Source of the DNA: an uncultured Prevotella sp.
Lineage (GTDB): Bacteria > Bacteroidota > Bacteroidia > Bacteroidales > Bacteroidaceae
Assembly: GCA_947170265.1 (NCBI GenBank)
Contig: CAMVSV010000004.1
Span: forward strand, 1-64,000
Reading direction: 5' to 3'
Length of the DNA: 64,000 nt
The position numbers and the translations under genes are program-made. Of this stretch, positions 1-64,000 are shown piece by piece. Positions within the stretch are counted from its first letter, which is position 1, and every line of letters begins with the position of its first letter. The notes under the pieces are model-generated. The model was given only the letters and a program-made list of their open reading frames with translations, was not told the origin of the DNA and searched no databases.

Positions 1-51
1 CTCACTGTGCGGAGAATATTTTTCGTTCACATTTGTTAACTGTTTCACGGA
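1..51 (+). repeat. Partial copy (right end) of a ~270-bp interspersed repeat
   Basis: ctcactgtgcggagaatatttttcgttcacatttgttaactgtttcacgga matches 26178-26227 and the reverse complement of ~52976-53026 almost exactly; cut by the window edge. Confidence 0.85.
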
Positions 52-169
52 ATTAAGTAACTATTCAGCGATTGCGCATACCGAAGTTGTCCAAGCCTAA
101 AACAGTGCACGGATAGCTGCTCAAGATATTTGTTGGATGAATTAAAATAATTCATACTTAACTTGCCCT

Positions 170-1002
170 ATTGGCTTATGATTGAGAATATTGAAATACT
201 GCAACATTGTGAAGGCTGCTACCTTGGCATCCATCCTTGCTTATAGGCCATCAGTCTGCTTTTCATAGTTGCTTATCATCATAATATGGTCATTCAGTTT
301 AGATAACACCGTCTCAATTCTCTTCCTTAATCGTTTATATGCCCATGTGGGTTTAGTCCATTTCTTCTGGTTCAGCCTTTACGTTACATCAAGGGTTATG
401 TTTGCAGTCTCAAACAAGTCCAGCTGTACAGGGTCCCTCCGCTAACCTTTGTCTCCTAGAATCGTACAGTCATTTTACTCCCACTGCACATCCTTTAGAT
501 ATTTCAGTTCGTGCACATTGGCTGCAGTCCTATCATAGTAGTGTATTACTCCGCTGATGCCGCACAGGGCATGAAGCTTGTAGCCGTAATATTCCATGTT
601 CTGCGAGTCACAATAGCCCCACTAAGGCGCATGCTCAATGTCAGTCCTTCCCATCTTACATCTGTTGGCTCTCTCATTCTGACAGACCTTTACGGGCTTG
701 TAGTCAATGCTGAACACCGTCTCACCACCGTCTATAGCCTTGGCTATGACCTGACGGATATTCTCACCTAGCATCACGGTCTTCTTGCTACGCTGGTTGA
801 GCTGACTACGGGTAATCAGGTTGGGTATGGCTCCATTACACTCTGTGTTCACTCTGTTGAAGAGATAATTCTCACTGTCTATACTGAATGCCTCTGCTGT
901 AATGGAAAGTGCCACCACCTCCAGATCGGAGAACGTGGCTACAACACCGCAGCGAGTTCCATTCCCCTTCTCATTTACTTGATTTCCTGAAATTGTTTGC
1001 AT
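170..1002 (-). pseudogene. Degraded IS982-like DDE transposase
   Basis: Minus ORF 622-1002 has IS982-type N-terminal sequence (SDLEVVALSITAEAFSIDSENYLFNRV...IPNLITRSQLNQRSKKTVMLGENIRQ...FSIDYKPVKVC); the remaining C-terminal part is broken by frameshifts and stops. Confidence 0.65.
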
Positions 1003-1161
1003 ATCTCAAGAATTTTTCCGAAATTTGTAACGAAGTTGTGCATGACTATGACTTTATAACTTAATAGTTTGGAGACAACTAAGTTACTAAAAACCAATAT
1101 CATGTACAACTTTTTAAGCATAAATATTTTACGAATTTAATTCAACCAACAGGTTATACAT

Positions 1162-2322
1162 ATGAAAAAAATTATCCTTACATTGTTCTTGATGCTTCCA
1201 GCTTTCATCCTGAAGGCTCAGGTCTATAACGAATCCAATTCCTTAATGAGAAAGGCATTGGTTCTATATCAGAAAGACGCTAAAGGCTTCTATCATAAGG
1301 CCGAAAACGTCAGTGTTCCTGTTGTCAATAACATCACAGATAGTTATGCGTATGACAAAAAATCTCATGAGTTATATGTTAAGACAAATAATGGTAACTG
1401 CGTAATAACCGTTGCAGACAATTATGCTAAATTCTTGAAGAAGAACAAGAATATCCCCCAATTAAAGGGTGAAGAACTTAATTCTTCTATTTCAAGAGTA
1501 AATTTGCAGTTGGAAGAACAATTTAGCCAGTTAAATGAACAGAGGCAGCGACAAATAGAAGATTCAATAGCAAAAGCAAAAGCGGATTCTATCGAGCGAG
1601 TCAGACAAGATTCTATCCGTCTCGCTCGGATTGCATCACAAAAGGAAAGTTATCGTAATGCTCACAATTGGAGGTGGGTTCCTATTTCTAGGAATTCTTT
1701 ATCTTGTTCTTTATGCAGTAAATCAGTCTATTCAGAGGACTCAATTTTCTGCATAGGGTTCAGAAATGACACTTTATATCATGTTACAAGTGAAAATTTC
1801 GCACTGGGTGAAACCTATCTGAAAATTCATCCCATGCACGTTTCGTCCACTCTAAAATCTAACGAAAAATTCCGCTATCACATTGAAGTATATGGTGACA
1901 GTCTAAGGACTTGTGATGAATCTTTTATGGATGACCCCGATTTTTACAATTACATGTTTATATCAAAAGCTGCTGATCGTGTTAAAGCCGAAGCACCTTA
2001 TGGATATTTCAATAATTGGGGATGGGATAGTGAATACGGAGCTGTTTCTTTCCATTTTGAATACACTAACACGAATAAAGCAACCATCAAGTATATAGAC
2101 GTATATTGGACTATTACAAATGATGTTAATGATGTCAGAAAGTCTGGCCATTTCAAAGGAACTGGGCCGTTAGAAGAATGGGAATCGGCAAGTTGGAACT
2201 GGGATTATTCCTCATATTATGTCGCTGGAGATGCTTCAAATATGCAGATTACAAAAGTCATACTAACATATACCAATGGAACACAAAAAACATTATCTAA
2301 GTCTATGTTAAGATTTGACTAA
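1162..2322 (+). CDS. Hypothetical secreted protein with coiled-coil segment
   Basis: 386-aa ORF with signal peptide (MKKIILTLFLMLPAFILKAQ), then a Q/E/R/K-rich coiled coil; no family recognised. Confidence 0.75.
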   Translation: MKKIILTLFLMLPAFILKAQVYNESNSLMRKALVLYQKDAKGFYHKAENVSVPVVNNITDSYAYDKKSHELYVKTNNGNCVITVADNYAKFLKKNKNIPQLKGEELNSSISRVNLQLEEQFSQLNEQRQRQIEDSIAKAKADSIERVRQDSIRLARIASQKESYRNAHNWRWVPISRNSLSCSLCSKSVYSEDSIFCIGFRNDTLYHVTSENFALGETYLKIHPMHVSSTLKSNEKFRYHIEVYGDSLRTCDESFMDDPDFYNYMFISKAADRVKAEAPYGYFNNWGWDSEYGAVSFHFEYTNTNKATIKYIDVYWTITNDVNDVRKSGHFKGTGPLEEWESASWNWDYSSYYVAGDASNMQITKVILTYTNGTQKTLSKSMLRFD

Positions 2323-2575
2323 ATTTAATATCTAACTTATGAAATACGGAATTGCTTGTTGAATTCGCGAATGGGAATTGTGTTAACCTTATGTTAAAAC
2401 AGACACAGGGTTATGTAGGTGCGCCCAGATTACCTACGAAATGAATTATAGAACAGCTTCGGGAGAGACTTGAACTGTATTCGCTGAATAGTTACAATTA
2501 GCATTATTCTATTTGCAAGTATATTGCACTGTAGTAGTGCCGACGAAGACATAGTGTACAAATAGCCATAAAACA

Positions 2576-2603
2576 AAAAGAGCTCCACTTGGGAGCTCTT
2601 TTA
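2576..2603. terminator. Terminator hairpin
   Basis: aaaaagagctccacttgggagctctttta between convergent genes. Confidence 0.75.
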
Positions 2604-2606
2604 TTA

Positions 2607-3920
2607 TCATACAGGATTGTTTTCTGCAAATATTTTCATACGTTCCTCAAGTTGGGCATATTGATGATCCTCTATGAACGAGGTGCAGACCCGCAGTCCC
2701 TCCTGATGGCTGCCGGTGGTGACCAGACAGATGGCAGACACTCCGTAGTACATCAGTTCATGGGCAAGCTTTCCACTGGTCATGCCAGGATAGCCTATGG
2801 TGAAATAGAAGCCATCGGCAACGGGCTCGTCAAGATCCTTGTCGTAGACGATGTGGAAGTTATGTCTGCAGAAGATGTCCTTGAGCTTGTGGGCTCGCTC
2901 GCCATAGACTTTTATCTCGCTGCGGAAATCGTATTTCCCGTCGGCGGCGGCACCGAGCATGGCTGCCATGGCATACTGTGCCGAATGGCTCGTGCCCGAG
3001 GACAGAGCATAGAGCATGCGTGTGGAGAACACGAGACCAAATGGCAGTCCTTCGTAACGAGCAGCGAGGTCGGGATAGTGACGATGGAACAGTTTGTCGC
3101 TGATGCATGTCACACCGATGCGTTCACCTGCATAGCTGAATGCCTTTGAACCGCTGATGAGCAGTATGTAGTTGTCGGTATAGCGCGCCACTGATGGCTG
3201 ATAAGGAGGTTCAAAGGGCGTTGACAGGTCTTTTCTGAAGTCCATGGCGAAATATGCGAGGTCTTCCATTATGACCACATCGTATTTATTTGCCAGCTCA
3301 CCTATAATCTGCAGCTCGTCTTCTGTCATGCATATCCACGATGGATTGTTGGGGTTGCTGTAGACTATGGCACAGATATTACCTTTGCTGAGATAGCTCT
3401 CGAGCTTTCCGCGGAGCTTGTCGCCACGGTAGTCATACACATCGAAAGTCTCATAGTTCACGCCTTGTACCTGCAGTTGCATCTTCTGCACGGGGAAACC
3501 TGGGTCAATGAAGAGCACTGTGTCTTTCTTCTTGTCGGCTTGCGAGCAAGTGAGGAAAGAGGCGAAGGTGCCCTGCATGCTACCGCTTACAGGCACACAG
3601 CCCTCTGGGGCAATGTCTACATTGATGAAAGCCTTGACGAAGCGCGAAGCCTGACGCTTGAGCTCGGGCAGTCCCTGAATGTCGGGATAGAGATTGGCAA
3701 TGCCGTCTTGCAGCGCTTTCACCTGAGCATCTACGCCTACCTTTGCTGCCGGCAGTCCTGGTATGCCCATCTCCATCTTTATGAACTCTACTCCCGATGT
3801 TTTTTCGGCGAAGGCAGCCACCTGCTTAACCTCGCGTATGGTGGCTTTGGCAAAGTCTTGTATGCCGAAGTCGGCAATGAGCTTGTCAACTACTTCTTTC
3901 TTTATAGGTGTGGGCTTCAT
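2607..3920 (-). CDS. PLP-dependent aminotransferase (class I/II)
   Basis: 437 aa; NPNNPSW, SGSKAFSYAGERIG PLP-lysine region; overlaps the upstream iorB by 4 bp. Confidence 0.9.
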   Translation of the reverse strand: MKPTPIKKEVVDKLIADFGIQDFAKATIREVKQVAAFAEKTSGVEFIKMEMGIPGLPAAKVGVDAQVKALQDGIANLYPDIQGLPELKRQASRFVKAFINVDIAPEGCVPVSGSMQGTFASFLTCSQADKKKDTVLFIDPGFPVQKMQLQVQGVNYETFDVYDYRGDKLRGKLESYLSKGNICAIVYSNPNNPSWICMTEDELQIIGELANKYDVVIMEDLAYFAMDFRKDLSTPFEPPYQPSVARYTDNYILLISGSKAFSYAGERIGVTCISDKLFHRHYPDLAARYEGLPFGLVFSTRMLYALSSGTSHSAQYAMAAMLGAAADGKYDFRSEIKVYGERAHKLKDIFCRHNFHIVYDKDLDEPVADGFYFTIGYPGMTSGKLAHELMYYGVSAICLVTTGSHQEGLRVCTSFIEDHQYAQLEERMKIFAENNPV

Positions 3921-4489
3921 CGTTGTGCCTCCCTTCCGAGTGCGAGAGCCTTGATGTTGGCATCCACTACGGCTTCGCCCTTGCGTCCGAACACGTTGCG
4001 TATGGCTTCTTCAAGTTTCTCATATTCAATGCCGAGAGCCTTCTGTGCTGCTCCGAGGAGTATCACATTGGCTGAGCGTGGCACGTTGTTGTCTTTAGCC
4101 AGCTGTTCAATGTCCACCATTATCACGTTGGGAAGCTTGGCAAGGTCTGCCTTGATGTCACTGAGCTCAGGATAGTTAGGAATGTTGACAAAAGGCTCAC
4201 TTGAGGTGATGATCCATCCGTTTTCACTCAGATAAGGCAGGTAGCGCAATGCTTCCATGGGTTCCATGGAGATAATCACGTCGGCTGATCCTTTGGCTAT
4301 GAGGTCGCTGTTGATAGGGTTGGACGATAGGCGGAGGTTGCTTTGCACGTCGCCTCCTCGCTGTGACATTCCGTGAACCTCGGCCTGCTTGATATACAGG
4401 TTTTCATTCATGGCTGCTTCGCCAATGATGGTGGCTATGGAGAGTATGCCTTGACCTCCCACTCCACAAAGTATGATATCTGTTTTCAT
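3917..4489 (-). CDS. iorB: Indolepyruvate oxidoreductase subunit beta
   Basis: MKTDIILCGVGGQGILSIATIIGEAA...EVHGMSQRGGDVQSNLRLS is typical of the 2-oxoacid oxidoreductase gamma/IorB fold. Confidence 0.9.
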   Translation of the reverse strand: MKTDIILCGVGGQGILSIATIIGEAAMNENLYIKQAEVHGMSQRGGDVQSNLRLSSNPINSDLIAKGSADVIISMEPMEALRYLPYLSENGWIITSSEPFVNIPNYPELSDIKADLAKLPNVIMVDIEQLAKDNNVPRSANVILLGAAQKALGIEYEKLEEAIRNVFGRKGEAVVDANIKALALGREAQR

Positions 4490-4543
4490 GATGTATTATC
4501 GGCTTTTGTTTGTTATTATTAATCAGGACTCATTTGTGTCAGC

Positions 4544-6148
4544 TTACTCGGCTTGTTTCTTTTCTGCATTCTTCTGGCGTGCATGACGACGGAGCGTCTG
4601 TATGCACTCACGCTGCGGAATGATTACCGACACTCCATTGTAGTTGATTTCCTCGCGGATGATACGAGTGATTTCCTCCATGTTCTTGGGCAGGGGCACC
4701 ACCACATGCAGATGTTCGCGTTCCACGCCGAGAGCCAGGCAGATGGCTTCGAACTTATGGGTACCGGCAGAGTCTTGACCACCAGTCATGGCGGTGGTGA
4801 GGTTGTCGCTTATCACAACAGTGATGTTAGCCTTGTCGTTGACAGCATCGAGAAGACCTGTCATGCCCGAATGGGTGAAGGTGGAGTCGCCGATGATGGC
4901 AATGGCAGGGAATACGCCGGCATCGGCAGCACCCTTTGCCATGGTTATGGATGCTCCCATGTCTACACAACTGTCGATGGCTTGGTAGGGAGGCAGAGCT
5001 CCAAGGGTGTAACAACCGATGTCACCAAAGATACGTGCCTCGGGGTATTCGGCAGCCACTTGGTTGAGAGCGGTATAGACATCGCGGTGACCACAGCCCT
5101 TGCAGAGCTGGGGTGGACGTCCAGCCAGATGGATGGCGGGCGGGAAAGCCTGCGGACATTCTGATCCGAAGGCAGCAGCTACACAATCGGGAGTGAGTTC
5201 GCCAGTACGGGGCAAGTCACCGGTGAGGCGTCCCTTGATGTCATAGCCTGCACCGAGCAGGCCTTTCACCTGTTCCTCAACAAAAGGCTGACCGTCTTCC
5301 ACGATGAGCAGGGAGTCGCTGTTCTCGGCCAGAGCTTTGATTTTGTCGGCGGGAAGAGGATACTGCGATACCTTGAGCAGTGATATCTCGGAGGGCATCA
5401 CCTCGCACACATAGTTATAGGCAATGCCGCATGCTATCACGCCGAGACCTTTCTTAGCTGAGAGCTGCAGCTTGTTGAAAGCACTATCTTCTGATGAGGA
5501 GGCTAGCTGTGGCTGCTTCCCTATGAGCGAAGCATACTGGCGGCGGGCATTTCCGGGAAGAAGCACCCAGTGGCTACGTTCATTGTCTGGATTGAGAGCA
5601 TTTTGCTCAATGGCTTCGCCCACCTCCACGGCAGCACGGGAGTGTGCCAATCGCGTGACTATTCTCAGCAGTACAGGTAACTTCATGCGCTCAGACAGCT
5701 CAAAGGCATAAGGCATCATGTCGTAGGCTTCCTGCTGTGTAGAGGGTTCTATGATTGGTATCATGGCGAACTTTCCATAGAAACGGGAGTCCTGCTCATT
5801 CTGAGAAGAGTGCATTGACGGGTCGTCGGCAGCTACCACCACCAGACCTCCATTGACACCAGTGACACCAGCATTGACAAAAGCGTCGGCGCACACGTTC
5901 ATGCCGACATGCTTCATGCATACCAGAGCGCGCTTGCCGGCATACGACATGCCAAGAGCACCCTCCATGGCTGTTTTCTCATTTGTGCACCAGCGGCTTC
6001 TCACACCGCGTTGCTTAGCTAAGGCATTGCTCTGAATAAACTCTGTGATCTCGGTGGAAGGCGTACCTGGATAAGCATATACGCCCGACAGACCGGCATT
6101 GATAGCTCCCAATGCTATGGCCTCATCGCCTAAAAGTAATTTCTTCAT
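4544..6148 (-). CDS. iorA: Indolepyruvate ferredoxin oxidoreductase subunit alpha
   Basis: MKKLLLGDEAIALGAINAGLSGVYAYPGTPSTEI; LCKGCGHRD TPP region; GDIGCYTLG. Confidence 0.9.
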   Translation of the reverse strand: MKKLLLGDEAIALGAINAGLSGVYAYPGTPSTEITEFIQSNALAKQRGVRSRWCTNEKTAMEGALGMSYAGKRALVCMKHVGMNVCADAFVNAGVTGVNGGLVVVAADDPSMHSSQNEQDSRFYGKFAMIPIIEPSTQQEAYDMMPYAFELSERMKLPVLLRIVTRLAHSRAAVEVGEAIEQNALNPDNERSHWVLLPGNARRQYASLIGKQPQLASSSEDSAFNKLQLSAKKGLGVIACGIAYNYVCEVMPSEISLLKVSQYPLPADKIKALAENSDSLLIVEDGQPFVEEQVKGLLGAGYDIKGRLTGDLPRTGELTPDCVAAAFGSECPQAFPPAIHLAGRPPQLCKGCGHRDVYTALNQVAAEYPEARIFGDIGCYTLGALPPYQAIDSCVDMGASITMAKGAADAGVFPAIAIIGDSTFTHSGMTGLLDAVNDKANITVVISDNLTTAMTGGQDSAGTHKFEAICLALGVEREHLHVVVPLPKNMEEITRIIREEINYNGVSVIIPQRECIQTLRRHARQKNAEKKQAE

Positions 6149-6213
6149 ATCTATTTTACTTAAAATTTGTATTCATAATGTTATGCTGCAAAATCAAAAG
6201 GATGATTGCCATG

Positions 6214-6969
6214 CTAAATGTCAATGGTGAATCTATCGGCATCAGAGAGAACCGGAAAACGCTTTCGGCAATCACTGACCACGGTAGGACTAATATCAAC
6301 TTCCACCAATGCCTCCTTGCTGTGACCGTCACTTGCAAGCAGTCTGCCAAACGGGTCGAAAACCACGGAGTTGCCACCATAGCTTATCACTCCATCCGAG
6401 CCGGCACTGTTGGCACCTACTACATAGCACTGGTTCTCAATGGCTCGTGCCTGAGTGAGACTGAGCCATGCACCGATGCGCGATGCCGGCCAGTTGGCTG
6501 AGAGCAGGAGGCAGTCGTAGTCGCCACGGTTGCGGAGCCACACCGGAAAACGAAGGTCGTAGCATACGGCAAGCATGAAACGCACACCTCCGTAGCTTAC
6601 CACCACCCTGCTACTGCCCTCGCTGACGAGTCCTTTCTCAGAACCGAAGGCATGACGCTTGTCATAGTAATGTTCTGTGCCGTCGGGAGAGATGAAGAAC
6701 AGCCTGTTGAAAACCTGAGATCCATCTCTGACAGCCACGCTGCCAGCCACGGCGGCATGGTGGAAAGCCGACACCTTGCGCATCCACTCCATGACCATTG
6801 GTGAACAGTTGAGTACGCTGTCGTCAAGTCGGCAGAGAGGTGTGGCAAAGAGTTCCGGCAGCACAATCATGTCTGTGTTGCCAACACCCTTGATCTGACA
6901 TTCCACTTTCCTCAGATTGCTTTCTATGTTGCCAGAGTAGGTTTCTGTTTGTAAAAGCGATAGCTTCAT
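6214..6969 (-). CDS. Carbon-nitrogen hydrolase (nitrilase superfamily, omega-amidase-like)
   Basis: IVLPELFATPL, YDKRHAFGSE, LAVCYDLRFPVWLRN contain the Glu-Lys-Cys triad; start chosen at MKLSLLQTE (ORF track extends to 7002). Confidence 0.85.
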   Translation of the reverse strand: MKLSLLQTETYSGNIESNLRKVECQIKGVGNTDMIVLPELFATPLCRLDDSVLNCSPMVMEWMRKVSAFHHAAVAGSVAVRDGSQVFNRLFFISPDGTEHYYDKRHAFGSEKGLVSEGSSRVVVSYGGVRFMLAVCYDLRFPVWLRNRGDYDCLLLSANWPASRIGAWLSLTQARAIENQCYVVGANSAGSDGVISYGGNSVVFDPFGRLLASDGHSKEALVEVDISPTVVSDCRKRFPVLSDADRFTIDI

Positions 6970-7176
6970 TGACTTATTCCTTACGGTTTGCACTCCAAAC
7001 AACAGTTATTGTGATGAAATGCCCTGCAAAGGTAAAAAAATTATTTCAAACAGACACACCTATTATAAATAATACAAGCTTTTCATAAACTATAGGCAGA
7101 AATGGCGTTTATGAGGTAAAAAGAAAATGAGAAAGCTGACACAATAAACATTGCAACAACTGCGTTATAGATAGGT

Positions 7177-9597
7177 ATGATGAAACTTGGGAACAAACAC
7201 ATAATTATCATTGTGCTGACAATAATGGTGCTGATGCCACTAAAAGCCCTGTCGCAAAGCTTCACCCTGCAGGGAAAGGTGTCAGACATGGAAGGCAACC
7301 CGATAGAACTGGCATCGGTGTCTGTGCTCTCACAAGGCAAGTTGGTGATGACCAACCTCAAAGGTGAGTTCACTATGGACCTGCACTCCGACGACTCGGT
7401 AGCTGTAAGATTCTCGATGATTGGCTACAAGAGCAAGACAAGAGTGCTCAGACGACCACGAGGCAAACAGACACTGCTCATACAACTTGCCGACGACAAC
7501 ACACTCGGCGAGGTAGTAGTAGAAGGCAAGACACCACAACACGGAACAACACAACAGCTCGACATAAAAGACATGCAGGCAGCACCGTCAGCGTCGGGCA
7601 ATGCCGTAGAGGAAATGATACAGAGTCAGGCGGGAGTATCCACACACAATGAACTGTCGTCGCAATACAATGTTAGAGGAGGCTCGTTCGACGAGAACTC
7701 GGTATATATAAATAATGTGGAAGTCTATCGCCCATTCCTCGTCAGGAGTGGACAACAGGAAGGACTGTCTATAATAAATGCCGACATGGTGGAAGGCATT
7801 GGATTCTCAACAGGTGGTTATGAAGCCAAGTATGGCGACAAGATGTCGTCGGCACTTGACATAACATACAAGAAGTTAAAGCCCAAGAGCGGACAAGATG
7901 CCTATGCCGAGGGTAACATTACTGCAAGCCTGCTCGGTGCGAGCGGTTATGTGGGACTGGGCACAAAGAAGCTTTCGTGGCTCAATGGCATAAGATACAA
8001 GACAAACAAATACCTGCTGGGCTCACTTGAGACAACTGGCGAATACAAGCCAAGCTTTCTTGACTATCAGACATACCTTTGCTGGGAACCATCAAAACGA
8101 TGGCAGATAGACTTCATCGGAAACATCTCGGAGAACCATTACGACTTCCAGCCGAAAGACAGAGAGACAAACTTCGGAACAATGGAAAACGTGAAGTCAT
8201 TTAAAGTGTATTTCGACGGAAAGGAAAAAGACCTGTTCCGCACGTTCTTTGGCACTCTCGGCATCACCTATAAACTAAAAGACAACAAAACTAGCATATC
8301 GCTACTCACATCGGCATTCTCTACAAAAGAACAGGAACGCTACGACATACAAGGCCAATACTGGCTCACACAGACAGAGACCAGCGAGAACCTCGGAGTG
8401 GGTACATACATGGAACACTCACGCGACTACCTCAGAGCCAATGTGGTAAGCATGAAACTCATGGCACGCCATCGCACACTACATCACGAGATAGAGAGTG
8501 GGCTGACATTCAAAAGCGAAAACATCAAAGAGAATTCACGCGAATATGAATACCGCGACTCAGCAGGCTACAGTGTGCCACATACAGGAGAAGACTTGTA
8601 TATGATATACTCGCTAAGGGCAAGAAATGAGCTCAAGGCAAAACGCATCGAGGCTTACCTGCAGGACACATGGCGCTGGCGCTCAGGAAACGACTCCATA
8701 CCAACACTCTATACGCTGAACTACGGTGTGAGATTTGCTCACTGGGACTTCAACAAGGAAAGTATCGTTTCACCAAGAGCATCGCTGAGCATAGTGCCGT
8801 CATGGAACAGAGACGTAACCTTCAGGATAGCTACTGGATTATACTACCAAGCCCCATTCTACAAAGAACTGAGGGACACGACAACAATAAACGGCATTAC
8901 CTATGCCAACCTCAACAAGAAGATAAAAAGCCAGAGGTCTATACACATCATCGGATCCATGGATTACAGATTTCAGATGATGGAAAGACCATTCAAATTC
9001 ACGACAGAAATATACTATAAGGCACTGTCAAACCTCGTGCCCTACTCGGTGAGCAACGTAAAGGTAACATACTACGGCGACAACAAATGCTCGGGACATG
9101 CTGCCGGACTCGACCTGAAACTCTTCGGAGAGTTTGTGCCTGGATCCGACTCGTGGCTGTCGCTGAGTGTAATGGACACGAAAATGAGCCTCAACGGGAA
9201 AAAGATACCATTGCCTACCGATCAGAGATATGCCGTGAACCTGTACTTCACTGACTATTTCCCAGGAACGACAAAATGGAAGATGTCGCTCAAACTGGCT
9301 TATGCAGACGGATTACCATTTTCTGCCCCTCACAAGGAACTTGAAAAAAACTCTTTCAGAGCTCCAGCCTACAAGCGTGCAGACATAGGAATGAGCTACA
9401 GGTTGCTTGACAATAGCGACAGAACAAAGAAAAGCATATTCAAAAATATATGGCTGGGAGTGGACTGCCTGAACCTTTTTGGAATAAACAACGTCAATTC
9501 ATACTACTGGATAACTGACGTGACAAGCCAGCAATATGCCGTACCCAACTACCTCACTGGAAGACAGATAAACGGCAGGGTGCTCTTTGAATTCTAA
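7177..9597 (+). CDS. TonB-dependent receptor with carboxypeptidase-regulatory-like domain
   Basis: Signal peptide, LQGKVSDMEGNPIELASVSV CarboxypepD_reg-like domain, plug region NVRGGSFDENSVYINNVEVYRP, C-terminal beta strand ending in F. Confidence 0.9.
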   Translation: MMKLGNKHIIIIVLTIMVLMPLKALSQSFTLQGKVSDMEGNPIELASVSVLSQGKLVMTNLKGEFTMDLHSDDSVAVRFSMIGYKSKTRVLRRPRGKQTLLIQLADDNTLGEVVVEGKTPQHGTTQQLDIKDMQAAPSASGNAVEEMIQSQAGVSTHNELSSQYNVRGGSFDENSVYINNVEVYRPFLVRSGQQEGLSIINADMVEGIGFSTGGYEAKYGDKMSSALDITYKKLKPKSGQDAYAEGNITASLLGASGYVGLGTKKLSWLNGIRYKTNKYLLGSLETTGEYKPSFLDYQTYLCWEPSKRWQIDFIGNISENHYDFQPKDRETNFGTMENVKSFKVYFDGKEKDLFRTFFGTLGITYKLKDNKTSISLLTSAFSTKEQERYDIQGQYWLTQTETSENLGVGTYMEHSRDYLRANVVSMKLMARHRTLHHEIESGLTFKSENIKENSREYEYRDSAGYSVPHTGEDLYMIYSLRARNELKAKRIEAYLQDTWRWRSGNDSIPTLYTLNYGVRFAHWDFNKESIVSPRASLSIVPSWNRDVTFRIATGLYYQAPFYKELRDTTTINGITYANLNKKIKSQRSIHIIGSMDYRFQMMERPFKFTTEIYYKALSNLVPYSVSNVKVTYYGDNKCSGHAAGLDLKLFGEFVPGSDSWLSLSVMDTKMSLNGKKIPLPTDQRYAVNLYFTDYFPGTTKWKMSLKLAYADGLPFSAPHKELEKNSFRAPAYKRADIGMSYRLLDNSDRTKKSIFKNIWLGVDCLNLFGINNVNSYYWITDVTSQQYAVPNYLTGRQINGRVLFEF

Positions 9598-9671
9598 AAA
9601 GAATAACAGGATGACACAAAAAACCGCCAAAAATAATCAATAAAAAATTTGGCAGATTAAAAATAAAACCA

Positions 9672-9679
9672 TACCTTTG
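9672..9679 (+). promoter_or_regulatory. Bacteroidetes -7 element (TACCTTTG) for the tRNA-Ser/tRNA-Glu pair
   Basis: TACCTTTG with TTG at 9649-9651, 20-nt spacer. Confidence 0.7.
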
Positions 9680-9724
9680 CAACCGCATTTGAGAACAATG
9701 TCTGGGATTTCAAAAACGAACCAA

Positions 9725-9811
9725 GGAAGGATGGGTGAGTGGCTGAAACCAGCAGTTTGCTAAACTGCCGTACGGGTTACCGTACCGGGGGTTCGAATCC
9801 CCCTCCTTCCG
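9725..9811 (+). tRNA. tRNA-Ser (GCT)
   Basis: GGAAGGA/TCCTTCC acceptor stem, tttGCTaaa anticodon loop, long variable arm (ccgtacgggttaccgtaccgg), GGGGGTTCGAATCCCCC T arm. Confidence 0.95.
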
Positions 9812-9852
9812 CAAAGGAGGTTTCGGGCATCAGAGTAGAGTGCAAGGCGAAT

Positions 9853-9924
9853 GGTCGATTCATCTAATGGTTAGGATACAAGATTCTCAATCTTGGCATA
9901 GGGGTTCGATTCCCCTATCGACTA
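9853..9924 (+). tRNA. tRNA-Glu (CTC)
   Basis: GGTCGAT/ATCGACT acceptor, CAAGA-TTCTCAA-TCTTG anticodon arm, AGGGGTTCGATTCCCCT T arm. Confidence 0.93.
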
Positions 9925-9926
9925 CA

Positions 9927-9959
9927 AAGAGAGAACTCATGACAGGGTTCTCTTTTTTA
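9927..9959 (+). terminator. Rho-independent terminator after the tRNA pair
   Basis: agagagaactcatgacagggttctctttttta hairpin plus T-run. Confidence 0.7.
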
Positions 9960-10203
9960 TTTGTGTCATTCCCAAATACCTTTAATTTAAACACCATGTA
10001 CAGTATTGTTTTTAATCTGTACACTTCAGGACATCCTAACCATAACCTTCAATGCTATCCAAATATTTGTGGAGCATTACTATTCTTCCAAAGTTAAGCA
10101 AGCTCTCAACTATCATACAATGTTTTTGCGTGACTTTTGACACCTACGAAGTTACTGTATCTCGGAAAAACTCAAATGTTTTTGTTTTTTCACTTGATTT
10201 GCG

Positions 10204-10211
10204 TAACTTTG
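10204..10211 (+). promoter_or_regulatory. -7 element (TAACTTTG) upstream of cysE
   Basis: TAACTTTG with TTG at 10182-10184, 19-nt spacer. Confidence 0.6.
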
Positions 10212-10269
10212 CAGGCAGAAAGCAAAGCAGAAGAGCTTTGCAGTTTATTTACTGACACAAAATGAAATA

Positions 10270-11226
10270 ATGAGTAGCGAACAAACAACTCATGTGATAA
10301 CCCAAGCGGTGGACAAACTATCAGGGAAAGAGTCTCTGAAAGGACTGTACCATGAACACCGCGACGGTGATCCGTTGCCATCGGCAAAGGCTCTTGAGGA
10401 GATTATTGAACTGGCAAGAGCCATTATCTTCCCCGGTTTTTATGGACACTCATCGGTAAAAATCAACACTATCAAATATCAAATAGGTGTGAACGTTGAG
10501 AGGATGCACAAGCTTTTGAGCCAGCAAATACTGGCTGGGCTGTGTTTCTCCACTCCTGAGAATATTGACAACAGCAATACCGATGAGCACTACCAGCGCA
10601 TGGTGTGTCTTGACTATGCCTCGGAGCTCGCTGCCAAACTCATTGCCAGACTGCCAGAGATACGTCGCGTGCTCGCAACCGATGTGGAAGCAGCGTATAA
10701 CGGCGACCCTGCCGCAACGAGTCTGGGAGAAATAATATCGTGCTACCCTGTAATAAAAGCACTTATAAACTATCGTATAGCCCATGAGCTGCTTATTCTC
10801 GGAGTACCACTCATACCCCGGATGATTACAGAAATGGCCCATTCGGAAACAGGAATAGACATTCATCCCGCAGCCACCATAGGCGAATATTTCACCATTG
10901 ACCACGGCACAGGTGTGGTGATAGGTGCCACATGCATAATCGGCAACAATGTAAAGCTGTATCAGGGTGTGACTCTTGGAGCCATCAGCTTCCCACTCGA
11001 CGACAACGGAAATCCTATAAAGGGCATTGCCCGCCACCCCATCCTCGAAGACGATGTGGTGATATATGCCAACGCCACCGTACTCGGGCGTATTACAATA
11101 GGCAAAGGTTGCGTCATTGGTGCCAACGTTTGGGTTACACGCGACATGAAAGCACACACACGCAAATATAATAAGGAGAAAATAAATAATTTAGACATAG
11201 AATTCAATCATGGAACAGGCATTTAA
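10270..11226 (+). CDS. cysE: Serine O-acetyltransferase
   Basis: Left-handed beta-helix: GIDIHPAATIGEYFTIDHGTGVVIGATCIIGNNVKLYQGVTLGA. Confidence 0.92.
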   Translation: MSSEQTTHVITQAVDKLSGKESLKGLYHEHRDGDPLPSAKALEEIIELARAIIFPGFYGHSSVKINTIKYQIGVNVERMHKLLSQQILAGLCFSTPENIDNSNTDEHYQRMVCLDYASELAAKLIARLPEIRRVLATDVEAAYNGDPAATSLGEIISCYPVIKALINYRIAHELLILGVPLIPRMITEMAHSETGIDIHPAATIGEYFTIDHGTGVVIGATCIIGNNVKLYQGVTLGAISFPLDDNGNPIKGIARHPILEDDVVIYANATVLGRITIGKGCVIGANVWVTRDMKAHTRKYNKEKINNLDIEFNHGTGI

Positions 11227-12730
11227 CGATACCACCACAAATAAAGACTTTGAGATGATTGCCAAGACTTTCATGGGTCTGGAGAATGTATTGGCAGAAG
11301 AGCTGACCTCGCTCGGAGCAAACAATATAGAAATAGGTAGGCGAATGGTATCGTTTACCGGCAACAAGGAACTGATGTATAGGGCAAACGTTCAGCTCCA
11401 CACCGCTATAAGGATACTCAAGCCCATAGCACATTTCAAGGCACGCTCAGCGGAAGAGATGTATGACAATGTTCTGAAAATTGACTGGAGCAAATATATT
11501 GAGAAAGGAAAGACTTTCTCTGTTGACTCTGTGGTCTATTCCGACGACTTCCGCAACTCTCGCTTTGTGACATACAAGGTAAAGGATGCCATTGTTGACC
11601 AGTTCAGAAAAAATACCGGTGAACGTCCAAACATCTCGGTTGCGAACCCAGATATAAGGCTAAACATACATATTGCTGATGACAATGCCACTCTGTCGCT
11701 CGACTCATCGGGAGAATCTCTACATCGCCGAGGATACAGGCAGGAAGCCGTGGAAGCACCCCTCAACGAAGTGCTTGCCGCCGGAATGATACTCATGACG
11801 GGCTGGAAAGGAGAAACAGACTTCATTGACCCCATGTGCGGCAGCGGCACCTTGCTCATAGAAGCCGCCCTCATAGCAAGAAACATCTCACCAGGTGTGT
11901 TCCGCAAGGAATATGCCTTTGAGAAATGGCCCGACTTTGACAAAGACCTGTTTGACTATATATACAATGACGACTCTCAGGAACGAGAATTCTATCACCA
12001 TATCTATGGCTACGACATTGACATGAAAGCCGTGAACACGGCTCTTCTCAATGTTCGGGCAGCTGGACTTACCAAAGATATTACCATAAGCCAGCAAGAC
12101 TTCAAAGACTTCAAGAAACCAGAGCAGAAAAGCATAATTGTAACCAACCCTCCTTACGGAGAGCGCATATCCACCCCTAACCTGCTTGCCACATACAAGA
12201 TGATTGGCGAGAGGCTGAAACACGAGTTCGGTGGCAACAACGCATGGATACTGAGTTACCGTGAGGAATGCTTCGACCAGATTGGTCTCAAGCCCAGCAT
12301 AAAGATACCTGTATATAACGGTTCACTGGAGTGTGAATTCAGGAAATATGCAATGTTTGATGGAAGGATGAAAGACTTCAGGAGCGAAGGAGGGATTGTG
12401 AAGACTGAGGCAGAGAAAAAAGAGATGGCAGAGAAACACCGTTTCAAGAAACACCGCGACTTCAAGCAACGTCTCTCGGAAGAAGAAGACAACGAAGCTG
12501 GTGACATCAGAACATTCAGGTTTATTTCATTTGAGAAAGACCATCTCGGAAGAGAACGACGCGACGACAGAAGAGACAGAAAGGACTGGAAAGACAGAGA
12601 AGGCAAACGCGAGAGAAGGTCTTTCAGCCGCAACGAGACAAAAGGAAGAAAGCCCTTTGACAGAAATAACAAACGCAGAGACAAAGGCATAGACAGCAGA
12701 AGAAGAATGTTTGGAGATGAAGAAGACTGA
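11210..12730 (+). CDS. THUMP-domain class I SAM-dependent RNA methyltransferase (RlmL/RlmKL N-terminal-like)
   Basis: THUMP N-terminus, DPMCGSGTLLIEAALIARNISPG, TNPPYGERI motif; basic R/D/K-rich C-terminal tail. Confidence 0.9.
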   Translation: MEQAFNDTTTNKDFEMIAKTFMGLENVLAEELTSLGANNIEIGRRMVSFTGNKELMYRANVQLHTAIRILKPIAHFKARSAEEMYDNVLKIDWSKYIEKGKTFSVDSVVYSDDFRNSRFVTYKVKDAIVDQFRKNTGERPNISVANPDIRLNIHIADDNATLSLDSSGESLHRRGYRQEAVEAPLNEVLAAGMILMTGWKGETDFIDPMCGSGTLLIEAALIARNISPGVFRKEYAFEKWPDFDKDLFDYIYNDDSQEREFYHHIYGYDIDMKAVNTALLNVRAAGLTKDITISQQDFKDFKKPEQKSIIVTNPPYGERISTPNLLATYKMIGERLKHEFGGNNAWILSYREECFDQIGLKPSIKIPVYNGSLECEFRKYAMFDGRMKDFRSEGGIVKTEAEKKEMAEKHRFKKHRDFKQRLSEEEDNEAGDIRTFRFISFEKDHLGRERRDDRRDRKDWKDREGKRERRSFSRNETKGRKPFDRNNKRRDKGIDSRRRMFGDEED

Positions 12731-14912
12731 CACACCATTCAGACTTAAGGTCATGGCATTGGTTACTACTGCCATGCTCCTGACTATAATACCACAAACA
12801 ATGTCGGCACAAAAACATTTTACGCTCGAAGACCTGAACTTTGGAGGTATCAACTACCATAACATGGTTCCGGAAAACATCCACACCACATGGTGGGGAG
12901 AACGGTTAATGTATCTTGATGCCGAAGAGGGAGGAGAAATCTCCTTAAAAGATGGAAGCAGGAAAGCTTTCTTCAATCTGAAAGAAATAAATGCCATCAT
13001 TACCGATTCCGACACCCTGAAGGAAATACACACCGCCTACCACGCCAAATACCCTTACCCAGACAAGGCTTTGGTGTTGCTTTCAAATAACAAGAAACAG
13101 ATTCTTTTCAACTTTGAAAGCAAGCAGGTGGAATTATCACAAGACATTGAAGGAACCAATTCTACTGACTGGTCGCCAATATCAAGGAATGTGGCATACA
13201 CAAAGAATGGACAGCTATATGTGCGTAATGCCGATAACTTAGAAAAGCAAGTCACCACAGACGGCAGACTACCCGATATTGTGTATGGTCAGAGCGTGCA
13301 TCGCGATGAGTTTGGCATAGAAAAAGGCACATTCTGGAGCCCCGACGGACAAAGGCTTGCATTCTACAGAATGGATCAAAGCATGGTGAGTGACTATCCG
13401 CAGGTGAATATCAATGCAAGGATAGCGCAATATGAGCCCGACAAATATCCCATGGCAGGCGAAACAAGCCATAAGGTTACAGTGGGAGTGTTTGACACCA
13501 CCGCCGACAAGACGATATACCTTGATGCAGGCGACCCCACCGACCGCTATTTCACCAATATTGCTTGGAGCCCAGACTCAAGAACCTTGTATATGTTTGA
13601 GCTTAACCGCGACCAGAACGATTGCCAGCTCGTAAGCTACGATGCCGTTACTGGCAAACGTCTTGGCGTTATATACAGAGAGACTCACCCGAAATATGTG
13701 GAACCACTCCACCCCGTCGAATTTCTGCCTTGGGATAACTCAAAGTTTATAATTCAAAGTCAGACAGACGGCTACAACCACCTCTATCTCTACAACACTG
13801 AAGGCAAACAGCTCAAGCAGTTGACCGCAGGACAGTTCACCGTGCTTGACATCCTGGGGTTCAACAAGAAGGACAAAACGATTATCATCACTTCAAACGA
13901 GAAAAGTCCAATACAGTCAAACATCTACTCTGTAAGCATCTCCACAGGAAAACGTACACCGCTTGACAACGGCAGGGGCTATCACCAAGGCGACCTTTCT
14001 TCAAATGCTACGATGGTGCTTGACAGATACTCTGAGCCCACCGTCCCCAGAAACATAGAAGTAACGCCCACCACAGGAAACAATCCATATTCAAAAACCA
14101 CCAGGTTACTCACCGCTGACAATCCATGGGAAGGCTACAACATTCCCATATTTGAATGTGGAACAATAAAGGCTGCCGACGGTATCACCGACCTATTCTA
14201 CCGCATGGTAAAGCCGGCAGACTTCAATCCAGAGAACAAATACCCCACCGTTGTCTATGTATATGGTGGACCGCATGCTCATAATGTTGACGCACGTTGG
14301 CACTATGCCTCACGTTCATGGGAGACCTACATGGCTCAGAAGGGCTACATTCTATTCATCCTTGACAACAGAGGAAGTGAAAATCGCGGCAGGGAATTTG
14401 AGCAAGCCACCTTCCGACAGCTCGGACAGATTGAAATGGAAGATCAGATGAAAGGTGTAGACTTTCTTAAATCGCTACCCTACGTTGATATTGACCGCAT
14501 GGGAGTGCATGGATGGAGCTTCGGCGGTTTCATGACCATCACAATGATGGTTAACCATCCAGAGATTTTCAAGGTAGGAGTGGCAGGAGGACCTGTTATT
14601 GACTGGAAATGGTACGAGGTTATGTACGGTGAGAGATACATGGACACGCCACAATCCAACCCTGAGGGCTATGAAAAGACAAGTCTGACTAACAGAGCCA
14701 AAGACCTCAAAGGCAAGCTTCAGATAATAACAGGCTACAACGATGCCACTGTGGTGCCACAACACTGTCTGTCATTCCTTGACGCATGCATAGAGTCAGG
14801 CACTCAGGTCGATTTCTTCGTTTATCCAGGTGAGCCCCACAACATGAGGGGACATAAAAGCGTTCATCTCCATGAACGTATCACTCAATATTTTGAAGAC
14901 TTTCTCAAATAA
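12711..14912 (+). CDS. Dipeptidyl peptidase IV (S9B family)
   Basis: DPPIV N-terminal beta-propeller; catalytic GWSFGG, late D and H (YNDATV, GEPHNMRG). Confidence 0.93.
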   Translation: MEMKKTDTPFRLKVMALVTTAMLLTIIPQTMSAQKHFTLEDLNFGGINYHNMVPENIHTTWWGERLMYLDAEEGGEISLKDGSRKAFFNLKEINAIITDSDTLKEIHTAYHAKYPYPDKALVLLSNNKKQILFNFESKQVELSQDIEGTNSTDWSPISRNVAYTKNGQLYVRNADNLEKQVTTDGRLPDIVYGQSVHRDEFGIEKGTFWSPDGQRLAFYRMDQSMVSDYPQVNINARIAQYEPDKYPMAGETSHKVTVGVFDTTADKTIYLDAGDPTDRYFTNIAWSPDSRTLYMFELNRDQNDCQLVSYDAVTGKRLGVIYRETHPKYVEPLHPVEFLPWDNSKFIIQSQTDGYNHLYLYNTEGKQLKQLTAGQFTVLDILGFNKKDKTIIITSNEKSPIQSNIYSVSISTGKRTPLDNGRGYHQGDLSSNATMVLDRYSEPTVPRNIEVTPTTGNNPYSKTTRLLTADNPWEGYNIPIFECGTIKAADGITDLFYRMVKPADFNPENKYPTVVYVYGGPHAHNVDARWHYASRSWETYMAQKGYILFILDNRGSENRGREFEQATFRQLGQIEMEDQMKGVDFLKSLPYVDIDRMGVHGWSFGGFMTITMMVNHPEIFKVGVAGGPVIDWKWYEVMYGERYMDTPQSNPEGYEKTSLTNRAKDLKGKLQIITGYNDATVVPQHCLSFLDACIESGTQVDFFVYPGEPHNMRGHKSVHLHERITQYFEDFLK

Positions 14913-14917
14913 CACCC

Positions 14918-14954
14918 AAAACAGCGATTTCTTCCGAAATCGCTGTTTTTTTTT
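14918..14954 (+). terminator. Rho-independent terminator
   Basis: aaaacagcgatttcttccgaaatcgctgttttttttt. Confidence 0.85.
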
Positions 14955-14985
14955 GCTTTTTTTTTGTCATGCCACCGCATAATAG

Positions 14986-14993
14986 TAACTTTG
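14986..14993 (+). promoter_or_regulatory. -7 element (TAACTTTG)
   Basis: TAACTTTG with TTG at 14964-14966, 19-nt spacer. Confidence 0.6.
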
Positions 14994-15062
14994 CAGTGTC
15001 GCTGAGGGAATGTGATGGCGACAATGCTTTGATTTGTAAAACTAAAGAAAACAGTAATCAAC

Positions 15063-15569
15063 ATGAAAAAACTATTATTATTAGCAATTGCAATCCTCAC
15101 TACACTGTCTGGATTTGCACAGATGCAGTATGGACTCGTGAAAGACGAAGACGGATATACCAACATTCGGAAAGGTCCGGGCACCAATTATGCAATCGTA
15201 GGTAGACTAGACGACGGCAGTCTTGTTAACTTTGAGAAAGCCATAAACGGATGGTGTAAGGTCTACACCACCTATACGGATGGAGAACAAGAATTCCTTG
15301 GCTATATGGCAGCCTCAAAGATTGTTGTGCCAAAACGCTCCGGAGCATGGAAATACATTGGAATTGTGAGAGACGAGGACGGATATACCAACATCCGGAA
15401 AGGTCCGGGCACCAACTATGCCATCGTTGGTAAGGTTAAAGACGGCCATTGCATTCTCTACAGCGGCGAATATGGTGACAAATGGTACAAAGTTTATACT
15501 CAGAACGGAACATTCCGCGGATACATGAGTGCCAACAAAATCCTTGAGACGGAGTCACCAGCATTCTAA
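15063..15569 (+). CDS. Secreted tandem SH3-like domain protein
   Basis: Signal peptide plus two repeats of DEDGYTNIRKGPGTNYAIVG. Confidence 0.85.
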   Translation: MKKLLLLAIAILTTLSGFAQMQYGLVKDEDGYTNIRKGPGTNYAIVGRLDDGSLVNFEKAINGWCKVYTTYTDGEQEFLGYMAASKIVVPKRSGAWKYIGIVRDEDGYTNIRKGPGTNYAIVGKVKDGHCILYSGEYGDKWYKVYTQNGTFRGYMSANKILETESPAF

Positions 15570-15645
15570 TCAACAGCCTTCGACAGACAACATCAATCAC
15601 TGAAGAAGGACGTAATCAAGACAAATAAAGACACAACGATAAACA

Positions 15646-16914
15646 ATGAGAATTCTATTATTAGGCTCAGGCGGCAGAGAGCATGCCTTGGCATGGAAGA
15701 TTGCACAAAGCGACAAGACAGAGAAACTATACATAGCCCCGGGAAATGCCGGTACATCGCAAGTGGGGGAAAACGTCAACATCAAAGCCGACGACTTTGA
15801 GTCGCTCAAGGCTTTTTGTGCCAACAACGCCATTGACATGGTAGTGGTTGGTCCGGAAGACCCCTTGGTAAAAGGCATCTATGATGACTTTCGCACCGAC
15901 AAGCGCACAGCCCATATCCCTGTAATTGGTCCCTCAAAAGCAGGTGCCGTGCTTGAAGGCAGTAAAGACTTTGCCAAGGCTTTCATGCTCAGACACAACA
16001 TACCCACAGCACGCTATCAGACTTTTGACGGTGAGCATCTGGAGCAAGGCCTGGCTTTCCTTGAGACACTCAAGCCACCCTATGTGCTCAAGGCCGACGG
16101 TTTGTGTGCAGGCAAGGGAGTGCTCATACTCCCCACCCTTGAAGAAGCTAAGAAAGAACTCGGCGAGATGCTCGGTGGAATGTTTGGAAATGCGTCTTCA
16201 CAGGTGGTAATAGAAGAATTCCTCAGTGGCATAGAATGTTCCGTGTTCGTACTCACCGATGGTAAGAACTACAAGATCCTACCTGAAGCAAAAGACTACA
16301 AACGCATAGGAGAAGGTGATACGGGACTCAATACTGGAGGCATGGGAAGCGTCACCCCAGTCCCCTTCGCCACAAAAGAATGGATGCAAAAAGTTGAAGA
16401 CCGCATCATACGTCCCACTGTTGACGGACTTGCCTCAGAAGGCATTGATTACAAAGGATTTATTTTCTTCGGACTCATCAATGTTGAAGGTGAGCCAATG
16501 GTCATCGAATACAACTGCCGCATGGGTGACCCTGAGACAGAGAGTGTGATGCTCAGGCTCAAAAGCGACATAGTAGACCTGTTTGAAGGTGTGGCACAAG
16601 GCAACCTCGACAAACGCGACATTGAGTTCGACAGTCGCAGTGCCGTTTGTGTGATGCTTGTAAGTGGCGGCTATCCACAGGAATACAAGAAAGGCTATCC
16701 CATCACTGGTCTTGAGGACGTGGAGGGAAGCATTGTCTTCCACAGTGGCACTGCCATAAACGATGGCAAAGTGGTTACTGCCGGTGGTCGTGTCATCGCA
16801 GTTTCAAGCTATGGTGCCAACAAGTCAGAAGCTCTTGCAAAGTCGTTTAAGGAGGCACAGAAGATACAGTTCACCGATAAATATTTCCGTTCCGACATAG
16901 GAGCCGACCTATAG
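15646..16914 (+). CDS. purD: Phosphoribosylamine--glycine ligase
   Basis: [22 protein letters not shown]...[10 protein letters not shown]...[11 protein letters not shown]. Confidence 0.96.
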
Positions 16915-16935
16915 TAGGCAATACCAAAACCAAAG

Positions 16936-17979
16936 ATGTCGGCATTTACCTTAATGGTAAGTGCCGGCTTTGTTGACAAAATGAGGCAAAAAAGATTTCA
17001 GAACAAGATGGCAGAGAGCCGTTTCTCACTTGCAGCAACGGGTTTTCTGTGTCTAATCATATGGATATGCTGTGGTCTGCCATTCACTCCTGAGGGTTGG
17101 CTGTGGACCAACCTCTCCGGCACGAGTACGTTTGCAGGCATACCAAACGTGTTTGTCACGCTGCCATGCCTGCTCATTGCAACCTATCTCATGGTAGAAC
17201 TCAACAACAGCAACTCGCTCATACGCATATTCAGCCGAATGGTATCATGTGTCTTTCTCGTACTCATCACAATGGTTACGTTCCATTTAGTATCTGTCAA
17301 GTCATCAGTGGTGACACTATGTGCCGTGGCATTTCTCACGGCAATGTTTCATTGCTATCAAGACAGAGATGCCACAGGAATGATTTACCATGCCTTCATC
17401 TGTATTGGCATTGCAAGCCTGCTGTTCGTTCATATTCTGTTTTTCCTACCTCTGTTATGGGTTCTTATGGCGAGCAAACTGCTTTGCATGAGCCATAAAA
17501 CATTCTTGGCATCCATATTCGGAACAATAACACCCTATTGGCTTCTTGCTGCTTACCATTTGCCGGCAGGCAATTTCCAGAACATCTTGGACCACTTTGC
17601 TGAACTGGCACATTTTACGCCAGTCTTCAACTATTCCATGCTCAATGAACACCAAATAGTAACAGCCATATACATCATAGCTGTTGCCATGATCGGCATC
17701 GTTCACTATCTGCGCAAACGCCAGCAAGACCACATACGCACTCAGATGCTCTATGAACTGTTAATCATCATAGACATCGCTGCCATCACGTTCCTTATTT
17801 TACAGCCTCAGCACTATGAGTCACTGCTTGGAATTATCATCGTCAACACATCACCCATCATTGCACACTTCATTGCCCTGACACAAACGCGTTGGACCAA
17901 TCTGATGACCAAGCTGCTCATGTTGCTTGCCATGGCTGTTACCATTTACAATCTATGGATGCCCTCATTGATTTTTTGA
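16936..17979 (+). CDS. Multi-pass membrane protein, unknown function
   Basis: 347 aa with ~9 hydrophobic segments; overlaps the next gene by 25 bp. Confidence 0.75.
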   Translation: MSAFTLMVSAGFVDKMRQKRFQNKMAESRFSLAATGFLCLIIWICCGLPFTPEGWLWTNLSGTSTFAGIPNVFVTLPCLLIATYLMVELNNSNSLIRIFSRMVSCVFLVLITMVTFHLVSVKSSVVTLCAVAFLTAMFHCYQDRDATGMIYHAFICIGIASLLFVHILFFLPLLWVLMASKLLCMSHKTFLASIFGTITPYWLLAAYHLPAGNFQNILDHFAELAHFTPVFNYSMLNEHQIVTAIYIIAVAMIGIVHYLRKRQQDHIRTQMLYELLIIIDIAAITFLILQPQHYESLLGIIIVNTSPIIAHFIALTQTRWTNLMTKLLMLLAMAVTIYNLWMPSLIF

Positions 17980-18407
17980 TTTCAAACAGCTACTGGGGAA
18001 TGCTCATTGCAGCCTTTCTTGCTGGAAGCTTCATACCCTTCAGCAGCGAGGTGGTGATGGTTGCACTCGAAGCCATGGGGCTCGATCCATGGCGACTTAT
18101 CATCTATGGCACCATTGGCAATGTGGCAGGCGGTTTCTTCAACTATGGCGTGGGACGCATGGGACGTCTGGAATGGATAGAGAAATATCTCCATGTGAGC
18201 CGCGACAGTCTCAACAAGGCAGAACGCTTCATGCATGGTCATGGTGCACTCATGGGGTTCTTTTCATTCATTCCGTTATTGGGCAGTGCCATCACCATTG
18301 TGCTGGGACTCACACGCGCCAATATCCCACTGTCACTCATAAGCATCACAGCAGGCAAGTTCCTGCGCTACGTTGCCTTGGTCTACGGAGCAGGCTGGTT
18401 CATGTAG
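17955..18407 (+). CDS. YqaA/DedA-like membrane protein
   Basis: SFIPFSSEVVMVALEAMG...GNVAGGFFNYGVGRMG...FFSFIPLLGSAITIVLGLTR; start at MDALIDFLIS. Confidence 0.8.
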   Translation: MDALIDFLISNSYWGMLIAAFLAGSFIPFSSEVVMVALEAMGLDPWRLIIYGTIGNVAGGFFNYGVGRMGRLEWIEKYLHVSRDSLNKAERFMHGHGALMGFFSFIPLLGSAITIVLGLTRANIPLSLISITAGKFLRYVALVYGAGWFM

Positions 18408-18666
18408 AATGGGGTTCCATAAAATTCAGTCCCCAATCATCACCGAGTAATATTATTTGCTACCCTATAACTCTTTTCCGTAAATAATATTTCGTCCCCC
18501 CTATAATAATCATCCAACTATCAAGACATAATGGTATTTCCTCACAAGTGCGTGTTTTCGCAACATCAAAGCTTGAAAGATTATTAAAAATCTCAACCTA
18601 CAGACTCATAAGTCACCAATAATGTGTAAATTTGCAACCATATTTCGAAATAATAACTACGCACAA

Positions 18667-21600
18667 ATGAAAAAGTTCAGAATCGTGGACAACACTCTGG
18701 GATGGCTCTCTTTCTTCATTGCCGCCTTCGTGTATTGTTCCACCATTGAGCCCACAGCCTCATTTTGGGATTGCCCTGAGTTCATAACAACAGGATACAA
18801 ACTGGAAATTGGTCACCCGCCAGGTGCACCATTCTTCATGCTTACCGCCAATTTGTTTTCCCAGTTCGTGAGCGACCCCTCGCAGGTTGCCCGTATGGTG
18901 AACACCATGAGCGCACTGCTTAGTGCCACATGTATAATGTTCCTTTTCTGGACCATCACCCATCTTGTCAGACGCCTGCTCATCAATGACTTTAGCGAGC
19001 TGACCATGAGCAAGCTCATTGCCATAGAAGCGTCGGGACTGGTGGGAGCACTCATCTACACCTTCAGCGACACCTTCTGGTATTCAGCCGTCGAAGGTGA
19101 GGTCTATGCCTATTCATCGGCATTCACGGCAGTGGTATTCTGGCTCATCCTCAAATGGGAAGACAATGCCGAGAAGCCCCACAGCGACCGTTGGCTCGTG
19201 CTCATAGCCTACATGACAGGACTGAGCATCGGTGTCCACCTGCTTAACCTGCTGTGCATACCTGCCATCGTGCTTGTATATTATTACAAGAAAGTACCTA
19301 CAGCCAACCTCAAAGGTTCTTTATCCGCACTTGCCGCATCGTTTGTCATAGTAGCCGCCGTGCTCTACGGCATTGTACCGGGAATAGTCACTGTGGGCGG
19401 TTGGTTCGAGTTGTTCTTTGTCAATACGCTCGGAATGCCGTTCAACACAGGAGTGATATTCTACATCATACTGCTCGTAGCCTCAGTGATATGGGCCATC
19501 TATGAGACTCAGACAGACAAGAGCAACACTCGGCAGAACATTGCATTCACACTTTCCGTGGGACTGCTTGGCATACCGTTCTTCGGCTACAGCGCCATGG
19601 CAGTAATCTCCGGACTTGCCATACTCGCTGCACTATGGTTTATCATCGGACGCTCAATCAACGGCAAGCCGCTCATCAGTGCAAGAGTCAAAAACACTGC
19701 CCTACTGTGCATGCTCATGCTCATGATTGGCTACAGCACCTACGCAGTGATTGTGATACGTTCATCGGCAAACCCGCCAATGGACCAGAACTCCCCCGAA
19801 GACATATTCACCCTCGGCACCTATCTCAGCCGCGACCAATATGGCGACACGCCCCTGCTCTACGGTCCTGCCTACAGCTCCGAGCCCGACGTCGCCGAAG
19901 ATGGCATGCACTTCGCCACCAAGCAAGGTGACCCCATCTACCAGCGAAAGGAAAAAGAAAAAGCCGATGAGAAAGACAGCTACTTCCTCGTGCGACACAA
20001 GATGAAATACCTCTATCGCCAGAACATGCTCTTCCCACGAATGTGGGATGCCGGACACCGCGGGCAATACGAGTCATGGATGGGTGGTATCAGTGGTCGC
20101 AACGTCGATGGTGTCACCATTCCCACGCAAAGCGAGAACCTCAGCTTCTTCATGTCCTATCAATGCAATTTCATGTATTGGAGATATTTCATGTGGAACT
20201 TCGCAGGCAGACAGAACGATATTCAGGGCAATGGAGAACCCGAACACGGCAATTGGATAACGGGCTTCAGCTTCATCGACAACATGATGTATGGCGACCA
20301 GAGCAAGCTCCCCGACGAGCTGAAAGAAAACAAAGGACATAATGTGTTCTATTGCATGCCACTCCTGCTGGGTCTTCTCGGTCTGTTCTGGCAGGCATTC
20401 TTCACACGCAAGAAAACCATTACCAAAGGCACAGAAACCAAAGTTGTCGACGACAATATCGGCATACAGCAGTTCTGGATAGTGTTCTTTCTGTTCTTCA
20501 TGACAGGCCTCGCCATTGTGCTCTACCTCAACCAGACACCGGGACAGCCACGCGAGCGCGACTATGCCTATGCCGGCTCATTCTATGCCTTCGCCATCTG
20601 GTGCGGCATGGGTGTGGCAGCCATCATCGACTGGCTACGCAGAATAAAGCTTCAAGGCACCGTGGTGGCAGCCGCAGTGGGAGCATTGTGCCTGATAGTT
20701 CCCATACAGATGGCATCGCAGACATGGGACGACCACGACCGCAGCGGACGCTACACCTGCCGCGACTTCGGACAGAACTACCTGGTATCACTCCAGCAAA
20801 CAGGAAACCCGATAATATTCACAAACGGCGACAACGACACCTTCCCACTATGGTACAACCAAGACGTGGAAGGCGTTAGAACAGATGCCCGCGTGTGCAA
20901 CCTCAGCTATCTTCAGACTGATTGGTATATCGACCAGATGATACGACCAGCCTACGACTCCCCTGCCCTGCCCATCACATGGCCGCGTCTCGACTATGTT
21001 TCCGGCACAAACGAGTATGTCACCGTTGAACCGGAGGCTAAGCAGGAGATACTTCAGTTCTATGCCGAGCATCCCGAAGCTGCAAAGGCACAATACGGCG
21101 AGGAACCGTTTGAGCTGAAAAACATTCTGAAATACTGGGTACGCTCACGCAAGGAGGAGACCCATTTCATACCCACCGACACTCTCTACCTCACCATTGA
21201 CAAACAGGCAGTGATGAAGAGCGGAATGCTCATGCAGGACAGCATGCCCATTCCCGACAAGATGGTCATCTCGCTCAAAGGAAAGAACGCCCTCTACAAA
21301 GGCGACCTCATGATGCTTGAGATGCTCGCCAATGCCAACTGGTCACGACCTATTTATGTGGCACAGACCGTGGGAAGCGAAAACTACATGAACCTTGGCG
21401 ACAACTTCGTGCAAGAAGGCCTCGCCAACCGCATAACGCCCTTCACCACCAAGGCACCCGGAATGAAGACCTTCGACACAGAGAAGACCTACGATGCCGT
21501 TATGAACCGATTCAAATGGGGCGGCGTGAGCACACCCGGCATCTATCTCGACGAGACAGTGATGCGCATGTGCCACACCCATCGTCGTCTGCTCGCCCAT

Positions 21601-22041
21601 CTGGCTAACGCACTGGCTCAGGAAGGCCAGCAAGAAGCCGACAAAGGCAACAAGAAGGCATCGGAAGAGAAGATGAAGAAGGCAGAGAACATTCTGAAGC
21701 TCGCAGCCAAAGAGCTACCTGAAACAAATGTGCCCCTGTCATATCTCGGAGGCGATGCCGAGCTCGTGAGTGCATACCACCTAATCGGACAGGACAAGCA
21801 AGCCATGAGAGTGCTCAACGGTCTGTGGAAACAGTCTCGCCAGTATGTCGACTGGTATCTGTCACTCAGCGGCAAATCGTTCAACATCAGCCAGAACGAC
21901 TGTTTCCTCCACATGCAGATAATGATGGAGCTCATCAACAACGGCGACGATATCGACCGTTCATGGGGCGACAAGAAAGAAGCTGAACTGCAGAAGCTCC
22001 TCGATGCCTATAAAAGCAAGGGAGGAGTATTGCCACAATAA
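18667..22041 (+). CDS. DUF2723 (TMEM260/protein O-mannosyltransferase-like) family membrane protein
   Basis: [30 protein letters not shown] is the DUF2723 signature; start placed at [13 protein letters not shown] because a -7 element (TAAATTTG, 18627-18634) overlaps the longer ORF. Confidence 0.88.
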   Translation: [1124 protein letters not shown]

Positions 22042-22054
22042 CAAGCAATAGGAT

Positions 22055-22678
22055 ATGTTTATAGAGCAACCGGCACGATGGCTGAGATGGATCTATCCAA
22101 GAGCCATCTGGAGAATGGACCCCAAAGAACACTCCGTCTATCTTACGTTCGACGACGGTCCCATTCCTCAAAGCACTCCGTTCATTCTCGACACTCTTAG
22201 GGAATATGGAGTCAAGGCTACCTTCTTCATGGTTGGCGACAACGTGAGGAAGTATCCGGAGCTCTATAAACGCATCGTTGACGAGGGCCACCAGCTTGGC
22301 AACCACACAAACCACCACCTCGGAGCCTTCAAACATTGGACCATAACATATGTCTTAGACACTCACAAGGCCAACGAACTCATCCATGCGCGGCTGTTCC
22401 GTCCACCCCACGGATGGATGCGACGCTCTGTCTATTGGTGGCTACGCCATGAATACAAGATAATAATGTGGGATGTGGTGACACGCGACTATTCCAAATG
22501 GCTCACCGCCGATGACGTGCTCAGCAACGTAAAGCGATATACACGCAACGGCTCCATCATAACCTTCCACGACTCTCTCAAAAGCATCGACAAGCTACGC
22601 ATAGCCCTGCCGGCAGCAATCAAATGGCTGAGGGACGAAGGCTATGAGTTCAAGACTTTCGACACTGAAGATTTGTGA
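22055..22678 (+). CDS. Polysaccharide deacetylase (NodB domain)
   Basis: VYLTFDDGP, GHQLGNHTNHH, RPPHGW. Confidence 0.9.
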   Translation: MFIEQPARWLRWIYPRAIWRMDPKEHSVYLTFDDGPIPQSTPFILDTLREYGVKATFFMVGDNVRKYPELYKRIVDEGHQLGNHTNHHLGAFKHWTITYVLDTHKANELIHARLFRPPHGWMRRSVYWWLRHEYKIIMWDVVTRDYSKWLTADDVLSNVKRYTRNGSIITFHDSLKSIDKLRIALPAAIKWLRDEGYEFKTFDTEDL

Positions 22679-23181
22679 CATCAAGACTTCAAACCATGAA
22701 TGTCGGACAGCAGACACGGGCGCGGCAGCGCATCACCAGTAGCCGCACATATTTATGGATGCAGCGCATACAGAAATTCCTCGACGACTACTACCTTGAT
22801 GCCGTGGCGGGATTCCTACCATGGGGCATAGGCGACATCGGCTCCGCTCTGTTTTCGCTCGTATACATCTGGTTTGCAGCAACAAAGGTAAGGTCACTGC
22901 CACTACTGCTTGCCATTCTCAACAACACCCTTCGCGACGTGATGCTCGGCATGATACCATTCTACATCGGCGACGTGATAGACTTTTTCCATCGTGCCAA
23001 CAGTCAAAACATGCAGCTCATCAGTGGCTTCGTCAATGGCGACAAGGAAGTGATACATGAAGTAAATCGCAAGGCTTGGGCTTCTGCCATATTCATAGCA
23101 CTCTCACTCGTCATCACAGCATTGCTCATCTGGGCAACTGTAGAGATCACATCATGGCTATTTAACAGCATCATGAAATAG
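22675..23181 (+). CDS. DUF4112 family membrane protein
   Basis: FLDDYYLDAVAGFLPWGIGDIGSALFSLVYIW...LRDVMLGMIPFYIGDVIDFFHRAN; start may be 22696 (MNVGQQ). Confidence 0.8.
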   Translation: MTSRLQTMNVGQQTRARQRITSSRTYLWMQRIQKFLDDYYLDAVAGFLPWGIGDIGSALFSLVYIWFAATKVRSLPLLLAILNNTLRDVMLGMIPFYIGDVIDFFHRANSQNMQLISGFVNGDKEVIHEVNRKAWASAIFIALSLVITALLIWATVEITSWLFNSIMK

Positions 23182-23199
23182 AAAACAACTCCAATAAAC

Positions 23200-23231
23200 A
23201 AAAAGTGGCATCGTAAGGTGCCACTTTTTTG
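23200..23231. terminator. Terminator between convergent genes
   Basis: aaaaagtggcatcgtaaggtgccactttttt. Confidence 0.8.
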
Positions 23232-23259
23232 TTACTTATCAATATGTCTTCTCTGCTGT

Positions 23260-23484
23260 CTACTCATCCCACAGGCTGAAAGCATGGGGAAGTATGCCGT
23301 TGTTCTCATCGTCTTCGAGGTCCTCGTCATATTCCGGCTCGGTAGCGTCCAGGTATCCACGCTTGCTTTCAAGCACGTTGCCGCCGCCACCGCCTATGCG
23401 CTCTGCCGACCAGTCGAGCAGGTGGTGGTTATAAACTACGGAAATGGTCTCTGTATCTGGCGATTGATATATCTTCTTTCTCAT
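23260..23484 (-). CDS. Small protein with acidic C-terminus
   Basis: 74 aa MRKKIYQSPDTETISVVYNHHLL...GGGGGN...EPEYDEDLEDDENNGILPHAFSLWDE; begins 18 bp after the upstream BspA-like gene on the same strand. Confidence 0.65.
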   Translation of the reverse strand: MRKKIYQSPDTETISVVYNHHLLDWSAERIGGGGGNVLESKRGYLDATEPEYDEDLEDDENNGILPHAFSLWDE

Positions 23485-23502
23485 TGTCTTGTCCTCCCCT
23501 CG

Positions 23503-25398
23503 TTACTTCATTATCACTTTCTTCATGCTGCCGTCGCTCATGCGGATGATGTTCAAGCCCTTCATGGGCTGGCTCACCTGTCTGCCGGAAGCGTCATATA
23601 CGGTCTGTGCTCCGGCAACGGCTCTGCGCGTCTCCGCAGCCTTGATGGCATCAGCCACCTCGGGCTCCTCAGTGTCGTCATTGTCGTCATACACGGGAAT
23701 GCTGCCTATGCCATACATCGCGGCATGGGAGCTGGGGTTGTGGAACGACACACGGTGGGGCTTGACGGTTATCTGTCCGTCAGCCTTGTAGAACTTGTCA
23801 CCGGCTATGTAGTAGGTGTCGCTCCAGTCGTCGAGCTTCTGGTTGATGTAGTAGCCGCGCGAAGTCCAGCCGTCAACATTCACGGCTACGCTGCTGTCGC
23901 TGTAGGGAGCACCGGCATTGCCGTCCCATGTGGTCTCGGTGGGCAGGGTGGAACGCGTTGCTTCCACGGTGATGCCGAAGCTGTCATCGGTATCGGTCAT
24001 TGTGAAGTCGGCAGTGGTGCCGTCGCTGAGCTTCTTGAAGGCGAAGGGAGTGTGTGCCGGCACCGTCTGCGTGTCTTTGAAGTACATCATCTCGGGGTAT
24101 TCCGAGTCCTGGACGTATGCCTGTATGTTGTCGTTCGTGGTGAACGCATAGGGCAATATCACGCTGCCGTAGGTGTTACTCATCGTGCGGGTATATTGTG
24201 CACTGTTGGTCTTGAATGAACGCGGCAACTCTATGTCGGTAGCGTCAGAGGAGTAGTAAACTGGGCACCGCAGGTCAGTAGCATCACCACCGTAGGAGTA
24301 TACCACATTGGTAGCGTCGGTCACCTCGCTGCTACCATGTGGCAGGTAGATGACCGTTGTGGCAGGAAGACCATTGAACATTCCCGATGAGCGGTCTACT
24401 GATGTGATGGCATCGGTGTCGTCGCTGGCGTAGAAGTCAATGTAGCGGAGGTTGTTACAATTCTGAAACATATTATTCTTGTTTGTTGAATTTGCTACCT
24501 TTCCCATATCAAAACTTTTTGGGAATGTCAAGCTCGTCAGACTATCGCAACTGTTAAACATACTACCCATCTTAGTGACATATCTCGTGTTAAACTTGTT
24601 ACCCAAGTTAAGGCTCGTCAGTCTTTGGCAACCAATGAACATACCATTCATTACTGTTACGTTCTGCGTATTAAAACTACTCAAATCAAGTTCCGTCAAC
24701 TTATTGCAACCAGCGAACATACCAGCCATATCAGTGACTTCGCTTGTATCAAAGTTACTCAAGTCAAGGCTCGTCAACTTGCAATTATAGAACATACTAT
24801 TCATATTTTGGACATATCTCGTGTTAAACTTGTTACTCAAGTTAAGGCTCTTCAGACTTATGCAATCTTGAAACATAGCAGTCATACTTTTGACGTTACT
24901 CGTTTCAAAGCTACTCAAGTCAAGGCTCTCCAGTTTTTTGCAACCTTTGAACATATAAGCCATGGTTTTTACAGAATCCGTGAATAAATTTCCAATATAA
25001 TTAATGGTTTTTAGATTAGAAAAACCAGAAAACCAACTATGGCATCTCTCTGGTCTAGCGTCCTGAAAAGAATTTCTAAAATCTACTTGTGTTATTTGTG
25101 TTTTTATGCTATCACCATCATCATCAACATCATAGAACCAGACAGGTTTGCTGGGATCACCCGGGCTAGTATCGCCTATATTGTATGACTTGATAAGTTT
25201 CTCTTGTTCTGAAACTGACTGTCCATTCTTATATTCCTCAAACGAAAAGCATGTGAAGACCAGCGTTTTGTCCTTGTTTACTGTATTCGTATTACCTTTG
25301 ATCAGTATGGCATAGCCTGGTTTTTCTTGATTTTGTTGTTGTGCCCAGCATAATAAAGGGATTAGTCCCAAGAATAAAAGTAAAAAAATCTTTTTCAT
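23503..25398 (-). CDS. BspA-like surface protein with DUF285 leucine-rich repeats
   Basis: Repeats such as LDLSSFETSNVKSMTAMFQDCISLKSLNLSNKFNTRYVQNMNSMFYNC; C-terminal VYDASGRQVSQPMKGLNIIRMSDGSMKKVIMK sorting-like motif; signal peptide. Confidence 0.9.
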   Translation of the reverse strand: MKKIFLLLFLGLIPLLCWAQQQNQEKPGYAILIKGNTNTVNKDKTLVFTCFSFEEYKNGQSVSEQEKLIKSYNIGDTSPGDPSKPVWFYDVDDDGDSIKTQITQVDFRNSFQDARPERCHSWFSGFSNLKTINYIGNLFTDSVKTMAYMFKGCKKLESLDLSSFETSNVKSMTAMFQDCISLKSLNLSNKFNTRYVQNMNSMFYNCKLTSLDLSNFDTSEVTDMAGMFAGCNKLTELDLSSFNTQNVTVMNGMFIGCQRLTSLNLGNKFNTRYVTKMGSMFNSCDSLTSLTFPKSFDMGKVANSTNKNNMFQNCNNLRYIDFYASDDTDAITSVDRSSGMFNGLPATTVIYLPHGSSEVTDATNVVYSYGGDATDLRCPVYYSSDATDIELPRSFKTNSAQYTRTMSNTYGSVILPYAFTTNDNIQAYVQDSEYPEMMYFKDTQTVPAHTPFAFKKLSDGTTADFTMTDTDDSFGITVEATRSTLPTETTWDGNAGAPYSDSSVAVNVDGWTSRGYYINQKLDDWSDTYYIAGDKFYKADGQITVKPHRVSFHNPSSHAAMYGIGSIPVYDDNDDTEEPEVADAIKAAETRRAVAGAQTVYDASGRQVSQPMKGLNIIRMSDGSMKKVIMK

Positions 25399-25518
25399 AA
25401 TTAGTTTAATTTTAGTGGTGTCTCAGTCCCTAATCTCACCTGTGTTTTTTTGTAGTTATAGTGGTAAAAAAACAGAAAAGACGTGGAACTGATATGTTCT
25501 ACATCTTTCAACCGTGGT

Positions 25519-25615
25519 CGTAGGAAACCTTGCAACAAAGATATAGCGATGCCAGCTCCACGTTAAAGTGGAGAGTCCCACTATGTCATCTTGTGTTGCG
25601 TTGAAATTTCCTACG
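25519..25615 (-). ncRNA. Structured leader or stem-loop element upstream of the BspA-like gene
   Basis: cgtaggaaa...tttcctacg with inner gcaacaaagat/atcttgtgttgc pairing and an apical ctccacgttaaagtggag hairpin. Confidence 0.4.
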
Positions 25616-25956
25616 TTTCAGTCGACAAGAATAGACATAACGTCTCTCTATTTTCCCTCAAAAATCTGATGCCCGCCCCTTTTAGAGCTGACACCCGCTG
25701 CAAAAATATGAAATAATTACAAATAAGCAAAGAAAAACGAGGATTTCTTTTCTTTTAGTTTCAATTTCGTGTTATTATATAATTTAGTTGAGGTGGTTGT
25801 ACCGTTGAGGCGGATTTCTTGCTTCTGGCAAGCGACCATAGGTCGATTTGCAATCATGAGCGGTAGAAAGATTGCAAATCCGACACAACGGGAAATCCGA
25901 CACAACAGACGCAACTGAAATCGGGTACAATAGAGTGTTATTTTTCGCAAAAATTC

Positions 25957-26226
25957 CCGTGAAACATTTTGTGAACAAACGTAAAAGAATGCAAAATATC
26001 GAGCCATTCCTTTAACATTTGAAGACAAAGAAGGGTACAAAAACCACCTCTGTAACTCACTGGTAATCAAAAGGTTGAAAGGGGCATTTCAAAAGAGCCT
26101 CTTTTAGCGTGCAAAAGAGCCTCTTTTGGAAGGTAAAAGAGCCACTTTCGCAACGCAAAAGTGGCTCTTTCGTTTTCTCACTGTGCGGAGAATATTTTTC
26201 GTTTACATTTGTTAACTGTTTCACGG
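25957..26226 (+). repeat. Interspersed repeat, copy 2 (MITE/REP-like)
   Basis: ends ccgtgaaaca (25957-25966) and tgtttcacgg (26217-26226); same internal palindrome array as copy 3; similarity continues some nt beyond the ends. Confidence 0.85.
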
Positions 26227-26305
26227 AGTTGAAAAATCAATAAAAAAAAGCTTTTTCATGTCCGTTGAATTAACTTAGCAGCCCTACTGCTATCTTACTA
26301 TGCTA

Positions 26306-27715
26306 CTACTTCTGCATATCATAGACCACCTGCATGAGTTGCTTTCCGAGGGCGTCAGCCTCCTCCATGGTAGCAGCCTCGCTGTAGACACGGATGATGG
26401 GTTCTGTGTTTGACTTGCGCAGATGCACCCATTTGTCGGGGAAGTCAATCTTCACGCCGTCAATATCGTTTACCTGCTGGTCCTTGAACATCTCCTTTAC
26501 CTTGCTGAGAATGGCATCGATGTCGGTGGAAGGAGTGAGGTCTATCCTGTTTTTTGCTATACAGTAGTTTGGATACTGCTTTCTCAGTTCACTCACCTTA
26601 ATACCTTTATTTGCCAGATTGGTAAGGAACAGGGCTATGCCCACCAATGCGTCGCGTCCGTAGTGGCTCTCAGGATAGATTACTCCACCGTTGCCTTCAC
26701 CTCCAATCACTGCGCCCACCTCTTTCATCTTCGTGGTAACGTTGACCTCTCCCACTGCTGCCGCGGTATAGGTGCCACCATGCTTAGTGGTGACATCACG
26801 CAGTGCGCGTGTTGACGAGAGGTTGCTTACGGTGTTGCCCTTGGTCTTTGAGAGCACATAGTCGGCAACACTCACAAGAGTATATTCCTCTCCAAACATT
26901 GTGCCGTCCTCACTGATGAATGCCAGACGGTCAACATCGGGGTCTACCACGATGCCGAGGTCATAGCCACCGGTTTTCATCTCGTTCATTATTCCCGAGA
27001 GGTTTTTCTCCAGAGGCTCGGGGTTGTGTGCAAAGTCGCCAGTTGGTTCAGAGTTGAGAATCTTGTATTCCACCCCGAGCTTGTCGAGCAGCTTGGGAAG
27101 GATGATACCTCCCACGGAATTGATGGCATCCACGCACACCTTGAAATGTGCATTGCTAATGGCTTCGGTATCGACAAGCTCAAGGCTGACTACGTCTTCC
27201 ACATGCCAGTCGTCAGCCTCATCGCAGTTTATGTAATGTCCCAACTGGTCGACGTCGGCATATTCAAAGTCTTCGCGCTCGGCAATGTCAAGCACCTGAG
27301 CACCGTCGCTGGCAGTGAGGAACTCGCCGTCGCTGTTGAGCAGCTTCAGTGCATTCCACTGTCTGGGGTTATGGCTTGCTGTGATGATTATTCCTCCGTC
27401 GGCACCGAGTGTGCTCACTGCAAGCTCGGTGGTAGGTGTGGTGGCAAGTCCTATGTTCACCACGTCGTAGCCCATTCCCATGAGTGTGCCGCAGACGACG
27501 CTGTCTACCATCACTCCTGATATGCGTGCATCGCGTCCCACGACTATAGTCGGACGGTTTTTGTTGAAGTCGGCATTCTTGCCGTCGCCTCCGTTACGTC
27601 TTATGAATGTGGCATAAGCCGATGTGAACTTCACTATATCCAGTGGATTGAGAGTGTTTCCGGCTTTTCCGCCTATTGTTCCTCTTATTCCCGAAATCGA
27701 TTTGATGAGTGTCAT
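26306..27715 (-). CDS. glmM: Phosphoglucosamine mutase
   Basis: MTLIKSISGIRGTIGG, TASHNPRQWNALKLLN, DPDVDRLAF. Confidence 0.93.
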   Translation of the reverse strand: MTLIKSISGIRGTIGGKAGNTLNPLDIVKFTSAYATFIRRNGGDGKNADFNKNRPTIVVGRDARISGVMVDSVVCGTLMGMGYDVVNIGLATTPTTELAVSTLGADGGIIITASHNPRQWNALKLLNSDGEFLTASDGAQVLDIAEREDFEYADVDQLGHYINCDEADDWHVEDVVSLELVDTEAISNAHFKVCVDAINSVGGIILPKLLDKLGVEYKILNSEPTGDFAHNPEPLEKNLSGIMNEMKTGGYDLGIVVDPDVDRLAFISEDGTMFGEEYTLVSVADYVLSKTKGNTVSNLSSTRALRDVTTKHGGTYTAAAVGEVNVTTKMKEVGAVIGGEGNGGVIYPESHYGRDALVGIALFLTNLANKGIKVSELRKQYPNYCIAKNRIDLTPSTDIDAILSKVKEMFKDQQVNDIDGVKIDFPDKWVHLRKSNTEPIIRVYSEAATMEEADALGKQLMQVVYDMQK

Positions 27716-27746
27716 ATCTTTGTTTTATTCTGTTGATTATCCGATT

Positions 27747-28388
27747 TTATCTTCCTCTCTGATAGGTTATCTCGTAGGCACATGGTATGACGTTCTGAGT
27801 GGCGTAATACTGTCCCTGCGTGTGTGGCACAATGATGTTGACCTTTGCCACCTCTTCGTCGGCGGTCTGCGGTCTGCCAATGTTTATGTAGGTCAGTGGC
27901 ACGAGCCATCCCTGAGGCACTGATGCCGAACTGTATGTCCGTGCCATGAGGCTGGAGCCGGTATCGAAGGATGCCGTGAAGGTGCCGCTGGTGTTGCGCA
28001 CAGAGATCTTGTCTACTATTCCCGAATAGTAGAGATTTTCGTTTGAGAGCTGAACAGAGTCGCCCAGAATGTTGTACTCGGTAAAACGGCACAGCAGCGT
28101 TGCTGCTTCGCCGTCTTTGAGTTTCTCACCGCAACCTTTTCTCACGATTTGCATATATACGCCCGTGGCATCGAAGAGCACATACTCGTTGCGCTCAAGG
28201 TTGGTGGAATATCCCTGTTGCTCAAACTGTTTCTCACTGATGGGATTGATGCCTTTCTTCACTATGTAGGCATTGATGGCATCGCGCTCGCGGTCTTTCT
28301 GGTCGGCGTAGGTTTCACTGTCGTGACAAGCCATGAACGCAATGAGCACCGCCACAAAAGGAACTATTCTTTTGATTATTCTGTTCAT
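27747..28388 (-). CDS. DUF4827-like lipoprotein
   Basis: MNRIIKRIVPFVAVLIAFMACHDSETYADQKDRERDAINAYIVKKGINPIS; lipobox ending in C; start moved from 28439 to the signal-peptide Met. Confidence 0.8.
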   Translation of the reverse strand: MNRIIKRIVPFVAVLIAFMACHDSETYADQKDRERDAINAYIVKKGINPISEKQFEQQGYSTNLERNEYVLFDATGVYMQIVRKGCGEKLKDGEAATLLCRFTEYNILGDSVQLSNENLYYSGIVDKISVRNTSGTFTASFDTGSSLMARTYSSASVPQGWLVPLTYINIGRPQTADEEVAKVNIIVPHTQGQYYATQNVIPCAYEITYQRGR

Positions 28389-28457
28389 TGTCTGTGATTG
28401 TGATAAATCCGCGGCAAAAGTAAGCAAAAATTTTGACAAACGAGTCTTATGGCGCGT

Positions 28458-29498
28458 TTATTTGAGTTGCTCGCTGTAGGCGAGGATAGCTTTGAGAGTA
28501 ATCTGCTCGGCATCGTCCATGCTGCAGAACAGTCTTCCTCCCGCAGCGTTCTCATGTCCGCCGCCATTGAAAAACTCCCTTGCCATCTGTTCACAATGGA
28601 AGCCGCAAGAGGAGCGCAGGCTCACAAGGACAAGGTTGTCTTTCTCTGTATCTTCGCGCAGGGATATGGACAGCTTCATGCCTTTTATCCTCAGTGGTTC
28701 GTTTACTAGTCCTTCGGCATCACCTCTCTGGAAGTGGGAGCGTTTCATCTCCTGTCTGGTGATGGTAAAATAAGCGGCATTGAGTCCCTTGACCACCCTC
28801 ATCTTCCGGCTTATGACATACGCCCTGAGTCGCAGGCAGTTTTGGCTGAGAGTGTGATACACCTTCTTAAATATATTGTCTTTGTCGACTCCGAGCAGCA
28901 GCAGCTGACTTATGATGAAATAGATTTCGGGTCGCTGGGAGTTGTAGGTGAAGCCTCCTGTGTCGGTCATCATTCCGCAGTATATGCAACGCGCCATGTC
29001 TGTGGTGAAGGCCTCTATGGTTTCCCCCGAGAGCTGCCAGATGAGCGAGAACACCATTTCCGAAGTGCTGCAGGCATCGGGACGTGATATGGTCATCACG
29101 GCATCAATCTCCGGCGAGAGATGGTGGTCAATGAGGAGTTTTGGCGACTGACAGGCATCGAGCACGGACTGGAGGGCTTCGGTGCGTGAACTGGCATTGA
29201 AGTCGAGACAGCACACGAGATGGGCTTTGCCGAATGCCTGCGCCACCTCCTCCGGTTTCTTGTCGTAGCGCAAAACCTTGTCGAAGCCCGGCATCCAATG
29301 CAGGAAGTCAGGGGCGGCATCGGGAAGTACCACCGTGACCTCCTTGCCCATGGCTGTTAGATACTGTGCCCATGCCAAGGACGAGCCTACGGCATCGCCG
29401 TCAGGCGACTTGTGGCAACACACCACTATATTAACGGCAGATGCCAAGACCTCCCTCAATTGTTCGGTCTCGGCATCTGTTAGGATATTGATATTCAT
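28458..29498 (-). CDS. DHH/DHHA1 phosphoesterase (NrnA/oligoribonuclease-like)
   Basis: CCHKSPDGDAVGSSLA, LIDHHLSPE, DTGGFTYNS, GGGHENAAGGR. Confidence 0.93.
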   Translation of the reverse strand: MNINILTDAETEQLREVLASAVNIVVCCHKSPDGDAVGSSLAWAQYLTAMGKEVTVVLPDAAPDFLHWMPGFDKVLRYDKKPEEVAQAFGKAHLVCCLDFNASSRTEALQSVLDACQSPKLLIDHHLSPEIDAVMTISRPDACSTSEMVFSLIWQLSGETIEAFTTDMARCIYCGMMTDTGGFTYNSQRPEIYFIISQLLLLGVDKDNIFKKVYHTLSQNCLRLRAYVISRKMRVVKGLNAAYFTITRQEMKRSHFQRGDAEGLVNEPLRIKGMKLSISLREDTEKDNLVLVSLRSSCGFHCEQMAREFFNGGGHENAAGGRLFCSMDDAEQITLKAILAYSEQLK

Positions 29499-29538
29499 TT
29501 ATTCTAAAAAAACTTTCAACGTTTATAGCCTGTCCCCA

Positions 29539-30450
29539 TTAAAAGAGCTTGTTGGGATAGACACCGTCATCAACGAGTTTCTGTATTCTGGCAACGGTGG
29601 CATCACGGTCGGCAGCATAGGTCACACCGAACCACTTAGACGTGGTGTCGAGCACCTGAACGGTGGCAGTGCCCTCGTTGATGAGCTTGTTGACCATGAG
29701 CGGAATGAAGAACTCTGCCTTGAGGTTCTCCATGTTCTTCGGGTCGCTGAGGAACTCCTTGAAGTAGGCCTCGCTATGCTCGAAATAATCGGGAGTAAAT
29801 CCCCACATGTTCATTGACACAGGCGTCTCATCGGCAATAGCCACCCATTCGCCGTTGTCGTCCTTATAGCTCACCTTGCCGTCAACACGCTCTATCTCCG
29901 TGCGCTCAACAACGGTGGTGAGGTTGCCCTTGTCGTCTTTTGAGCAGATGCCTCGTGCCACGCTGCCGTTCTCGCTCAGGGTGTTGCCCACGCGGAATCC
30001 CACCATGGCATACCGGTTTGTTGCACCCTCAGGAAGCTCACTCAGATATTTTCCTATCACCATGAAGGCATCGCGGTTGTAGAAGTCGTCACAGTTGATT
30101 ACGCAGAAAGGCTCCTTGATCACGTCCTTACCCATGAGCACGGCATGATTGGTGCCCCATGGCTTAACCCTACCTTCGGGAACGGTGAACCCATCGGGCA
30201 GTGCATCGAGAGCCTGGAAGCACAGCTCGCACGGTATCTTGTCGGCATATTTCGAGAGGATTTGTGTACGGAACTGCTCCTCAAAGTCTTTGCGGATAAC
30301 CCATACCACCTTGCCGAAACCTGCCTGTATGGCATCGTAGATGCTATAGTCCATAATTGTCTCGCCGTTAGGTCCGAGACCATCAAGTTGTTTTAGTCCG
30401 CCGTAGCGGCTTCCCATGCCTGCTGCAAGGAGAAATAATGTTGGTTTCAT
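29539..30450 (-). CDS. NTP_transferase family nucleotidyltransferase
   Basis: LFLLAAGMGSRYGGLKQLDGLGPNGETIMDYSIYDA. Confidence 0.85.
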   Translation of the reverse strand: MKPTLFLLAAGMGSRYGGLKQLDGLGPNGETIMDYSIYDAIQAGFGKVVWVIRKDFEEQFRTQILSKYADKIPCELCFQALDALPDGFTVPEGRVKPWGTNHAVLMGKDVIKEPFCVINCDDFYNRDAFMVIGKYLSELPEGATNRYAMVGFRVGNTLSENGSVARGICSKDDKGNLTTVVERTEIERVDGKVSYKDDNGEWVAIADETPVSMNMWGFTPDYFEHSEAYFKEFLSDPKNMENLKAEFFIPLMVNKLINEGTATVQVLDTTSKWFGVTYAADRDATVARIQKLVDDGVYPNKLF

Positions 30451-30615
30451 AGTCTTTTTGTTTATTGAGTTTTAATAAAAGAATTTCTTGCAAAGATAGT
30501 TATTTATTTTGAAACAATATGCTATTTTGCACAAATCATCTCAGTTATTCATAAAAATTTACTGCATGGCATCTGAAAATAGATGCCACCGACTGATATA
30601 TCCGAGAAAATTGTG

Positions 30616-30623
30616 TACTTTTG
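30616..30623 (+). promoter_or_regulatory. -7 element (TACTTTTG)
   Basis: TACTTTTG 30 nt upstream of the predicted start at 30653. Confidence 0.5.
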
Positions 30624-30652
30624 CAATATTAACGAGAAACCTACATATAGAG

Positions 30653-32044
30653 ATGAAACACTGCATCAAATCTTTGATTACCATCATGGCGCTGGCTCTA
30701 TGCCTGCAGTCAAGTGCACAGACAAACAAGTGGCAGGACATACACAGGGTGAAGAAAGGCGAAACCATTTTCGGCATAGCACGCGAGTATAACATCAGCC
30801 TGCAGGAGCTCATCGATGCCAACCCCGACATGAAGCAGGAAGGCTATGAGCTGAAGAAAGGCGACTGGGTGTTTGTGCCTTATGCAAAGAAAAAAGATTT
30901 GAACAACAATACCCAGCCATCGGTGAGTCAGGCGCAAGCCGTGACGACAACGGCTCAGACGGCACCAAAGGCAGTGAAGCCCAACGACGGGGTGATAAGA
31001 GTGGGAGTGATGCTGCCACTGCACAACAACGACGGTGACGGTAGACGCATGGTTGAATATTATCGCGGCATGTTGCTTGCCCTGAACCAACTCGACAGCG
31101 AAGGGATAAAAACAGAGGTGCAGGCATGGAACGTGCCCATTGACTGCGACATTCGCACGAAGCTTCTCGACGATGGTGCCGGACGGCTGGACGTGGTTTT
31201 CGGACCGCTCTACTCAGACATGGTGCAGCCACTGGGCGATTTCTGCAAGCTGAACAACATAAACATGGTGATACCGTTCTCCATCAACGGCAACGACGTG
31301 GAACGCAACGAGAAGATTTTCCAGATATACCAGACACCAGACATGCTCAACAACAAAGCCATAGCGGCATTCATGGAGCGTTTCCCCAAGCACCACCCCA
31401 TATTCATTGACTGCAACGACCCCACATCTGACAAGGGAGTGTTCACCTCGGGACTACGCCGTAAGCTTGAGACGGCAGGAAGAAGCTACAACCTCACCAA
31501 CCTGCGCACACCACAAACTGACTTTGCCAAGGCTTTTTCGGCAGACCAGCCCAATGTGATTGTGCTCAACAGTGCGCGCTCACCACAACTCAACCAGGTG
31601 TTTGCCAAGCTCGACTCGCTGAAGACCACCCATCCCGGCATAGCAATCTCGATGTTCGGATACAACGAGTGGTTCATGTATCAGCGATACGACCTCGCAC
31701 AGTTCTTCAAATACAGCGTATACATTCCCACGACATACTACTACAACGCCGTTTCCGACCGTACAGAGGAGTTTGAGAAACTGTATCTCACAGCCTACGG
31801 CGAACCCATGGATGCCAATGCACTTCCCCGCTTTGCCATAACCGGCTACGACCACACCATGTTCTTCATAAGAGGCATGAAGGAACAAGGCTCCAAATTC
31901 AACGGCAACGGTGATGTCTCGAAATGGAAACCATTGCAGACGCGCCTCAATTTCAAGCGCGCAGGACAGGGAGGCTACAGGAACCAGCACTTCCAGCTCG
32001 TTCACTTCAAGGTTGACCAGACCATGGAGGCAATAACCTATTAA
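30653..32044 (+). CDS. Secreted LysM plus periplasmic-binding-protein-like protein
   Basis: KWQDIHRVKKGETIFGIAREYNISLQELIDANPDM (LysM) followed by a type-I substrate-binding fold VGVMLPLHNNDGDGRRMVEYYRGMLLAL. Confidence 0.85.
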   Translation: MKHCIKSLITIMALALCLQSSAQTNKWQDIHRVKKGETIFGIAREYNISLQELIDANPDMKQEGYELKKGDWVFVPYAKKKDLNNNTQPSVSQAQAVTTTAQTAPKAVKPNDGVIRVGVMLPLHNNDGDGRRMVEYYRGMLLALNQLDSEGIKTEVQAWNVPIDCDIRTKLLDDGAGRLDVVFGPLYSDMVQPLGDFCKLNNINMVIPFSINGNDVERNEKIFQIYQTPDMLNNKAIAAFMERFPKHHPIFIDCNDPTSDKGVFTSGLRRKLETAGRSYNLTNLRTPQTDFAKAFSADQPNVIVLNSARSPQLNQVFAKLDSLKTTHPGIAISMFGYNEWFMYQRYDLAQFFKYSVYIPTTYYYNAVSDRTEEFEKLYLTAYGEPMDANALPRFAITGYDHTMFFIRGMKEQGSKFNGNGDVSKWKPLQTRLNFKRAGQGGYRNQHFQLVHFKVDQTMEAITY

Positions 32045-32098
32045 CACCATGCAGCACAAGAAATGACGAAGTTTACACACATATATATAATAAGGTGT

Positions 32099-32827
32099 AT
32101 GCGAACACCTGTAATGAGCATCATGTTTCTCTTAATTCCGCTTGGCGCATGTGCACAGGTGGGCGAACACCGTAACAGTTTCTCGCTCGGAGTGAATGCA
32201 GGCTATGTGCTATCCGACGTGGGCTTCGACCCGAAAGTGGCGCAAACCATGCACTCGGGTGTTACCGGCGGACTGTCGATGCGTTATATATGCGAGAAAT
32301 ATTTCAGCACCATCTGCTCCATATATGGTGAGGTGAACTACGCCTCGACAGGATGGAAGCAGAAGATAGAGACCATAGACGAGAAGCCTGTGACCAACAG
32401 CAACGGCAACACCGAGCGTTACTCGCGCACCACCAACTACATCCAAATACCAATAATGGCACACCTCGCATGGGGAAAGGAGCAGCAAGGCTTCAACTTC
32501 TTCATACAGGCTGGACCGCAGATAGGAATTTTCCTCAGCGAGTCTACATCTAAGAACTACGACACACCCAACCTCTCCGAGAACGGACGCAGCAACACCA
32601 TCGTGGCACAGGAGAGCATGGACATAGAAAACAAATTCGACTACGGAATAGCTTTTGGAGGCGGAGCCGAATACAGCCACCGCCGTCTTGGACATTTTCT
32701 CCTCGAGGCACGTTACTACTACGGTCTGGGCAACATCTACGGTTCAAGCAAGAGCGACTATTTCGGAAAATCTAACTTCGGAAACATCGTAGTGAAGGCC
32801 ACCTATCTGATAGACCTCACTAAATGA
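32099..32827 (+). CDS. PorT-like outer-membrane beta-barrel protein
   Basis: Signal peptide, FSLGVNAGYVLSD..., alternating beta strands, C-terminal VKATYLIDL. Confidence 0.75.
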   Translation: MRTPVMSIMFLLIPLGACAQVGEHRNSFSLGVNAGYVLSDVGFDPKVAQTMHSGVTGGLSMRYICEKYFSTICSIYGEVNYASTGWKQKIETIDEKPVTNSNGNTERYSRTTNYIQIPIMAHLAWGKEQQGFNFFIQAGPQIGIFLSESTSKNYDTPNLSENGRSNTIVAQESMDIENKFDYGIAFGGGAEYSHRRLGHFLLEARYYYGLGNIYGSSKSDYFGKSNFGNIVVKATYLIDLTK

Positions 32828-32891
32828 GATGCCACCTCAGCTGAAAAGGACAAATAATTTAATAACATAAAACCTTAAATCATTAAACAAC

Positions 32892-34445
32892 ATGTTTAAA
32901 AACCATCCTAAAGGACTGTTGCTCGCCGCACTGAGCAACATGGGTGAACGCTTCGGCTACTATATCATGAATGCCGTGCTCGCCCTCTTTCTCTGTTCGA
33001 AGTTCGGTCTGTCCGACGGTCAAAGCGGCTTCATCGCCGCCATGTTCCTCACAGCCATCTATGTGCTGAGTCTGGTGGGAGGCATCATTGCCGACCGCAC
33101 ACAAAACTACAAAGCCACCATTGCCTGGGGACTGGTGATAATGGCATCGGGATATGTGCTGCTGTCAATACCCGTGCTCGCCACTCCCGACAATAGCTCG
33201 TGGCTGTTGGCATTCACGGTGTTTGCCCTTGCGCTGATAGCCTGCGGCAACGGTCTCTTCAAAGGCAACCTGCAAGCCATCGTGGGACAGATGTATGACA
33301 ACTTCGAGGCTGACGCTGCCAAGGAAAGCCCCGAACGTCTGAAATGGGCACAGGGACAGCGAGATGCCGGCTTCCAGATTTTCTATGTGTTCATAAACAT
33401 CGGCGCCCTTGTAGCACCGTTCATCGCACCATTGCTGCGCAGCTGGTGGCTGAAGGTTCACGACCTTAGCTACAATGCCGACCTGCCAAAGCTCTGCCAC
33501 CAGTATCTCAGTGGAAACATCTCTGATGGTGACATGCAGAACCTCAATGAGCTGATAGTGAAGGTGGGAGGTAACACCAGCGACATTGCGGCATTCTCAT
33601 CCCACTACCTTGACATCTTCAACACCGGAATACACTATTCGTTCATTGCATCGGTAGTGACTATGCTCATATCTCTGGTAATATTCCTTCTCTCAAAACA
33701 CCTCTTCCCCACCCCGGGAAAGAAAGAAGCAGTAGTGTCGGAAAACTATACCGAAGAAGAGAAGAAAGCCATGGCAACAGAGATAAAACAACGCATGTAT
33801 GCCCTCTTCGCCGTGTTGGGCATAGCTGTGTTCTTCTGGTTCTCATTCCACCAGAACGGACAGTCACTGTCGTTCTTCGCCCGTGACTTCGTGCAGACTG
33901 ATACCATAGCACCGGAAATATGGCAGTCGGTAAACCCATTCTTCGTAATTGTGCTCACACCAGTGATAATGTGGATATTCAGCATCTTCACCAAGCGAGG
34001 CAACCCCATCTCCACCCCACGGAAGATTGCCTACGGTATGGGCATTGCCGGCATTGCCTACCTCTTCCTCGCTGTGTTCTCCATGATGGAAGGCTATCCG
34101 TCTGCAGAGACATTCACTGCCATGTCAGACTCTGCCAAGGCTGGACTGAAAGCAGGTCCGTGGGTGCTCATCGTCACATATTTCTTCCTTACCGTGGCAG
34201 AGCTGTTCATCTCTCCTCTCGGACTGTCGTTTGTTTCCAAGGTAGCGCCCAAGAACCTTCAAGGTCTGTGCCAAGGCTTGTGGCTCGGAGCTACCGCCGT
34301 AGGCAACGGCCTGCTGTGGATTGGTCCGCTCATCTACAACGAGTATCCCATCTGGGTGTGCTGGACGGTGTTCTTCGCCGTGTGTCTCATCTCCATGGCT
34401 GTGATGTTTGGAATGGTGAAATGGCTTGAGAGAGTGACAAAATAG
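32892..34445 (+). CDS. POT/PTR family peptide MFS transporter
   Basis: LSNMGERFGYYIMNAVLALFL, GGIIADR, GNGLFKGNLQAIVGQMYD. Confidence 0.9.
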   Translation: MFKNHPKGLLLAALSNMGERFGYYIMNAVLALFLCSKFGLSDGQSGFIAAMFLTAIYVLSLVGGIIADRTQNYKATIAWGLVIMASGYVLLSIPVLATPDNSSWLLAFTVFALALIACGNGLFKGNLQAIVGQMYDNFEADAAKESPERLKWAQGQRDAGFQIFYVFINIGALVAPFIAPLLRSWWLKVHDLSYNADLPKLCHQYLSGNISDGDMQNLNELIVKVGGNTSDIAAFSSHYLDIFNTGIHYSFIASVVTMLISLVIFLLSKHLFPTPGKKEAVVSENYTEEEKKAMATEIKQRMYALFAVLGIAVFFWFSFHQNGQSLSFFARDFVQTDTIAPEIWQSVNPFFVIVLTPVIMWIFSIFTKRGNPISTPRKIAYGMGIAGIAYLFLAVFSMMEGYPSAETFTAMSDSAKAGLKAGPWVLIVTYFFLTVAELFISPLGLSFVSKVAPKNLQGLCQGLWLGATAVGNGLLWIGPLIYNEYPIWVCWTVFFAVCLISMAVMFGMVKWLERVTK

Positions 34446-34469
34446 TTTCTCCACATACCAACAAATAAC

Positions 34470-34508
34470 AAAAAGAGGCTTGCCCCATACGGAGCAAGCC
34501 TCTTTTTG
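34470..34508. terminator. Bidirectional terminator
   Basis: aaaaagaggcttgccccatacggagcaagcctctttttg between convergent genes. Confidence 0.88.
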
Positions 34509-34527
34509 TTTATATGAAAAAATGATA

Positions 34528-35796
34528 TTACTCGTTGATAGCAGCCACACCGGGGAGCACCTTACCCTCGATGGCTTCGAGGAGAGCACCACCACCTGTT
34601 GAAATGTAGCTAACCTTGTCGGCAAGACCGAACTTGTTGACACAAGCAACAGAGTCGCCACCACCAATGAGAGAGAAAGCACCTTCGGCAGTAGCCTTAG
34701 CGATGGCCTCACCTATGGCACGGCTACCAGCTGTGAAAGCGTCGCACTCGAACACTCCGGCAGGACCGTTCCACAGAATGGTCTTTGCTCCGTTGATTGC
34801 TTCAGCAAAAGCCTTCTGACTCTCAGGACCGGCATCCACACCTTCAAAGCCTGCGGGCACCTTGTCGGCAGGACAGTTGATGATTTCAGCACCTTCCTTA
34901 ACGGTCATGGTTCCGAAGTCAAGACCATTGGTGGCTGTGCAGTCGCTTCCAAGAACGAGCTCAACACCATTCTTCTTTGCCAGTTCCTCAACACCGAGAG
35001 CTACATCGAGCTTGTCGAGCTCAACGATAGAGTCGCCAATCTCACCGTTGTGAGCCTTGGAGAAGGTATAGGTCATACCACCACAGAGGATGAGTTTGTC
35101 AACCTTACCGAGCAGGTTCTCAATGATACCAATCTTTGAAGATACCTTAGAGCCACCCATGATAGCTACAAACGGACGCTTGATATTGCCAAGCACGGCA
35201 TCAACGGCAGCAACCTCTTTCTCCATCAGCAGACCGAGCATCTTGTTTTCCTTGGTAAAGAACTCATCGATGACAGCAGTAGAGGCATGCTTGCGGTGAG
35301 CTGTACCAAAAGCATCCATCACATAGCAGTCAGCATAGGAAGCAAGTGTCTTTGCAAACTCCTTCTGAGACACCTTGAGAGCCTTCTTTGCCTCGTCAAA
35401 CTCAGGAGTACCTTTCTCAACACCTACTGGCTTGCCTTCCTCTTCAGGATAGAAACGCAGGTTCTCAAGCAGCAGAGCCTCACCCATTTTCAGAGCCTTG
35501 GCAGCATCGGCAGCCTTTGCGCAGTCGGGAGCGAAAGCTACGGGAACGCCGAGAGCCTTCTCAACATCAGCACGTATCTGACCGAGAGATTTCTTCATAT
35601 CCACCTTGCCTTTGGGCTTGCCCATGTGTGACATGATGATAACGGCACCACCATCAGCCAAGATTTTCTTCAGGGTGGGGAGAGCACCGCGTATACGGGT
35701 GTCGTCGGTTATCTTACCATTCTCATCGAGGGGCACGTTGAAATCCACGCGCACGATTGCCTTCTTGCCGGCAAAGTTGAAATCATTGATTTTCAT
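34528..35796 (-). CDS. pgk: Phosphoglycerate kinase
   Basis: [51 protein letters not shown]. Confidence 0.97.
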
Positions 35797-35956
35797 TGTT
35801 TAATCCTTTTATTTTAATAACGTTATAAAAATAATATCTGCACTAATAATCTGCAAATTTACGAAATAATGCTGAAATAGAAAAGCATTATCCACATATT
35901 AACGCAGATAAAACCACAAATAAAGACAATTAATACAAGGACTGGTATCGAGTTAA

Positions 35957-38257
35957 CTACTTCAAGAACTTATACTTGAAGAGCGTAGGCACAATTTCCT
36001 TCAGATAGTAATTTTTCACAAGCTTTGCTAAAGTGTTGATGTTTCCATGTAGCTCGGGATAGAGATAACGGATGCTGCCTGTCAATTCGTCTTTGACAGA
36101 TGTATCCAATTCAACCTTTATCTGATATAAACCGTAGGTCTTACTACTATCGTAGTTCTTGGTATTCTTTGCCTGCTTAATGATTGACTGCCACACATCG
36201 AGAAGTGCGGCTTCCTCTTCCGTTGGCTTCAAGTCCTTCAATGCTTCTGATGCGACTGTTTCTCCGTGAGTTGTGTCAAGGCAAAGTTGATTGACATATT
36301 GGCGACCGTCGCTGCCTGTAAACGAGCGCATGTGGTTTTGAGGTTCAAACACCGTGAACAGCAGACACTTCAATAGGAACGTGTTGAGTCTGCCATTATT
36401 CACATCACGCTCAAATGCTTTATATCCGTCAGCCGATTTCATGATTCTTCCGCGTTCAGTCCATCTGCGATTGTATGTGATGTAACGGCTGGCAGCGAAC
36501 ATTGGCAGCTTTTGGAGATAGTTGTCTCGATGGAGATAGAAACCGTTGCCATTATAACGTCCTGCAACAAGCAGACTTGACTTTGCATCTGGGTTGTCAA
36601 AACCTACACTATCTGCTACAAGATACCCCAACATATCAGGATGAAACATTGGCTTTATTCTCTTTTTTCCAGTTATGGCTTCCAAACCATCTAAACCCAC
36701 CAATATTCCATCGTATGTTGGATTTTCAAAGTCATCTCTACTACCATAATATTTGCTGCTAAATAGTGATTCTATATAGCTAACAGGCAAAACTTCTTCA
36801 CGTTTCAAATTACCATCAACAATATCGTATGCTGTAATTTTTAGTAGTCTTTGATTTTCTGCAGTGATATTGCTCCACCAAGCACACATTACACAAGCAT
36901 TGATTTTCGTGTGGAAATGTCGTCTGTTGAAAGCAAAGCCTTCTTCAAACTTCTTGTTTATAAGATGATGAGCCTTCCAATATTTTACGGGAGAATAAAC
37001 AATGTAGCTATCAGTTGGTTGGCGAAGGTAATACTTGAACGCGCTCCATATAAAAGCATTTGCCAAATCATTTGTTGCAGAACCTTTTGTCTCTTTTTTC
37101 ATTTCATTTACAACGTAACTATTCTTCCAGGCAGAACTACTCTTTGCAGTATTTATTCGTTGATGTTCTAAAGATGTTGGCTCCGCGTATGGAGGATTCT
37201 CAAACAGAATGATAGTACAATTCGGGTTGTTCACCTTTTCCATAATTATCGGATGGGTAATATATTCCTTTGAGAGAGCATCAGCTCCTCGAACCAGTCC
37301 CATGTTGAAGGTGTCTTCCTTTTCTGTCGGTGGAATGATTGTTACTTTGTCACCTAACACTTCCATCAGCACTTTGTATTCATAGTACTCCAATGTTGAG
37401 ACTATAGTATGACGCAATTCTTCATCAGTCATAAACAATTCCAGATTGCCCGTTCCAGCACAACGATCAATGATAACATAGTCGTTTCCTTCTGGCACAC
37501 GGGCAATGGCTTTTCTCACCAGTTCAAGTGACTTCTGAGCATAGAGCTGATGGGTGTAGAAAGCACCGAGGTCTTTCTTCTGCATGAAGTCATTCAACTT
37601 GTCCATGAGGTAGCGGAACCTCTCGTTGGTCTCACCTTTATAAGGATAGATGAATCGTGCAAACACCGTTGGTTTGCGTATCTCGCCGATTATACGCGTC
37701 TTGCCAGTATTGTCACCAATGAAATCTGCCTTTCTTGCTGAAGGATTCAATTCGTAATAATGCGTAGCCCAACCCACGATGCAGTTCTCATCAAGATGGA
37801 TCTTCGTATAATCATCGCTACGCATGGTTTCTATAAGACCATTTTCGTCGAGCGGATTATCATACTCAAACAGCTTGTCATAGTCCTTAATCACAAACCC
37901 GCTATTCCCTTTTGAAGCTCCTCCTGCGAAGGGTGTTTCTATCACATTCAGATAGTCTGCCGAATGATAGAGCCAAGCTTTCTTGTCTGTCAGGGAAATC
38001 AGCAGAATGTTTGCTGGAATAGGCTTCCCTTTGATGCGGCGTGCAGAAAGATATTTCAATGCCTGCAACAACACATTGTTGAGGTCGGAAATATGTTCTT
38101 TAAACTCTATGATGTTTCCATTCAGTATGCCGTCGGAATAGTCCATCAGCACATTGTCTATGCTCAACTCTCTGTTTACACGCGGAAGATAAGTCTCATA
38201 AAACTCTCGACGCAGCTCGTCTTCTTGTTTTGCAATCTCAACCATGATGCCATTCAT
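35957..38257 (-). CDS. Predicted Type IIG-like single-chain restriction enzyme / N6-adenine DNA methyltransferase
   Basis: 766 aa; D-x8-EFK (DGILNGNIIEFK) PD-(D/E)xK-like motif near the N-terminus, MTase motif I-like IDRCAGTGNLEL and motif IV ENPPY; AT-richer than its neighbours. Confidence 0.75.
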   Translation of the reverse strand: MNGIMVEIAKQEDELRREFYETYLPRVNRELSIDNVLMDYSDGILNGNIIEFKEHISDLNNVLLQALKYLSARRIKGKPIPANILLISLTDKKAWLYHSADYLNVIETPFAGGASKGNSGFVIKDYDKLFEYDNPLDENGLIETMRSDDYTKIHLDENCIVGWATHYYELNPSARKADFIGDNTGKTRIIGEIRKPTVFARFIYPYKGETNERFRYLMDKLNDFMQKKDLGAFYTHQLYAQKSLELVRKAIARVPEGNDYVIIDRCAGTGNLELFMTDEELRHTIVSTLEYYEYKVLMEVLGDKVTIIPPTEKEDTFNMGLVRGADALSKEYITHPIIMEKVNNPNCTIILFENPPYAEPTSLEHQRINTAKSSSAWKNSYVVNEMKKETKGSATNDLANAFIWSAFKYYLRQPTDSYIVYSPVKYWKAHHLINKKFEEGFAFNRRHFHTKINACVMCAWWSNITAENQRLLKITAYDIVDGNLKREEVLPVSYIESLFSSKYYGSRDDFENPTYDGILVGLDGLEAITGKKRIKPMFHPDMLGYLVADSVGFDNPDAKSSLLVAGRYNGNGFYLHRDNYLQKLPMFAASRYITYNRRWTERGRIMKSADGYKAFERDVNNGRLNTFLLKCLLFTVFEPQNHMRSFTGSDGRQYVNQLCLDTTHGETVASEALKDLKPTEEEAALLDVWQSIIKQAKNTKNYDSSKTYGLYQIKVELDTSVKDELTGSIRYLYPELHGNINTLAKLVKNYYLKEIVPTLFKYKFLK

Positions 38258-38314
38258 CTTTGCCCGCCGATACCCAAGACGAACAGCTACATAAACAATG
38301 TTTTTCTACTATGC

Positions 38315-38618
38315 AAAAAGAACGTGGGTATCTGCTGCTGCCCATTCCGCTGCTTAGGCCGTCGGAAGCCTCCTTGTTAGAACGAACAGATTCGATACCC
38401 ACGTTGACGCATATACAAATGCACCCGAAAAGTGTGCATGAGACTACATGAGCCTCGGCACACTCCGGCTGCGCATAATATACACATCCGTAGGCGTCAC
38501 TTCTGCTTTGTTTTTCAACAAGGTTTGAATTTCCGACGTTCAAGCTGCAAAAAACAAGCGTACAGTGCCGCTTTTCCACAATGTAGTTGCTCAGACAAAG
38601 GTCATTAGACCTGACGTT
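38315..38618 (-). ncRNA. Candidate structured ncRNA / long 5' leader of the R-M gene
   Basis: Starts just after a minus-strand TACCTTTG (38626-38633) and ends with a 12-bp perfect inverted repeat (38321-38332 / 38394-38405) followed on the minus strand by ctttttgc. Confidence 0.45.
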
Positions 38619-38625
38619 GCAGCCA

Positions 38626-38633
38626 CAAAGGTA
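38626..38633 (-). promoter_or_regulatory. -7 element (TACCTTTG)
   Basis: caaaggta on + strand. Confidence 0.5.
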
Positions 38634-38707
38634 CGTTTTTTTACTAAAGTTTTATAGTGACAGATAAAAAAGTTTCTCTTGATAGTTGATTATTTTGAAT
38701 TATTATT

Positions 38708-38811
38708 GTCCGCTAAACACAAATCCCCATTCTGAACCAGCTTTGCAAGCTGGAAGTCCGGAAAATCTTACAAAAATAATTAATAGAAACAACCTTTAAT
38801 GTTTAGCGGAC
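38708..38811. repeat. 104-bp unit bounded by a 12-bp inverted repeat
   Basis: gtccgctaaaca (38708-38719) and tgtttagcggac (38800-38811). Confidence 0.5.
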
Positions 38812-39125
38812 GGTAAAAATTTTCTTTGCCGTTACCCCAAAAGCATAAAAGGAAAGAAATCCAATGTCTTTTCATGTTTTTGTATGCTCTCATGGAGCAA
38901 GATAATGCAAGGTAACCATCTCTTACTAAGCTCTTTGAGCTAATTCTTGAGTTATAGTGGTGAGGCAAAAAGACTTAGTCCGCCAGTATTCTCCGCACAA
39001 ATACTGGAACGTCTCCGAAAAGTGGTTGTCTCACTTTGCGAAAACGAGAATGGGAAAGAATGAAAATTCAACCAGCCTGATGCCGACCTAAGATAGATGG
39101 AAAGTTGCAGTTAAGCTGCTCTGCA

Positions 39126-41585
39126 TCAGAACGGCAGTCCTACGGCGAGGTGGAATGTCTGTGCATCCTTGAAATGGTCGATGTTGTAGAAACCGCTGCG
39201 ACCTGTCTCATAGGGAACATGCAGTCCTATGCCCCAGTCGAGACGCAGGATGAAATAGTCAAGGTCGTAGCGCAGTCCGATACCTGTGCCAAATGCCATC
39301 TGCTTGAAGATGTTCTTCACATGGAACACTGTTTCGTAGTTTTCATCGAAGTTGTTGTTTATCTCCCACACATTTCCAGCATCAAGAAAGACTGCACCGT
39401 AAAGGTTTCCAAAAAGCTGCGGACGATATTCAAGGTTCATGAGTATCTTGATGTCGCCAGTCTGCTCAACATAGCTCCAGCTCTTCTCTTCAGAGCGGTA
39501 ACGTCCCGGTCCCACAGCCCTCACGTTGAAGGCGCGTATGCTATTGGCACCTCCCACATAGAACAACTCGGTATATGGGGAGTAGTCTGAATTGCCTAAG
39601 GGGCATATCACTCCACCTCCCACATGTGCAGCGAGCGAAGAATGGTCGGAGAGCTGCCATGTTTTTGTGAAGTCGGTTTCAACCTTCACAAACTGGGCAA
39701 AGGGATTCTTAAACATCGTCTTATCTTTCTCGCTCCACTTCTCTCCTGCCACAAGATAACCCACCGACAACAGGTTGGATGCCTCGCTCACTGTGGTGCG
39801 CCATGCTATGGGATGACGGTAGTTGGCTGGGCTGTGATATGAATAGGAGAAAGAAGCTTTTGGGATGAACTGGTCGCTCATTGATGCCAGGAGATAAGGG
39901 TGCTTTATACACAAATTTAAGAATTTATCTGTAATGTTGGTCATGTATTCATAAGTAACCGACAACGGTGAGAACTCAAACGACGACTGTGCAGAGGTCT
40001 GCCAGTTGTAGCGCAGCTCCCCCGATACGGCATGCCGCTTGAAATAGTTTCCTCGGTTGGTGACGCTGGCAGCAGCCTTGAGCGTGGTTGTCGGGGTGTC
40101 GTAGAACTGGCGACGACGGCGTCGTTGCACTGCCGGTATGGGTTTACCGCTTTTCTCTGCCTCAGTCCTCTCCTTGCGGATACGTTCAAGACGCTTGCGC
40201 ATAGGAGTCTGGAAGGGGTTGACAATTCGTGGGAAGGTGAGAGAGGTTTCCAAGCCATAAGCATAAGAGTTCATCTTTGTCTCAGAGCCTTCGAGCTCGT
40301 GTCCCATCTGCCACTCATAGGAGCCATTGGCTTTGATGTCAAGCTGTTCACCGCCATGAAAGGCGTTTCGTTTTGTAAGACCCACTATGAGCTCCGGTCC
40401 GAGTTTTCCGCTTGTTTTTCCTTTTCCGTAAGCCTCGACATAGAAGTCGTAGGGTTTGTCTAACATCAGGTCAAGGTTCACATCAAGTGTGTCTGAATAT
40501 ACCTTTGGAAGGGTGTCGTTGCCCAGTGACAGATAGTTATAGTCCAAACGAGGTGTAAAGGTCATATTTGTACGGGTGAAGAGGCCTGTGGCTCTTAGCT
40601 TCCGGAGTGATTTTTCATGGAGTTCCCGGCTATATAGCTGCCGTGGGCGGAGCTGCAAGTCATTAAGCAGCACACGCATACGCATGGGAGGGCGCTTTCC
40701 GTTGTAGTTTACCGTAAAGTTGCGTGTCTTCCGCGTGGAGTCAAGGCTTTCTCTTGCCGACTTGCGATAGTTCACCGTGATATGTCCTATATACCACTCA
40801 TGAAGGGCTTCCTCGCTCAGGGAGTCTGCGAGCTGGAGGCGCAGCTGCACCTTTCCTGGCACACTCACCGTATCGGCAAGATAGGAGGCATTTCCCTTGT
40901 CATAGTAGAAGAAGCCATTGTCACGAAAGAGGTTGGAAATGCGCTGTCGTTCTCCATCAAGGGCTGCCACGTCAAAGGGATCGCCTTTCATCACTTCTGC
41001 ATCAGCAAGGTTGGCATGTATTATGCTGTCGGCTTTGCTTGGGAAATTCTCGTAAGCCATGGTGTCGATAGTCCACAGATGTCCCATATCTACAGTATAC
41101 TGCAGCTTGGCTTTCTTTGGATTACTCTGTGGCAGTTGTTCGTGTGTGATCTTCCCGTTGAAATATCCTCGTTTCTGCAAGGTGTTCTCTCCCACCATTG
41201 CCCGAAGTTCGGGATTGACATGGCTCATCAATATCGGCCTTGTACCAAATGCCTTGTTCACCCATCGTGAAAACCGCGTGGTGTCATTGGAGAAAGCGTT
41301 CCACACCCATAGTCCTACGGGGAATGGCGACCGGAAGGTGGAGCTGCCGAACAGGGCTGCATTGGGCGGTGTAGCAAGCACGAGGTCGGTTTCTTCCTTT
41401 GTTAGATAGAAGTGTGAGTTCTTCTCGTAGTTTTCATATTTCGTAGCCTTAAGACCAGTATACAGCTGCTCGCCGTCGGGAATGGCACTCGTTGTGGAAC
41501 AAGCCACGATGAGCCACAGGCCAGCTACCGTCATGACAAGGGCTGAGAGCTGAAGCATAATGGTCTTTAGTATGTTTTTATTCAT
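39126..41585 (-). CDS. Omp85/TamA-like outer-membrane protein (BamA/TamA family)
   Basis: Lipoprotein-type signal (LWLIVACSTTSAIPDGEQLYTGLKA), POTRA-like N-terminus, C-terminal barrel with GGANSIRAFNVRAVGPGRY; follows tamB with overlapping ORFs. Confidence 0.88.
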   Translation of the reverse strand: MNKNILKTIMLQLSALVMTVAGLWLIVACSTTSAIPDGEQLYTGLKATKYENYEKNSHFYLTKEETDLVLATPPNAALFGSSTFRSPFPVGLWVWNAFSNDTTRFSRWVNKAFGTRPILMSHVNPELRAMVGENTLQKRGYFNGKITHEQLPQSNPKKAKLQYTVDMGHLWTIDTMAYENFPSKADSIIHANLADAEVMKGDPFDVAALDGERQRISNLFRDNGFFYYDKGNASYLADTVSVPGKVQLRLQLADSLSEEALHEWYIGHITVNYRKSARESLDSTRKTRNFTVNYNGKRPPMRMRVLLNDLQLRPRQLYSRELHEKSLRKLRATGLFTRTNMTFTPRLDYNYLSLGNDTLPKVYSDTLDVNLDLMLDKPYDFYVEAYGKGKTSGKLGPELIVGLTKRNAFHGGEQLDIKANGSYEWQMGHELEGSETKMNSYAYGLETSLTFPRIVNPFQTPMRKRLERIRKERTEAEKSGKPIPAVQRRRRRQFYDTPTTTLKAAASVTNRGNYFKRHAVSGELRYNWQTSAQSSFEFSPLSVTYEYMTNITDKFLNLCIKHPYLLASMSDQFIPKASFSYSYHSPANYRHPIAWRTTVSEASNLLSVGYLVAGEKWSEKDKTMFKNPFAQFVKVETDFTKTWQLSDHSSLAAHVGGGVICPLGNSDYSPYTELFYVGGANSIRAFNVRAVGPGRYRSEEKSWSYVEQTGDIKILMNLEYRPQLFGNLYGAVFLDAGNVWEINNNFDENYETVFHVKNIFKQMAFGTGIGLRYDLDYFILRLDWGIGLHVPYETGRSGFYNIDHFKDAQTFHLAVGLPF

Positions 41586-44500
41586 TCGCATGGATAGAGT
41601 CCTTTCGTTGTGTTATGGTGTCGGAGCCAACATGACGGGATGTCACGAGACTGTCGCGTCGCAGCATCAAAGGAGTAGCTGTAGACTTGAAACTGAATAT
41701 CTCTGAAAGCTTGTTGAGCTTGCGTTTCCACATGAAGCCGGCACCAAACTGACTGATGTTTCCATCAAGCCAGTCATAGCTATTGCGCTGATAGAACACT
41801 TTCAGATACTGTGTCTCACGCTGGTTGAGCCTGTATTCCATAGAGAAATTGTCGAAGAAAGCACCATTCTGTCCTGCATCGCTACCTCCTGTCGACACCC
41901 TGCCACCCATGATGATGCGCAAGCGGTTGTTCAGAAGTCGCTTTGAGAACTTGAACGTGTAGTCGGTGTGGAGCGCTCCATTCACATCTGCCGAGGTCTC
42001 GAGATTAGCCGAGAGGTCAAGTCCCATTGAACGGAGTGCACTACCGGTGATATTGTTTATCTCACTTTGCATGAACGATGCCAAGGCACCGCTCATGGCA
42101 GCATTTGTAGTACCATTACCATCGCCGAGGTACATGCCCGAGGCGAGCATTGACACAGCAAGCTTTCCTCTTTCCTCCGCACTCTTGGTGTTGAGCTCGT
42201 TTTGCATCTGCATGTCTTCGGGTGCATCAATGATAAATTCTATTCCCGGTTTCGACATCGTCTCGGTAAGTCGCACACCACATTCAAAGTCAACGAGACG
42301 TCCCGACGACGTTCCGTCGCTCACGCTGCTCTTCAGCCGTTCCGTGGCTGTGATATTCAGTGTGGGGTTCATTGGGTCGCCGGTGAACTCCAGGAAGCTG
42401 CCTTCCTGTATGGTGAAGGTGCGCAGAGGTATCACCGGCAGGGCATATTTCATCTCACCCTTATTGAGTGTATAGCGTCCGAGCAGCGAGAGATCGTCGG
42501 CAGGATTATAAGTCATTCGCAGCTCACCGCCTCCAATGAGGTCAATGTAGTTTGTGTGTTCGGCATTGAGTGCGCACACTATATGCGCCTGTTCATCAAT
42601 GTTCACATTCATGTCCATAGTAAATCCCGCCATGTCGGGACGCTTCACCACTTTGACCGCCGTGGTGTCGCTGAAGTCGGTGAAACGCACCAGCTCGTCA
42701 AGCTGGTTGTCGGAAGTAAGCGGAGACTCTCTGAGCACATAGGTCATATCAGTATTGCCAAGCACATCGAGCCTACCGCGCATGTTAAGGTTATCGAGCG
42801 GTCCCTGCATGCGTCCGAAGAAATTGACATAAGCCTTTCCATACGCCTCTGAACGCGGATTTTCCTTTGCGTCAATGAGCAGGAAGTCGCGTGCTCTCAT
42901 CCTCACGTCGAGCATCATCCTTTCCATGTTGGAGAAATCGAGCGAACCTTGTATGTTTAGCGGACTGTCGTTGTTGGCAAACATCTCGAAGTTTTCAAAC
43001 AGCAGCTTGCTATGCTCTATCCTCACGGGGTCGTTGGCAAATCGCATCTCTATGCCATAGGGCTCGCTATATAGGTAGGACGAATCAAGATATACCTCAC
43101 CGTTGATGTCGAGTTCATTGAGCGGGCCTTTCACGGTAAGTGCACCTTCACCTGTTCCCCTCAGTCCCACTATCCTGTCGGGTATGAATCCATTAACGAA
43201 ATGCAACGGGAACTTATTCATATCAAACTTAGCGTCAAGCATTCCCTTGCCCTCAGAGCGGTAGTAACCTGTGAGCGTTCCAACCTCATAGTCGTCCTTG
43301 GTAATGATGGCATCAACATAGTGCGAGCCATCTTCATGTGGCATATACACCATCTGCACTCCCACATTACCCATATTGCAATGTTCATAGACGAAGTCCG
43401 ATATGGTCATGTCGCTTGAAACAGTGAGTGAGTTCTCTGTTTGAATGAGGTGGAAGTCACCATCAAGCACTCCGCCCACCTGTGGTGTCAGCGGCAGAAC
43501 GTCAAACACCTTCTCAAGGTCAAACCTGTGCATGGAGAGAGTTATGTTTTGCAATGCCGTCTCATCGCTGTCGTCTGTATACAGGTAAGCACCAGCACCA
43601 TCGTCGGCCTGCAGTTTCATGTCTGCCGACACCCGTCGGTCCCTACCTATATATATATAGTTGCCTGAACTCACATGGAAGTTTTTATATCCTATTATGG
43701 CATCATCGGAAGTCACGGTCATGCGTATGCCGTTGTCTTCCATCGTTGCAAGCATGGCAAGGTCGAGCCCGGTCTTGTTCTTGTCATCCACCACCACAGC
43801 CTGAGCCGTAAGTCCACGCTCCAGGAGTGTTCCCTTGAGTTGTGCACTGTAGGGATATTGGTTGAATTTATTGTTCATCACCCGAAGGTCATAGTTCAGT
43901 CGTTCGGCATCCGACTCAAGTGCAAGATCTATGCTGTCGAGCGTTATGCTGTCGGCAAGCAGGCGCAAAGCTCCAACACGGGCATATCCGTTGAGTCCAT
44001 CGTTGGTCGACGACGAGAGATCTATCCGTGCATTGCGGTAAGCAAAACCTTGCTGCATAAGCAAGTGGCTAATAATATTGTTTGGACCAGCTTCAAGATA
44101 CAGACGGGCAAGGGGCAGCTCTGCACGGAGTGCCATCTGGTCAATACGTTTTTGTTTGAATTGTTGCTTCACGAGGTCCGACAACACGTCAGTCTGTTTC
44201 ATTATTCTCTCGTAGCCGCAATCGGCATCGGCATTGAGATAGAAGTCACCCGTGGATACCACCACATGTGTCGTATCGCGTCGTGTGAGCAGGTCTATGT
44301 CGATGTCTCCTTCATAGAAGCTGTGTTCTCGTTCATGGGCTGTGAGATTGCATATCTTTCCCTTCACCTCATGGAAGTCGTCAAGGTTGGAGCGCACAGC
44401 CACATCAGCACCAAAGCTCATTCCGAAGGGCTTTTCTATAACGCCAAGTTCATAGAAATCCACACGGTCTATGCGTCCGTCAAAGTCAGCAGCCATGTGA

Positions 44501-46506
44501 CCGGAAGCAAGCATGGCGTTTATGTCAAAGTCTCCAGTGACAAGGGTCGCCATACCGTTTCTACCCCGGTTCTCCTTCAACGTAAAGTCTCCAAGGTGTC
44601 CCTTTATTGAGTGTCGGTCATTGAGATTGCTCTTTACATATACATCGGCATTCGAGGATACAACATAGCGTTGATCGGTAACGCCAAGCCGCTTGAGATC
44701 GGCATTCAGCACCCTGCCTTTTACATGCAGGTCGGCATCCCCGGCCGTGAGTCTTCCGCTCATATCAAAGTCGCCACCCACCATTCCATTGCTACTGTTG
44801 ACCTTTGCACTCATATATCCGTTGTGCAGGCTTACGTCACCATCCAACCCGCTGAAATCGTAGCCACCATAGCTGAACTTTCTCACCTTGGCATGTATCT
44901 TTGCTCCCGACTTGGGGTCAAGGAAGTCGGTTCCATGTCCCTGTGCCGTGATGTCGCCGGAGAATGGTGATAGTCCCATCGATGGAAGGAAGTGCTGTAG
45001 TTGCAGGTTGTCGGCAGAAGCTGTCACGTTGTATGCCATGTTTCTGGCATCTAATGTTGCCCGTGTCTTTAGTCTACCTCCTCCCTCGGTGGCAGTGAAG
45101 TCAGCTACATACTGCTGTCCATTAATCTTGAAATGTCCGTCAATGCCGATGTTGCGTGGTATACGGACCTGCTGCTGCACGTCCTTAGGCAACATGGCAG
45201 TGATCATTCCGAGGTCGCCGGTATGACCTTTCAGCCTTATGTCGGCACGCATACGGTCGCCATCCGTCGGATTTGCCACCCATCCAGTCCCATTCATGTC
45301 TACCACTCCTGGCAACGTGGCTTTGAAATTCTTGAAAGTTACATACTGCATGTTGCCTTCGGCATGTCCCTTCAGAGTGAGTTGCCTGTTTGGCCAGTGC
45401 GACATCATTTTTTTAGGCAGGTCAGGGGCAAACACCAGAATGTCGTGTTTGCCAACGGCTCCATCTATATCGGCATAGAGCTTTCCCGGATTTTCCTCAT
45501 CAAAGGCGTTGAGATCCATGTTGAAGTCTGCATTAACATCTGAGTATGGGGTCTTCAGTGCAGCATCTTCCACTCCCAGCTTCCTGTCATCCATGGTGAA
45601 ACGTCCTTGCATCTTTTCAATCTGCAGACCACTCTTATCCTTGAAGCTGCCTGTTCTTATATTCGCGGCGATGCGTGGCGGTGCCACGAGTATGGAGTCG
45701 GCACCAATATTCACATCGCTCATGTCAATATAGTCGGCATCAAAGCCTCGCTGTCGCTTACTGTCATCGCGTCTACCGTAGTCACCTATCCCCCTGCCAT
45801 AAGCAAAGCTACCACCATTCCAATCAAGCTTTGCTACTTGGTATATCCCATTTTTCAGTTCCAGCCGTGCCTCTTGCGCCACTGCATCCTTCATGACCAC
45901 GTTCACCCCCGTTACAGAGTCTGCCATGTGGAGTGTGAGGTTGGTATTGCTGAGCCTTAACTTGTCCATGTCGATTTTCCAATCGGCAGTGCTCTCGGTG
46001 GTATCTTCCGGCACGGTGTCGCTAAGGGCAATGTCTATCCTTGCGTTATCAAGCAGGGCATCGTCAATCTTTATCCTCTCTGCCTTGAGATCTATGCCAT
46101 GGCTCTGCAACGTCAGTCTGCCGATGTCACCTTTAATCCTAACGTCGGGGATGAAGTCAGTGGTATTCACCTTTGCTTGGTTCAGCTCCAAGGCATCCAG
46201 CTCTACCCTGCCACCCAGCAACGGCAACAGCTGTACATCGGCAACAAGCCGCCTCACATCGGCAACGGTGTCGGGAGGCGTTACAGGCTTTATCATCTTA
46301 AAGCCATTGAGTTCAAGGTCAAGGGGGAAAGCTATCCTTACATTGTCAATGGAGATGTCCATGCCTGTCTGTTCGGAAGCATAACGGCAAACCTGCTTCA
46401 CCACCCAGTTCTGCACAGGAGGGAGATAAAGCAATACTGCGATGACACCTACAAGCACTATCGGTGTTATCAAAACAGCTGCCAACCATTTTATGGCATG
46501 TTTCAT
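41578..46506 (-). CDS. TamB-like translocation/assembly module protein (DUF490)
   Basis: 1642 aa, N-terminal TM anchor, AsmA/TamB-like repeats, C-terminal DUF490 with LNITATERLKSSVSDGTSSGRLVDFECGVRLTETMSKPGIEFIIDAPED. Confidence 0.88.
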   Translation of the reverse strand: MKHAIKWLAAVLITPIVLVGVIAVLLYLPPVQNWVVKQVCRYASEQTGMDISIDNVRIAFPLDLELNGFKMIKPVTPPDTVADVRRLVADVQLLPLLGGRVELDALELNQAKVNTTDFIPDVRIKGDIGRLTLQSHGIDLKAERIKIDDALLDNARIDIALSDTVPEDTTESTADWKIDMDKLRLSNTNLTLHMADSVTGVNVVMKDAVAQEARLELKNGIYQVAKLDWNGGSFAYGRGIGDYGRRDDSKRQRGFDADYIDMSDVNIGADSILVAPPRIAANIRTGSFKDKSGLQIEKMQGRFTMDDRKLGVEDAALKTPYSDVNADFNMDLNAFDEENPGKLYADIDGAVGKHDILVFAPDLPKKMMSHWPNRQLTLKGHAEGNMQYVTFKNFKATLPGVVDMNGTGWVANPTDGDRMRADIRLKGHTGDLGMITAMLPKDVQQQVRIPRNIGIDGHFKINGQQYVADFTATEGGGRLKTRATLDARNMAYNVTASADNLQLQHFLPSMGLSPFSGDITAQGHGTDFLDPKSGAKIHAKVRKFSYGGYDFSGLDGDVSLHNGYMSAKVNSSNGMVGGDFDMSGRLTAGDADLHVKGRVLNADLKRLGVTDQRYVVSSNADVYVKSNLNDRHSIKGHLGDFTLKENRGRNGMATLVTGDFDINAMLASGHMAADFDGRIDRVDFYELGVIEKPFGMSFGADVAVRSNLDDFHEVKGKICNLTAHEREHSFYEGDIDIDLLTRRDTTHVVVSTGDFYLNADADCGYERIMKQTDVLSDLVKQQFKQKRIDQMALRAELPLARLYLEAGPNNIISHLLMQQGFAYRNARIDLSSSTNDGLNGYARVGALRLLADSITLDSIDLALESDAERLNYDLRVMNNKFNQYPYSAQLKGTLLERGLTAQAVVVDDKNKTGLDLAMLATMEDNGIRMTVTSDDAIIGYKNFHVSSGNYIYIGRDRRVSADMKLQADDGAGAYLYTDDSDETALQNITLSMHRFDLEKVFDVLPLTPQVGGVLDGDFHLIQTENSLTVSSDMTISDFVYEHCNMGNVGVQMVYMPHEDGSHYVDAIITKDDYEVGTLTGYYRSEGKGMLDAKFDMNKFPLHFVNGFIPDRIVGLRGTGEGALTVKGPLNELDINGEVYLDSSYLYSEPYGIEMRFANDPVRIEHSKLLFENFEMFANNDSPLNIQGSLDFSNMERMMLDVRMRARDFLLIDAKENPRSEAYGKAYVNFFGRMQGPLDNLNMRGRLDVLGNTDMTYVLRESPLTSDNQLDELVRFTDFSDTTAVKVVKRPDMAGFTMDMNVNIDEQAHIVCALNAEHTNYIDLIGGGELRMTYNPADDLSLLGRYTLNKGEMKYALPVIPLRTFTIQEGSFLEFTGDPMNPTLNITATERLKSSVSDGTSSGRLVDFECGVRLTETMSKPGIEFIIDAPEDMQMQNELNTKSAEERGKLAVSMLASGMYLGDGNGTTNAAMSGALASFMQSEINNITGSALRSMGLDLSANLETSADVNGALHTDYTFKFSKRLLNNRLRIIMGGRVSTGGSDAGQNGAFFDNFSMEYRLNQRETQYLKVFYQRNSYDWLDGNISQFGAGFMWKRKLNKLSEIFSFKSTATPLMLRRDSLVTSRHVGSDTITQRKDSIHANE

Positions 46507-46583
46507 AATTAATGCAAAGTAACATAAAAAAGTTGAGACAGCGAAATAAATAGTATAAAAACGAAAAAAGCCCGACTCTTGCT

Positions 46584-46931
46584 GGGCTTCTGAAGTTGCG
46601 GAGGCAGGACTCGTTCTTCATCGAGCGTCGTCGCTACGTCGACGAAGTCGGTGGCGACACAAAGACGCGAGGTAACTGCGACCGTAGGTCACATGTGAGG
46701 GTGCTGACGAAGTAAAACGAAAGAAGCCCAACAGTAATCGTTGGGCTTCTGAAGTTGCGGAGGCAGGACTCGTTCTTCATCGAGCGTCGTCGCTACGTCG
46801 ACGAAGTCGGTGGCGACACAAAGACGCGAGGTAACTGCGACCGTAGGTCACATGTGAGGGTGCTGACGAAGTAAAACGAAAGAAGCCCAACAGTAATCGT
46901 TGGGCTTCTGAAGTTGCGGAGGCAGGACTCG
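46584..46931. repeat. 159-bp direct tandem repeat: two perfect units plus a partial third unit leading into tRNA-Met
   Basis: gggcttctgaagttgcggaggcaggactcg recurs at 46584, 46743 and 46902; each unit carries the 18-nt tRNA 3' end and an aagcccaac...gttgggctt-type hairpin. Confidence 0.95.
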
Positions 46932-46986
46932 AACATGCGACCTCCAGGTTATGAGCCTGGCGAGCTACCAACTGCTCCACTCCGCG
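46914..46986 (-). tRNA. tRNA-Met (CAT), initiator-type
   Basis: CGCGGAG...CTCCGCA-A gives a C1.A72 mismatch with A73; anticodon arm CCAGG-CTCATAA-CCTGG; T arm GTTCGAGTC. Confidence 0.9.
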
Positions 46987-47007
46987 ATGTTTCTTATTTT
47001 GCGACTG

Positions 47008-47015
47008 CAAAGGTA
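47008..47015 (-). promoter_or_regulatory. -7 element (TACCTTTG) for tRNA-Met
   Basis: caaaggta on +, with CAA (TTG on minus) at 47036-47038, 20-nt spacer. Confidence 0.7.
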
Positions 47016-47255
47016 TAGCTTTTTATTGAAACAGCCAAATAAAATCCACAATATTTTAACAAGTGCTGGTTGGAAGCAGTATTTCAACCATGCCATTAGC
47101 CTCATCAGCTATATATAATATAAATAATGTGTAGCAACATAAATCACATAATCTAACCTCAACCGAGAAGCTACAACAGACATTCGCGAAGCTATCAAAA
47201 ACAGACAAAATGAAAGAAAAACGGGGCATTCCTTTTCATTTCGCTCGTTTATTAG

Positions 47256-47263
47256 TAATTTTG
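47256..47263 (+). promoter_or_regulatory. -7 element (TAATTTTG)
   Basis: TAATTTTG 30 nt upstream of the malic enzyme start. Confidence 0.55.
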
Positions 47264-47293
47264 CAGTCAGTTTTAATAACATAAGCAGAAAAG

Positions 47294-49588
47294 ATGGTAA
47301 AGATAACAAAAGAAGCAGCTTTGGAATACCACTCCAAAGGACGTCCAGGAAAGATTGAAGTAAAGCCAACAAAGCCCTACCACACACAAAACGACCTGTC
47401 GCTCGCATATTCGCCGGGCGTGGCGTTTCCGTGTCTGGAAATACAGCAGAATGCCGACGATGTATATAAATATACCGACAAGGGAAACCTTGTGGCAGTA
47501 ATCTCAAACGGCACGGCTGTGCTCGGTTTGGGCGACATAGGAGCCATGAGCGGCAAACCTGTGATGGAAGGCAAGGGACTGCTGTTCAAGATCTATGGCG
47601 GTATCGATGTGTTTGATATCGAGGTTGACGAGAAAGACCCTGAGAAATTCTGCGAGGCGGTAGAGAAGATAGCCCCCTCCTTTGGTGGTATAAACCTTGA
47701 GGACATCAAGGCACCAGAGTGCTTTGCCATTGAAGAACGATTGAAGCGCACACTCGATATACCAGTGATGCACGACGACCAGCATGGCACCGCCATAATC
47801 TCTGCGGCAGGACTGAAGAATGCCCTCGAGGTGGCTGGCAAAGACATCAGCAAGGTGAAGATTGTGGTCAATGGTGCCGGAGCCGCTGCCATTTCATGCA
47901 CAAAGCTGTATGTGGCACTCGGAGCAAAGACCGAAAACATCGTGATGCTCGACTCCAAGGGAGTGATAACCTCCGACCGTGAGAAGCTTACTCCCCAGAA
48001 AGCCATTTTCGCCACCGACCGTCGCGACGTGCACACACTGGAAGAAGCCGTGAAGGGAGCCGATGTGTTTGTAGGTCTGTCAAAAGGCAATGTTCTCACA
48101 CAAGACATGGTACGTTCAATGGCAGACAACCCCATAGTGTTTGCTCTTGCCAATCCCGTGCCGGAGATTTCCTACGAAGATGCCATGGCAGCACGCCCCG
48201 ACGTGCTCATGTCAACAGGCAGGAGCGACTATCCCAACCAGATAAACAACGTAATTGGCTTCCCCTACATCTTCAGAGGAGCACTTGACGTGCATGCCCG
48301 CGCCATAAACGAAGAGATGAAGATGGCTGCCGTGCTTGCCATTGCCAAGCTGGCTAAGGAGCCCGTGCCCGAGGTTGTAAACCAAGTGTACCACGTCAAC
48401 GACCTGTCGTTCGGACCGCAATATTTCATACCAAAACCCGTAGACCCACGATTGATTACCGAAGTGAGCGCCGCCGTTGCAAAGGCTGCAATAGACAGTG
48501 GCGTGGCGCGCAAGAAGATAACCGATTGGAACGGCTACAAGGAGACCCTCAAGCAGCTGCTCGGACAGGAGACTAAGCTTACACGCAACCTTCATGCCGC
48601 AGCACGCCGCCACCCACAGAGAGTGGTGTTTGCCGAAGGTGGTCACCAAACCATGATGAAAGCTGCCGTGCAAGCCAAGCAGGAAGGCATCTGCCAACCC
48701 ATACTGCTGGGCAACGCAGACCGACTGAAACGTATGGCTGACCGACTGAAGCTCGACCTCACCGACATTCAGATCATAGACATGCGTGCCGACCATGAAC
48801 AGGGACGACGTGCCACCTATGCCAAGCACCTTGCCGAGAAACGCGCCCGCCAAGGCTACACCTTCCAGGAAGCCTACGACAAGATGTATGAGCGCAACTA
48901 CTTCGGCATGATGATGGTGGAACGTGGCGATGCCGACGCATTCATCACCGGCCTCTACACAAAATACTCCAACACCATAAAGGTAGCCAAAGAGGTTATT
49001 GGCATACGTCCCGACTACGGCACGTTTGCCACCATGCACATACTGAACACCAAGAAGGGAACGTTCTATCTTGCCGACACTCTCATAAACCGTCATCCGG
49101 AGAAAGACACGCTGGTTGACATTGCCAAACTGGCAGCACAGAGTGTGAGGTTCTTCAACGACGAGCCACGCATAGCCATGATTTCATATTCAAACTTCGG
49201 TACCGACGAGGTGGGTTCTCCTGCCAAAGTACACGAGGCTGTGGCAGAGATGCAACGGCTCTATCCCGATCTCGCCATCGACGGAGAGATGCAGGTGAAC
49301 TTCGCCATGAACAAAGAGCTGCGCGACGACAAATATCCGTTCAACAAACTGAAGGGTCTTGACGTGAATACCCTCGTGTTCCCCAACATGTCGGCAGCCA
49401 ACGGAAGCTACAAGCTTCTTCAGGCTCTCGATCCCGACATAGAGATTATCGGTCCTATACAGATGGGATTGAACAAGCCTATACACTTCACAGACTTTGA
49501 GTGTTCTGTGCGCGACGTGGTAAACATTACAGCCGTGGCTGTAATCGATGCCTATGTCGACAAGATACTAAGAGCTCAGAAGAAATAA
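47294..49588 (+). CDS. maeB: NADP-dependent malic enzyme fused to phosphotransacetylase-like domain
   Basis: [35 protein letters not shown]-terminal PTA-like region ending [19 protein letters not shown]. Confidence 0.92.
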
Positions 49589-49613
49589 AGAGTGAGAATT
49601 GAAGTTACACAAT

Positions 49614-49658
49614 AAAAAACAGCCATGCACGATGAGCGTGCATGGCTGTTTTTTTTAT
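49614..49658. terminator. Terminator between convergent genes
   Basis: aaaaaacagccatgcacgatgagcgtgcatggctgttttttttatt. Confidence 0.9.
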
Positions 49659-49675
49659 TTCAAAAATCCAAGATA

Positions 49676-50482
49676 CTATGGTACCAAGTCGCATGGAACG
49701 CTCGGCACTTTACGCTTGAGCACCTCAAGCTGGAAATCCTTTCCTGCCACGATGCCATAGGAACGCAGCACCGACTCCACGCTCTTGCGGGCGAGCTCGG
49801 GATGATTGTTTTCCTCACTCAAATGACACAGCCACACCTTTCTCAGGGCTGGCGAGGCATTGTCGGCGAGGGCTGTGGCACAGTCGATGTTGCTCAGATG
49901 TCCGCTCTCACTCGTGATGCGCCTCTTCAGATGCTCGGGATAAGGACCCTCAGCCAACATCTCGGCATCATAGTTGGCTTCAATCACCAGATAGTTGGCA
50001 CGAGAGATTACTTCCTTTATCTCATCGGTGACATGGCCGCAGTCGGTAACGAGGACAAAGGTAACGCCACCATGCTCAATGACATAACCTACATTGTCCA
50101 CACTGTCGTGGGGAACGCCGAAAGGCGTGATGCGGAAATCACCCAGCTCAAAGACCACACCCTTCTCTATGACCTTGCGGTGGGCTTCGTCAATCTTGTG
50201 CTTCACACACCAGTTACGATATATGCCGGCATGCACGGCTGACGTGGTATAGACAGGCACATCGAGGTCACGGCACAGCGAGCCCACCGACTTCACATGG
50301 TCGGCATGGTCGTGGGTGATGAGGATGTTTCTTACGGCTCCCAGTTGCAAGCCGTAGTCATGGAAGTGCTTCTTCAGAGTGCGCACACCCACCCCACAGT
50401 CAATCATCAAGCCGTCGGTATCTGTATACAGGAAATAGCAGTTGCCGCTGCTGCCGCTTCCCATTGAAATGAATTTCAACAT
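49676..50482 (-). CDS. MBL-fold metallohydrolase (YycJ/WalJ-like)
   Basis: MLKFISMGSGSSGNCYFLYTDTDGLMIDCGVGVRTLKK..., ITHDHADH. Confidence 0.9.
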   Translation of the reverse strand: MLKFISMGSGSSGNCYFLYTDTDGLMIDCGVGVRTLKKHFHDYGLQLGAVRNILITHDHADHVKSVGSLCRDLDVPVYTTSAVHAGIYRNWCVKHKIDEAHRKVIEKGVVFELGDFRITPFGVPHDSVDNVGYVIEHGGVTFVLVTDCGHVTDEIKEVISRANYLVIEANYDAEMLAEGPYPEHLKRRITSESGHLSNIDCATALADNASPALRKVWLCHLSEENNHPELARKSVESVLRSYGIVAGKDFQLEVLKRKVPSVPCDLVP

Positions 50483-50612
50483 TATCTTATCGTTTGTTTA
50501 GGTATGGAGATGAGCTCATCATACATACGATGTGCAAAGGTAATGAAAATGTATGAGAAAACCGAACGACAACAGGAATTTCCACTGCCTAAAAATAAGT
50601 AACAGTGAAACA

Positions 50613-52874
50613 TCAGAACGGCAGTCCCACTGCAAAATGGAAAGCGAAATCGCGGCTCAGGCGCGGATGGAAGATGGGGAAATGGTCGCGCGAGGTATCG
50701 TAGTCGGGGTTGACAGCCTTCATGCCCATGTCCATGCGGAGAATGAAATAGTCGAAGTTGAGACGCAATCCCAAGCCATAGGACGCAGCCAACTGGCGAT
50801 AGAACTTGTTAAACTTGAACTGTCCACCCTCCTGGTCGGGATAGTTGCGCAAGGTCCAGATGTTTCCTGCATCGACGAAGGCAGCCCCGCTGAACTTCCA
50901 GAAGAGCTTCGAACGGTATTCCATGCTTAGGTCGAGCTTCATGTCGCCAGTCTGGTTGATAAAGTCAATCCTGCCATCGGTGCCACGGAATGTTCCCGGT
51001 CCGAGCTCTCTCACGCTCCATCCTCTCAATGAGTTGGCTCCGCCGGCGAAATAGCGTTTCTCAAACGGCAGCATAGTACTGTTGCCATAGGGATAAGCGA
51101 CCCCCATGGCACCATGCATCACCAACTGGCTTGCATCGTCGATATGAAAGATGTGGGTATATGCGAAGTCAAGTTTCACATACTGTGCGTATGCTATATT
51201 AAACAAGGTGTACTGAGAGTTGGAGTTTTTCTCGAAGTCAAACACCCGGCTCATGGCATTCAACACATTGCCCGATGTCTCGGCATTGGCCCTGATGGCT
51301 TTTGTGGCATCGCTGTAGGTCAGCGAGAAGCCAATCTTAGTGATGAGCAGGTCCTCATAGTTGTATCTCAGTATGGCATTGCGGCTCGATGCCACGTCAA
51401 TATAGTCGTGCTTGAAGGTTGCCGACACCCACGGCATGTATATGTAGTCAAGGTCGAGCAGGTCGAAGTTGTAAGCAGTATTGCGTGAGGCATTGCTCCA
51501 CTTGTAGCGCCATGTGGCAGAAAAGACCCTGCGGTGGAACTCGGGACGGTTCTGGAAATTCCAGCTCAGAGCCAGCTCCGACGACGCAGTGCTCCTCTTC
51601 GTGAAGGAGCGAGATAGAAACGGTGCCACGAAACGTGGGAACAGCAGCTTGGTCTCTATGCCATACTCCTCATAGTCGTGGTTCTCATAACCCTCCAGTC
51701 CGGTGATGGCTTCAAAGGCTGCACGCAACTGCACCGACAGTTGCTCAGAGCCACGGAAGAGATTGCGGTTCTGATAGGTGAGCGAGGCTGCGGCACCAAG
51801 GTTTCCGGCTGTGTTAGTACCTTCAGGCAGGAATGTTATGGTATTTGGCTTATGGGGCAGGAGCTGGATGTTACAGTCAAGCATGTGGGGATTGTCTGCC
51901 GTAAACAAACCGAGGGTGTCGGAAGGCAGCGAGTCGGCAACCTCAGAGAAACGTATGTTGGTATAACGTATGGCACCAAGACGCCCGAAGCGGTTATATG
52001 TAGACTGCAAGTCGGATATGCTGAAAAACTTACCCTCCTCAATGGCTGAAGAGTTCTCAAGCACCTTGCGACGCAATGGTAGTCTGCCGTCCTCACCGGA
52101 GAAAGCCACATGGCGTATGGTGTAGCGCGGATGAGGTTGTGGCAACTCTGCATTGCTGCCACTGAAGGGTCTGAGATGAAGAGTCACGTCTACCGTCTGC
52201 CCTAAGGTGTCAGCCGTTGCCGAATAGGAGATATAGTCTTTGTGGAACCTGTAGAAGCCGTTGTCGTTGAGCAGCTTGGTAACACGTTTGCGCTCACCGT
52301 CGAGAGCATTGACCGAGAAGAGCTTACCGGTGAAGCGTTGGTCATCAAGATGGTTGGTGTCGAGACTATCAAGCACTTCACCGACCTTTTCATCCTGAAT
52401 GTCATAGCTGAAACGGCCAATGCGATAAGGTGTGCCTGGATGCAGGGTGTAGACAGCCATGAGCTTCTTGCCTTTCTTATAGGTATCGAGCGTCACCGAG
52501 GAGTTCATATACCCCATGTTGCGCATAGCCAACTGCAGGTCCTCACAGGAGAGACGCGCCTGGAGAGTGTCAAAGAGCACAGGCTTCTCACCAATCTTTT
52601 TCAGCGTGCGGTTTATCCACTTGGTGGTATCTTCACCGGCAAGCGAATAGGTACCGAGGGGTATCTTCAAAGCCGAGAACCACTTGCTGTTACCCTGCTG
52701 ACGTATATATGGTGCAAGCTGAGATGCATCAAAGTCCTTCACGTCGGACTTGAGCACAACCTTGTCAAGCAAATGTTCGCCATCGGGCACGAACTTAGAG
52801 GCGCTACATGCCTGAAGCAGCAACGCCAGCAACACTATGGCTGCAAGAGAGTAATTCCTGATATGGGTTATCAC
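50613..52874 (-). CDS. Second Omp85/TamA-like outer-membrane protein
   Basis: LLLQACSASKFVPDGEHLLDKVVLKSD, FAGGANSLRGWSVRELGPGTFRG, C-terminal FHFAVGLPF; start codon appears to be GTG. Confidence 0.88.
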   Translation of the reverse strand: MITHIRNYSLAAIVLLALLLQACSASKFVPDGEHLLDKVVLKSDVKDFDASQLAPYIRQQGNSKWFSALKIPLGTYSLAGEDTTKWINRTLKKIGEKPVLFDTLQARLSCEDLQLAMRNMGYMNSSVTLDTYKKGKKLMAVYTLHPGTPYRIGRFSYDIQDEKVGEVLDSLDTNHLDDQRFTGKLFSVNALDGERKRVTKLLNDNGFYRFHKDYISYSATADTLGQTVDVTLHLRPFSGSNAELPQPHPRYTIRHVAFSGEDGRLPLRRKVLENSSAIEEGKFFSISDLQSTYNRFGRLGAIRYTNIRFSEVADSLPSDTLGLFTADNPHMLDCNIQLLPHKPNTITFLPEGTNTAGNLGAAASLTYQNRNLFRGSEQLSVQLRAAFEAITGLEGYENHDYEEYGIETKLLFPRFVAPFLSRSFTKRSTASSELALSWNFQNRPEFHRRVFSATWRYKWSNASRNTAYNFDLLDLDYIYMPWVSATFKHDYIDVASSRNAILRYNYEDLLITKIGFSLTYSDATKAIRANAETSGNVLNAMSRVFDFEKNSNSQYTLFNIAYAQYVKLDFAYTHIFHIDDASQLVMHGAMGVAYPYGNSTMLPFEKRYFAGGANSLRGWSVRELGPGTFRGTDGRIDFINQTGDMKLDLSMEYRSKLFWKFSGAAFVDAGNIWTLRNYPDQEGGQFKFNKFYRQLAASYGLGLRLNFDYFILRMDMGMKAVNPDYDTSRDHFPIFHPRLSRDFAFHFAVGLPF

Positions 52875-52878
52875 CCTG

Positions 52879-52886
52879 CAAAGGTA
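52879..52886 (-). promoter_or_regulatory. -7 element (TACCTTTG) 4 nt before the GTG of the Omp85-like gene
   Basis: caaaggta on + strand. Confidence 0.5.
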
Positions 52887-52975
52887 ACATTTTATTCACA
52901 CTTTACGACAATAGAGACATAGAAAGTCCCACTGAAAGGAATATGGAAAAAGTGTTTCAGCGTGATTTTTCAATC

Positions 52976-53246
52976 CCGTGAAACAGTTAACAAATGTGAA
53001 TGAAAAACATTCTCCGCACAGTGAGAAAACGAAAGAGCCACTTTCGCGCTGCGAAAGAGGCTCTTTTACCTTCCAAAAGAGGCTCTTTTGCACGCTAAAA
53101 GAGGCTCTTTTAAAATGCCCCTTTCAAGCGATTGATTATCAACGAGTTACAAAGACGATTATTTATGCCTTTCTAAGTCTTCAAATGTTAAAGAATTACC
53201 CCAATATTTTACACAACTTAACGTTTATTTACAAAATGTTTCACGG
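52976..53246 (-). repeat. Interspersed repeat, copy 3 (inverted relative to copy 2)
   Basis: Reverse complement of 25957-26226 with scattered substitutions and small indels; same 10-bp end sequences. Confidence 0.85.
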
Positions 53247-53361
53247 CATTTTTGGCATGAAATACTGAGGTTTTACATGATATGGCAACCTTGTATTTGA
53301 CGCATTGTAAAATATCTGACTTCAGACGAAACATGCAGGAGGCTTTGATGAAAATAAAAAC

Positions 53362-53406
53362 AAAAAAGCCAAATACAAGCAGGTTAGGCTTGCATTTGGC
53401 TTTTTA
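53362..53406 (-). terminator. Terminator of the ATP synthase operon
   Basis: aaaaaagccaaatacaagcaggttaggcttgcatttggcttttta. Confidence 0.85.
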
Positions 53407-53434
53407 AAGTTTATGGTAAGCTCTGCGGGGGAAA

Positions 53435-54427
53435 TCAGTTGTTGACTGAGCCTCCCACAATATCGAGCAGTTCGTTGGTGATGGCTTGCTGACGCGACTT
53501 GTTATACTGCAGGTTGAGCTCACGCAACAGCTCGTCGGCATTGTCGGTAGCTGTCTGCATCGCCACCATGCGCGCGGCATGCTCAGAGGCATTGCTGTCG
53601 AGGGCTGCAGTGTAGAGCATGAGGTGAGCAAGCTTTGGAATGAGCTTTGAAAGAACAGTTTGCATGTCGGGCTCAACGATGAAGATGTCGGCAAGAGGCT
53701 TGACTTCTTCTTGTTGCCTTGCACTTTCCTGTTGGTTTTTCTTCAGGTATTCCTGTGCTTTCTTGGTGACGACATTCGACGTGAGATCACGCTCTTTGTC
53801 CTCATTAAGCTGCTCGCTGACGTCTATCGGCAGGAAGGTCTTGCGTGTGAGTATCTGACTGCCGGCACTCTTGAAGTGGTGGTAGATCATCTCCACACGG
53901 TCAATGTCACCATCGACATACTTTTGTCCGAGCTCACGGGCAATTTCTATGCACGAAGCCACATTGGGTTTGTCAGCCAATGCATTGAAGTCACCAGCTG
54001 TTTTATAACCAAGTTTAGCCACTTTCTCTGCTATCTTCCTTCCAATGGGGTAGACAATAATATTGTCGTTGCCAAGATGCTTGTATTCCTCAAGCACCTG
54101 TGTGGTAAGCTTAATCACGTTGGCATTGAAGCCGCCACACAACGAGCTGTTGGAACTGTAGACAACAAGAGCTATGCGTTTTACTGGCCGCTCCTGACTG
54201 AACACCGTTGTTGCATCTGCCTCACTGGCAAGGAAGGTCTTCAGGATATGCTCGAGCATGTTCTCATAGGGAAGCATGTTCTCAATCATCACCTGTGCAT
54301 GGTGGAGCTTTGACGATGCCACCATTTTCATGGCACTGGTTATCTTCCTTGTGCTATTGACGCTGGCTATGCGGTTTTTTATTTCTTTTAAACTTGGCAT
54401 GAATAATTGTCTGTTATCAATTATCAA
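53435..54427 (-). CDS. atpG: F-type ATP synthase subunit gamma
   Basis: SLKEIKNRIASVNSTRKITSAMKMVASSKL. Confidence 0.96.
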   Translation of the reverse strand: MIIDNRQLFMPSLKEIKNRIASVNSTRKITSAMKMVASSKLHHAQVMIENMLPYENMLEHILKTFLASEADATTVFSQERPVKRIALVVYSSNSSLCGGFNANVIKLTTQVLEEYKHLGNDNIIVYPIGRKIAEKVAKLGYKTAGDFNALADKPNVASCIEIARELGQKYVDGDIDRVEMIYHHFKSAGSQILTRKTFLPIDVSEQLNEDKERDLTSNVVTKKAQEYLKKNQQESARQQEEVKPLADIFIVEPDMQTVLSKLIPKLAHLMLYTAALDSNASEHAARMVAMQTATDNADELLRELNLQYNKSRQQAITNELLDIVGGSVNN

Positions 54428-56011
54428 TTACTTATACTGACCAGCAATGTCTGCCATTGTCTGTTCAACAATCTGTGTGGCCTCATCAGTGAGTTTACCA
54501 CTGCCAAGCTCTTCTATGACATCGGCATGGGCATTGCGCATCTTCTCAAGGAAGGTGTCCTGACACTCACGGACCTTGTCTACCGGAACATCGTGCATCA
54601 GACCATGAACTCCGCAATAGAGAATGGCAATCTGCTCACCCACAGGCATGGGGGAATACTGTGGCTGTATGAGCAGCTGGTTGTTCTTTCGTCCTCGGTC
54701 GAGTGTCATGGCTGTAACGGCATCCATGTCGCTTGAGAACTTTGAGAAGGCTTCAAGCTCACGATACTGTGCCTGGTCAATCTTCAGTGTTCCTGCCACT
54801 TTCTTCATGGACTTGATTTGTGCCGATCCTCCCACACGGGAAACGGAGATACCTACATTGATTGCGGGACGGAAGCCTTGATTGAAGAGGTCGGACTCAA
54901 GGTAGATCTGTCCGTCGGTGATGGAGATAACGTTTGTAGGGATGTATGCCGATACGTCGCCTGCCTGAGTCTCAATGATTGGCAGCGCGGTAAGCGAACC
55001 GCCTCCACGCACATGTCCCTTCATGCATGCAGGAAGGTCGTTCATCTGCTCTGCCACCTCCTGCTGCTCGTTGATCTTTGCTGCACGCTCCAACAAACGT
55101 GAGTGGAGATAGAACACGTCGCCGGGATATGCCTCACGTCCTGACGGACGGCGCAGGATAAGCGACACCTCACGGTAGGCTACAGCCTGCTTGGAGAGGT
55201 CGTCGTAGACCACAAGTGCGGGGAAGCCTCGGTCACGGAAATACTCACCGATGGCAGCACCGGCAAACGGTGCATAGTATTGCATGGCAGCAGGATCGGC
55301 TGCCGTGGCACTTACCACGATGGTATATGGAAGGGCACCATGCTCCTTTAGGCTCTGCACGAGAGCTGCAACGGTAGATGCCTTCTGACCTATTGCCACA
55401 TAGATGCAGTACACGGGCTGACCAGCGTCGTAGAAGCTTTTCTGGTTTATGATGGTGTCAACGGCAATGGCTGTCTTTCCTGTCTGACGGTCGCCGATGA
55501 TAAGCTCACGCTGTCCGCGTCCGATAGGTATCATTGAGTCAACGGCTTTGAGACCGGTCTGCAAAGGTTCCTTCACGGGTTGACGATAGATAACTCCTGG
55601 AGCCTTTCTGTCGAGTGGCATTTCGAAAGCATTGCTCAGGTCGATATCGCCCATGCCGTCAATGGCTTCGCCCAGAGGATTGATTACACGACCAAGCATG
55701 TTGTCGTTGACGCGTATGGAAGCAATGCGGTGGGTTCGTTTCACCACCTGTCCCTCCTTTATCCCCGCCGTGGGACCGAGAAGAATACAACCAACATTGT
55801 CTTCCTCAAGGTTCATTACGATTGCCATAGTGCCATTTTCAAACTCAAGCAGCTCGTTAGCTTCGGCGTTGCGAAGTCCATAGATACGCGCAACTCCGTC
55901 GCTGACAGTAAGCACGGTACCTACCTCATCGAACTTTTCCGCATCATTGATGCCTTGAAGCTGTTGCATCAGTACTTCTGACACTTCACTTGGTTTAATT
56001 TTATCTGACAT
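54428..56011 (-). CDS. atpA: F-type ATP synthase subunit alpha
   Basis: [27 protein letters not shown]. Confidence 0.98.
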
Positions 56012-56064
56012 TACTATTGTTTTAATTAATTACGATTTGAAGAACTTGGTTTTGTCCTTATTCT

Positions 56065-56625
56065 TTATTTCTTCAGCTCTGTTTCTATCAACTTCAGCTT
56101 GTTTCTTACACTTGCATCCATTCGATATGTTCCGTACTCAAGGATAAATCCACCAATTATGTCTGGATTTACCTCTGTCTGGAACTCAACAGACCCCTTT
56201 GTCTTACTTTCCACCATCTGCTTCATCTTCTGCTCGGTGGCAGCTGACACGGCAGCAGCGGTGATGAGTCTACCGCGGATGATGTTCTTCTGTTGGCGGT
56301 AAAGCGTGATATACGAATTTGCCATGAACTGCAGTGCATCCTCCCTACCCTCTTCAAGTACGATGTGAATGAAACGCTTTGTAAGGTCAGACACCTCTTG
56401 AGTGGTTCCTTCTTTAAGAATTCTTCCACAAGCCGTTGCCAGCAGCGCTTCTTTCTTGTCCTTTGCGAGCATGGGGTTGTCTATCGTAAACCGCAGTTCG
56501 GGTATGCTCAGGTAGCTTTGTGAAAGCATCTGCATCTCAGCATACACCGTGGCTTCCTGTTTTGCCTGTAAGGCACTTTTAAGCAGTGCCCTGGCATAAC
56601 GAACCGATATTACACCTATGTCCAT
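56065..56625 (-). CDS. atpH: F-type ATP synthase subunit delta
   Basis: ISVRYARALLKSALQ...GGFILEYGTYRMDASVRNKL. Confidence 0.93.
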   Translation of the reverse strand: MDIGVISVRYARALLKSALQAKQEATVYAEMQMLSQSYLSIPELRFTIDNPMLAKDKKEALLATACGRILKEGTTQEVSDLTKRFIHIVLEEGREDALQFMANSYITLYRQQKNIIRGRLITAAAVSAATEQKMKQMVESKTKGSVEFQTEVNPDIIGGFILEYGTYRMDASVRNKLKLIETELKK

Positions 56626-56631
56626 AAACGA

Positions 56632-57156
56632 TTATTTGTTCTTGTTGTCAACAGAGATTTCATCCAACAGTCTGTCAATCATTTCCATTTGTGCGGCATC
56701 AGAGGATAGCTTCTCGCGGAGGATTTTTTCTGCTATCTGAACGGAAAGCTCTGCCACCTGTGAGCGTATCTCCCTCATGGCATTTCGCTTTTCGCCTTCT
56801 ATCTGCGCCTTGGCGTCTTCCAACAACCGGGCAGTTTCCTCGCGAGCCTTTCCTTGAGCATTCTCCACTATGGCATCACGCGTCTGTGTGGCCTCTTTCA
56901 ATATCAAGGCTTGCTTTTCGCGTGCTTCCTGGAGAATTGCCTCACCCTCCTGCTTAATATTTTCCAGTCGCTCTGAGGCCTCGTGGGCTTTCTTCAGGCT
57001 CTCGTCAATATAGTTTTTCCTTTCAGTCACCATGTTGGTGATAGCAGGGAAACCATATTTGGCAAGGATGAAGAAAACCACCAAGAACGCCAAAAGCATC
57101 CAGAACAATAGTCCCAGGTCTGGTGTAAGGATTGCTGGCAGTTTACTGAAATCCAT
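56632..57156 (-). CDS. atpF: F-type ATP synthase subunit b
   Basis: LTPDLGLLFWMLLAFLVVFFILAKYGFPAI followed by a charged coiled coil. Confidence 0.94.
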   Translation of the reverse strand: MDFSKLPAILTPDLGLLFWMLLAFLVVFFILAKYGFPAITNMVTERKNYIDESLKKAHEASERLENIKQEGEAILQEAREKQALILKEATQTRDAIVENAQGKAREETARLLEDAKAQIEGEKRNAMREIRSQVAELSVQIAEKILREKLSSDAAQMEMIDRLLDEISVDNKNK

Positions 57157-57198
57157 CTATTTATCTTTTTTACTATTAACTATCTTTTCCTGCTATTC

Positions 57199-57438
57199 TT
57201 AAATCAAGAATGCACAAGCTGCAATGGCAAACAGAGCACAACCCTCAACGAATGCCGAGGTAAGAATCATGTTTGTCTGGATTTTGCCGGTAGCTTCTGG
57301 CTGGCGTGCGATGGCGTCCATAGCACTTCCGCCAATCTTACCTATACCCAAACCTGCACCAATTGTTGCAATACCTGCACCGAGACCGCAGCCCAGCTGT
57401 GCCAGACCTTCAGCAGCCAATAATGTTGAAATAATCAT
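57199..57438 (-). CDS. atpE: F-type ATP synthase subunit c
   Basis: LGAGIATIGAGLGIGKIGGSAMDAIARQPEATGKI; start at MIISTLLAAEG. Confidence 0.95.
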   Translation of the reverse strand: MIISTLLAAEGLAQLGCGLGAGIATIGAGLGIGKIGGSAMDAIARQPEATGKIQTNMILTSAFVEGCALFAIAACAFLI

Positions 57439-57487
57439 AGTTGTAAATGTTTTTGAATTATTAATTAATGATATTGTTCTTATTTTG

Positions 57488-58537
57488 TCACTCTGCACCG
57501 TGCTCTTTATGTGCCAATCCAATGAACACTGCGCTGAGCATGGTAAACACATACGCCTGTACGAAAGCTACAAGCAGTTCCAAGAGATTCATGAACAGCA
57601 GCATGATGATGCTGAAAGTGTTCAGACCCAGTCCAAATCCTACTCCCATAGACCAGCCGAGGAATATCACGCATGTGAAACTAAGCATCACTGCATGGCC
57701 CGCCATCATATTTGCAAAGAGACGAATCATCAGTGCAAATGGCTTGGTAAATACTCCGAAGAGTTCTATGAGCGGCATTACCGGTGCCGGATAGGCTTTA
57801 AGGAACAGGGGCACATCAGGCCAGAATATCTCCTTCCAATACTCTTTGTTTGCAAAGATGTTTATTGCCAACATGGTGCAAACAGCAAGAAACAGTGTGA
57901 TGTTGATGTTTCCAGTTACATTTGCTCCACCGGGGAATATAGGAATGAGTCCAACCAGGTTTGTTGTGAAGATGAAAAAGAATACAGTGAGCAGATAGGG
58001 AGCATAAGGCTTGTAGTGCTTTTCACCTATTGACGACTTTATCACATCGTCGTGAATCATCATCACAAACATCTCCATCATACCAACAAAGCCTCCTGGC
58101 GCATCGCTCTTCTCATCATGCTTCTTATACCAACGGGCACAAGAAAGGAACACAGTAATAAGTATGGCTACTACTATCCATATCTGTGCCACGGCTTTGG
58201 TGATGCTCAGGTCAAGGGGACGTTTTGCGCTTCCGTCTGCCATCTTCTCATAGATCTTCCCATGGTGCTCCTCACTGAAGAAAAAGCCATCTGGCAGGCT
58301 ATGAGCCGTACAGAAATGCCATTCTCCCGTATTCCCACTGCGAATGATAATTGGCAACGGTATGCTCAGATGCTTTCCCTGATAAGAAGCTATATGCCAT
58401 TCGTAGGAGTCAGCCAAGTGCTCCAGAACTATTTCGGGAATGTTTATCTGTTCGCCCTCTTTTGCTTCTTCTGCACTCATGACCATCGGCACGAATGCAA
58501 CCATCAGTAGAAGGATTATCGATTTTATTCTATTCAT
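57488..58537 (-). CDS. atpB: F-type ATP synthase subunit a
   Basis: GLIPIFPGGANVTGNINITL...IRLFANMMAGHAVML; N-terminal signal and periplasmic extension. Confidence 0.95.
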   Translation of the reverse strand: MNRIKSIILLLMVAFVPMVMSAEEAKEGEQINIPEIVLEHLADSYEWHIASYQGKHLSIPLPIIIRSGNTGEWHFCTAHSLPDGFFFSEEHHGKIYEKMADGSAKRPLDLSITKAVAQIWIVVAILITVFLSCARWYKKHDEKSDAPGGFVGMMEMFVMMIHDDVIKSSIGEKHYKPYAPYLLTVFFFIFTTNLVGLIPIFPGGANVTGNINITLFLAVCTMLAINIFANKEYWKEIFWPDVPLFLKAYPAPVMPLIELFGVFTKPFALMIRLFANMMAGHAVMLSFTCVIFLGWSMGVGFGLGLNTFSIIMLLFMNLLELLVAFVQAYVFTMLSAVFIGLAHKEHGAE

Positions 58538-58566
58538 TACTTATAATGTTACATCATTTGTATCCG

Positions 58567-58962
58567 TCACGAACGGTTAGACACTTTTGCAAAAAATATA
58601 GAATGGTGAGTCAACGATACCAGATAGAAAACCATGAACACAAGAAAGAACACCAACATGTTACTCCTGCCCATGATGAGATAATATACAAACATCACTG
58701 CAAGGGCAAGAAGCAGACGGAATCCAGATGCTGCGGTATAATATGTGGGCAACTGGTCTGCATTGTTCTTCGCAATTCTCTTCCAAACCAGCCCGGCTAC
58801 CACACTCACCGCAAGCGTAAACAAGGCACTAACTATGACGGGAGTCACAATCTCATGGATGCTCCATGCGTTTGCTACGAGCAAAGCCACGAGAAACAGC
58901 GCCACAACAAACATCAGCTGTTGCTTTAAGTATTGTTTGCTAATCCTGTCTGTATCTGTCAT
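58567..58962 (-). CDS. Small four-TM protein in the AtpI position
   Basis: 131-aa hydrophobic protein between atpC and atpB. Confidence 0.75.
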   Translation of the reverse strand: MTDTDRISKQYLKQQLMFVVALFLVALLVANAWSIHEIVTPVIVSALFTLAVSVVAGLVWKRIAKNNADQLPTYYTAASGFRLLLALAVMFVYYLIMGRSNMLVFFLVFMVFYLVSLTHHSIFFAKVSNRS

Positions 58963-59013
58963 TTATATATTCGTTTCTATTGTGCTTCAGCCCTTTTCTG
59001 CCACCTTCTGTGT

Positions 59014-59259
59014 TTAAAGCTCAACACATAGACTCACTTTGTTTTTCTGCACTTCAACAAATCCTCCGAGAATGTCGAAACTGTTCAGCTCACCATCAAC
59101 GGTTTTATAGTCCACGCTCCCTTTCTCCAGAGAAGAAATAATTGGAGCGTGGTCAATGAGAATCTCAAACCGTCCGAGAGAACCAGGCACAGTAACGCTT
59201 TCCACGCTACCGTTAAAAACGATCTTCTCTGGAGAAACGATTTTCAAGTTTAAACTCAT
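59014..59259 (-). CDS. atpC: F-type ATP synthase subunit epsilon (short form)
   Basis: MSLNLKIVSPEKIVFNGSVESVTVPGSLGRFEILIDHAPIISSL; 81 aa only. Confidence 0.93.
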   Translation of the reverse strand: MSLNLKIVSPEKIVFNGSVESVTVPGSLGRFEILIDHAPIISSLEKGSVDYKTVDGELNSFDILGGFVEVQKNKVSLCVEL

Positions 59260-59277
59260 GTCTTTCCTTTTACTTTA

Positions 59278-60810
<1,533 letters not shown>

Positions 60811-60912
60811 TTATGTTTTAATATGATTCTTAATAAGTCTGTTTCTATATTCCTCTGCCGTTAGCCAAGCTGCCAACCTTTACAATATAGGGAGAATGGC
60901 AGCGAACATTCA

Positions 60913-61890
60913 CTAAATGCTAAGCTCGTCAAGCACTTTAATCAACTTCTTGTCAAACGGCTTGTCGCTGCGTATGGCTTCAGAGAGCGGCACATAAACT
61001 ACTTCGTTGTTTCTCACGCCGACCATGATATTGCGTTGCCCCTGAAGAATGGCTTCTATGGCACCCACTCCTGTACGGCTGGCAAGTATGCGGTCGCGAG
61101 CAGTAGGACGACCGCCACGCTGCAAGTGTCCGAGGATAGACACCCTTACGTCGTAATCAGGGAACTCCTTCTTTACACGGTCTGCATAGTAGAGCGCACC
61201 GCACTTCGGACTCTCCGACACTATCACGATGCAACTCTTCTTTGACTTGCGTATGCCTCGTTCCATAAACCTTGACAACTGGTCCACATTGGTAGAATCC
61301 TCCGGAATGATAGCAGCCTCGGCACCGCATGCTATAGCACTATTCTGTGCCAGGAAACCAGCGTCCCTGCCCATCACCTCAATGAAGAATATCCTCTCAT
61401 GGCTCTGAGCTGTGTCTCGTATGCGGTCCACGCATTCCATGATGGTGTTCATCGTGGTATCATAGCCTATAGTATTATCTGTACCATAAAGGTCGTTATC
61501 TATCGTTCCCGGCAATCCAATACAGCAGACATCATATTCCTGGGCAAAAGTCATGGCACCTGTAAGCGAACCGTTACCTCCTATCACAACGAGAGCATCT
61601 ATCTCTTCCCGCTGCATATTCTCATAGGCTTTGGCTCTACCCTCTTCCGTGCAAAACTCCGCCGAACGAGCTGTCTTGAGTATCGTGCCTCCGCGGCGCA
61701 CTATTCCACTCACGTCCTCCGTGGTAAATGGTCTTATCTCACCTTGCACCAAGCCGTCATACCCACGATATATAGCCTTGATGTTAAAGCCATTGTATAT
61801 TCCCGCACGCGTCACGGCACGAATGGCAGCATTCATTCCCGGCGCATCGCCTCCGGAAGTAAGCACTCCAATTGTCTTTATTTTAGCCAT
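60913..61890 (-). CDS. pfkA: 6-phosphofructokinase
   Basis: [42 protein letters not shown]. Confidence 0.96.
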
Positions 61891-61946
61891 ATTTAATCTT
61901 ATATAAAGTTAACTTTTCTCCTATCTACCGTATTAGAAATCTTTCG

Positions 61947-61954
61947 CAAAGATA
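61947..61954 (-). promoter_or_regulatory. -7 element (TATCTTTG) for pfkA
   Basis: caaagata on + strand. Confidence 0.5.
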
Positions 61955-62028
61955 CGGTATTTTTCTTTTACCAACAACTTACCATGGAGTTTTTTTCCTA
62001 CGCACTGTCAAGAATTGAAAGTTTTTAG

Positions 62029-62036
62029 TATTTTTG
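62029..62036 (+). promoter_or_regulatory. -7 element (TATTTTTG) 4 nt before the ATG of the first glycosyltransferase
   Basis: TATTTTTGCACCATG. Confidence 0.45.
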
Positions 62037-62040
62037 CACC

Positions 62041-62979
62041 ATGAAGTTGTCAGTAATAATCCCGGCGTACAATGCAAAATCAACCATTGAGCGATGCATC
62101 AATGGTATAGTGAGCCAACTACCACGCGACTGTGAGGTGATAGTCGTGGACGACGGCTCTACTGATGCAACAGGCAACATCATTGACAAGCTGGCAGAAA
62201 GCCACGAACAGGTCGTGGTCATGCACACAACCAACCACGGACCGAGCGTTGCACGCAACAAGGCGCTCGATATTGCCAAGGGAGACTACATTACCTTTGC
62301 CGACAGCGACGACACTATAGCCCCCCATACATTGGAATATGCCTTGGACACCATGCAGCAACATCCAGAATATGACATACTCGAATACCCAACCCATGTA
62401 GACAGAGGCACCGAGGGGCAATACGACGTATCATTCTCCGACTGCGCCTACCACTCATTCGCAGAATACTGGCTTAAGCTTCAGGGGTACAACCACTCAT
62501 ACGTTTGGAATAAGCTATATAAACGCGAACTGTTCAAAAACATCCGCTTCACGCCTGGGTACATCTTTGAAGACCTCTGGATACAACCTCTTCTCATGAA
62601 GAGAGCCTCCATCATTGCCACCACTTCAAAAGGATGCTACCTCTACAGCTACAACCCCGACGGACTATCCCACAATCTTGATGCCGCACAGCTCGAGATG
62701 GCAGTGAGGGCACATGCTCACACCCTAAGCGAGCTGTCAGCCACCCACTCAGACAATCCTCATTTCTGCACCTATTACCTTAAAGCAGTAAACATACAGA
62801 TTGACCTCTATTCCGCAACCGGCAATATCATTCTCGACTGTCACCCCATTCCATGGAGTTATATTAAGCAAATCACAGGTAAAGCCCTTATTAAAGCAAT
62901 AATCCTTAAACTGTTGGGGCTAAAAATGTTATGTAAAATCATTAATCTAACACATAAAACAACGAATGCCACTCATTAG
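62041..62979 (+). CDS. Glycosyltransferase family 2
   Basis: MKLSVIIPAYNAKSTIERCINGIVSQ, VVDDGSTDATG, FADSDDTI. Confidence 0.94.
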   Translation: MKLSVIIPAYNAKSTIERCINGIVSQLPRDCEVIVVDDGSTDATGNIIDKLAESHEQVVVMHTTNHGPSVARNKALDIAKGDYITFADSDDTIAPHTLEYALDTMQQHPEYDILEYPTHVDRGTEGQYDVSFSDCAYHSFAEYWLKLQGYNHSYVWNKLYKRELFKNIRFTPGYIFEDLWIQPLLMKRASIIATTSKGCYLYSYNPDGLSHNLDAAQLEMAVRAHAHTLSELSATHSDNPHFCTYYLKAVNIQIDLYSATGNIILDCHPIPWSYIKQITGKALIKAIILKLLGLKMLCKIINLTHKTTNATH

Positions 62980-63916
62980 CTTCATCATTCCATCGTTCAA
63001 CCTTCCCTCCGATTACCTTTTGGAGTGCGTCAAGAGTATCCTGGCTCTCCCTCTCTCGGAGCAGGAACGAGAAATAATACTCATCGATGATGGTTCAGAC
63101 ACAAACCAGCTTGAGAGCCTTGGTGACCTCAAGAACCAAGTCCTATTCATAAGACAGAAAAACAGTGGACTAAGTGCTGCACGAAACAGAGGAATAGAAC
63201 TCTGCACAGGAAGGTTCATTCAGTTTGTCGACGGCGACGACGCTCTCGTGAAAGAAGCCTATGCCCACTGCATTGACATTATAAAGAATGACAGCGATGC
63301 CGATTTTATCAAGTTCCAGATGACAAGCAACAAGCCTTCCGCCACATCGCTGCATGACGACCATCCCGTGGCAGGCACCACCTACATGCGCCATAACAAC
63401 CTTCAAGCCAGTGCATGCTCTTACCTGTTCAAGAAAAGCATACTCGGAGAGCTGCGGTTCACCAACGGCATCTACCACGAAGACGAGGAGTTCACCCCAC
63501 TGCTTATGATACGTTCCGAGCGACTCATTGCCACCAACGCACCAGCCTACAGCTACAGAAAGCGTCCCAACTCCATTACGCAGAGCATAGATACGAGCAC
63601 CATCCTCAAACGCCTTGACGACAAGCAGCAGGTACTCCTGCGTCTTTACGACATAGCGTGCCACCAGCACACCGACAGTCGCACGGCACTCCTCAGAAGG
63701 GTCTATCAGTTGGAGATGGACTATATATATAATGTGATTACCGACACTCGTTCCTCGCAACAACTCGAGCAACGCATAGCCGCCCTTAGCAACGCCGGTC
63801 TCTTCCCTCTTGCCAAAGCTAACTACACAAGCAAGTACAAATGGTTCCGCAGAATGTCAAAAAGCAAGGCAGGCAGACATATCCTGCTCGCCACCCTGCC
63901 CCATCTCAAAGCATGA
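62966..63916 (+). CDS. Glycosyltransferase family 2
   Basis: ISFIIPSFNLPSDYLLECVKSIL, LIDDGSDT, FVDGDDALV; overlaps the previous gene by 14 bp. Confidence 0.94.
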   Translation: MPLISFIIPSFNLPSDYLLECVKSILALPLSEQEREIILIDDGSDTNQLESLGDLKNQVLFIRQKNSGLSAARNRGIELCTGRFIQFVDGDDALVKEAYAHCIDIIKNDSDADFIKFQMTSNKPSATSLHDDHPVAGTTYMRHNNLQASACSYLFKKSILGELRFTNGIYHEDEEFTPLLMIRSERLIATNAPAYSYRKRPNSITQSIDTSTILKRLDDKQQVLLRLYDIACHQHTDSRTALLRRVYQLEMDYIYNVITDTRSSQQLEQRIAALSNAGLFPLAKANYTSKYKWFRRMSKSKAGRHILLATLPHLKA

Positions 63917-63920
63917 CGAC

Positions 63921-64000
63921 ATGAAGATACTACTCATTGGGGAATACAGCAACCTGCATGCCACACTCGCCAAGGGACTGCGTGCCATCGGACACTCCGT
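63921..64000 (+). CDS. 5' end of a further gene, probably glycosyltransferase (truncated by window)
   Basis: ATG at 63921: MKILLIGEYSNLHATLAKGLRAIGHS, 4 nt after the previous stop. Confidence 0.6.
   Translation, partial: MKILLIGEYSNLHATLAKGLRAIGHS

Follow-up and report, generated by a model that had tools for sequence, protein, structure and literature searches.

What kind of sequence is the ~270-bp segment that occupies positions 25957–26226 of the window (the whole 64,000-nucleotide stretch analysed, corresponding to bases 1–64000 of contig C4 in a 2.5-Mb draft genome of 72 contigs)? A sequence-only reading had taken it for an interspersed repeat that recurs at 52976–53246 and partly at 1–51, and both recurrences were borne out. 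The complete copies at 25957–26226 (+ strand, 270 bp; copy 1) and 52976–53246 (− strand, 271 bp, with its array at 53030–53110) matched a 53-copy consensus from end to end, with 89% and 90% identity, respectively. The segment at 1–50 (+ strand), 100% identical to consensus positions 222–271, is all that contig C4, which begins at window base 1, retains of a third copy: its right end, 50 bp long.

The repeat proved far from confined to these copies; such confinement, with no empty-site orthologues, was to have counted against the earlier interpretation. A pattern built on its conserved tail (≤3 mismatches) was found at 63 places in the genome, and its reversed control at none; one match, C20:22104, sits in an unrelated context, leaving 62 genuine cores. 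Nine additional copies run off contig ends before reaching the tail, giving at least 71 copies in total, and contigs of the assembly terminate inside repeat copies. Copies other than copy 1 shared 83–90% identity with it, and 40 near-full copies were scored in the genome search. Both ends were present in 53 copies, 27 of them on the + strand: 36 measured 271 bp, ten 269–270 bp, four 248–249 bp and three 227 bp, so that 46/53 fall within 269–271 bp and 7/53 lack one or two 22-bp units. A lone element end was detected at C6:47574. In a simple survey of open reading frames (ORFs) the copies were intergenic, their flanks were unrelated to one another, and no ORF was conserved within them; the repeat is, like a MITE, short, non-coding and high in copy number.

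The element is bounded by terminal inverted repeats. On the left, CGTGAAACA (25958–25966, + strand), followed by subterminal TTTTGTGAACAAACGT, was exact in 50/53 full copies; on the right, TGTTTCACGG (26217–26226, + strand), preceded by subterminal CATTTGTTAAC, was exact in 44/53. Ends of 10 bp had been proposed, and their inverted arrangement stands, with the strict length shortened to 9 bp (CGTGAAACA/TGTTTCACG, plus similar subterminal CAAATGT sequences): about equal numbers of copies have C and G directly before CGTGAAACA. The end sequence CGTGAAACATTTTGTRAA occurs at 64 sites in this genome, compared with 0–1 in each of 398 other congeneric genomes, among which the CGTGAAACA-type end does not recur; judged by these genomes, the end sequence is private to its species. 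Doubt over the borders had been expressed from the outset and was warranted. Both flanks retain weak conservation, mainly AAAA at −4 to −7 and AATTGAAAA at +1 to +9, which dies away by ~+30, and some copies adjoin other repeats, making the exact borders uncertain.

Two such neighbours were seen repeatedly. A second repeat, TAATCGGAAAGTTCTGCGGGACATGAAAAACACCC, with 13 matches in the genome, directly adjoins element copies on either side, often at contig ends (sites include C9:16230, C11:222, C14:17, C15:35, C17:51041, C40:19311 and C50:34). Several copies are preceded by a short stretch of GACACAACT-like units and then GAAATCGGTTATAACA, a combination present at window positions 25876–25925 and in the left flanks of C10:23609, C18:2881, C33:458, C43:17648 and C44:1032, which looks like another low-complexity intergenic repeat.

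No target-site duplication was detected in the 53 two-ended copies when offsets of 0–24 and lengths of 2–11 were scanned, in agreement with the initial impression; the best excess of matches over shuffled pairing amounted to ~5/53 copies, for 2-letter matches. Nor did the draft assembly of this species yield an autonomous element or transposase with CGTGAAACA ends, the partner for which a search had been suggested. An empty site was sought beside the pgm-like gene, but the nearest relatives, only 78% identical in that gene, had not kept the neighbouring gene and were too distant to show one.

Internally, the order of parts is end CGTGAAACA, a poorly conserved left arm, motif TGTAACTCATTGATAATCAA, a four-unit array, tail GTTTTCTCACTGTGCGGAGAA and end TGTTTCACG. 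The conserved motif before the array (TGTAACTCACTGGTAATCAA, 26051–26070, + strand) is recognisable beside arrays in other Prevotella species. What had been described as two 15-nt palindromes and a larger hairpin is instead an array of four 15-bp, A/T-flanked palindromic units at an exact 22-bp period, all read on the + strand: AAAAGAGCCTCTTTT at 26091–26105 and again at 26113–26127, AAAAGAGCCACTTTC at 26135–26149 and AAAAGTGGCTCTTTC at 26157–26171, with 7-bp spacers AGCGTGC, GGAAGGT and GCAACGC. The ‘hairpin’ is units 3 and 4, which form an inverted repeat across the GCAACGC spacer (16-nt arms, 94% complementary). A- and T-tracts recur every 10–12 bp across the ~80-bp array, and the size steps among copies equal one and two array units, copies with three or two units measuring 248–249 bp and 227 bp. 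The tail follows at once, at 26172–26192 (+ strand).

These parts are unevenly conserved. Among the 46 full-size copies mean pairwise identity was lowest in the left arm (63%) and high in the array (95%), the tail (93%) and the right end (97%); the array and ends are held while the remainder drifts. Some cores lack these outer ends: C16:19421, C16:36860 and C6:19666 keep array and tail but carry TTATTTAGAATTTTT outside instead of CGTGAAACA, and in C3:97238, C42:15258 and C8:76775 neither of the two sequences surrounds the array and tail. The core can therefore live in more than one ‘shell’. At the discounted tail match C20:22104, the tail word TGTGCGGAGAA occurs twice in opposite orientation within ~80 bp (as AGTATTCTCCGCACAAATACT and GTCTCATTGTGCGGAGAAAGG), in a hairpin-rich stretch lacking the array and without an Rfam match.

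Arrays of this architecture are abundant, if patchy, across the genus. A family pattern corresponding to two consecutive units (AAAAG-N5-CTTTT-N7-AAAAG-N5-CTTTT, ≤1 mismatch), scanned against 150 Prevotella genomes, gave 139 matches per strand in the window's own genome, 95–282 per strand in seven congeners (G010, G012, G063, G077, G089, G102 and G108) and 18–45 per strand in six more. Arrays were abundant in 14/150 genomes overall and wholly absent from 116/150, and the reversed-pattern control was mostly 0. The densest carrier seen was the 1.6-Mb genome G063 (282 matches per strand), in which no Y1 transposase was matched. Words within the stems differ by species: GAGCCTC/GTGGCAC in the window's element, GATGACC/GGTCATC in G010, GCATAGC/GCTATGC and GGGCTGC/GCAGCCC in G012, and GCGGCTC/GAGCCGC and GCGTAGG/CCTACGC in G108. 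A hidden Markov model (HMM) of the left arm placed its best match directly beside an array in G108 (E 0.26), G010 (E 0.28) and G012 (E 0.044); each match is weak, but the placements are consistent.

The core of the window's repeat belongs to a wider, patchily distributed Prevotella family of which the only described member seems to be PINSR, a 188-bp intergenic non-coding repeat with 177–184 copies in P. intermedia, which also sits downstream of tnaA, has no known function, was described without terminal inverted repeats and hence classed as not a MITE, and was published as specific to the P. intermedia/nigrescens group (Naito et al. 2015, PMC4755523). Array cores in two congeneric genomes, G108 and G017, resemble PINSR: they are of like size, are intergenic and also occur downstream of tnaA. 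Many G108 array elements match over ~189–190 bp, and one (C1:1534244–1534690) lies just downstream of tnaA (C1:1534838–1536190, − strand). We infer that the G108/G017 family is PINSR or its closest kin, the two being equated by size, place and tnaA position rather than by the published consensus. The window's element shares the array architecture and leading motif of these cores, but differs from PINSR in species and length (271 bp), and in having its own arms, stem words, tail and CGTGAAACA ends; it is a relative, not PINSR itself. The restriction to one group does not hold for the array architecture, which is abundant, with species-specific words, in the 14 genomes noted above. Rfam returned chance matches only (the best 28.7 bits against a 54-bit gathering threshold, and none in the G108 stretch searched), so that, on the question of whether the element matches a repeat already named, Rfam offers nothing and PINSR a relation.

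The G017/G108 sister family provides evidence of movement. These genomes are ~92% identical and syntenic in blocks, and differ by whole array elements. A 347-bp array insertion in G017 (C92:87611–87957), absent from G108, is flanked by a repeated AACAAT (6 bp, or 7 bp with one change); a 454-bp array insertion (G017 C92:45930–46384), with ends ACGTGAG...CTCACAT, is filled in one genome only; and a further filled/empty pair differs by 377 bp (225856–226233). Other array elements are common to both genomes. A 1.4-kb segment lying between two array copies in G108 is missing from G017, as expected of recombination between array copies.

In G108 the larger elements of the sister family carry the ends of a resident insertion sequence. 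The end sequence CGTGAGTTCGATATAAG occurs there in inverted pairs of three spacings: ~1,020 bp (about ten pairs), 236 bp (five) and, enclosing arrays, ~450 bp. The largest of these elements, 1,024 bp long, encodes an IS982 transposase (NF033520, E 3.9e-84; PF13612, E 1.1e-72), and the copy examined is flanked by a 7-bp duplication, TATCAAA. An array element at 146504–146956 has the near-duplicate flanks AACCATT/AACTATT outside its ends. Many G108 array copies consist of the core only (~190 bp), and others carry the IS982-type ends. The IS982 copies, of the family represented by ISPi1 and ISPg3 (PMC4755523), share their ends with the ~450-bp array elements; an autonomous partner with the same ends, such as a MITE should have, exists for the sister family in G108, and none was found in the draft assembly of the window's species, whose element is non-coding and ends in other sequences. 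It is plausible that the resident IS982 is the helper of the ~450-bp array elements. If the G108/G017 family is equated with PINSR or a very near relative, the claim that PINSR lacks terminal inverted repeats is modified, at least for the larger versions with IS982-type ends.

A degenerate IS982-family element was also noted in the window itself, at ~130–1150 (− strand), with broken frames and apparent ends TGTTGGNTGAATTAAA. Its 126-amino-acid fragment at 622–1002 matches NF033520 (E 1.3e-15), and it begins ~80 bp from the partial repeat copy at 1–50. As a helper for the repeat it was rejected, its apparent ends differing from those of the element.

Is the array's structure maintained? On either strand the predicted RNA fold of copy 1 was better than that of every shuffle, and the − strand (z −8.6) surpassed the + strand (z −5.7). 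Covariation was assessed on 42 distinct G017/G108 arrays against 500 shuffles, which leave relatedness in place. Units 1 and 3 stay complementary while their words swap: there were 56 double-changed cells compared with 31.9 in shuffles, and the covariation score was 0.169, compared with 0.067 ± 0.011 (0/500 shuffles) and with slid versions, which reached at most 0.049. Units 2 and 3 showed no covariation on the same arrays, and a hairpin over that pair in G017/G108 was rejected; the lack of signal is a fair control for the 1:3 result. Within the window's genome the variant carried by unit 3 was associated with that of unit 4 (31 T/A, 9 A/T, 6 T/T and 0 A/A; Fisher p 4.5e-6); each unit is then a palindrome in itself, or both together make a single long, perfect hairpin. 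This association, and part of the covariation, could stem from subfamilies or gene conversion and not from selection for pairing.

These observations make it probable that the segment is a non-autonomous, MITE-like mobile repeat of ~271 bp, in a form private to its species and belonging to a PINSR-type family. Mobility of the repeat is well supported, and the MITE side of the original comparison holds in copy number, inverted ends, intergenic placing, unrelated flanks and the filled and empty sites of the sister species. We prefer to say that it ‘works like a MITE’: size, copy number and ends fit, but duplication and partner are wanting in this species. Against the mobile reading stand the lack of an own-genome target-site duplication, of an own-species empty site and of a transposase with CGTGAAACA ends, together with cores devoid of outer ends and borders blurred by conserved flanks. 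On the mechanism, the ends would be recognised in trans by a DDE transposase, which by analogy with the sister family may be IS982-like; by the same analogy, the window's family might use a related transposase that recognises other ends. The helper may have been lost, may be degenerate, or may be encoded in sequence missing from the assembly. Insertions into genes would be purged, leaving intergenic copies. The array presumably forms stem-loops, either as RNA or as single-stranded DNA; folding would be what is conserved, stem words drifting species by species. Copies act as recombination sites at which array units are gained and lost.

Other origins for such a repeat were weighed against this one. 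REP/BIME elements are intergenic palindromes with species-specific sequence, and an element of that type, spread by a RAYT (a Y1 HUH transposase) recognising the palindromes as single-stranded hairpins, would account for the hairpin-forming units, the species-specific words and the patchy distribution. It would not account for the outer terminal inverted repeats, which are no feature of REPs, or for the 22-bp-period multi-unit array, and the distribution of the transposase argues against it: PF01797 was present in 7/14 array-rich and 8/16 array-poor genomes (30 genomes; no association), it was absent from G108 (105 array matches), G102, G012 and G063, and 6/8 Y1 loci inspected lacked an array, the other two having an array-like match ~0.3 and ~1.3 kb from the gene. 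With Y1 genes not tracking arrays, the REP half of the earlier comparison is not supported, and spread by a RAYT must be considered very improbable. Strict intergenic placing, an array and tail much more conserved than the left arm, and A-rich/T-rich stems resembling bidirectional terminators would all suit a standing regulatory cassette (bidirectional terminator, mRNA 3′ stabiliser or insulator) that is selected and spread by rare duplication, and part of G108 shows contexts of 7 convergent, 7 tandem and 1 divergent. In the window's own genome, by contrast, the 40 classed genuine copies lay between genes that were tandem in 19 cases, divergent in 14 and convergent in 7; with no terminator bias there, the terminator-only reading was rejected. 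The repeat is moreover absent from most species of the genus and occurs in filled/empty pairs in the sister species, making a cassette unlikely as the primary explanation. A terminator or insulator effect is possible as a secondary role, but is not the reason for the placing of copies in this genome.

An array whose A/T tracts, every 11 bp, bend DNA for a nucleoid or partition protein would agree with the 10–12-bp steps over 80 bp and with a 22-bp period invariant in several species; by itself such curvature leaves the covarying inner words unexplained, and we consider it quite unlikely. A two-layer origin, in which an old array core was captured by the outer terminal repeats of unrelated MITEs so that the ‘element’ differs by lineage, is suggested by the window's genome, where one core is surrounded in no fewer than three ways (CGTGAAACA, TTATTTAGAATTTTT or neither), and by the core-only and IS982-ended copies of G108. 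Weighing the other way, 53/62 cores in the window's genome share one shell, and that core–shell combination has therefore multiplied there, and subterminal TTTTGTAAA looks alike in both lineages. As a rival it is possible but short of probable; it refines the interpretation as a MITE-like mobile repeat more than it opposes it, and is likely to be true in addition.

Among named systems, BrickBuilt and MITE464/PgRS of Porphyromonas gingivalis are also close, being Bacteroidales MITEs with an internal tandem array of 23 or 41 bp (Klein et al. 2015, PMC4596501). BrickBuilt occurs 19 times in the genome; its 23-bp units abut without spacers, its ends differ (CCGAAAGGTCTC), and palindromic units with covarying words do not feature in the part of the description consulted (PMC4596501). 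The novelty of the repeat is moderate, and the covarying stem array is the more interesting part of the finding. We tentatively suggest that the array may act in cis as a structured signal, whether for transposition, for mobility coupled to replication or for RNA ends. Entire stem words would give way to others, both from one species to the next and inside a species, with set units regaining their complementarity, and the array would travel in varied terminal-inverted-repeat shells; such an arrangement would be unlike REPs, attC sites and the interiors of known MITEs. The base-pair covariation makes array function testable.

PINSR, which its authors considered group-specific and no MITE, thus gains a place among a broader set of Prevotella repeats and, for two species or more, a likely mobiliser in the form of an IS982 element whose ends it shares. 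Copies also break assemblies and are recombination sites; in a genus dominant in gut and mouth, they shape both the draft genomes and the differences between strains.

Two smaller repeats were encountered in the sister genomes. Five 236-bp elements in G108 (for example C1:905952–906188) share ends with the resident IS982 and have the form of a classic small MITE. In G017 a 149-bp insertion absent from G108 (C92:90906–91054) contains GTAGGGGTGTGGTTTATCACGTTCCTACAATCC and its inverse, and is a small hairpin repeat.
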